From contig VXME01000005.1 of assembly GCA_009861545.1 (NCBI GenBank), positions 45,669-80,363 of the forward strand: a stretch of 34,695 nucleotides of DNA. Reading direction: 5' to 3'. This DNA comes from Acidobacteriota bacterium (GTDB lineage: Bacteria; Acidobacteriota; Vicinamibacteria; Vicinamibacterales; UBA8438). Positions 1-34,695 of this stretch are shown one piece after another. The position numbers were made by a program, and so were the translations under genes. The notes beneath the pieces were generated by a model, which did no database searches, was not told the DNA's origin, and worked only from the letters and a program-made list of their open reading frames with translations. Position 1 is the stretch's first letter, and each line of letters opens with the position of its first letter.

Positions 1-15
1 TGTTGTGTGGGTGGC

Positions 16-123
16 TTTTTTTTTTTCTATCTCAGTGCTTGGTGGCGGGCGGCGCCGCCCCCCCCTCGGCGCGCCCGGGGGGCGGGCGGGCGCCCCCCGC
101 CGCCCGCCCGGCAGAAGCCGGGC
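16..123. other. Low-complexity, very GC-rich left edge with T11 run and hairpin
   Basis: No gene is visible here. An 11-base T run (16-26) is followed by about 90 bases made almost entirely of G and C, including an 8-base C run near 58-65. Positions 106-123 form a perfect 7-bp stem with a 4-base loop (GCCCGGC-AGAA-GCCGGGC). It lies just past the stop of the minus-strand transglycosylase gene and could end that transcript, but no T-tract follows it on the minus strand. The T11 run has no stem before it within the window, so it cannot be called a terminator. Confidence 0.35.
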
Positions 124-145
124 CCACCGACGGGCGCCCTCGCTT

Positions 146-1681
146 CTATTGGGCGGCCTGCCCGTACAGCTCGCGCCGGCCGCGATCGAACAGCCTGCGG
201 ACGCTGCCGCTGTTCCGGAACTCCCGCAGGATGGCCCCCCGCCGGCTGGTGTTCAGGTCCTGGATCGCAAAGGCGAGCACGGTCGCCATCACCGCTCCCT
301 CTTCGGTGCCGGTGTCCGAGAATCGGCGCCGGAAGTCCTCCAGCGTCGCCCTGAACGCGTTGCCGTGCCACTCCTCGATGCTCCCGTCGAGCTGGATGAA
401 CTCGTCGAGGAGGGCGGCGTAGTCGGGACTCGCGGGGCGATGCCAGAACGAGACGTCCGGCCCGAAGTCCTCGATGTACTCGGGCAGGTACAGGTTGGCG
501 CGCGCCGGAACCCGTCGCACGAGGGCCGGGTTGTAACGGCGCACCTGATCGCGCGACAGGCCCGTGCGCTGCATCACCCGCGTGATCGGCGTGCTGCGCG
601 GCACGCGCATGGCGAAGACCTTCGATTGCGGCATGTCGGCCATCAACCGTTCGATGTTCACCGTGTTCCCGAAGATCATCTCGGCGTACAGCGCCGAGCG
701 GAAACCGTAGGTGCGGAAGAGCGTCCGGTAGCGGCGGATCGAGATCTCGCGCAGCTTGCGGGCGAAGTCCGACCCCCGCAGGTACTGCTCGCGCGTGTCC
801 GTTGCGCCGAGCCGCTCGCCGTTGATGACCGTCCGCCCGACGTTGACGCCGCCCGCGTGATGCTCGGACAGCGCCGGAATGAAGCTGTCGTATAGCGTCG
901 CAAGGATGGTCAGGTAGGCGGCGCAGTACGGCACCTGCGTGGTCTGGTTGTAGCCCTCGATCACGTGGGGGGAGCGCCGCTTCAGGTAGTTCCAGTTGCG
1001 CGGCAGCCACTGGCAGAGGCCGAGGGCGCGCGCGGACGAGCGGGCGCGGCCGTTGAAGCCGGATTCGATCATCGCCTGCGCCAGGCCGATCTCCGCCGGC
1101 ACCCCGAAGCGCTCGTAGATGGCCGCCCATTCGCTCAGGAAGTTGCCGTAGCGCGCGGCGTGCGGCGCCACGAAGGTGCCCCGCGTCGCGTTGTGCAGGA
1201 CCGGCCCCACCTGCCGCTCGAGCGCCTCTTCGACGGCTCGCCGCCGGTCGCTCAGGCGCCGCGGGAGACGGCGGCCGGACAGCGTGTCGGCCAGCGACGG
1301 CACGGCCCAGACGCCGGTGCGCCGCCAGTCGCCCCGGGACGGGAAGGTCGCGAGCAGCCGCCCGTCGGTCCGGCTCCCGAAGGCGACGTTGCCGTCCGGC
1401 GTCGTGAAGATGTGTTGCCAGAAGGGATAGGACGGCCGGAAGGTCGCCAGGGCGTCGATGTCCGCGGCGAGGCGGGCGCGCGCCCGCTCCCGCAACGCGA
1501 GCTCGGCGGCCGACGCGCCCGGCTCGGCGGCGGCCGGCGCGGCCGCCCGGGACGGGGCCGGCTCCGCATCCGCAGGGACGATGGCCCTGACCGGCGGCGC
1601 CTGGGCTCGAATGGCCGGGAAATCGGTCTGGACGGTCGAGACGGCCAACACGAGGCCGGCGAGCGTGGCAAAGCCTCTCAT
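146..1681 (-). CDS. MltD-like membrane/periplasmic lytic transglycosylase with LysM-like tail
   Basis: This is a probable peptidoglycan lytic transglycosylase, cleaving the MurNAc-GlcNAc bond in the periplasm. I chose the ATG at 1681 (511 aa) because AGGTG lies just upstream and the protein then opens with a signal peptide ending near AIRAQA; an ATG at 1714 would add 11 residues. After an Ala/Pro-rich linker, the SLT domain carries the catalytic Glu in IESGF (about residue 206) and the second SLT motif as GLCQWLPR (about 221-228). A LysM-like segment (about 354-399, ending ANLYLP) suggests peptidoglycan binding, and this order resembles MltD. Its promoter would lie in the 117-bp gap shared with the divergent lipoprotein gene. 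The fold and activity class are fairly sure, the exact subfamily less so. Confidence 0.85.
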   Translation of the reverse strand: MRGFATLAGLVLAVSTVQTDFPAIRAQAPPVRAIVPADAEPAPSRAAAPAAAEPGASAAELALRERARARLAADIDALATFRPSYPFWQHIFTTPDGNVAFGSRTDGRLLATFPSRGDWRRTGVWAVPSLADTLSGRRLPRRLSDRRRAVEEALERQVGPVLHNATRGTFVAPHAARYGNFLSEWAAIYERFGVPAEIGLAQAMIESGFNGRARSSARALGLCQWLPRNWNYLKRRSPHVIEGYNQTTQVPYCAAYLTILATLYDSFIPALSEHHAGGVNVGRTVINGERLGATDTREQYLRGSDFARKLREISIRRYRTLFRTYGFRSALYAEMIFGNTVNIERLMADMPQSKVFAMRVPRSTPITRVMQRTGLSRDQVRRYNPALVRRVPARANLYLPEYIEDFGPDVSFWHRPASPDYAALLDEFIQLDGSIEEWHGNAFRATLEDFRRRFSDTGTEEGAVMATVLAFAIQDLNTSRRGAILREFRNSGSVRRLFDRGRRELYGQAAQ

Positions 1682-1798
1682 GACACCTGCCGTTGATTGA
1701 GGATCCATCCGCATCGGTGCACGAAACAGGCTACGAAGCGCAGATTGCGGGCATTATACGGCTTCTTTGCAGATATATCGTCTGATACCCTTGCCTTC
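1682..1798. promoter_or_regulatory. Divergent intergenic promoter region
   Basis: This gap separates the minus-strand transglycosylase gene from the plus-strand lipoprotein gene, so it should hold promoters for both. Positions 1752-1790 are clearly more AT-rich than the surroundings (for example ATTATA and GATATATC). I see no convincing -35/-10 pair with 16-18 bp spacing, so no exact promoter is assigned. Confidence 0.3.
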
Positions 1799-2920
1799 AT
1801 GAGTTTTCGTGCCGTCGCACTCGCCTGCGCGAGCCTCCTCCCGCTGCTCTCCTGCGGTGGCGGACCCGCTGAATTGAGCGAGGCCGTGTCCCTGCTGCAC
1901 CTCCCGGAGGGCGGCCGACTGCCGCGGGCGGTCGTCGACGACGGGGGAACCGCGCACGTCGTCTACTTCCAGGGAGAGCCGCGCGCCGGAGATCTGCTGT
2001 ACGTCAGCCGCGCGCCGGGCGCCGCCGCCTGGTCCGAACCGCGCTACGTCAACTCCGAGCCGGGCACCGTCGTCGGCATCGGTCCGATCGACGGCGGCCA
2101 GATCGCGCTCGGCAAGGACGACCGCCTGCACGTGACCTGGTTCAAGCTCGGCCGCACCGAGTTCCTCTACACGCGGACCGACGAGGCCGGGACCGGATTC
2201 GAGCCGCAGTTCGCCATCGCCGCCGGCGAAGGGGTCGAAGCGGGACCGTCCATCGCCGCCGACCGGGCCGGCAACGTCTACGTGTTCTGGCACACCGGAG
2301 CGCCGCCCGACGCCGAGCGCTCCGTCTTCCTGACCGCCTCGCGCGACGACGGACAGACCTTCTCGGCCGCGCGCCCCGTGAGCGGGGAGACCGAGGGCGC
2401 CTGCGATTGTTGCGCCCTGCACGCGATGACGGACGAGGCGGGCGCGTTGTACGTGTCCTACCGCGGCGCCGGCGAGAACATCCGCCGGGGCCAGCGCCTG
2501 TTGACGTCGCTCGACCGCGGCGAAACCTTCAAGGACGAGCTGATCGACCTGTGGCGGATCAACGCCTGCCCCATCTCCACGACCAGCCTCACGCGCGGGC
2601 CGGACGGCATGTCCGTGTCGTGGGAGACGGCGGGACAGGTGCACGTCAGCGCCGTCGACGCCCTGCAACAGGCGGCGTCACCCGCCGGCGAGGCGGCCGC
2701 GCGGCGCAAGAATCCGGCCGTCGCCGTCAACCACCGCGGCGAGACGCTGCTCGGCTGGGGCGACGGGTTCGGCTGGCAGTCGGGGGGGACGTTCCACTGG
2801 CAGCGTTTCGATGCCGACGGGCAGCCGCTGGGCGAGCAGGGAACCGGACCGGAGATTCCCGACGGCAGCTTTCCCGCGGTCGTCGCCCAGCCGGACGGGA
2901 CCTTCCTGGTGACGTTCTAG
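1799..2920 (+). CDS. Sialidase/BNR-like exported lipoprotein
   Basis: The start is set at the ATG at 1799 rather than 1697 because it opens directly with a lipoprotein signal: a hydrophobic stretch (about residues 4-17) and the lipobox LLSC. The mature protein (about 355 aa) is therefore expected to be anchored in the envelope by an acylated cysteine. The body looks like a beta-propeller of the sialidase/BNR type, with recurring segments such as AGNVYVFWHTG, SRDDGQTF, DRGETF and GETLLGWGDG, in which S/D-x-D-x-G-x-T/F is the Asp-box pattern. A Cys-rich patch CDCCALHAM lies in the middle. The substrate is unknown and the Asp-box-like repeats do not prove sialidase activity. It stands alone, divergent from the transglycosylase gene and convergent with the NHL-repeat gene. 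Confidence 0.75.
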   Translation: MSFRAVALACASLLPLLSCGGGPAELSEAVSLLHLPEGGRLPRAVVDDGGTAHVVYFQGEPRAGDLLYVSRAPGAAAWSEPRYVNSEPGTVVGIGPIDGGQIALGKDDRLHVTWFKLGRTEFLYTRTDEAGTGFEPQFAIAAGEGVEAGPSIAADRAGNVYVFWHTGAPPDAERSVFLTASRDDGQTFSAARPVSGETEGACDCCALHAMTDEAGALYVSYRGAGENIRRGQRLLTSLDRGETFKDELIDLWRINACPISTTSLTRGPDGMSVSWETAGQVHVSAVDALQQAASPAGEAAARRKNPAVAVNHRGETLLGWGDGFGWQSGGTFHWQRFDADGQPLGEQGTGPEIPDGSFPAVVAQPDGTFLVTF

Positions 2921-2974
2921 ATCCGGATCCGGCCGATCCGCGAGACGGGGCCCGGGAGCGAGAAGACGGGCCGG

Positions 2975-3015
2975 ACAAGAGAAAGGCCCCGCACCGCCGA
3001 GCGCGGCACGGGGCC
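2975..3015 (-). terminator. Rho-independent terminator for the NHL-repeat gene
   Basis: Positions 2985-3015 form a strong two-part hairpin: outer arms GGCCCCG/CGGGGCC, one CA/CA internal mismatch, inner arms CCGC/GCGG and a 5-base loop. Read on the minus strand, it is followed by TTTCTCTTGT. It lies about 25 bp after the stop of the minus-strand NHL gene, and may also stop transcripts from the convergent lipoprotein gene. Confidence 0.8.
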
Positions 3016-3039
3016 CAGAGCACTTCGCCGAGGGTCGCG

Positions 3040-4167
3040 CTAGTTCGAACCCTTCGAGTACCGGGTGAGCCCGCCGCCGGCGAACGGCCGCGACGCCGGC
3101 CCCTCGGCCACGAACACGGTGCCGTCCTCGTCGACGGCGACACCCTCGCCGGCGAGGCCCTGCAAGGTGCGGCCCTCCTCGGGAACGTGCGGCGGAATGA
3201 AGGCGGTCACCCGGTCCTCACCCGCGGGACCGATGCGCACGCCATTCTTCCAGCCGTAGTGGTTGCCCTCCTGCGATTCGGAGTCGATCGCGTAGAGCGT
3301 GTCGTCGGCCGTGATGTACAGCCCGCTGATGCGGCTGAACTGCGTATAGATGTCCAGAAGCTCGCCTTCCTGATCGAAGATCTGGATGCGGTGGTTGCCG
3401 CGATCCGCCACGAACAGCCGACCCTGCGAGTCGAACTCGATGGCGTGCGGGGTGCGGAACTGACCCGGCCGGAAGCCGATCTCGCCCCACTGCTTGATGA
3501 AGTTGCCGTCCTTGTCGTACTTCAGGATGCGCCCGGTGCGTCCGGCGGGCGGGTCCGGGTTCTGGCCGCTGTGGCCGTCGGAGACGAAGATGTCGCCGGT
3601 CGGGCCCCAGGTGATGACGTCGCACGGCTCGTTCAGATGCACGCCCTCGGGGTCGTCGCCCGGCTGCCCGGCGACGCCGAGCCTCATGAGCTCTTCGCCC
3701 TCCGGGGTGAACTTGATGACCTGGTGGCCGATCTCGCCGTTGCCCTGCGAGTCGGTGACCCAGACGTTGCCGTCGTCGTCGACGTGGATCCCGTGCGGCA
3801 GCACGAAGAGCCCCGCGCCGAACTCGGCCATCAGGTCGCCGGTGTGCCGGTTGTACTTCAGAATCGGATTCACCGTCGGGTTGGCCGCGCAGCCCCCGGC
3901 GAGCGCGAAGCCGCCGCAACGGTCGTAGACCCAGACGTGCCCGTCGGTCGGGTCGATGTCGACGCCGGCGGTCGAGCCCCACGTTCGCCCGTCGGGCAGC
4001 TTGGCCCAGTGCAGCTCGACCACGGGGTTCGGGTTCGGAAGCACCCGCTGCACCAGGTCGGCCTCTCCCTCCTGGGCCGCTGCCCCGCCGGCGCCGAGCA
4101 CCGCGAGCGACAAGACGAGCAGGGCCACGCCTGCGGCTCTCGAGACGATCCGTCGATTCTCCTTCAT
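3040..4167 (-). CDS. Exported NHL-repeat protein, peptidylglycine lyase-like
   Basis: The protein (375 aa) starts with a clear signal peptide (hydrophobic core ALLVLSLAVLG, cleavage near AAAQ) and so is exported. The rest is an NHL-type beta-propeller with recurring blocks: GVDIDPTDGHVWVYD, HGIHVDDDGNVWVTD, HAIEFDSQGRLFVADRGNHR and GLYITADDTLYAIDS. The arrangement resembles bacterial proteins annotated as peptidylamidoglycolate (peptidyl-alpha-hydroxyglycine amidating) lyase-like, but catalysis is not shown and a scaffold or binding role is equally possible. The start is supported by a strong Shine-Dalgarno (GGAGGG, about 6 bases before ATG). It is monocistronic, with a candidate promoter at 4195-4223 and a terminator at 2975-3015. 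Confidence 0.8.
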   Translation of the reverse strand: MKENRRIVSRAAGVALLVLSLAVLGAGGAAAQEGEADLVQRVLPNPNPVVELHWAKLPDGRTWGSTAGVDIDPTDGHVWVYDRCGGFALAGGCAANPTVNPILKYNRHTGDLMAEFGAGLFVLPHGIHVDDDGNVWVTDSQGNGEIGHQVIKFTPEGEELMRLGVAGQPGDDPEGVHLNEPCDVITWGPTGDIFVSDGHSGQNPDPPAGRTGRILKYDKDGNFIKQWGEIGFRPGQFRTPHAIEFDSQGRLFVADRGNHRIQIFDQEGELLDIYTQFSRISGLYITADDTLYAIDSESQEGNHYGWKNGVRIGPAGEDRVTAFIPPHVPEEGRTLQGLAGEGVAVDEDGTVFVAEGPASRPFAGGGLTRYSKGSN

Positions 4168-4194
4168 TTTCCCTCCCTCTGTTGAAACCGGGCA

Positions 4195-4223
4195 TATATC
4201 CTAGCCGATCCCTGGACGTGGAA
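4195..4223 (-). promoter_or_regulatory. Candidate sigma70-like promoter for the NHL-repeat gene
   Basis: On the minus strand a TTCCAC box (4218-4223) is separated by 17 bp from GATATA (4195-4200), with the GGAGGG ribosome site and ATG of the NHL gene about 25-30 bp further on. Spacing and position fit a housekeeping promoter, but the -35 match is only partial. Confidence 0.35.
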
Positions 4224-4404
4224 AGGCGGCAAGAGCGCGGCGAGCCCACGCCGCAGACGGCGTCGGCGAACTGCGCCGCCAGGACGGGGCGGTTTCCCGG
4301 CGAGGTCCGGTCGGGCGAAAGCGAAGGCGGTAGCGCGACCTCGCGATCGCGTTCGGCGAAGATTTCCGGGCTACGATGGACAAACGTCTAGACTGAGGTA
4401 ATCC

Positions 4405-5325
4405 ATGGACAGATCCAGCCCTCCCCGGTCCTGTACGGCCGTCTGCGCCCTGCTCGCGTCGCTCCTGGCGGCCGCCTGGATCCCGGCTGTCGCCTGGGGC
4501 CAGTCGGCGTCGCCGCGCACCCCCTGGGGCGCCCCGGACCTGAACGGCATCTGGAGCCACGGGACGGCGACGCCGCTCGAACGCCCCGAGGAGCAGGGCG
4601 ACCGGGGGCTGCTGACCGAGGCCGAGATCGCCGAGGTAAACGCCGCCCAGCGATCGACCGAGGGCGTCGGGGCGCGCCGGGTCGTCTGGTGGGAGCGGAG
4701 CCTCTCGGACGGGCGCACCTCCATGATCGTCGATCCGCCGGACGGCCGCATCCCCTACTCCGCGGCGGGCCTGGAGCGCGTCCGGGCCCGTCCGGGGCAG
4801 ACGACCGAGGGTCCCGAGGGCCGCAGCCCCCAGGAGCGCTGCATCTCCTACGGCATCCCGCGCCTGGGCGGCCCCTACAGCCAGAACATCCACATCGCGC
4901 AGACGCCGGATCACGTGCTCCTGCTCTTCGAGATGGTCCACGAATTCCGGATCATCCCGCTCGACGGCCGGCCGCACCTGCCGGGGCACATGCGGCAGTG
5001 GCTGGGCGACTCGCGAGGGCACTGGGAAGGCGACACGCTGGTCGTCGAGACCACCAACTTCAGCCCCGCGCAGTGGTTCCGCGGGCTGTCGCAGGGCGGC
5101 ATGCGCCTGGTCGAGCGCTTCACCCGCGTCGACGAGGACACGGTGCGCTACGCGGTGACGTTCGAGGATCCCGACCTCTGGACGCAGCCCTGGACGGCCA
5201 CCATCCTGATGCCGCCCACCGAGGGCGACATGTTCGAGTTCGCCTGCCACGAGGGCAACACCGGCATGACCGCCACGCTCGAGATCGGCCGGCTCGAGGA
5301 CGCCGCGGCGGACGGGGCGCGTTAG
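4405..5325 (+). CDS. Secreted protein of unknown function (paralogue of 7831-8832)
   Basis: This 306-aa protein has a signal peptide (hydrophobic stretch about residues 10-28, cleavage near AWGQ) followed by a motif DLNGIWSHGTATPLERP typical of a large, uncharacterised family of exported proteins that I associate with Acidobacteriota. Conserved blocks shared with the gene at 7831 are: DGRTSMIVDPPDGRIPY; ERC...NIHI; RQWLGDSRGHWEGDTLVVETTNF; LVERFTR.D.DTV.Y..TFEDP; and FEFACHEGN near the C-terminus. The His, Glu and Cys residues in the last block are invariant between the two. No catalytic function can be assigned. The start has GAGGT 6 bases upstream. It lies 9 bp before the DUF5916 gene, so the two are probably co-transcribed. 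Confidence 0.85.
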   Translation: MDRSSPPRSCTAVCALLASLLAAAWIPAVAWGQSASPRTPWGAPDLNGIWSHGTATPLERPEEQGDRGLLTEAEIAEVNAAQRSTEGVGARRVVWWERSLSDGRTSMIVDPPDGRIPYSAAGLERVRARPGQTTEGPEGRSPQERCISYGIPRLGGPYSQNIHIAQTPDHVLLLFEMVHEFRIIPLDGRPHLPGHMRQWLGDSRGHWEGDTLVVETTNFSPAQWFRGLSQGGMRLVERFTRVDEDTVRYAVTFEDPDLWTQPWTATILMPPTEGDMFEFACHEGNTGMTATLEIGRLEDAAADGAR

Positions 5326-5334
5326 GAACCGGCG

Positions 5335-7719
5335 ATGCAACCCCGCGTGGCGCCGAGACGCCCGGATCGTGCGGCGATTCGGAGACGCTGCCTGCTTCGT
5401 GCGGCCCGGTCCGCCCACCGCCGGCGCCCCGCGTGGTGGGTGCTGCCACTGCTGTTGTCGGCGTCCGGCATCACCGCGCCCGTCGCCGCCGCCGCGCCCC
5501 CGGGCGGCCTGCAGCTTCCGCCGACGCAGATCTTCGGACCGCCCCCGCCGGCCCCGCCCGAGGTGATTGCCCGCGACGCCACCGGCGTCACCATCCGGGC
5601 CACGCGGATCGACGAGCCGATGAACATCGACGGCGTCCTGAGCGAAGCGGCCTACGAACTCGTCCGGCCGATGTCGGACTTCATCCAGAACGACCCGGCC
5701 GAGGGCGAGCCGGCCACCGAGCGTACGGAGGTCTGGCTGCTCTTCGACGACGACAACGTCTACGTCGTCGCCCGCTGCTGGGAAACGCGGCCGGACCGGA
5801 TCATCGCCAGCGAGATGCGCCGCGACAACATCCGCATCGTGCGCGACGACAACTTCGCCTGGTCGCTGGACACCTTCTACGACCGCCGAAACGTGGTCCT
5901 CTTCGAGGTGTCGGCGGTGGGCGGCCGGCTCGACGCGCAGCTCACCAACGAGTCGCAGCCGAACCTCGACTGGAACCCCGTGTACGACGTCTCGGTGGGC
6001 CGCATCGACGGCGGCTGGGTGATGGAAGCGGCGCTTCCCTTCAAGTCGCTCCGCTACCGCGGGGAGGGTCCCCAGATCTGGGGCTTCCAGGCCCGCCGGG
6101 TCAACCGCTGGAAGAACGAGTCGTCGTACCTGACGCCGCTGTCGGCGGCGCAGGGGCTCCGCGGCCACTTCCGCGCGTCGCTGGCCGCGACGCTGGTCGG
6201 GATAGAAGCCCCGCCCGCGTCGCGGCTGTTCGAGGTCAAGCCGTACGGCATCGGCGACCTGACGACCAGCCCCGTCGCGTCGCCCCCGATCGCGAACGAG
6301 ATCGGTTGGGACGGCGGGGTCGACATCAAGTACGGCGTGACCCAGGGGCTGACCGCCGATTTCACCGCCAACCCCGACTTCGCGCAGGTGGAGGCCGACG
6401 AGCAGCAGATCAACCTGACCCGCTTCAACCTGTTCTTCCCCGAGAAGCGCGAGTTCTTTCTGGAGAACCAGGGGACGTTTCGCTTCGGCGGCGCGGCGAC
6501 CAGCGGACGCCTGGCGGGAGCGACGGACACGCCCGTCCTCTTCTACAGCCGCCGCATCGGCCTGAGCGGCGGCTCGGTGGCGCAGGAAGTGCCGCTGCGG
6601 GCCGGCGGGCGGCTCACCGGGCGGGTCGGTGCGTTCACCCTGGGCGCCCTCAACATCCAGTCCGGCGACGCCGAGGCGGCGGGCGCGCGGGCCACCAACT
6701 TCAGCGTGCTGCGGGCCCGGCGCGACGTGCTGCGGCGCAGCAGCATCGGCGCCATGTACACCAACCGATCGGTCGCCCTCGACGGCGTGGGCGGCAACGA
6801 GGCCTACGGCGTCGACGCCATCTTCGGCTTCTACGACGACCTGAACATCAATACCCACTGGGCGCGCACCCGCACCGACGGGCGGACCGGCAACGACGCC
6901 AGCTACCGCGCGCACCTGGAGTACCTGGGGGACCGCTACGGGGTGCAGCTCGAGCACCTGCTGGTGGGCGACGACTTCAACCCGGAGATCGGCTTCGTGC
7001 GGCGCCGCGACATGCGCCGCAGCTTCGGCGAGTTCCGCTTCAGCCCACGCCCGCAGTCGATCGACTGGGCACGCCGGTTCCTGTGGACCGGCTCGTTCGC
7101 CTACGTCGAGAACCTGGCCGGCCAGGTGGAGACGCGCGAGACGCTGGCCTCGTTCGGCATCGAGCTCGAGAACAGCGATCAGCTCCTGTTGAGCGGCATG
7201 CGCTCGTACGAGTTCCTGCCCCGGCCGTTCCCCATCTCTCGCGACGTCACCCTGCCGGTCCGCGGCTACGACTTCGCCAACCTCGGCGTCGGCTACAACT
7301 TCGGACAGCAACGCCGCTGGTCCGGCAACGTCCTGGCCGAGCACGGCACCTTCTACAGCGGCCACAAGACGGCGCTGACCGTCACCCGCGGCCGGGCCAG
7401 CCTCACCGACCAGTTCTCGGTCGAGCCGCTCTATTCGGTCAACTGGATCGATCTCGCCGAGGGAGCGTTCACGACCAACCTGCTCGGCGCGCGGGTCACC
7501 TACACGATGACGCCGCTGATGTTCACCAGTGCGCTCGTGCAGTACAACTCCAGCCGCAACGCCATGTCGGCCAACATCCGCTTCCGCTGGGAGTACCAGC
7601 CGGGCAGCGAGCTGTTCATCGTGTTCAACGAGGAGCGCGACACCGGGCTGCACCGCTCCTACCTGGGGCCCACGAACCGGGCGTTCATCATCAAGTTCAA
7701 CCGCCTGTTCCGGTTCTGA
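5335..7719 (+). CDS. CBM9-like / DUF5916 outer-membrane beta-barrel protein
   Basis: This 794-aa protein has an Arg-rich n-region and a hydrophobic segment (about residues 35-54), that is, a long signal peptide. An N-terminal carbohydrate-binding-family-9-like domain follows, beginning at IDEPMNIDGVLSEAAYE and containing TEVWLLFDDDNVYVVARCWE and GRIDGGWVMEAALPFKSLRY. The remainder (about residues 270-794) matches the DUF5916 type: PDFAQVEADEQQINLTRF, FFPEKREFFLENQGTF, then alternating aromatic/polar strands ending in LFRF. The terminal Phe fits an outer-membrane barrel. The role is probably surface binding or uptake of a polymer, but the ligand is unknown. It is flanked on both sides by members of one secreted-protein family, which suggests they work with it. 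Confidence 0.85.
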   Translation: MQPRVAPRRPDRAAIRRRCLLRAARSAHRRRPAWWVLPLLLSASGITAPVAAAAPPGGLQLPPTQIFGPPPPAPPEVIARDATGVTIRATRIDEPMNIDGVLSEAAYELVRPMSDFIQNDPAEGEPATERTEVWLLFDDDNVYVVARCWETRPDRIIASEMRRDNIRIVRDDNFAWSLDTFYDRRNVVLFEVSAVGGRLDAQLTNESQPNLDWNPVYDVSVGRIDGGWVMEAALPFKSLRYRGEGPQIWGFQARRVNRWKNESSYLTPLSAAQGLRGHFRASLAATLVGIEAPPASRLFEVKPYGIGDLTTSPVASPPIANEIGWDGGVDIKYGVTQGLTADFTANPDFAQVEADEQQINLTRFNLFFPEKREFFLENQGTFRFGGAATSGRLAGATDTPVLFYSRRIGLSGGSVAQEVPLRAGGRLTGRVGAFTLGALNIQSGDAEAAGARATNFSVLRARRDVLRRSSIGAMYTNRSVALDGVGGNEAYGVDAIFGFYDDLNINTHWARTRTDGRTGNDASYRAHLEYLGDRYGVQLEHLLVGDDFNPEIGFVRRRDMRRSFGEFRFSPRPQSIDWARRFLWTGSFAYVENLAGQVETRETLASFGIELENSDQLLLSGMRSYEFLPRPFPISRDVTLPVRGYDFANLGVGYNFGQQRRWSGNVLAEHGTFYSGHKTALTVTRGRASLTDQFSVEPLYSVNWIDLAEGAFTTNLLGARVTYTMTPLMFTSALVQYNSSRNAMSANIRFRWEYQPGSELFIVFNEERDTGLHRSYLGPTNRAFIIKFNRLFRF

Positions 7720-7779
7720 CGCGGACACGGGCCGGGCATCCTGCCCCTGCTGCGATTCGAAACGCTGCAGTACGGATTT

Positions 7780-7823
7780 CGCGGTAGGATCGGGCCGAAT
7801 TACCGCGCTCTTCGAAGAGGGAG
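7780..7823 (+). promoter_or_regulatory. Inverted repeat and Shine-Dalgarno-overlapping palindrome
   Basis: Between the DUF5916 stop and the next start there is a perfect 7-bp inverted repeat (CGCGGTA at 7780-7786 and TACCGCG at 7801-7807, 14-base spacer). A perfect 12-base palindrome, CTCTTCGAAGAG (7808-7819), follows immediately. The palindrome's right half runs into the GAGGGAG ribosome site of the gene at 7831, so folding could hide that site or slow read-through from the upstream gene. The repeats are seen directly; regulation is inferred. Confidence 0.4.
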
Positions 7824-7830
7824 TATCGAG

Positions 7831-8832
7831 ATGACCAGTCATCGCTGCATCATCGCGCTCGCCGCCCTGCTGGCGGTCGTCCTGGCCGCGCCGGTCCCCG
7901 CCATCGCCCAGTCGGACGCCCCCGGCATGCCGATGCGGACCCCGGACGGGCAGCCGGACATCTCCGGCATCTTCACGTTCCGCACGCTGACGCCGCTGGA
8001 GCGGCCCGCGGCGCTGGCCGGCAGGGAGACGCTCGGCGCGGAGGAGGCGGCCGCCTTCGAGGCATCGGAGCGGGTGCGCCTCAACCGCGATCTGTTCGAC
8101 CCCATCACGGGCGCGCCGAGCGCCGGCTACCAGCCGCGCGCCGAGGGCGGGGTGCTCTCGTACAACGAGTTCTGGTACGAGCGGGGCATCGAGCTGACGA
8201 GCGACAAGCGGACCTCGCTGGTCGTCGATCCGCCGAGCGGCCGGATCCCCTACACCGACGAGTACCGCGAGGCCCGCGCGATCAACCGCCTCAACATGCG
8301 CAACGGCTTCGCCGACCACTACACCGACCGCACGCTCGGCGACCGCTGCCTGATGGGCTCGAACTCGGGGCCGCCGATGCGGCCGGGCGCCTACAACAAC
8401 AACGTCCACATCTTCCAGGCGCCGGGCTACGTGGCGCTGCTCAACGAGCACATCCACAACGTGCGCATCATCCCGATCGACCAGCCGCATGGCGACATCC
8501 GGCAGTGGGTGGGCGACTCGCGCGGCCGCTGGGAAGGCGACACGCTGGTCGTCGAGACGACGAATTTCGCGCGCTCGACCAACTTCGCCGGGTCCTCCCG
8601 CGACACCTACCTGGTCGAGCGGTTCACGCGCCTCGACCCCGACACGGTGATGTACGAGTTCACTTTCGAAGATCCGAACAACCTGACGCGGCCGTTCAGC
8701 GCCGCCATCCCGTTCCGGCGCACGGACGGCGTGCTCTACGAGTACGCCTGCCACGAGGGCAACTACGGCCTGACCGGCATCCTCGGCGGCGCGCGGCGCA
8801 AGAACACGCAGAAGGTGACGTCGCTCCCGTAG
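7831..8832 (+). CDS. Secreted protein of unknown function (paralogue of 4405-5325)
   Basis: This 333-aa protein has a signal peptide (hydrophobic LAALLAVVLAAPVPAIA, cleavage near AIAQ). It shares the family signature with the gene at 4405: DISGIFTFRTLTPLERP; DKRTSLVVDPPSGRIPY; NNVHIFQAPG; RQWVGDSRGRWEGDTLVVETTNF; LVERFTRLDPDTVMYEFTFEDP; and YEYACHEGNYGL. Relative to that gene it has an insert around residues 85-115 (FDPITGAPSAGYQPR). GGGAG about 10 bases before the ATG supports the start. Its function is unknown. The distance to the DUF5916 gene (111 bp with inverted repeats) allows either read-through or separate control. A symporter relic begins soon after its stop, so it marks the end of the intact chromosomal segment. 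Confidence 0.85.
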   Translation: MTSHRCIIALAALLAVVLAAPVPAIAQSDAPGMPMRTPDGQPDISGIFTFRTLTPLERPAALAGRETLGAEEAAAFEASERVRLNRDLFDPITGAPSAGYQPRAEGGVLSYNEFWYERGIELTSDKRTSLVVDPPSGRIPYTDEYREARAINRLNMRNGFADHYTDRTLGDRCLMGSNSGPPMRPGAYNNNVHIFQAPGYVALLNEHIHNVRIIPIDQPHGDIRQWVGDSRGRWEGDTLVVETTNFARSTNFAGSSRDTYLVERFTRLDPDTVMYEFTFEDPNNLTRPFSAAIPFRRTDGVLYEYACHEGNYGLTGILGGARRKNTQKVTSLP

Positions 8833-8909
8833 CGGTCGTTCTGCCCGCGATTGTCGAGACGGCCGGAGCCTCGAGTTCCCGGCCGTTTCCGTCTTCACCA
8901 CACGGCCCC

Positions 8910-9252
8910 GACGCTGTACTCGTCGAGTGGATCGGCGTCCCGCTGACAATTGGTCCGCCGGACGATCCGCAGGTGTGGACCCACACCGCCAGCAACCTGA
9001 TCTCGATCCTCCTCATCCTGGCCGTGACCACGTTCTACTCGACCACCGGGGGACTGCGCAGCGTGGTCGCCACCGATGTCCTGCAGCTGGCCGTCATGCT
9101 GGCAGGCACGGCGGCGTTCGCAGCGGTAGTGGTAGCCGAAATCGGCGGCCTCGGTGCCGTTGCCGAGCGGCTCCAGGACCTGTTCGGCGGCGGCGGACCC
9201 GGAGGAATCCGGCCGGAGCAAATACTGGCTTTCACCCTGGGCGTGACGAACG
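8910..9252 (+). pseudogene. Relic of a sodium:solute symporter (SSS family)
   Basis: One frame encodes about 110 residues typical of the middle of an SSS-family transporter: a hydrophobic stretch LISILLILAVTTFYS, then TTGGLRSVVATDVLQLAVML, a second membrane segment (AGTAAFAAVVVAEIGGLG), and ILAFTLG. No start codon with a ribosome site and no flanking transporter domains are present. Full SSS proteins are about 450-600 aa with 11 or more membrane segments, so both ends are missing. The readable similarity stops about 50 bp before the next relic. It probably marks a recombination boundary of the defence island. Confidence 0.65.
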
Positions 9253-9298
9253 TCAACTACGATATGAGGGATCCGATCGCCGGGTCGCGGAACCCGCG

Positions 9299-9462
9299 AT
9301 GACCGCACCCTACGCGCACGACGAGCTCGAAGCGATGCTCACGGACCTGACGACCGACCTGGTCGAACGGAAGGCGAGTTGCGGGACAACGGTCAGGGCG
9401 AGCCGGAGTTCCGCGTCGAACCGACGCGGGTACGCTGCACGGTGAGGGCGCATACCGATTGA
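9299..9462 (+). pseudogene. Relic of a tandem AlbA_2 gene with its middle deleted
   Basis: The ATG at 9299 starts MTAPYAHDELEAMLTDL...DLVERKAS, which aligns with the first 26 or so residues of the intact gene at 9482 (MTAPYRQDELTALMREI...DRVERKRS). From 9379, in another frame, the sequence reads LRDNGQGEPEFRVEPTRV, which matches the C-terminus of the same gene (LQDNGNPAPAFDFEPTQV), and it stops at 9460-9462. About 340 codons between the two ends are missing. This is the scar of a duplicate copy, deleted between head and tail, seen directly in the sequence. A short 48-codon ORF (9299-9445) remains but is unlikely to be functional. Confidence 0.75.
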
Positions 9463-9481
9463 CGAGGCGGAGGCTCCAACG

Positions 9482-10675
9482 GTGACCGCACCGTATAGGC
9501 AGGACGAACTCACGGCCCTGATGCGGGAGATCGAATCGGACCGTGTCGAGCGCAAGCGCTCGGCCGCCGACCGTAGCGGCATCCGTCGCAACCTCTGCGC
9601 CTTTGCGAACGATCTCCCTGGCCGCGGGACGCCCGGCATCATCTTTATCGGTGTGGAGGACGACGGCCGTTGCGCGGGGCTGCCAATTGACGACAAGCTC
9701 CTGCGCGACCTCGCCGGCATGAAGGACGACGGGAACATCCTGCCGTTGCCGTCGATCATCGTCGAGCCGCGGCGAATCGACGGGTGCGACGTGGCGGTCG
9801 TCACCGTTCAGCCTTCACGGGACACCCCCGTGCGCTATATGGGTCGGGTGTGGATCAAGGTGGGCCCGACGGTGCGCGAAGCCAGTCCGGAGGAGGAGCA
9901 GCGGCTCGCCGAACGCCGCCGCGGACGGGACCAGCCGTTCGACCTGCGCCGGGGAGCCGCCGACAATATCGACGATCTGGACCTCGATTTCCTGCGCGCC
10001 CATTACTTGCCGAGCGCCATCGCACCCGAGGTGCTGGCGCAGAATCGGCGGTCTTTCGATCGGCAGCTCGATTCTTTGCGGCTGCTGGCCGGCGATCGTC
10101 CGACGTGGGGCGCTCTGCTGGCGTTCGGCCGCGACCCGCAACGCTGGGTTCCCGGCGCCTGGGTGCAGTTCCTCCGCATCGACGGACCGGCGATCACCGA
10201 TCCGATCCGCGATCAGAAGGACCTCACCGGGAGACTCGACGACGTGCTGCGACGACTCGACGAGCTGTTCAGGCTCAACGTCAGCGTGCGCACGGAGGTG
10301 GCCGGCAGACCGCGGGAAGCGCAGCAGCCGGACTATCCGGTCGCCGCCCTGCAGCAGCTCGGGTGGAACGCCGTGATGCACCGCAGCTACGAGGAAACGC
10401 ACGCGCCGACCCGGGTCTACTGGTACGCCGATCGTATCGAAATCACGAGTCCCGGCGGGTTGTATGGCCGCGTGACGTCCGAGAACTTCGGCAAGGGTGC
10501 GACCGACTATCGCAATCCCCTCGTGGCGGAGACGATGCACCACCTCGGTTTCGGCCAGCGCTTCGGCCTCGGGGTGCCGCTGGCGAACGCTGCACTGCAA
10601 GACAACGGAAATCCGGCGCCGGCGTTCGACTTCGAGCCGACGCAGGTCTCGGTCACCTTGAGGCCGGCCGGATGA
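9482..10675 (+). CDS. AlbA_2-domain ATP-binding protein (GHKL-type C-terminal half)
   Basis: This 397-aa protein is of the type annotated as RNA-binding or ATP-dependent RecG-like putative transcriptional regulators. The N-terminus is an AlbA_2 (Schlafen-related) domain: VERKRS, NLCAFANDLPGRGTPGIIFIGVEDDG and VRYMGRVWIKVGPT (to about residue 135). The C-terminal half resembles the GHKL/HATPase_c_4 part of such proteins, with an N-box-like WNAVMHRSYE and IEITSPGGLYGRVT. The GTG start is chosen for its GGAGG 8 bases upstream and for the match with the relic's start. Its stop overlaps the start of parA (ATGA), implying translational coupling and a joint function. The AlbA_2 domain suggests nucleic-acid contact; the real substrate is unknown. 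It is not a RecG helicase, as no helicase motifs are present. Confidence 0.8.
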   Translation: MTAPYRQDELTALMREIESDRVERKRSAADRSGIRRNLCAFANDLPGRGTPGIIFIGVEDDGRCAGLPIDDKLLRDLAGMKDDGNILPLPSIIVEPRRIDGCDVAVVTVQPSRDTPVRYMGRVWIKVGPTVREASPEEEQRLAERRRGRDQPFDLRRGAADNIDDLDLDFLRAHYLPSAIAPEVLAQNRRSFDRQLDSLRLLAGDRPTWGALLAFGRDPQRWVPGAWVQFLRIDGPAITDPIRDQKDLTGRLDDVLRRLDELFRLNVSVRTEVAGRPREAQQPDYPVAALQQLGWNAVMHRSYEETHAPTRVYWYADRIEITSPGGLYGRVTSENFGKGATDYRNPLVAETMHHLGFGQRFGLGVPLANAALQDNGNPAPAFDFEPTQVSVTLRPAG

Positions 10676-11718
10676 AGACCGTCGCCTTCTTCAACAACAA
10701 GGGCGGTGTCGGCAAGACGTCGCTCGTGTATCACCTGGCCTGGCTGTTCGCCGACCTCGGTGTGAACGTCGTGGCCGCGGATCTCGATCCGCAGGCAAAC
10801 CTGACGAGCATGTTCCTCGACGACAGCCGATTGGAAGCCCTGTGGACCGAAGGCGACGGGAGAAGGACAGTGTACGGAGCGATACAGCCGCTGCTCGAAG
10901 GCAGCGGGGACGTGACGGCGCCCCACGTGGAACATCCGACCCCCGGGCTGGGGCTGGTGATCGGCGACCTCGCGTTGTCGGCCGCGGAAGACGAGCTCTC
11001 CAGCCAATGGCCGGACTGCCTGGACCGAAAGCCGCGCGCGTTCCGGGTGCTGTCGGCTCTGTGGCGCGTGCTGCGGATGGCCGCGGAGCAGACCGCGGCC
11101 GATCTGGTTCTGGTGGACGTCGGCCCGAACCTCGGCGCGTTCAACCGCGCCGCGCTGGTCGCCGCGGACGACGTCGTGGTTCCGTTGGCGTCGGATCTCT
11201 ACTCGCTGCAGGGCCTGCGCAACCTCGGCCCGACGCTGCGGCGGTGGCGAGACGAGTGGACCGAACGGCGGGAGCGCAATCCGGTGGCCGCTCTGGATGT
11301 GCCCGCGGGGACGATGCGCCCGATCGGATACGTCGTCATGCAACACGCCGTGCGTCTCGATCGGCCCGTGAAGGCGTACGCGCGCTGGATGGCGCGCATT
11401 CCGGGCGTGTACGCGGAATCCGTCATGGGTGAATTCGACCAGCCCGATCGCACCATCGACGCCGATCCCAATTGTCTCGCCACACTGAAGCACTTCCGCA
11501 GCCTGATGCCCCTGGCCCAGGAGGCGCGCAAGCCGATGTTCAAGCTGAAACCGGCCGACGGCGCCATCGGCGGCCACGCCAACGCCGTCGCGGATTGCCG
11601 GGCCGATTTCCTCTTCCTCGCTTGCGCGGTCGCGGAGCGCACGGGAATCTCGCTCGGGAAACGCGCCGCCGCACCGCGCCGCGGACAGACCGGGATCGGG
11701 AAAGCCGATTCCGCCTGA
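10672..11718 (+). CDS. ParA-family ATPase coupled to the AlbA_2 gene
   Basis: This 348-aa protein has the deviant Walker A of the ParA/MinD/Soj family (KGGVGKT, residues 10-16), the A'/switch region ADLDPQANLTSMF, a Walker B-like LVLVDVGPNLG, and ASDLYSLQGLRNLGPTLRRW. It should form ATP-dependent dimers, but no ParB and no parS-like sites lie next to it, so ordinary plasmid or chromosome partition is unlikely. It overlaps the AlbA_2/GHKL gene by 4 bp, so the pair are probably one module with two nucleotide-binding proteins. The tail after about residue 320 is basic (KRAAAPRRGQ) and might bind nucleic acid. It is followed by an inverted repeat that could be its terminator. Confidence 0.85.
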   Translation: MKTVAFFNNKGGVGKTSLVYHLAWLFADLGVNVVAADLDPQANLTSMFLDDSRLEALWTEGDGRRTVYGAIQPLLEGSGDVTAPHVEHPTPGLGLVIGDLALSAAEDELSSQWPDCLDRKPRAFRVLSALWRVLRMAAEQTAADLVLVDVGPNLGAFNRAALVAADDVVVPLASDLYSLQGLRNLGPTLRRWRDEWTERRERNPVAALDVPAGTMRPIGYVVMQHAVRLDRPVKAYARWMARIPGVYAESVMGEFDQPDRTIDADPNCLATLKHFRSLMPLAQEARKPMFKLKPADGAIGGHANAVADCRADFLFLACAVAERTGISLGKRAAAPRRGQTGIGKADSA

Positions 11719-11724
11719 TTCCAG

Positions 11725-11773
11725 GAGCTTGCGCCGCAGAACGCAGCGACGCGGAGTTCCGAGACGCAAGCTC
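11725..11773 (+). terminator. Inverted repeat after parA, possible terminator
   Basis: Nine-base arms GAGCTTGCG (11725-11733) and CGCAAGCTC (11765-11773) are perfectly complementary, and an inner stem (CCGC 11734-11737, GCGG 11751-11754) extends the fold. It starts 6 bp after the parA stop. No T-tract follows, so the terminator role is a guess from position. The rest of the gap to the sirtuin gene (to 11905) shows no gene. Confidence 0.4.
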
Positions 11774-11905
11774 ATGGTGAGGATGGGACGGGCCGAACTC
11801 CGAGCCTGCGAGGCGTTTCGGGGAGCGAGAACCCCACATCTCGAGCGCGTCGGGAATGCATGGCCGTGGCGGGCGCGGCACCGCGTCGCGTATAGGATCC
11901 CCGGC

Positions 11906-12652
11906 ATGGAAGTGCGGGCGGTCAGGAAGCTGGTCTCGGCGGCCTCGCGTATCGTCGGCTTCACCGGCGCCGGCATCTCCACCGAGTCGGGCGTGCCCGA
12001 CTTCCGGAGCCCGAACGGGGTGTGGGCCCAGAACCGGATCGTCGACTTCCAGGAGTTCGTGTCCAGCGAGGCGGGGCGCATCGAATACTGGCGGCAGAAG
12101 GCCCTCGCCTGGCCCGCGATGCGCGACGCGCAGCCGAACGCCGGGCACTATGCCTTCGTCGAGCTCCACGAGCAGGGCCGGCTCGACGCGCTGATCACGC
12201 AGAACATCGAGCGCCTCCACCAGCGATCGGGCCTGCCCGCCGACAAGGTGCTGGAGCTGCACGGCACGACGACCGAGGCGGTCTGCCTCGCCTGCGGCGA
12301 CCGGATCACGTCGGACGAGGCGTGCCGGCGCATCGAGGAGGGCGAGAAGGCGCCGCGCTGCCGAAAATGCGGCGGGTTTCTCAAGCCGGCCACGATCTCG
12401 TTCGGGCAGGCGATGCCGCGCGACGTCATGGTGCGGGCCCAGGTCGCGGCCGAGACGTGCGACCTGATGATCGCGGTCGGCTCCTCGCTGGTCGTCGAGC
12501 CGGCCGCGTCACTCCCGCGGGTGGCCCGACAGGCGGGCGCGCGGCTGATTATCGTCAACCGCGACCCGACCCCGCTCGACGGCATCGCGGACGCGGTGGT
12601 GCACGGCGAGATAGGCACCGTGCTGCCCGAGCTGGTGCGCCGGGAAGGGTGA
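11906..12652 (+). CDS. Sir2-family NAD-dependent protein deacylase (CobB-like)
   Basis: This 248-aa protein is a full-length sirtuin with the NAD-binding GFTGAGISTESGVPDFRS (residues 18-35), TQNIERLHQRSG, the catalytic His in LELHGT, a four-Cys zinc site (CLACG and CRKCG), ISFGQAMP, and VGSSLVVEPAASLP. It should remove acyl groups from protein lysines using NAD, with nicotinamide and O-acyl-ADP-ribose as products. Size and zinc ribbon match housekeeping CobB-type enzymes and not the long Sir2 proteins of Thoeris or pAgo defence systems. The ATG at 11906 is preceded by AGGAT and starts just before the Rossmann motif. It sits between two AlbA_2 modules, 45 bp before mutM. A defence role is possible but not indicated by its sequence. 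Confidence 0.88.
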   Translation: MEVRAVRKLVSAASRIVGFTGAGISTESGVPDFRSPNGVWAQNRIVDFQEFVSSEAGRIEYWRQKALAWPAMRDAQPNAGHYAFVELHEQGRLDALITQNIERLHQRSGLPADKVLELHGTTTEAVCLACGDRITSDEACRRIEEGEKAPRCRKCGGFLKPATISFGQAMPRDVMVRAQVAAETCDLMIAVGSSLVVEPAASLPRVARQAGARLIIVNRDPTPLDGIADAVVHGEIGTVLPELVRREG

Positions 12653-12697
12653 CCCGCCGGCCGCGCCGCGCCGCGGACCTACTGCCGGAAACCGCCG

Positions 12698-13504
12698 ATG
12701 CCCGAGCTCCCGGAAGTCGAGACGGTGCGGCGCACGCTGGCTCCCGTCGTCGAAGGGCGGGCCATCGCGCTGGCATCTTTCGCCTGGCCGCGCACTTGCG
12801 TCGGCGACCCGCGCGTGACTGCGGCGCGTCTGACCGGCCAGCGCATCGAGCGGCTCGAGCGCTACGGGAAGTACCTCCTGCTTCACTTGCGCAGGCAGAG
12901 CCAGGCGTCGATGCTGGTGATTCACCTGCGGATGACCGGCAACCTGCTCGTGAACGGTGCGGCGGACGAGTACACCCGGGCGAGCATGACCCTGGACGAC
13001 GGCACCGCGGTCGTCTTCCGGGACACGCGCAAGTTCGGGCGCTGGGAGTGGTCCAAGCGACTGCCGGCGCGCCTGTCCGCGCTGGGTCCGGAACCGCTCG
13101 AGATCGGACGTGACGAGTTCGCGGTTCGGCTGCGGTCGCGCAAGGCGCGGCTCAAGGCGCTGCTGCTCGACCAGGAGTTCCTGCGCGGCCTGGGCAACAT
13201 CTACGCCGACGAAGCGCTGTTCCGGGCCCGCCTACACCCGCTCCGCAGCGCGCACAACCTCGGGCCGCGCAAGGCTCGGGACCTGCACGGGGCGATACAG
13301 GCCGTGCTGCGCGACGCCATCGACGCCGGCGGCACCAGCATCCGCGACTACCGCGACAGCCGCGGCGCGCAGGGCGGCTTCCAGAAGCAGATCCGGATCT
13401 ACGGCAGGGACGGCGAGCCGTGCATCAGTTGCGGGACGCGCGTGCGCCGGATCCTCGTTGCACAACGGAGCACGCACTTCTGTCCGCGATGCCAGCGGCG
13501 GTGA
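12698..13504 (+). CDS. mutM: Formamidopyrimidine-DNA glycosylase (Fpg/MutM)
   Basis: This is a DNA repair enzyme that removes 8-oxoguanine and formamidopyrimidines and cuts the abasic site. The 268-aa length is normal. The N-terminus MPELPEVE gives the catalytic Pro2 and Glu3 after Met removal, the conserved Lys lies in RYGKYLLL, and QEFLRGLGNIYADEALF is the H2TH region. The C-terminal zinc finger is complete (CISCG and CPRCQ). The gene lies 45 bp after the sirtuin gene and may share its transcript. It looks like an ordinary chromosomal repair gene caught between accessory modules. Confidence 0.93.
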   Translation: MPELPEVETVRRTLAPVVEGRAIALASFAWPRTCVGDPRVTAARLTGQRIERLERYGKYLLLHLRRQSQASMLVIHLRMTGNLLVNGAADEYTRASMTLDDGTAVVFRDTRKFGRWEWSKRLPARLSALGPEPLEIGRDEFAVRLRSRKARLKALLLDQEFLRGLGNIYADEALFRARLHPLRSAHNLGPRKARDLHGAIQAVLRDAIDAGGTSIRDYRDSRGAQGGFQKQIRIYGRDGEPCISCGTRVRRILVAQRSTHFCPRCQRR

Positions 13505-13666
13505 CGGTGATCGCGAGAGAGACGGATTACGTGACCCGGGCTATTTCCGATACGCGGGTTGGATGCCGGAAAGGGTCCGGAAGGTCCGTTCGGTCGCGCC
13601 AGACAAGTCATCCACTATGCTGACCGTGATGCGGTGGACGTTGACCGGAAACGGAGACGCCGGGCC

Positions 13667-14905
13667 ATGACCGGCTACGGAGATCTGGCACGGCGCATCC
13701 GTCTGGGTGAGGACTCGGTGCTCGAACTCAAGCAGGTGACGGTGTCGGGGTCGCGGGTGACCGCGCCGCGCCGGAACGACGTCGCCGACGAGCTGGGAGC
13801 GTTCGCCAACGGGCGAGGCGGCGAGCTGGTGCTCGGCGTGGACGACGCGACGCGACGGGTCACCGGAATCCCGCTCGACGCCCTGGACGTCGTGGAGACC
13901 TGGGTCCGCGAGATCTGCAATGACACGCTGAAGCCACCTCTGGACGCCACGATCCGCAAGGTGGAGCTGCCCACACCGGCCGGCGACCTGGCGCCCGTCC
14001 TCCTGGTCGCGGTCGAGCGCAGCCTCTTCGTGCACAAGAGCCCCGGCGGCTATTTCCGCAGACTCGGCAGCTCGAAACGAGAGCTGGCCCCGGATCTGTT
14101 GGCACGCTTGTTCCAGGAACGCAGCCAGAGCCGGATGATCCGGTTCGACGAATCCGCCGTCCCGGGCACCGTGCCGGGGGACCTGGACTATGCGCTGACA
14201 CGCCGGTTCCTGCGGGACGACGGGGTGGAGGAGGACGCCTCCGAGACCACGGCGCGCAAGCTGCGTCTCATTGCACACGCCGACGGCACGCCGAGACTAA
14301 CGCTCGCCGGGGTCCTGCTCTGCACGCGCGAGCCGCAGCGCTGGCTGCCTCACGCATACGTACAGGCGGTCAGCTACGCCAGCGAACGTACCGACGTCGA
14401 GTACCAGACGGACGCGCGCGACATCGGCGGTCCGCTCGACGAGCAGGTCGCCGAGGCCCTGCACTTCGTGCGAAGGAACATGTTGGTGCGGGCCACGAAG
14501 GCGACTGCCCGAACGGAACACCCGCAGTTCAGCGACCGGGCGGTCTTCGAGGCGCTCGTCAATGCCGTGGCGCATCGCGACTATTCGATCGCGGGCGCGA
14601 GGATACGCCTGCACCTGTTCGGGGACCGCCTGGAGCTCTACGTCCCCGGGGCGTTGGCGAATTCACTGACGCTCGACAGCCTGCACTTGCGCCAGGCGAG
14701 CCGCAACGAGTTGATCGTTTCGCTGCTGGCCCGCTGTCCGGCGCCCACGGGTGTCGGCCGGATGCACATGATGGACCGGCGGGGTGACGGGGTACCGATT
14801 ATCCGCAAGGAAAGCCGGGAGCTGTCAGGACGCCTGCCGGAGTACACCCTGATCGATGAGAGCGAGCTCCGTCTCGTCGTTCGGGCGGCGACTGCAGACG
14901 GGTGA
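13667..14905 (+). CDS. Second AlbA_2-domain ATP-binding protein, first gene of a four-gene operon
   Basis: This 412-aa protein starts at the ATG at 13667, just before the AlbA_2 domain (DSVLELKQVT, then ELGAFANGRGGELVLGVDD, residues about 20-65, and FVHKSPGGYFRRLGSSKREL). The C-terminal half has GHKL/HATPase_c_4-like features: VFEALVNAVAHRDYS (N-box-like), RLELYVPGAL, and MMDRRGDGVPIIRKES. It is a distant relative of the gene at 9482 and differs in length and in most positions. The next ORF can start inside its stop (GTGA) and the following genes are 9 bp away or overlapping, so it heads a tight operon with the dual-OB-like and DUF488 proteins. A role in nucleic-acid sensing or transcriptional control is an inference from the domain. 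The 162 bp upstream (13505-13666) hold no gene and should carry the operon promoter. Confidence 0.8.
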   Translation: MTGYGDLARRIRLGEDSVLELKQVTVSGSRVTAPRRNDVADELGAFANGRGGELVLGVDDATRRVTGIPLDALDVVETWVREICNDTLKPPLDATIRKVELPTPAGDLAPVLLVAVERSLFVHKSPGGYFRRLGSSKRELAPDLLARLFQERSQSRMIRFDESAVPGTVPGDLDYALTRRFLRDDGVEEDASETTARKLRLIAHADGTPRLTLAGVLLCTREPQRWLPHAYVQAVSYASERTDVEYQTDARDIGGPLDEQVAEALHFVRRNMLVRATKATARTEHPQFSDRAVFEALVNAVAHRDYSIAGARIRLHLFGDRLELYVPGALANSLTLDSLHLRQASRNELIVSLLARCPAPTGVGRMHMMDRRGDGVPIIRKESRELSGRLPEYTLIDESELRLVVRAATADG

Positions 14906-14928
14906 ACCGTCTCTCGAACACAGCGACG

Positions 14929-15609
14929 ATGCCGAGCACGAAGCGTCTCGTCTGCCTCGCGAACTCCCGCACGCTCCGCGGTCGATGCGTTGCCGGGCGT
15001 GAGTGGAACGGCACGGAAGCCGGCGGCTGGATTCGGCCCGTCAGCGCCCGCGACGGCGGGGAGGTATCGGAGTACGAGCGCCAGTACGCGGACGGCAGCG
15101 ATCCGCGGGTTCTCGACGTGATCGACGTTCCGGTTCTGGAATCACGGCCGAAGGATTATCAGACGGAGAACTGGCTGCTCGATCCGAAGTGCTACTGGGG
15201 GAAAGCGGGCCGCCTGTCGACGTCCGACCTGGCTGTGTTGACGGATCCCGTCGCTCCGCTGTGGATCGACGGCCACAGCACCTACAACGGCCTGAACGAC
15301 AAGGTCCCGCTGACAGTGGCCGGCGCGGTCGCCGGTTCCCTGCGGCTGCTCCGCGTCGACCGGTTGCGGCTCATCGTGTCCCGCCCCGGCGAGGCCTTCG
15401 GCAACGACAAGCGGCGCGTGCAGGGCCGGTTCCGGCACGCAGGCCGCGAGTACGCGCTGTGGGTCACCGATCCCGGCTGGGAACGAACCTATCTGGCGAA
15501 ACTGAACGGCACGTACGACATCGGCGAGTGTTACCTGACAGTCAGCCTGGGCGAACCGTACGGGGACGCGTGCTACAAGCTGATCGCCGCCATCATTCCC
15601 GCAACCTGA
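14929..15609 (+). CDS. Dual-OB-domain-like protein
   Basis: This protein of about 226 aa opens with TKRLVCLANSRTLRGRCVAG, followed by GGWIRPVSARDGGEVSEYER, and has the beta-rich composition of proteins I recall being annotated as a dual OB-containing domain, which would bind nucleic acid. Other conserved-looking parts are ENWLLDPKCYWGKAGRL, VDRLRLIVSRPGEAFG and a C-terminal GECYLTVSLGEPYGDACYKLIAAII. The ATG at 14929 fits the family start; a GTG at 14902, overlapping the previous stop, would add nine residues and give translational coupling. It lies second in the AlbA_2/DUF488 operon, 9 bp before the first DUF488 gene. The family call is from memory of motifs; there is no enzyme motif. Confidence 0.6.
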   Translation: MPSTKRLVCLANSRTLRGRCVAGREWNGTEAGGWIRPVSARDGGEVSEYERQYADGSDPRVLDVIDVPVLESRPKDYQTENWLLDPKCYWGKAGRLSTSDLAVLTDPVAPLWIDGHSTYNGLNDKVPLTVAGAVAGSLRLLRVDRLRLIVSRPGEAFGNDKRRVQGRFRHAGREYALWVTDPGWERTYLAKLNGTYDIGECYLTVSLGEPYGDACYKLIAAIIPAT

Positions 15610-15618
15610 AGCAGGCAA

Positions 15619-16278
15619 ATGCCAGCGACCGGCGGTACCGTGCTGACGATAGGGCACTCCACGCATCCCGTGGAGGCGTTCATCGACCTGCTGCAGCGTC
15701 ATGAGGTTACCGCAGTAGCAGATGTTCGCGCCGCACCCTACAGCCGCTTCAATCCGCAGTTCAACCGCGAAGCGTTGTCGGGCAGTCTCGTCGCGCGCGG
15801 AATCGCGTACGTCTTCCTGGGATCGGAATTGGGTGGTCGCTCGAATGATCCGGCCTGCTACGACAACGGGCGCATCAGCTACATGCGACTCGGCGCGACC
15901 TCCTCCTTCCAAGACGGGCTCGACCGCGTTGCCAAAGGCATGAGCAGGCACCGCATCGCGCTCATGTGCGCCGAGAAAGAACCGCTCGAGTGCCACCGCG
16001 GCCTGCTCGTAGCTCCAGCCCTCCAGGCACGGGGCGTTTCAGTTGCCCATATCGGGCCCGACGGCCGGCTGGAGCTCCATGCCGACGCCATGTTCCGACT
16101 GCTGGCCATGCACGGGATGGAGGACACCAGCGAGGACCACCGGTTGTTCCGGCGCTCCCGGGCAGAGCGGATCGAAGACGCACTCACGCAGCAGGCCCAT
16201 CGATTCGCGCACCGGAAAGAGACACTGGCTGACGATTCCGCGTCGCAAGATAGACGCAACGGTGAGTTGCAGACATGA
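15619..16278 (+). CDS. DUF488 family protein (first copy)
   Basis: This 219-aa protein has all the hallmarks of DUF488: TIGHSTHPVEAFIDLL near the start, VADVRAAPYSRFNPQFNRE, and the Cys-rich CAEKEPLECHRGLLVAPAL (about residues 115-133). The biochemical activity of the family is unknown to me. The conserved DVR, Ser/Arg, and Cys/His positions look like an active site rather than a structural motif. The C-terminus (after about residue 165) is charged and longer than the core. It overlaps the second DUF488 gene by 4 bp (ATGA) and lies 9 bp after the dual-OB-like gene, so the three are very likely co-translated. Confidence 0.85.
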   Translation: MPATGGTVLTIGHSTHPVEAFIDLLQRHEVTAVADVRAAPYSRFNPQFNREALSGSLVARGIAYVFLGSELGGRSNDPACYDNGRISYMRLGATSSFQDGLDRVAKGMSRHRIALMCAEKEPLECHRGLLVAPALQARGVSVAHIGPDGRLELHADAMFRLLAMHGMEDTSEDHRLFRRSRAERIEDALTQQAHRFAHRKETLADDSASQDRRNGELQT

Positions 16279-16712
16279 GGATTTTCACCATCGGCTTTAC
16301 GAAGAAGTCCGCGAACCGGTTCTTCGAACTCTTGCGGACATCGGGCGCACGTCGCGTCGTCGACGTGCGGCTCAACAACGTGTCGCAGCTTGCCGGCTTC
16401 GCCAAGCGAGATGATCTGGCCTACTTTCTCGCCGAAATCTGTGGCATGGACTACGTGCACCTGCCGGTGCTGGCGCCCACGAAGCAGATACTGGACGACT
16501 TCAAGAAGAAAGGTGGCGACTGGAGTACCTATGAATCACGCTTCCTGGACCTGATGCGCGTTCGACGCGTCGAGCAGACGGTCGCCAGGGAAACCATCGC
16601 CGACGGCTGCCTGCTCTGCAGCGAGGACACGCCCGAGCATTGCCATCGCCGGCTCGTCGCGGAGTACCTGAATCGGCACTGGGGCGGACTGCAGGTCACT
16701 CATCTCGGATAG
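16275..16712 (+). CDS. DUF488 family protein (second copy, short form)
   Basis: This 145-aa protein is a divergent DUF488: TIGFTKKSANRFFELL, VVDVRLNNVSQLAGFAKRDDLAYFL, and CSEDTPEHCHRRLVAEYL at the end. It belongs to the shorter subtype with GFxKRDDLxYFL in place of the SRFNPxFN motif of the first copy, so the pair is not a recent duplication. It ends the operon. Its stop is 85 bp from the convergent stop of brxHI, and no clear hairpin terminator is visible in the gap. Confidence 0.83.
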   Translation: MRIFTIGFTKKSANRFFELLRTSGARRVVDVRLNNVSQLAGFAKRDDLAYFLAEICGMDYVHLPVLAPTKQILDDFKKKGGDWSTYESRFLDLMRVRRVEQTVARETIADGCLLCSEDTPEHCHRRLVAEYLNRHWGGLQVTHLG

Positions 16713-16797
16713 GGGACCAACCGGCGGTGCGCGCAACGGTGGCGCGAGAGATTGCTCACGCGAGCACCCCTGTCGGTCTCGGCTTCAGACTGCCCTG

Positions 16798-18906
16798 TCA
16801 CGCCAAGGCGACTTGCCGAATCCGTTCCTCCAGACATTTGCGTACCGCCTCGCGGTCCAGGCCGCGTTGGCGAAGGGTTCGAACCGCCAGCTCCCTTGGC
16901 AGACACGCCGAGAACTTCAGCGAATCGACAGCTTCATCGGTGATAGGGAGGGCTTCCTCCGTCGTCTCCACCTCTATTGCATCGAGTCGTCTCCTCAATT
17001 CTTCGATGCCGACGCCATCCAGCAGCCGAATCGAGAGATTGTCGCGGGACGCTGGCAGGGGGAGCGTTCCAATCAACGCTCCGAGCGTGATGTTCGCGCG
17101 AAGGCCCGCGAACGTCCACCAACGGCTGGCGCCCGTGGCGTCACGAACGATGGCGGTGCCGGCGGCGTCGACCCAGGAAAAGCTCTCACGGATCTCGTCC
17201 AGCTTCGTCCGAGCGCGCCTGCTGAGTCGGACTCCGTGGGTTCCTTCGTCGAGAACCCGCCGAATCGCCCTGCAGAGATCGAAGCCGAGAGGGATTCCCG
17301 GTCCGATCCAGCGTGAACGCCCCTTCCCCGTGGTTGCCTTCACGTAGGCGACGCGCCGGTCCCACTCCACATGCGTCACCTCCCAGCTCCTGCCAGCCAG
17401 CAGGAGCACGACCGGACCGTCGCGGCGGACCAGAAACGAGAGCGGATGCACGAGACCGAGCTCCGTCCGTCCGTGCCGCACGGAGAAGAGCGGCTCGCTG
17501 GTGAACACCGACATGAGATCCATGAAATGCCGGCGGCCGAAGGCGCGCTCTCCCTCGACACCCATCGACAGCATCCCGCCGTCCTCGTACAGCATCCCAC
17601 GCGTCAGCATGAACTCGATGATGTCATCGAGGTGCTGCTGCGCCACCGCCCGGAACGCGGGCATCCGATTCAGCCAATCGCGCCACGTTCGGCGCCCGAT
17701 ACGTCCTTCCTGCAAGGCCAGGGCCAGGAGCTGTTGCGCGAAGATGTGAAACGGCTCCGGCGGCGGTACGACAGGTTCGACATAGCCTTCGAGCCAGAGT
17801 CGCAGCAGACCGGACGCTCTCAGGAATCCGTCGTCCGACGTTGCCAGGAAGAGACAGTTCCGGACCGTGCCGGGTCGGCGCCCGGTACGGCCCAGCCGCT
17901 GCAGGAAGGACGCAACGGTCGCCGGCGCGTCGATCTGGATCACGCGGTCGAGGTCGCCGACGTCGATTCCCAGCTCCAGCGTACTCGTGGCGACTATGAC
18001 GCAGTCGCGGCTCTGAGAGAACGCCTCCTCGGAACGCCGGCGCTCGTCCAGGCCGAGGGAGCTGTGGGAGACGAACGTCTCGGTCCCGGACTGCCGCAGG
18101 TCGGCGGCCAGGGCTTCGACGCGGGCGCGGCTGTCGCAGAACACGAGCCGCTTTTCGCCCCGGTGCAGCGCGGAGATCACCTTCCCGGCGTTTCGGATAC
18201 CGCCCGCGTAGTCCAGTTGCACGGTCGCAGGCTTCGCCGCGTCGCCGCGCGGGGCGACAACCTGCCGTGGCCGGGACGAAGCGGGCGCGAGCCATTCGAG
18301 CAACGCCGCGGGATTCCCGATGGTCGCAGACAGACCCAGGCGCTGAACGTCGCGGCCGGCCAACAGGCGCACGCGCTCCAGTACCGCGAGCAGATGCCAG
18401 CCGCGATCGTCTCCGGCGAACGCATGCAACTCGTCGACGACAACCGCCTGGACATCCCGGAAAAGTACTCGCGGATCCGAGCGGCTCGACACGAGCATCA
18501 CCTCGATCGACTCGGGTGTGGTCAGCAGCAGATCGGGACGATCGCGCATGATCGCCCGTCGCCGGGCGGTGCCGACGTCGCCGTGCCAAAGCTCCACGCG
18601 CCGTCCGACCAGGACACCATAGGTCCGGAGACGCGATTCGATGTTGTTCAGGAGAGCCTTGAGCGGGCACACATAGAGCACGCTCAACCCGCCCCATTGT
18701 TCGGTGAGCATCCGCGACAGAAGCGGAAACACCGCTGCCTCGGTCTTGCCGCCGGCGGTGGGCGCCAGCAGCAGCACGTGGTCACCATCCAGCACGGGGC
18801 CGATGGCCTGCTCCTGGAGCGGTCGGAGCGACGTCCACCCGAGCGAGTTGACGATGTGATGTTGAAGGGCGGGGTGCAGGCGCTGGAACCCGGATTCGTG
18901 ACTCAC
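16798..18906 (-). CDS. brxHI: BREX helicase BrxHI (Lhr-like DEAD/DEAH helicase)
   Basis: This 702-aa superfamily 2 helicase has Walker A APTAGGKTEAA (about residues 49-59), CPLKALLNN, motif II VVVDELHAF, motif III LSATIGN, and motif VI QRLGRTGRRPG. The two RecA-like domains are followed by a C-terminal Lhr-like half. BrxHI is the last gene of type 2 BREX loci, and here too it is last, overlapping brxD by 4 bp. It is expected to work on DNA in the BREX anti-phage complex; its precise step is not known. No frameshift is visible across 2.1 kb, in contrast to pglY and pglX. Confidence 0.9.
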   Translation of the reverse strand: MSHESGFQRLHPALQHHIVNSLGWTSLRPLQEQAIGPVLDGDHVLLLAPTAGGKTEAAVFPLLSRMLTEQWGGLSVLYVCPLKALLNNIESRLRTYGVLVGRRVELWHGDVGTARRRAIMRDRPDLLLTTPESIEVMLVSSRSDPRVLFRDVQAVVVDELHAFAGDDRGWHLLAVLERVRLLAGRDVQRLGLSATIGNPAALLEWLAPASSRPRQVVAPRGDAAKPATVQLDYAGGIRNAGKVISALHRGEKRLVFCDSRARVEALAADLRQSGTETFVSHSSLGLDERRRSEEAFSQSRDCVIVATSTLELGIDVGDLDRVIQIDAPATVASFLQRLGRTGRRPGTVRNCLFLATSDDGFLRASGLLRLWLEGYVEPVVPPPEPFHIFAQQLLALALQEGRIGRRTWRDWLNRMPAFRAVAQQHLDDIIEFMLTRGMLYEDGGMLSMGVEGERAFGRRHFMDLMSVFTSEPLFSVRHGRTELGLVHPLSFLVRRDGPVVLLLAGRSWEVTHVEWDRRVAYVKATTGKGRSRWIGPGIPLGFDLCRAIRRVLDEGTHGVRLSRRARTKLDEIRESFSWVDAAGTAIVRDATGASRWWTFAGLRANITLGALIGTLPLPASRDNLSIRLLDGVGIEELRRRLDAIEVETTEEALPITDEAVDSLKFSACLPRELAVRTLRQRGLDREAVRKCLEERIRQVALA

Positions 18907-20219
18907 GGTTCCAGCTCGATGTCGTCCGGACTGGTCATCGCGCGGGCGTTGCGCTCGACGTCGGTGAGCTCGCCGTCGGTCAGGGTGAGGGCGTAGTCGC
19001 GTCGCGGATCGAAGTCCGGGTGCAGGTCGATCCGATCGAGCACGTCCTGGACCAGTTTCTTGAGGAAGACGCGCGGCGCGATGCCGACCCGGCCCCCCAG
19101 GCCGCCGCTAACGGCGCTGGCCAGGCTGTTCAAGTATGAATCGTCCGCACGCTTCAGAACGCGCTCCGGGGCAGCGGCGCCATCGGCGTAGAGATCACGA
19201 ATCCTCCGACCAACGCCCTGCAGGCGAGCGAGGTCGAAGTTCTGCAATCGCACCTGCGGCGCCCGCGGGTTGTCGAACCGGTGAGCGCCGGAGAAGTCCA
19301 CGGCGAGCCGCTGGGCGAGCGGCGGCAGGCGCTGCACGCCTTGCGGACCCTCGAAGAACGCAGGCGTCCCGGTGATCACGAAGTAGAGACCCGGGAAGCG
19401 CCCGGAGTCGATCTCGTCGAGCACCTGCCGGAGGGCGTTCAGGCTCTTCTCCCGCACGTCGCTGCGCACCCGCTGGAGCGTCTCGACCTCATCGAGCACT
19501 ACCACCAGCCCCGAGAAACCGGAGTCGCGCAGGATGACGAGCAGGCCCTGGAGGAAGCTGAGCGCACCGAAGTGATCGAGATCCCCCTTGACGCCGGCGT
19601 ACCGCTTGGCCGCTGCGCCGACGTTGGGCTGCCCGCCGATCCAGGCCAGGAGCGCCTCCGCCGTGGCGCGCTCGCTCCCCGACACCGCCCGTCGCCAGGC
19701 GCGGAGCGCTGTGGCGAACGCCGGCGCGTGGCGGGCGACCGCTGCGAGACGCCGTTCCATGAGTTCGGTCGTCTGCACCAGGAGCGCGCCGGCGTCGTCC
19801 TCCGCGACGCCGCCCTCGGCCAGAACGTCTTCCTCCAGCGCATAGAACCAGTTGTCGAGTACGGACCGGAGGGCGCCCTGCTGCGTATCGGCCGTAGACA
19901 GACGTTCTGTCAGCCGGCGGTACACGGTTTCGAGGCGGTGCAGGGGCGTCTCCGTTTCGGAGATCTGCACTTCGGCCGCAGCGAATCCTTCGTGCTTCGC
20001 GCGTTCCTGCAACCACCGCACGAAGAAGGTCTTCCCACTGCCGTACTCACCGCGTACCGCCTTGAACTTCGCGCTCCCCGCGGCGACGGCTGCCAGCTCC
20101 TCGCCGACCACGGTCTCGAACCCCTCCAGGCCGACCGCGAACGCATCCAGACTCCGCCGCGGGACGGTTCCGCGCCGCAGCGCGTCGACGATCTCGTTAC
20201 GCCGCTGGGAGCTGATCAC
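18903..20219 (-). CDS. brxD: BREX ATP-binding protein BrxD
   Basis: This 438-aa protein has a P-loop GEYGSGKTF (about residues 57-65) and Walker B-like LVVVLDEVETLQ, followed by FVITGTPAFFEGPQGVQRLPPLAQRL, as in BREX BrxD proteins and related AAA+ (DUF2791-like) ATPases. It overlaps pglZ upstream and brxHI downstream by 4 bp each (ATGA type), so the three are translationally chained. BrxD is a regular member of BREX type 2. The C-terminus (DPRRDYALTLTDGELTDVER) is intact. Confidence 0.9.
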   Translation of the reverse strand: MISSQRRNEIVDALRRGTVPRRSLDAFAVGLEGFETVVGEELAAVAAGSAKFKAVRGEYGSGKTFFVRWLQERAKHEGFAAAEVQISETETPLHRLETVYRRLTERLSTADTQQGALRSVLDNWFYALEEDVLAEGGVAEDDAGALLVQTTELMERRLAAVARHAPAFATALRAWRRAVSGSERATAEALLAWIGGQPNVGAAAKRYAGVKGDLDHFGALSFLQGLLVILRDSGFSGLVVVLDEVETLQRVRSDVREKSLNALRQVLDEIDSGRFPGLYFVITGTPAFFEGPQGVQRLPPLAQRLAVDFSGAHRFDNPRAPQVRLQNFDLARLQGVGRRIRDLYADGAAAPERVLKRADDSYLNSLASAVSGGLGGRVGIAPRVFLKKLVQDVLDRIDLHPDFDPRRDYALTLTDGELTDVERNARAMTSPDDIELEP

Positions 20220-22834
20220 CGGCCGGCCCCGGAAAGCTGCTTCCTGTCACTCGCGAGACCGAATTGCGTGTCGAGCAGATCGCGGTTCAACTGGACGGTC
20301 TCGGACGCGTCGTCGACGGACAGAACGTCGTACCCCTCGACGTTCAGGATCCGGCGCAAGGCGGACACGATGCCGCCGAGCCGAAACAGCGGAACACCGA
20401 GATGCTCGGCCAGCGCAGGTCCGGTGAGCTTGCCGCCGCGGGCGTCGAGCGCGGCCAGGACACGCTGCACCCGTGCCAGCGCCTGCCGGTCGGCATCCAG
20501 CGCCGCGGGACCGGGCTCGGCCGCCGGAACCGTCTCGACCCGCCATTGCCACCAGCCGGGGATCTCCTCAGCGGCTTCGCGCCAGCCCGCGACATGCGCC
20601 GCGGTCTCCGGCAAGGCAAAGACGCCTAACGGGAGCACCACCTCCTGAAGCGTCGCGCCGCCGTGATAGCCGTTCTTCTTCATCCCGAAGCGGACCCGCT
20701 CGCTCCATGGCGCCAGCAGGCGCCGGCCCTGGGTGACGACACGCGGACCTTGAAGCAGGATCTCGTCGTCCGCGGGTGCTCCCGACACGGGGCGCCAACG
20801 TTCCGCACCGTCCGCGTCTCGGAGCTCGGTCCCGCGTTCGAGCACATGACCATGGTCGCTCACGAGGACGACGACCCGGCCGCTGGAGCGACAGGCGTCG
20901 AGCAGTTCCTCGACGGGCCGGATCTGCCGCGCGGTCCATCGCACCGGCACCTGCTCGCCCTTCGCGAGGTGGTCGTCGACCGCGTTGATCACGACGCCGA
21001 CGACCCGGTGGTCGGGATCGGCAATGGATTCCGTAACGCCGCGGGGAACTCCCGCCGCGCCGGCTTCCCGGAGGTCACCCTTGTGAAACAGCACCGGCGG
21101 CGCCGCCGGTGCACAAGCCGAGCGCAGTCCCGCGTGTCCGGAAAATCCGTCCTTCTCCGTCGATGAATTGCCGGACACGATCTCCCCGCACAACAGGCTC
21201 GTACGCGACACCTCGGTCACCGTGGGCAGGCCGGCAATGACCACGGGACGCTCCGGCTTCTCTCCCGCCACCAGCTCGACCCATCCGCGCCAGACGAGAT
21301 CGCGCTCCAGCTCCCTGAAGACCGCCATGCTCATCGCATCGATGACCAGCACGAGCACCGGTTGCACACGGGCGAGGGGGGCGATCCAGCGGTCGAGCAC
21401 CGCCTCGACACCCAGCAGGCTCCGGTCGTGCGGTCCGGAGCCCGGCCAGCCCGCCAGGAGCCTCCCGAACTCCCGGTTCTCCTGCTGCCGCGCCAAGTCG
21501 GCCTGCCGCGCCAGGGCGGCGTACGCCTCCCCGAGCCGCGGTGAAGAGTCGCCGTCCCAGAGGCACGTGCGGGCCCAGTCCACGAAGCCGCCCGCGAATC
21601 GATACGCGCGTGTGGCCTCGCCGAACGACTGCCGGCTTGCCGCAACACCACCGCGGCGGGCGGCGAGCCAGCCGGCCAGACGCAGAGCCATTTCGACACC
21701 CAGCGGACGACGCGATTCTTTCGCCGAGAGTGCGTGGTCGAGCACGTTGCCGGCGGCGTCCCGCAACGCCGCCGGCATCTCGTGCGCTTTGCTGTCGACG
21801 AACGCGACCAGCTCCCGCGCGAGATCGCCAAGCCGCTGGTCGAGGGACGCCCGCAGGATCCCGCTCCGCCACGCAAGGTCCGTCGCGCCCAACTCCTGCA
21901 GCAGGACGTCGGCATCGGCAAGCACCGCCATGACTGTCCCGAAGGACTCCGCCGGCGGCGCCGGCCCGGAATCCGCACGACGAGCAAGACGCCGCCGCAC
22001 CACATCCTCGGCGGCGTCGATCCACCCGCGGGCAAGCTCCGCGTCCAGATCGTGCAGGCCGAGCAGGGCCTCGAGCTTGCCTCTCGCCTTGGCCGCCCGT
22101 TCGTCGCCCTGCGCCTCCGGATCGAACAGGACGCGCGCCACGAGACCAACGGAGACCGTCCCGCGCCCGAGTCGTCCCGCGCACTCGAAGATCGCCCGCG
22201 CCGTCCGACCCACGCTGGCCTCGGAGGCGACCGCCAGTCCGGTGCGCACCGCCTCCGGCAGAGCGTCCAGTTTCTCCGCGGGTGCGCCATCCAGCGCCCA
22301 GGCGACGAGCGCCTCCGGGTCCCGCGCGCCGCGCGGGATGCCGGCGAGGGCCTCGAACAAGTGTCGCCAGGCCGTCTCGGCATCCAGAAAACCGCTCGGG
22401 ACCGGGGAGTATCCGTCCTCGGGCTCGGCGTCGAGGAGCGCGCGCGCGGCCCAGGCGTGACGTTCGACGAGGCGCGGGTCGACATGCAGGACCTTGAACC
22501 GTTCCTTCACGAGCTGCCACGGATCGATCGGAAACAGCCTGCGGTGGGCGAGTCGCGCGACGAGGTCGTCGCCCAACTCCGCCTCCGACAGATCCGTCAG
22601 CACCACGAGCGGCGGCCCGGCCGCAGGAAGATCGACGAAGCGTTCGCGCAAAGCCAACACCGAGCCGCACCGGATGACGGACAGTTCCTCGGAACCGGCC
22701 CGCAGCACGGACGGCGCCGGCGTCGCTTCGTCCAACGCCGGCATGCCAATGCCGATGGCGCGCGCGTCCGGATACCGGTGCCGGATCGACTCGACCTGGG
22801 CACGTACTTGCGCGAACGAAGGCACACTGCTCAT
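20216..22834 (-). CDS. pglZ: BREX type 2 alkaline-phosphatase-like protein PglZ
   Basis: This 872-aa protein is the family hallmark of BREX. The phosphatase-superfamily metal site appears as VLVIDAMSM (Asp about 499) and VSDHGHVLE (about 658-666), with the candidate nucleophile Thr in GLPTVTEVSR (about 535-544). The long helical N-terminal part (1-480) and a C-terminal winged-helix-like end fit type 2 PglZ. It is expected to act in host protection and phage exclusion with PglX and PglY. It is intact, overlaps pglY's end by 4 bp (ATGA) and overlaps brxD in the same way. Confidence 0.92.
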   Translation of the reverse strand: MSSVPSFAQVRAQVESIRHRYPDARAIGIGMPALDEATPAPSVLRAGSEELSVIRCGSVLALRERFVDLPAAGPPLVVLTDLSEAELGDDLVARLAHRRLFPIDPWQLVKERFKVLHVDPRLVERHAWAARALLDAEPEDGYSPVPSGFLDAETAWRHLFEALAGIPRGARDPEALVAWALDGAPAEKLDALPEAVRTGLAVASEASVGRTARAIFECAGRLGRGTVSVGLVARVLFDPEAQGDERAAKARGKLEALLGLHDLDAELARGWIDAAEDVVRRRLARRADSGPAPPAESFGTVMAVLADADVLLQELGATDLAWRSGILRASLDQRLGDLARELVAFVDSKAHEMPAALRDAAGNVLDHALSAKESRRPLGVEMALRLAGWLAARRGGVAASRQSFGEATRAYRFAGGFVDWARTCLWDGDSSPRLGEAYAALARQADLARQQENREFGRLLAGWPGSGPHDRSLLGVEAVLDRWIAPLARVQPVLVLVIDAMSMAVFRELERDLVWRGWVELVAGEKPERPVVIAGLPTVTEVSRTSLLCGEIVSGNSSTEKDGFSGHAGLRSACAPAAPPVLFHKGDLREAGAAGVPRGVTESIADPDHRVVGVVINAVDDHLAKGEQVPVRWTARQIRPVEELLDACRSSGRVVVLVSDHGHVLERGTELRDADGAERWRPVSGAPADDEILLQGPRVVTQGRRLLAPWSERVRFGMKKNGYHGGATLQEVVLPLGVFALPETAAHVAGWREAAEEIPGWWQWRVETVPAAEPGPAALDADRQALARVQRVLAALDARGGKLTGPALAEHLGVPLFRLGGIVSALRRILNVEGYDVLSVDDASETVQLNRDLLDTQFGLASDRKQLSGAGR

Positions 22835-25800
22835 GCGCCATCCTTCCGGTCACGCAGGAGCTTCCAGGTGATCTCCAGTCGCGCGGCCGGTTCCTTCCGG
22901 AGCAATGCTTCGAGCCTCGCGGTGACCTCGCGCAGCCGTTCGTGATTCAGATCGCCGTGCGCCCCCTGGTCAACGAGAACGCCCTCGCGTACGGACGTGC
23001 CGCCCCCACCGGTTCCCTTGCCTTTCCCCGGCGGCAGTGATGGTGATGGTGGCGGCGGCTCCGCCGGGACCGGGCGCGCCAGAAGATTGACGGTCCGGTT
23101 CTCGATCTCGGGCAGTCGGTGACCGAGCGCCACGGCGTACTCGTCGGCGGCCATGACCTCCACAAGTTCCTGCAGAAGGAGCTGGGCGGCGTCGGCGCGG
23201 TCGTCCGCCAACTCGGATAGCGTTGCAAAGAGCTTCCAATGGGTTCGCCGGAGAACCTCCAGGACGTCATCCGCCTTGCGGAAGCTCGTGCCCATCGCTT
23301 CGAGGGACGTGTCCGGCTGGATTTCGGCGAGCTTCTCGACCCGCGCCTTGCCGCGGAGCGCAGACAGAGCCTGGACGAGCGCGCGGGTCGCACGGGCGGT
23401 GCGAAGCCGTTTGGCGCCATCCTCCGCGATGGAGAAGTCCGCCCCGATGGCCGCCAACCGCTCGACCAGTTCGCCGCAGGCGGCGGCCTGTTCTGCAGCG
23501 GCCTGCCCGAGACGCTCCGCGAAGTCGCTTGCGTTGGCCGCGTTGCGCAGCGGAGACACCGTCAGTCCGAACACCTTGCTCGCGCGATCGCCGGCCGTCT
23601 TCCACGCTTCCTGCGACGGCAACTCCTCTTCCCGCAGCTCCACGTCGCCGGGCAGATCGTCGAGCGTCGCCGTCCACGGACCGCCGTGCCGCCGGAACGC
23701 GACGGGCGGAGCGGCTTGTCGATGGGGATGCGTCCTTCCTGCTCCTGCACCGCACGCGCACCCGGCGCAGCACCGTCGTCTTGACCGGCGCGCCGAAATC
23801 CGGGTGCGCCGGGTACTGGCTGGCGCACATCTGATCGAACAGGCCCTCCAGTGCGCCCCGCAGGTGCGCTCGCGCCGGCGGCCGCGGCTCGAAGGCGGGC
23901 TCGAGCGACTGGAAGTGCTCCGCCAGCGGGTGCGACTGGTCGACCGATCCCGGAGGCGGATTCTCGACCCCGTAGGCGCCCTCCAGGTAGTGGATCAGGC
24001 GCTGCCGGAGCTGGCTCTGCTGATTCCGCAGGAGTTCGCGCGCGGACGCCCGATCGACCGGCGAGAGATGCGCCGCGAAGTCGCGCAGCCGGTCACCGCG
24101 CAGGACGTGGTCGATCCTGACGAGCGTACCGAGATCGCGTTGGGCCGCGGCGCTCAGGAAGGACGGCAGCCAGACCAGCGTCCGCGCCCGCGCGTCGCGC
24201 CCGCGGAAGTCGTTGAGACGCGCCAGGTCGTCGGCCGGCGTGCGGCCCGGCTCGTCGAAGGGGAAATCGACGATCACCTTGCGTTCGTCCCCGCGGGTCG
24301 AGAGGGACTCGTCCGGCAGTTCCCGTACGTTGGCGAAGATGACCTCGAAGCGGCGTTCCGTGCCGCGCCACGCTACGTCGTGGTAGAGAATGAGCTCGTC
24401 GCGATCCTCGATCCCGAGCTCGCTGAACAGGATCTCCCGGATCAGCCGGCGCCGGTTGCCCGTGTTGTCGTGCCGGCCGGCGTCGGCGAGGATGCTCTCG
24501 GTATCCACCGCCGAGAGCTGCATGGCGATGGTCGGATTGGCCGGATGGTCACCGATCCGAACCTCCCCGATCTCGGCGGCCCAGGCGCGGCAGCGCCGCA
24601 GTACCTCCTGGCCTTCGCGTCCCTCGATCGGCGTCCGGATCGACCCGTGGTTCAGCGCCGCAAGCCGCCCCGCGGTCAGGTTCTTCAGCACCTCGACCTC
24701 GGGCGCGAGGGCCGCCAGCAGCAGCGTCTTCGCGAGTCGATCCTCCGCGCGCAGAGCGCGCGCCGCGGTGTCGCTCTTCGGACGCGTCTCGGCCTCCGCC
24801 TTCGAGATCCCGTGCCGGCGTTCGATGAGCGGCAGGAGCTTCCGGCGGTAGAGGTTCCGCGCGTTCTCGAAGTGGTGGCGCGTGCTCTCGGTGAACGGCT
24901 CGTCGCCCTCGGCGAGGGCGTCGAACAGGTCGCCGACCGGGACGATCTCGCCCAGGTCGAGCGTCTCGCGCCCGTCGACCAGGATCTGCAGCATCACCTT
25001 CAACGCGGTCCGCTCGCGCTGGAGCAGCGACGAGACGGCGACCAGGGTCTCCACGAGTGCGGGACTGAAGGGGTAGACCTTGCGGAACATCGCGCGGTCC
25101 GCGCGCGGGGTCAACAACGTCTCGAACACGTCCCGGCGAACCTTCTCGGTCTCGGCATAGGCGCTGTCAATCTGCTGGCGCGCCCCGTGATCTCGCGGGC
25201 GCAGCAGGCGCCGGGCGGCGATCTCCGGAAGATTGCGGTCCTCCAGCGTGATCCCCTCGAAACGCGCCTCCCACCATTGCAGGACGTCCGCGAAACCGAG
25301 CTGCAGCGCCCCGGTCACCTGCTCGCCGACCAGCTCGCGCAGGTCGCGCTGGCGCGCCACGAAGCTGACGATCGGGATCGGCCGGCCAGCCGTCTCCGCC
25401 TCGACCAGCTTCGAGACCTTGGGCCCCTCCTCGTTGAGGAACCGGAAATCGGCGGCATGGGTCGCGAGCCACAGGATCAACTCGTCGAGAAAGAGCACCA
25501 GGGCGTCGTAGCCGAGGTCGCGGGCGTGACGCGATATCACGGCCAGTCCCTCGTCGAGCGGCACGAACGCCTCGTCGCTCCCCCGCGCCACGTCGCGGTA
25601 GCCCCGGAAGAAGGAGTCGATCAGCGCGGCGACCAGCCGGCTGCGCGCCTCGGCCCCCGCCGGCGCGCCGAGCGCCGCCTCGAAGCTCGCCGCGTCCCAC
25701 TGCTCGGACAGATCGCCCCAGCCGGCAGCACCCTCGCCGGCACTCGACGCGGTCTCGTTGAGGCGCGCGAAGAACGTCTCGTCGCCGATCTGCGCCCGCA

Positions 25801-26292
25801 GCCGGCGGGCATCCTCGAAGAGTCCCTCGGTGCGGTAGACCCCGGCGCGGGCGCGTCCGGGTGCAGCTCGGCCACGCGCGCCGCGTAGCCGCCCAGCACG
25901 GCGGCCTCCAGGCTCGGCTTGCCGATCATGTGGTAGGGAACGAGGAGGAACCGCTTGTCGGCGAGCCAGTTGTCGTGCTGTGTGACGACGCCTTCGAGGC
26001 CCTCGGTGGCGCGGGCCGCCGCGTCCTGCTGCAGCAGCAGATGGAGCACGGCCATGAAGTGGCTCTTGCCGCTGCCGAAGCTTCCGTGCAGGTAGGCGGC
26101 CTTGCTGGAGCGGGACGCGAGGGCGCCCTTGATGAGATCGAGCGCCCGGTCGAAGGCGTCGGCGAGCTGCGGGGTCACGACGTAGGTCCGGAGCGTCTCG
26201 GCGGGGTTCGTCACGCCCTCGGCGAGCCGGAGGACGAAGTCGTCGCGGTGGACCCGCTCCGGGATGTCGATCAGGTCGCGGATCAGCGTCAT
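22831..26292 (-). pseudogene. pglY: BREX type 2 PglY, interrupted by several frame changes
   Basis: Read across frames, this encodes about 1,150 aa of PglY, a large ATP-binding BREX protein. The start MTLIRDLIDIPERVH is followed by a P-loop GSFGSGKSHFM (about residues 70-80) and, later, LGYDALVLFLDELILWLATH. Frame changes: near 25843 the text passes from HPDAPAPG to VYRTEGLFEDARRL, consistent with loss of one G from a G run; near 23755 it passes from TTVLRRV to VQEQEGRIPIDKPLRP; and near 23700 to RRHGGPWTATLDDLPGDV. The last segment reads cleanly to the stop overlapping pglZ. Each frame joins similarity without large gaps. If the base calls are right the gene is inactive; homopolymer errors could explain the first change but less easily the close pair. 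Confidence 0.8.
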
Positions 26293-26356
26293 GCAGGAGC
26301 CCTCGGCATCCGAACCGACCCGGGAGCGGTGATGATCTCCGTCGGGCCGAGCCGTC

Positions 26357-26785
26357 TCATGACGGTTCCTCCGATGACGCCGCGCCTGGGTCGGGCAACA
26401 GGAATCCGCAGGTGGGACCGGGTGCCTGACTCAGGCGGATGTCGAGCGTGGCCAGGGGTACGGCCAGCGCCTCCGCGCAGGCGACGTACCAGGCGTCGTA
26501 GGCGGTCAGGTTGAACCGCATCTCCCAGATCCGCTCGGCGAACGGTTCGAAGTGCAGCAGCTCGATCCTCAGGCCGACGATGTCCCGATAGCCCGACGTC
26601 GCCTCCGGGCTGGAAATCTCACGCGCCACCTCGGCGCGCCGCAGCACGTTACCGGCCTCGACAGGAGCCAACTGGGGAGCGATCAGGTGCTTTTCGGCGA
26701 TTACGCCGCGGGCCCAGTCGCCGTCCGATCCGGTATCGAGCACCGCCGCAACGAGCACCGATGCATCCACGACGACGGACGCCAT
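26357..26785 (-). CDS. vapC: VapC-family PIN-domain toxin
   Basis: This 142-aa protein has all four PIN acidic residues: Asp7 (VVDASV), Glu43 (PVEAGNVL), Asp97 (TAYDAWYV) and Asp115 (TLDIRL). PIN toxins are Mg-dependent ribonucleases held in check by a paired antitoxin. It starts 6 bp after the antitoxin gene's stop, the usual antitoxin-first order, and 64 bp before pglY. Both genes are intact although their neighbours pglY and tcmP are interrupted, as expected for an addictive pair. Confidence 0.88.
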   Translation of the reverse strand: MASVVVDASVLVAAVLDTGSDGDWARGVIAEKHLIAPQLAPVEAGNVLRRAEVAREISSPEATSGYRDIVGLRIELLHFEPFAERIWEMRFNLTAYDAWYVACAEALAVPLATLDIRLSQAPGPTCGFLLPDPGAASSEEPS

Positions 26786-26791
26786 CGCGTC

Positions 26792-27028
26792 TCAGCGCCG
26801 GCCGGCATCGAGATGGCGCAGAATCTCGCTGGCCGGCAGGCGTGTCCCGGTGGTGTTCTGGCGCTCGCGCACCCGCTCGAGCCATCGATCGATGGACGGC
26901 TTCGACGCCAGTCTTTCGAGTTCGCCGCGCAAGTACTCCTGCATCGACTTGTGGGCCAGGGCGGCCCGGGCAGCGAGCTCGTCGCGCACCGCTTCGGGGA
27001 CGTTGCGCACCGTGATTTGGACAGCCAT
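26792..27028 (-). CDS. vapB: FitA/VapB-like ribbon-helix-helix antitoxin
   Basis: This 78-aa protein opens with MAVQITVRNVPEAVRDELAAR, the pattern of a FitA-like ribbon-helix-helix DNA-binding domain, followed by KSMQEYLRGELERLA. The C-terminal tail (LPASEILRHLDAGRR) is where such antitoxins bind the PIN toxin. It probably represses its own promoter in the AT-richer stretch just upstream (27029-27065). The pair VapBC sits inside the BREX locus on the same strand. Confidence 0.85.
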   Translation of the reverse strand: MAVQITVRNVPEAVRDELAARAALAHKSMQEYLRGELERLASKPSIDRWLERVRERQNTTGTRLPASEILRHLDAGRR

Positions 27029-27078
27029 GCTGTCACTATGACACCGTTGCTGTCTGTACGCAATCTACGGACCGTGCC

Positions 27079-27110
27079 GTCTTGAGCCGTACCGCGGCAA
27101 GTCGGGCGCC
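27079..27110 (-). pseudogene. 3' remnant of a second aspartic protease gene
   Basis: The 19 bases at 27079-27097 are identical to 27217-27235, the end of the intact protease gene, and on the minus strand they read RLAAVRLKTAR against RLPAVRLKTVR in the intact copy. It lies downstream of a copy of the 45-bp repeat, in the same order as in the intact unit, so it is the tail of a tandem duplicate with about 320 bp deleted. Confidence 0.65.
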
Positions 27111-27150
27111 GGGCGCGCAGGCGTCGTCTCCGTCGATGCGCTCATGAGAC

Positions 27151-27195
27151 CTCGGAATCACCCTCCAGCGACAGGTTACACGTTCGACGAAGCTC
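27151..27195. repeat. 45-bp direct repeat, copy 1
   Basis: This copy matches 27609-27653 with two mismatches in 45 bases, and weaker similarity continues some 15 bases further. It starts six bases beyond the protease stop, in the intergenic space before vapB. On the minus strand both copies contain a short reading frame FVExVTCRWxVIPRS, but no start codon or ribosome site supports a gene. Confidence 0.8.
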
Positions 27196-27200
27196 TCTTG

Positions 27201-27578
27201 TCATCGCCGCCGCACGGTCTTGAGCCGTACCGCGGGCAGTCGCTTCAGCCGCTGGTTGGTCGGGTCGACCTCGATGCCGACGGACTCGAGGGCGGTCACG
27301 CCGAGCAGCGGCTCGGTATCGGCCTCGCCGAAGAGGACTGTGCCGCCCACAATCTCGCCCATGAACTCGATGTCAGCGGTTGTGATCTCCATCTTGAGCT
27401 CGTCCCCATTCGCCAGTTCGTACACGCGGCGGCCCTTTGGCCGCAGTCCGATGGCCTCCAGGTGCGGTCGCGGGACGAGCGAGTCGGTCGCGCCCGTGTC
27501 CACGAGGAACAGTCCTTCCCAAGCTCTGTCCGGGTCGGCGGGGTTGCGGATCGTGACTGTCACGTGTGTTGCGCCCAT
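27201..27578 (-). CDS. Retropepsin-like (clan AA) aspartic protease
   Basis: This 125-aa protein has the active-site motif LFLVDTGATDSLVP (Asp27-Thr-Gly), followed by VYELANGDELKMEITTADI and a hydrophobic second motif LLGVTALESVGIEVDP. The size fits a single-lobe, dimer-forming retropepsin-like protease of the kind found scattered in bacterial genomes, often near toxin-antitoxin genes. Its target is unknown. It is on the same strand as BREX but separated from tcmP (151 bp) and vapB (172 bp). Those gaps contain the two copies of a 45-bp repeat, marking a tandem duplication. Confidence 0.8.
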   Translation of the reverse strand: MGATHVTVTIRNPADPDRAWEGLFLVDTGATDSLVPRPHLEAIGLRPKGRRVYELANGDELKMEITTADIEFMGEIVGGTVLFGEADTEPLLGVTALESVGIEVDPTNQRLKRLPAVRLKTVRRR

Positions 27579-27608
27579 GCGTCTCGTTCCCTTCAGCCTT
27601 ATGGGGAT

Positions 27609-27653
27609 CTCGGAATCACCTTCCAGCGACAGGTTACACCTTCGACGAAGCTC
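27609..27653. repeat. 45-bp direct repeat, copy 2
   Basis: This is the partner of 27151-27195 (two mismatches). It lies upstream of the protease gene and 77 bp beyond the tcmP stop. The offset of 458 bp between copies gives the size of the duplicated unit, consisting of the repeat plus the protease gene. Confidence 0.8.
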
Positions 27654-27729
27654 CCACGTCGTCGCTGGCCACAGCTATCATCTGAGGGACAGCCCGCGCA
27701 GCAGGGGCCTCCGAGGCGTCGCGATCCGA

Positions 27730-28925
27730 TCATCGGGCCGGAGTCTCCGCAAGGCTCCGCGACCTCGGCTTGCCGTCGGCGTTCAAGATGTCGATTTCCT
27801 TCGCGCGGGCAAGTTCGATGACCGTGTCGTCGAGATCGGAGAATCTGGCCGCCGTCCTGTTCGCGAGCACGTGCCGCACCGTCTGCACGGTGACGGGTTC
27901 CTCGACGACGAGGGCATGCAGCTCCCGCGGCAGGGAATCGAGAAGCTGCACGCGCATCTCTTCCGCTTCGAGTTCCTCGAAACGGAACAATCGTAACGTA
28001 TCGGTGGATCGCAAGGCGTCCCATCCAAGCATGTCGAAGCCGCCGGAGCCGTAGTGCTCGAACGTGCCCGATATGTCCCAATGGCGTTGAATCATGACGT
28101 CGCGCGCGGTCGGATGTCTCGACAGGTGCAGGAACCAGAGCGCCCGCCGCGACTGGCGGGGTCGAATGAAGAAGGGCGTGTCATACGTCGCCCCGGTGGT
28201 ATTGCGAATATGGTCGCGTAGCGTCCGCTGGACAAGCGCTCGTCCGCCGGCGCCGTCCTTGAGTCGAATCAGGTCCTGTATCCGTGGCCGCGTCAGTTGG
28301 AGCGGCGACACCGCCTTGACGTTGGCGGGCGCTGTCGAGAGATGGTTGACGAGCGCATCGGCGGCGAACGTCAGGATGACTTCCGCTGCACGCAACTCAC
28401 GAAGTATCCTGGCAACCAGGCCCAACTCGACACGTGCGAATCCTGTCTGATCGAGAAGAAATATGGCTCGGCCAGCCCGCGGCTGACGGCTCTGAATGGC
28501 AGTAATGATTGCGTCCGCCTCGTCTTCGAACCGGCTGTTTCGAAGAATGACCCTTTCGGGATCGGCGTAACCGCGCTCGTTCAAGGCCGCCTGTAGATGT
28601 GCGGTATGAAGGGATCCGCGTCGACGAAATAGTACTTGCAGTCGAGATGCAGACGCTTTGAGCGGCCCCGGTTCAGGCGTGCTCGCGCCGCCTCGGATTC
28701 CTCGATCATGACCAGAGGCGTACCCGATTCGGTTCCGCCACCGTCCTGGAACGTACCCCCGCCGCAGAAGCCGTCGACGAGGTCGAGCTTGAACTCCTCG
28801 CGGGAAGGATTGACGCCCAAACGGTCGAAGTAGGCGCGCAGGTAGCGGCGCAGGACGTTGAGTTTCGCCTTGCTGTGTTCCTCGATCGGCGGCGGAGGCT
28901 CGCCGGGGCGCCATCTGAAGGTCAT
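27730..28925 (-). pseudogene. tcmP: Three-Cys-motif partner protein TcmP, one frameshift
   Basis: About 398 aa across two frames. The first segment (from 28925) has LDLVDGFCGGGTF, GTPLVMIEES and YYFVDADP. The second, entered near 28607-28613, continues HTAHLQAALNERGYADPERV, IFLLDQTGFARVEL and FDMLGWDALRSTDTLRLF to the stop. Restoring one T in CCCTT gives DADPFHTAHL, so the lesion is a single-base loss in a short T run. TcmP is the known companion of the DUF5131 (phage Gp37/Gp68-like, three-Cys) family, whose gene ends 15 bp upstream here. The function of the pair is not established. It is an inactive gene if the base call is right, otherwise intact. Confidence 0.78.
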
Positions 28926-28940
28926 AGCACGGAGCCTGCT

Positions 28941-29739
28941 TCAGACCGATTCTACCGGCGCCCCGGCGGATCGCTCCTGCTGTTCCCCGGCCGTTGCCGG
29001 AACTGACGGCCTGGCGTCCCACGTACGACCGTCGAGTCTGCGCCCCGTGAGCCTCTTGAGCGTTCCGCCCCATTGCTTGAAAAAGAACGCGACGTTCTGT
29101 TCCTCGCATTGCTCACGGATCGCCCGGACCCATTCGGCTTTCATCGGACGTGCTCCGGGGCCGCTCTCCCCTCCGACGATCGCCCAGTGGATCCCGCTGA
29201 GATCGGCGCCGGTCACGGGGCCGAGCAGCGGCTCGAACGACGCGAACCTCAGGACCGTCGCGGGTTGCCCTGAGCTCGCCGAGGCGCCAAAGGTAGTCGG
29301 ACCTCTCGACGCTCGTGCCGAGCCACACGTTCGGAAGGAGGGGAAGACGCTCGGCGAGACGTTGCATGCGCTCGGGGCGTTTGGTCAGGATCTGGAACGT
29401 GTGTTGCCGTCCCGCGGCCATAGTCTTCCACACCTTGGAGATGAAAGATTCCGGTACGCCGGGGTGGAATAGATCGCTCATGGAATTGACGAACACGAAC
29501 CGCCGCTTCCGCCACCGGAGCGGAACGTCCAGGCTCGCCTCGTCGCAGCGCACGGCGCCTGTCCAGACGGATCGTTCCCCGCTTCGGTGCGTAAGGGAAC
29601 GGTACTTCGCCTGCCCCATCGCGTCGAGCCGCGCCGCCATGCGCATTGCGTAGCAATTCGCGCAGCCGGGGGAAAGAACCGTGCAGCCGGCTACCGGATT
29701 CCATGTGGCGTCGGTCCATTCGATCTCCGTGGCGGCCAT
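28941..29739 (-). pseudogene. DUF5131 (phage Gp37/Gp68-like, three-Cys) protein, one frameshift
   Basis: About 265 aa over two frames. The start at 29739 has GGAGGG upstream and gives IEWTDATWNPVAGCTVLSPG with Cys19, Cys26 and Cys29 (C-x6-C-x2-C), an arrangement like a radical-SAM iron-sulphur site. Then come FVNSMSDLFHPGVP, FQILTKRPERM and VWLGTSVE. Near 29261-29267 the frame changes, and ATVLRFASFEPLLGP, IHWAIVGGESGPGARPM and FFFKQWGG follow in the other frame. The lesion is an indel of one base or a few in CGGGTTGCCC. The gene lies 23 bp after pglX and 15 bp before tcmP, so the three formed one transcript. Confidence 0.8.
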
Positions 29740-29762
29740 TCGGGTACCCTCCTGACCAGCGT

Positions 29763-32700
29763 TCACGCCCCGACAGCGGAGGAACGCCGCCGATTGCCGC
29801 GACGGGCGCGGCCCGCGGGCGGCGCCCAGGCGCGGATCACCGCATGGGTGAGCGAGAGCGACCGCGCCTCTTCGTCGATGAACCCCTCGAAGTAGTCGCC
29901 CATGCCGGTGTCGAATTCCGGATCGGGCGCGTTGTGATGTTGGCGCACCCAGGGCAGCAGCTCCAGCAGCGCCGCGAGGAGGGGCGTCAGCCGCTCCGCC
30001 GTCCAGCCTTCCTGCTCCCGCATCTGATGGAAGTACGCGGCGATCGCCCGGCTCTGCTCCAGTACGTTCCAGCCCGCCCAGCCGATCACCAGCGACGGAT
30101 CCGCCTCGCGCTCGCAGAACGGCAAGCTGACGAAGCGCTCCTTCGGCACGTCGAGCTTGCCGCGCAGGCGCCACCAGACGCCTTTCCGGAAGTCGACCGA
30201 CGTATACCGCGGGGGTGCGGGAATCGTTCCGATCTCCTTCGCCTTCAGCGCCGCGGCCTGCTCCGGGGCCAAGCGCTCCGGATTCACTGCGGACAGCTTC
30301 GCCCGCGCGTCGATCGCATCCTCACGCCGCTGGAGGTCCCACGTGCGCTCCCACGCCTCGCGCTTGCGGAGTCCGGACGGCTTGTAGCGGAGGACCGGCA
30401 GCAGCGGGACGCTCTGGTCCTCGACCAGACCGGCCACCAGCTTCGCCACGTTGAAGTCCGGACGCCCGGTGTGCAGCTCCGCCACCTGCAGGAACTCCGC
30501 GTCTTCCCGCATCCGGTCCGCCAGTGCCGCGGTGGTCGTCAGGCGCGGCTCCGACCAGAACGACCGGGTTTCCAACCGATCGAGCAGCCAGCCTCGGAGC
30601 GCCCGCTCTTGCTGCGTCTCCCACGGTTCGTCATTCCAGCGGCGCTTGTACTCAGGTTGCTCGATCAGAGCGATGCTCGCGTCCTTCTCGATGGCCTGGA
30701 CCCGACGATGGACCAGATCTCGGTACGCCGCTGGCCAGCGCGCGGGGATTTCCTTGATGGGCGTCGAGCCGTGCCGTTCGAACCACTTCGTCTGGACTCC
30801 GCCCGCCGCGATCTTTCGCGCCAGGACGATCTCGAAGGCTCGCTCGCCGAGGCGGATGGCGGGTGCGTCACCACGTGGCATGCAAAGGTCATCTTCCGCT
30901 ACGCCGTAGAGCCGATAGCAGCGCCAGTCGAGCTCCTCTTGCAGGGCGATCATCTGCTCGTGGATTCTCTTGGCGCGAATGCGTCCTGTTTCCAGACAGT
31001 CGGCCGACAGTACATCCCCTGTGATCAGAGCGGCGGGAAGCAATTGAGTCCGCTCTTGTGCAAGTGAGTCTATCGTTTGAGCGAGATCGATTGGCCGGAT
31101 TGCGGAACCGCTCGCGAAAGAACATGGAGTATTCGTGCCATTGCAAACCATGCTCGATCTGCGACTTTCCGAAGGCAACGCGTGACGCAAGCTGTGTTCG
31201 CCAAGGCCAAAGAAAAGTCACCATGCGTCCTTCCGTGACTGTCTCCAGCGTTAGCGGATCATATGGCCATATAGACCCAACTGATCGAGAAATCCTCCAG
31301 TCACGGACTTCTTCGCCTGCCACCAGCGGACGGATGTGGTCGACCGCCACGCCGTGGCGCCTTGCGACACCGGTTCCGATGCGAAAGCAATCATCCTCGC
31401 GAGTGACTGCAATGCAGCCAATATCGCTGGCCACATCGCTGAGCATGGTCCGGGCCGTCTCGGCCAGTTCGGCCAGTTGCTCCCGGAGTTCGGCCGCTCC
31501 GCCTCCGCCGATACTCCAAGGATGTCTCCGGAACCGTTCTCGCGGTACGTCCGAGACGCTCACGAACTCGCTCTCCGACCCTGCTTGGTCGATCTGCGCG
31601 ACGATTGCTGACCAGACGAGCCCGGTCGCCGGGTCATTCGGTATCGCTGGTTCACCACGAATCCCCATCACTGCTCGCACGGACCCGGCAACGGGTCGGC
31701 GATGCCTGCCAAACAAGATCACCGTGGGGGTCCCGTGACCGGGAATGTAGGCGCCTGAAGTGTCCACCACTTGGGTCATGTCCCAACGGGGGATGAACTC
31801 TTCGATCAGCTTCCTGCCGAACTCCCGTTTCATGAACGAGTTGGCCGTGATCATCCCAACGAAGCCCGCCGGCTCCTCCGCATCGGGCGCGGGCGCATGG
31901 GCGAGGTCGAAGAAGCGCTCCGTGAACGGTACCGCGAGCGAGTACTGGCGGTAGCAGGAGCCGAAACGCTCCCGGTAGCCTTGGTTCAGCGCCTTGTCCT
32001 TCGGCGTGATGTAGGGCGGGTTGCCGACCACGACGTGATAGCGCCGGCCGAGGATGGCCCGGAGGGCCTCGGCGTCTTCCGTACGGTAGACGTACCCGAG
32101 GGGCTCCGTCGCGACGCCTTCGAGGTACTCTTGTCGTGCCCCGGCCATGTCGGGACGCGGCCCATGGAGCAGGGAGTCGCCGACGGCTACGTGCATCTCG
32201 AAGGCCGGCGTGGCGGCGAGACGACGCACCTTGCAGGCATTGAGCGCGGCGCCGCACAGGCGGAAGCGCGCGATCGCGGCAGCGAAGGGATTCAGGTCCA
32301 CGCCCGCCACCTGTTCGAGAACGCGGGTAGCCCGCTCGCGCGGGTTCGTGCTCGGCTCGCGCCGCGCCCACAGCGCTTCCAGGCGCCGGAACGCGCCCAG
32401 CAGGAAGTGTCCCGAGCCGCACGCGGGATCGATCAGGCGCACCTCACGGAAACCGAACTCCTCGATGGCCGGCGTGAGCGTGCGGTCGAGGATGAACTCC
32501 TCTACGAACTCGGGCGTCTGGAGCAGCGCGTAGCGCTTGCGCGCGCTCTCGGAAAGGTCCTGGTACAGATCCCCCAGGAAGCGCGTATCCCAGGTCCCGT
32601 CCGTAAAATCGTGCGCGAGGACGCCCGAGTCGGGATCGATCCGTTGCCACAGCCGGAGCAGCCGCGTCGCCGCGTCGCCAGAGAGCATCTCGGCGTCGAC

Positions 32701-33135
32701 GGACCAGAGCGGATTGTGCCGCTCGTCGAAGAGATGTCCGGCGACCGGCAGCGCCGCGACCGCATGGAAGACGTGCAGCAGGTACTCGCGGTCGGTATCC
32801 GTCGGGTGCGCTCGGAAATAGAGGTTGTGCTCGTCGAGCGCCCGCGTGCGCCGGTCGCCGGGGCCGGAAAGGCGCGGCGGCTCGACCAGGGCGTTGTCTT
32901 CGAGGAAGCGCACGAAGACGCATCCGAGAATCCAGGCGACGGCCACCTGCGTCAGGCGCTCTTCACGCCAGGCGTCGTAGGTATCGGCGGTGCGTTCGCG
33001 CCCGATCGCCGTGCGGTACTCCTGCTGAAGGGACGCTTCCAGGTCCGGGCGTTCCCCGCACCGCGCACGCAGGTCGTCTTCGAGGTCCGCCCGCAGGCGC
33101 GTGAGGTCCGTGAGCAGACGGCCGGCGTCGATCAC
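29763..33135 (-). pseudogene. pglX: BREX type 2 adenine methyltransferase PglX, with deletion and frame change
   Basis: Two frames cover about 1,120 codons of PglX, the BREX N6-adenine methyltransferase that marks host DNA. The first (from a GTG at 33135) has the SAM-binding DPACGSG (about residues 236-242) and catalytic NPPY (372-375), then runs through LTLETVTEGRMVTFLWPWRT and WHEYSMFFRERFR. Near 31100 similarity moves to the second frame at IDLAQTIDSLAQERTQLLPA, then RIHEQMIALQEELDWRCYRLYG, and ends at DYFEGFIDEEARSLSL and RAWAPPAGRARR. From memory of intact PglX, about 90-110 residues that normally lie between these blocks are absent, so this is a deletion plus frameshift, not a base-call slip. 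The catalytic domain is intact and a truncated protein could still be made. Confidence 0.85.
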
Positions 33136-33283
33136 CGGCGGCCCCGCCGCCTGTCGCCGGTGTCGTGCCGATTCCGCCGCGGGTCGTTCCTGTACGTAGT
33201 CTCCATACGGATCGCCAAGTATTGCCGCCGTGCAGGCCGTGCTACGCTGATTCCGGGCGCCGGGTGCATTCTACGAGACTGCC

Positions 33284-33470
33284 ATGACGTTGAGGATCGC
33301 GCTCGACCGCGAGGACGATGGCCGGTGACTGGCGGAGGTGCCGGACCTCGCCGGGGTACTGTGCTACGGCGAGACCCGCGCCGACGCGGTTTGCCCGGGT
33401 CCTGGCGCTGGCGCTCCGGGCGGTCGCGGGTCGGTCGGAGCCGGGAAGCCGACAGTACCCAGTAGAGAGG
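33284..33470 (+). pseudogene. Relic of a HicB-family antitoxin gene
   Basis: From the ATG at 33284 the text reads MTLRIALDREDDGR, then a stop (TGA at 33326-33328) where HicB proteins usually have Trp, and then LAEVPDLAGVLCYGETRADAV. Near 33395 the frame changes and RVLALALRAVAGR continues the HicB pattern. One nonsense change and one frameshift make it a clear relic. No HicA toxin is recognisable next to it. It lies head-to-head with pglX, in the place where pglW would be expected upstream of pglX. Confidence 0.7.
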
Positions 33471-33493
33471 AGCAAGCTGGAGGAGGTGACGGC

Positions 33494-34315
33494 ATGAGAA
33501 CGGTTTCGGCCAGGACAGCGGCAGCGCGCTGCAATGAAATGCAGAAGGACTTGCCGGAACGAAGTGACTACCTCGAAGCATGTTGCGATTTCTACCGCTT
33601 CAGGGCCGACGGCATCGAACGGGCAAGTAACCTCGACGCGGTGCTGCGCGCAGCGGCCAGGGACACGCTGCACCAGGGTCCGGAAAGCCCGGAAGGAGCA
33701 AACCGGCGAAGGACCCTGAAAGGGCGCCACCGAGTCGTGCTGCCGGGCACGATTGGACCGGTGCGAACGCCGGCGTGGCTGCACTTCGAGACGACGGACT
33801 TCCCGCCGGACTACAGCCTCGTCCAGGTGACCATGCCCGACCGCGCAATCGATAGCGTGGAGATGGCAGGAGTACCGGTGCGGCCGACCGGACCGCCGGT
33901 GATGACCGTTGCATGCTTTGGACACCCGGCGAAAGTGGACGAATGGATCCAGGCGCAAAGAGGGCGGCAGGCGAGAGCGAAGACGACGGTCGACGTATGG
34001 GAGTACTACCGCTCGTGCGGAATCGCGCCCGGCCCGGCCGCCTGCGCGACAGCGAGCTGGCTACCCGTTTACGCCTGGTGTGTCCACTGCCGGGAGACGA
34101 TCGGACCGAAAGGATGCGTCAACGAAAGAGTGCCCGGAACACGACAGCAGTTGGCTGACGGATCTCTCCGGCGGACCGGACGAGGGTTACCTGAAACGGG
34201 TTGCGCGAAGCATCGTCCAGGCGGTGACGCCAAGTCGCATCATGCTGTTCGGCTCCGGGGCGCGAGAGGAGATGGGACCAAAGAGCGACATCGACCTGCT
34301 CGTCGCCATTCGTGA
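33494..34315 (+). CDS. Unrecognised ORF, probably coding to about 34130
   Basis: The ATG at 33494 has GGAGG about 9 bases upstream. I recognise no family. Visible parts include a polar N-terminus (NEMQKDLPERSDYLEACCDF), LHFETTDFPPDYSLVQVTMP, VDEWIQAQRGRQARAK and a Cys-bearing stretch ending CVHCRETIGPKGC. Codon use differs from the rest of the window, with many GGA, CGA, AGA and GCA codons, which suggests another origin. From about 34130 this frame turns into nonsense-like text and the MNT frame takes over, so the true end may be earlier or a frameshift may join the two. It overlaps the MNT ORF in the last 240 bases. Confidence 0.4.
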   Translation: MRTVSARTAAARCNEMQKDLPERSDYLEACCDFYRFRADGIERASNLDAVLRAAARDTLHQGPESPEGANRRRTLKGRHRVVLPGTIGPVRTPAWLHFETTDFPPDYSLVQVTMPDRAIDSVEMAGVPVRPTGPPVMTVACFGHPAKVDEWIQAQRGRQARAKTTVDVWEYYRSCGIAPGPAACATASWLPVYAWCVHCRETIGPKGCVNERVPGTRQQLADGSLRRTGRGLPETGCAKHRPGGDAKSHHAVRLRGARGDGTKERHRPARRHS

Positions 34316-34490
34316 CGGAGACCGAAGGGAAGCGATGAAGTGCATCCTGCGGGCGATACGGCACGAAGAAGGTCAGCCGCTACTCGATCCGTACGTGGTC
34401 CACGAGGCGCAGATGGTTCAGTGGAAGGACAACGAGTCGACAGTGATACCGGCGGTGCTGCGCGAAGGGCGGACGTTGTATGCGGCCTGA
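34080..34490 (+). CDS. MNT-type nucleotidyltransferase-domain protein
   Basis: The core IMLFGSGAREEMGPKSDIDLLVAI carries the nucleotidyltransferase signature: Gly-Ser, then Asp-x-Asp. The C-terminus (YVVHEAQMVQWKDNES, EGRTLYAA) fits small MntA/MNT proteins. These are typically the antitoxin or modifying half of HEPN-MNT pairs and transfer nucleotides to their partner. The start is uncertain: a GTG at 34080 is the nearest in-frame option but has no clear ribosome site, and the real start may lie upstream through a frameshift from the previous ORF. After its stop only a 7-codon stub (MRPEKTA) overlaps, so no HEPN partner is present. Confidence 0.65.
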   Translation: MSTAGRRSDRKDASTKECPEHDSSWLTDLSGGPDEGYLKRVARSIVQAVTPSRIMLFGSGAREEMGPKSDIDLLVAIRDGDRREAMKCILRAIRHEEGQPLLDPYVVHEAQMVQWKDNESTVIPAVLREGRTLYAA

Positions 34491-34506
34491 GAAGACGGCG
34501 TGACCC

Positions 34507-34524
34507 GATCCACGCATGTGGATC
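34507..34524 (+). terminator. Small perfect hairpin after the MNT gene
   Basis: GATCCAC-GCAT-GTGGATC is a perfect 7-bp stem with a 4-base loop, 16 bp beyond the MNT stop. No T-tract follows, so a terminator role is only suggested by position. The remaining 170 bases to the window edge show no gene; the last 40 are unusually AT-rich and may hold a promoter for something outside the window. Confidence 0.35.
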
Positions 34525-34695
34525 ACCGAAGCCGGACCAACTTGCCAAGGCCTCGACCCGGCCTGTCGATGAGCGCCTCGTCGGTCAATCCCAACACGCA
34601 TACCTTCCAGTCCGTGCTCCTCGACGCGTGTATTGGGTGAGGGTGCGGCTCTTTTGCGTAGAATGCTATCTCACTCATTCATAAGGGGTTATACG

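Follow-up and report, generated by a model that had tools for sequence, protein, structure and literature searches.

An AlbA_2-GHKL gene linked to the DuOB-DUF488-DUF488 trio of the phage-defence candidate PDC-M45 in an Acidobacteriota bacterium

Within a 34,695-nucleotide stretch of DNA from an Acidobacteriota bacterium (contig VXME01000005.1, positions 45,669 to 80,363; referred to here as the window), four intact and tightly packed genes form an operon that is best read as a variant of the phage-defence candidate PDC-M45, with a putative Schlafen-type RNase effector added to it and with the DuOB protein as the presumed nucleic-acid binder. The operon is real, conserved and worth testing, but it is not the undescribed system that an earlier note on this DNA had proposed. 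This description proved wrong for the last three genes, since they match the existing PADLOC models of PDC-M45. The new element is the linkage of the AlbA_2 gene, which we did not find listed, while the trio itself is already a known candidate.

Results

The operon and its match to PDC-M45

Coordinates of the open reading frames confirmed the arrangement described previously, i.e. four plus-strand genes which either overlap or are separated by no more than 23 bp (Table 1). The AlbA_2 gene ends 23 bp before DuOB, DuOB is followed after 9 bp by the gene for DUF488 subtype B (DUF488-B), and the latter shares 4 bp with the gene for DUF488 subtype C (DUF488-C). An alternative GTG start of DuOB at 14902 would overlap the AlbA_2 stop codon; the ATG at 14929 was favoured because homologues begin at this position. 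Chance is not a satisfactory explanation of the four-gene arrangement, as the identical gene order was found again in other phyla.

Table 1. Genes of the operon, with positions in the window and profile matches (E values)
Gene	Position	Strand	Length (aa)	Matches
AlbA_2 (Schlafen-type nuclease domain) + GHKL ATPase domain	13667..14905	+	412	PF04326, 7e-13 (49.6 bits, cut-off 25.3); HATPase_c_4 PF13749, 1e-14
DuOB, two OB folds, PDC-M45A	14929..15609	+	226	PF22557, 5e-66; PDLC04653, 4e-91
DUF488 subtype B (DUF488-B), PDC-M45B	15619..16278	+	219	PF04343, 8e-25; PDLC04657, 3e-79
DUF488 subtype C (DUF488-C), PDC-M45C	16275..16712	+	145	PF04343, 1e-24; PDLC04658, 5e-75

All three components of PDC-M45 are present and contiguous in the window, in the same order as the three models and covered by them over nearly their full length. 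The two DUF488 proteins were matched by separate models, M45B and M45C, which bears out the earlier assignment of these proteins to different subtypes. What sets the window operon apart is the AlbA_2-GHKL gene, for which no M45 model match was obtained, whereas the matched PDC-M45 models cover three genes. PDCs are putative defence candidates, proposed on the basis of 'guilt by embedding', and their validation is mostly awaited (PMC12988326). Our literature search found no paper naming PDC-M45, and none in which the candidate was tested or the module was assayed against phages.

Conservation and spread of the trio

The trio of DuOB, DUF488-B and DUF488-C is old; its genes are tightly packed and have been inherited together. 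When one genome per species was scanned with a DuOB profile (84,980 species), 25 loci were obtained, two of which end at a contig edge; the full trio was contiguous and in order in 18 of the 23 informative genome loci, and the 4-bp overlap between the two DUF488 genes was seen in most loci. Bacteria bearing the trio belong to Acidobacteriota, Latescibacterota, Pseudomonadota, Nitrospirota, Actinomycetota and Chloroflexota. When the three proteins were compared by their pairwise distances, correlations with rho of 0.62-0.74 were obtained, a level reached in none of 500 permutations. The trio was also found on Agrobacterium, Rhodovastum and Allochromatium plasmids and on IMG/VR viral contigs, once with a likely serine recombinase gene downstream; no match to the module was present among 50,697 INPHARED phage records.

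The composition of the module is not invariable. On small plasmids of Citrobacter, Salmonella, Klebsiella and Acinetobacter (L047, L051, L052), the trio is replaced by DuOB, DUF488-C and a DUF4326 gene, and DUF488-C is absent from two loci, L024 and L030. The expectation that both DUF488 proteins are needed is therefore plausible, given that the two subtypes are usually kept together, but does not hold strictly. In genome G146 (L057) DUF488-C is broken by a stop codon, and G006, G019 and G021 contain copies that are truncated or decayed, though some of such defects may be assembly errors.

Several further arrangements were observed. An operon of DuOB, DUF488-C and DUF4326 is likely present also on one viral contig (L127). 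The DUF4326 motif C.CKP..CHGD recalls the DUF488 motif C.E..P..CHR, and the C..P..CH elements can be aligned; however, comparison of the profiles was insignificant (hhalign probability 1.7%), and homology of the two families is therefore not claimed. Two tandem DuOB genes precede the DUF488 pair in a Chloroflexota locus (L042, 9884-11486). In genome G267 (L083, 7948-11193), genes for a protein with a carboxymuconolactone-decarboxylase domain and for a DarG-like macrodomain protein lie directly upstream of DUF488-B and DUF488-C, and no DuOB was detected there.

The AlbA_2-GHKL gene

DuOB is immediately preceded by the AlbA_2 gene in 8 of the 25 loci (AlbA_2 being truncated in L024), as well as in the window and in genomes G013, G122 and G146. 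In the tree of DuOB, a single branch separates the loci bearing this gene from all others; it has a support of 93/97 and is present in 96% of bootstrap trees, and the resulting clade spans Acidobacteriota, Latescibacterota and Pseudomonadota. Among the nearest rows of the tree outside the clade are two trios embedded in Hma operons (L028 and L032). Most simply, the AlbA_2-GHKL gene would have joined the trio once and then spread together with it across the three phyla. The genes do form a conserved unit, but AlbA_2, confined to one DuOB clade, is not a constant member of it; the four families occur together in that clade, AlbA_2 being optional and missing from most trio loci.

Among 244 genomes of the phylum, all three AlbA_2 copies with an identity of 73% or more are linked to the trio, whereas 14 copies at 41-59% identity are not. 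The same search revealed, besides the operon copy, five further AlbA_2-GHKL paralogues in the genome from which the window comes. In the window itself, a second gene with AlbA_2 and HATPase_c_4 domains lies at 9482-10675 (PF04326, 5e-14; PF13749, 6e-17), with E rather than D at the third position of the triad described below; it is followed by a ParA-like AAA_31 gene (10528-11718), located just upstream of sir2.

The AlbA_2 protein of the operon matches the Schlafen chain 5yd0 (E 8e-5), and its residues E15, E20 and D59 occupy the positions of Glu, Glu and Asp in this chain and are spaced as in the SLFN13 triad, the catalytic residues of which were taken from PMC5862951. D59 is kept in 11 of 11 trio-linked copies and in 6 of 15 unlinked paralogues (p=0.0016, with related sequences treated as independent). 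On the grounds of this alignment and of the retention of D59 in the linked copies, the gene product is probably a Schlafen-type RNase that is active and also carries a GHKL domain for ATP binding. A possible effector role of this kind fits better than the sensor role suggested before, as the E-E-D triad has been preserved in copies linked to the trio.

According to PMC12839542, a Schlafen-kinase architecture is widely found as an addition next to BREX. Schlafen/AlbA_2 genes near BREX share with the window copy an AlbA_2 and a GHKL-type ATPase domain, the proximity of BREX and the E-E-D triad as in SLFN13. The window copy differs in that it heads a DuOB-DUF488-DUF488 operon and occurs together with this operon also where BREX is absent.

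Predicted structures of the trio proteins

Structures of DuOB and DUF488-B were predicted without the plasmid rows. No related PDB chain was found for either protein in single-sequence and profile searches, nor for DUF488-C in a single-sequence search. The AlphaFold2 model of DuOB (pLDDT 92) has its best structural relatives among telomere and RPA-type single-strand binders (RPA/TEBP/POT1-like, Z 5.6-7.4). What is shared with these tandem-OB ssDNA binders is the presence of two OB folds, with the Z scores referring to parts of the model: most of the matches cover the first OB fold, and a few cover both. On the other hand, TM-scores were low and DuOB lacks any sequence match in the PDB. DuOB is regarded as a candidate single-strand nucleic-acid binder.

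The DUF488 family is widespread, and our literature search found neither a reaction assigned to it nor a recognisable paper on its function. For the DUF488-B model (pLDDT 91), neither SAM-dependent tetrapyrrole/borosin methylases nor Cys phosphatases prevailed among the best matches (Z 7-9); in the comparison with KAP, laforin and PRL-1, Z scores of 7.6-8.6 and rmsd of 3.8-4.3 over 121-133 residues were obtained, level with SAM methylases. The C-X5-R P-loop signature of classical PTPs is absent, the DUF488 motif being C117-X9-R127, and none of the conserved Cys residues has an Arg at the distance found in PTPs. Judging from the fold, DUF488 might be a Cys-dependent, phosphatase-like or Rossmannoid enzyme. 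G12, D35, R37, S42, Y64, C117, E119, C125, H126 and R127 (numbering of DUF488-B) are invariant over the B, C and generic members of the family, and C115, E117, C123, H124 and R125 of DUF488-C are invariant in 25 sequences. As each of the two proteins keeps every residue which is invariant in the family, both look active and neither appears to be a dead copy.

Genomic neighbourhoods

In several lineages, independently of each other, the trio is located within defence systems or next to them. In L028 and L032 (Latescibacterota and Acidobacteria) it is flanked by HmaB and HmaC, which likens it to Hma-embedded candidates, although no Hma accompanies the window operon and the trio also exists alone. 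In Nocardioides (L045), PglZ, BrxL, SIR2 and HerA are followed by the trio, so that an association with BREX is found in two lineages. Trios on plasmids lie near CBASS (L048) and near CRISPR III-B/Csm6 (L050), and a NotI-type restriction-modification pair is found near the DUF4326-containing variant on L052. Two neighbouring pairs were noted separately: TcmP and DUF5131 right beside the DuOB trio of the Agrobacterium plasmid L048 (12077-14221), and a DUF5131 gene (29116-30174) with a weakly GMT-wHTH-like neighbour (27733-29109) inside the BREX locus of the window.

Many trio loci are situated among housekeeping genes, e.g. following EF-G in Chloroflexota or aconitase in Acidobacteria, and in Nitrospira (L031, 8333-12872) its insertion separates a leuA-like gene from a leuB-like one. 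According to PADLOC tallies of neighbours, trio loci are richer in true multi-gene systems than generic DUF488 loci. The numbers of defence loci were 4/19 against 0/13 on chromosomes only (p=0.11, post hoc) and 6/22 against 0/13 with plasmids included (p=0.046, post hoc). Enrichment near defence genes, which the earlier note had predicted, is thus present but modest, and housekeeping neighbours are common. The module gives the impression of a mobile cassette whose insertions are frequently, though not invariably, in defence loci.

Discussion

Our preferred interpretation is that the operon represents a horizontally mobile module directed against mobile elements, a sub-type of PDC-M45, and we would assign to this reading as a whole, including the roles proposed for DuOB, the DUF488 proteins and AlbA_2, a probability of roughly 45%. 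According to the proposed mechanism, the two OB folds of DuOB would bind single-stranded nucleic acid exposed by the invader and deliver the two DUF488 enzymes, whose target for modification or damage might be this nucleic acid or else a nucleotide. The AlbA_2-GHKL protein could provide a second, abortive arm, acting as an ATP-gated, Schlafen-like RNase that cleaves tRNA or another RNA. A stronger version of this proposal, in which the DUF488 proteins brought by the tandem-OB protein to the invader's single-stranded nucleic acid would perform a novel Cys/Arg-dependent reaction, with the linked ATP-gated Schlafen RNase as an abortive arm in one clade, seems to us distinctly doubtful.

The main rival explanation, less probable than the preferred reading and yet to be taken seriously, regards the trio as a defence module in its own right, and AlbA_2-GHKL as a separate Schlafen defence gene that works by itself and rides along in the operon rather than being a part of one machine. 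The predominance of trio loci devoid of AlbA_2, the many paralogues found without the trio (five of them in the same genome) and the reported habit of Schlafen-kinase genes to accompany BREX (PMC12839542) all speak for such a separation. However, the close copies within the phylum are trio-linked without exception, the linked copies make up one clade over three phyla, and they keep the triad that is often lost in unlinked ones. A different possibility is that the module serves the fitness of plasmids and prophages or counteracts defence, DuOB and the DUF488 proteins protecting or repairing ssDNA of the element or blocking host defences. Its presence on small enterobacterial and Acinetobacter plasmids and on viral contigs, one with the likely recombinase, would agree with this view, and in RPA and telomere proteins, OB folds of a similar type are used for ssDNA binding. 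Nevertheless, the module is also chromosomal and embedded in Hma operons, it had no counterpart among the INPHARED phages, and prophages and plasmids frequently carry defence genes as well; we consider this alternative unlikely.

A separate problem is the influence of the immediate surroundings of the operon. The BREX locus, noted before as lying next to the four genes, is indeed there: it is of type 2 and begins at 16798 on the minus strand, and the same adjacency occurs in a genome of the same genus (G001). One might suppose that the four genes are an auxiliary part of this system. However, BREX-2 is encoded on the strand opposite to the operon, and the same four genes, INDEPENDENCE from BREX, were found in another genome of the genus (G003, L022), in Latescibacteria and in Pseudomonadales, BREX being absent within 10 kb; these full operons (L022, L025, L029), which do not depend on the presence of BREX, largely refute this explanation, the least probable of those considered. 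Moreover, the four genes are intact, whereas the coding sequences of pglY (22834-26356) and pglX (29766-33270) in the window are each distributed over different frames, and their counterparts in G001 (L120) have lost internal segments, defects which suggest either decaying BREX or assembly errors. In view of the BREX-free loci and of these defects, BREX seems neither to be needed by the four genes nor to be clearly functional in the window, where it looks decayed. Hardly more credible is a housekeeping DNA-damage operon continuing from sir2 and fpg, located upstream. In four genomes of the family, the module is found downstream of these two genes, and OB folds would suit a repair function; still, the neighbours are wholly different outside the family, and fpg is separated from the AlbA_2 gene by 162 bp, so that sir2-fpg probably marks just a local insertion site.

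A mobile and compact operon which combines two active-looking DUF488 proteins with a dedicated candidate nucleic-acid binder would allow a direct assay of the DUF488 reaction. Bacterial Schlafens are relatives of human SLFN proteins, and if the AlbA_2 gene does belong to the system, it would tie the bacterial Schlafens to a specific partner complex.
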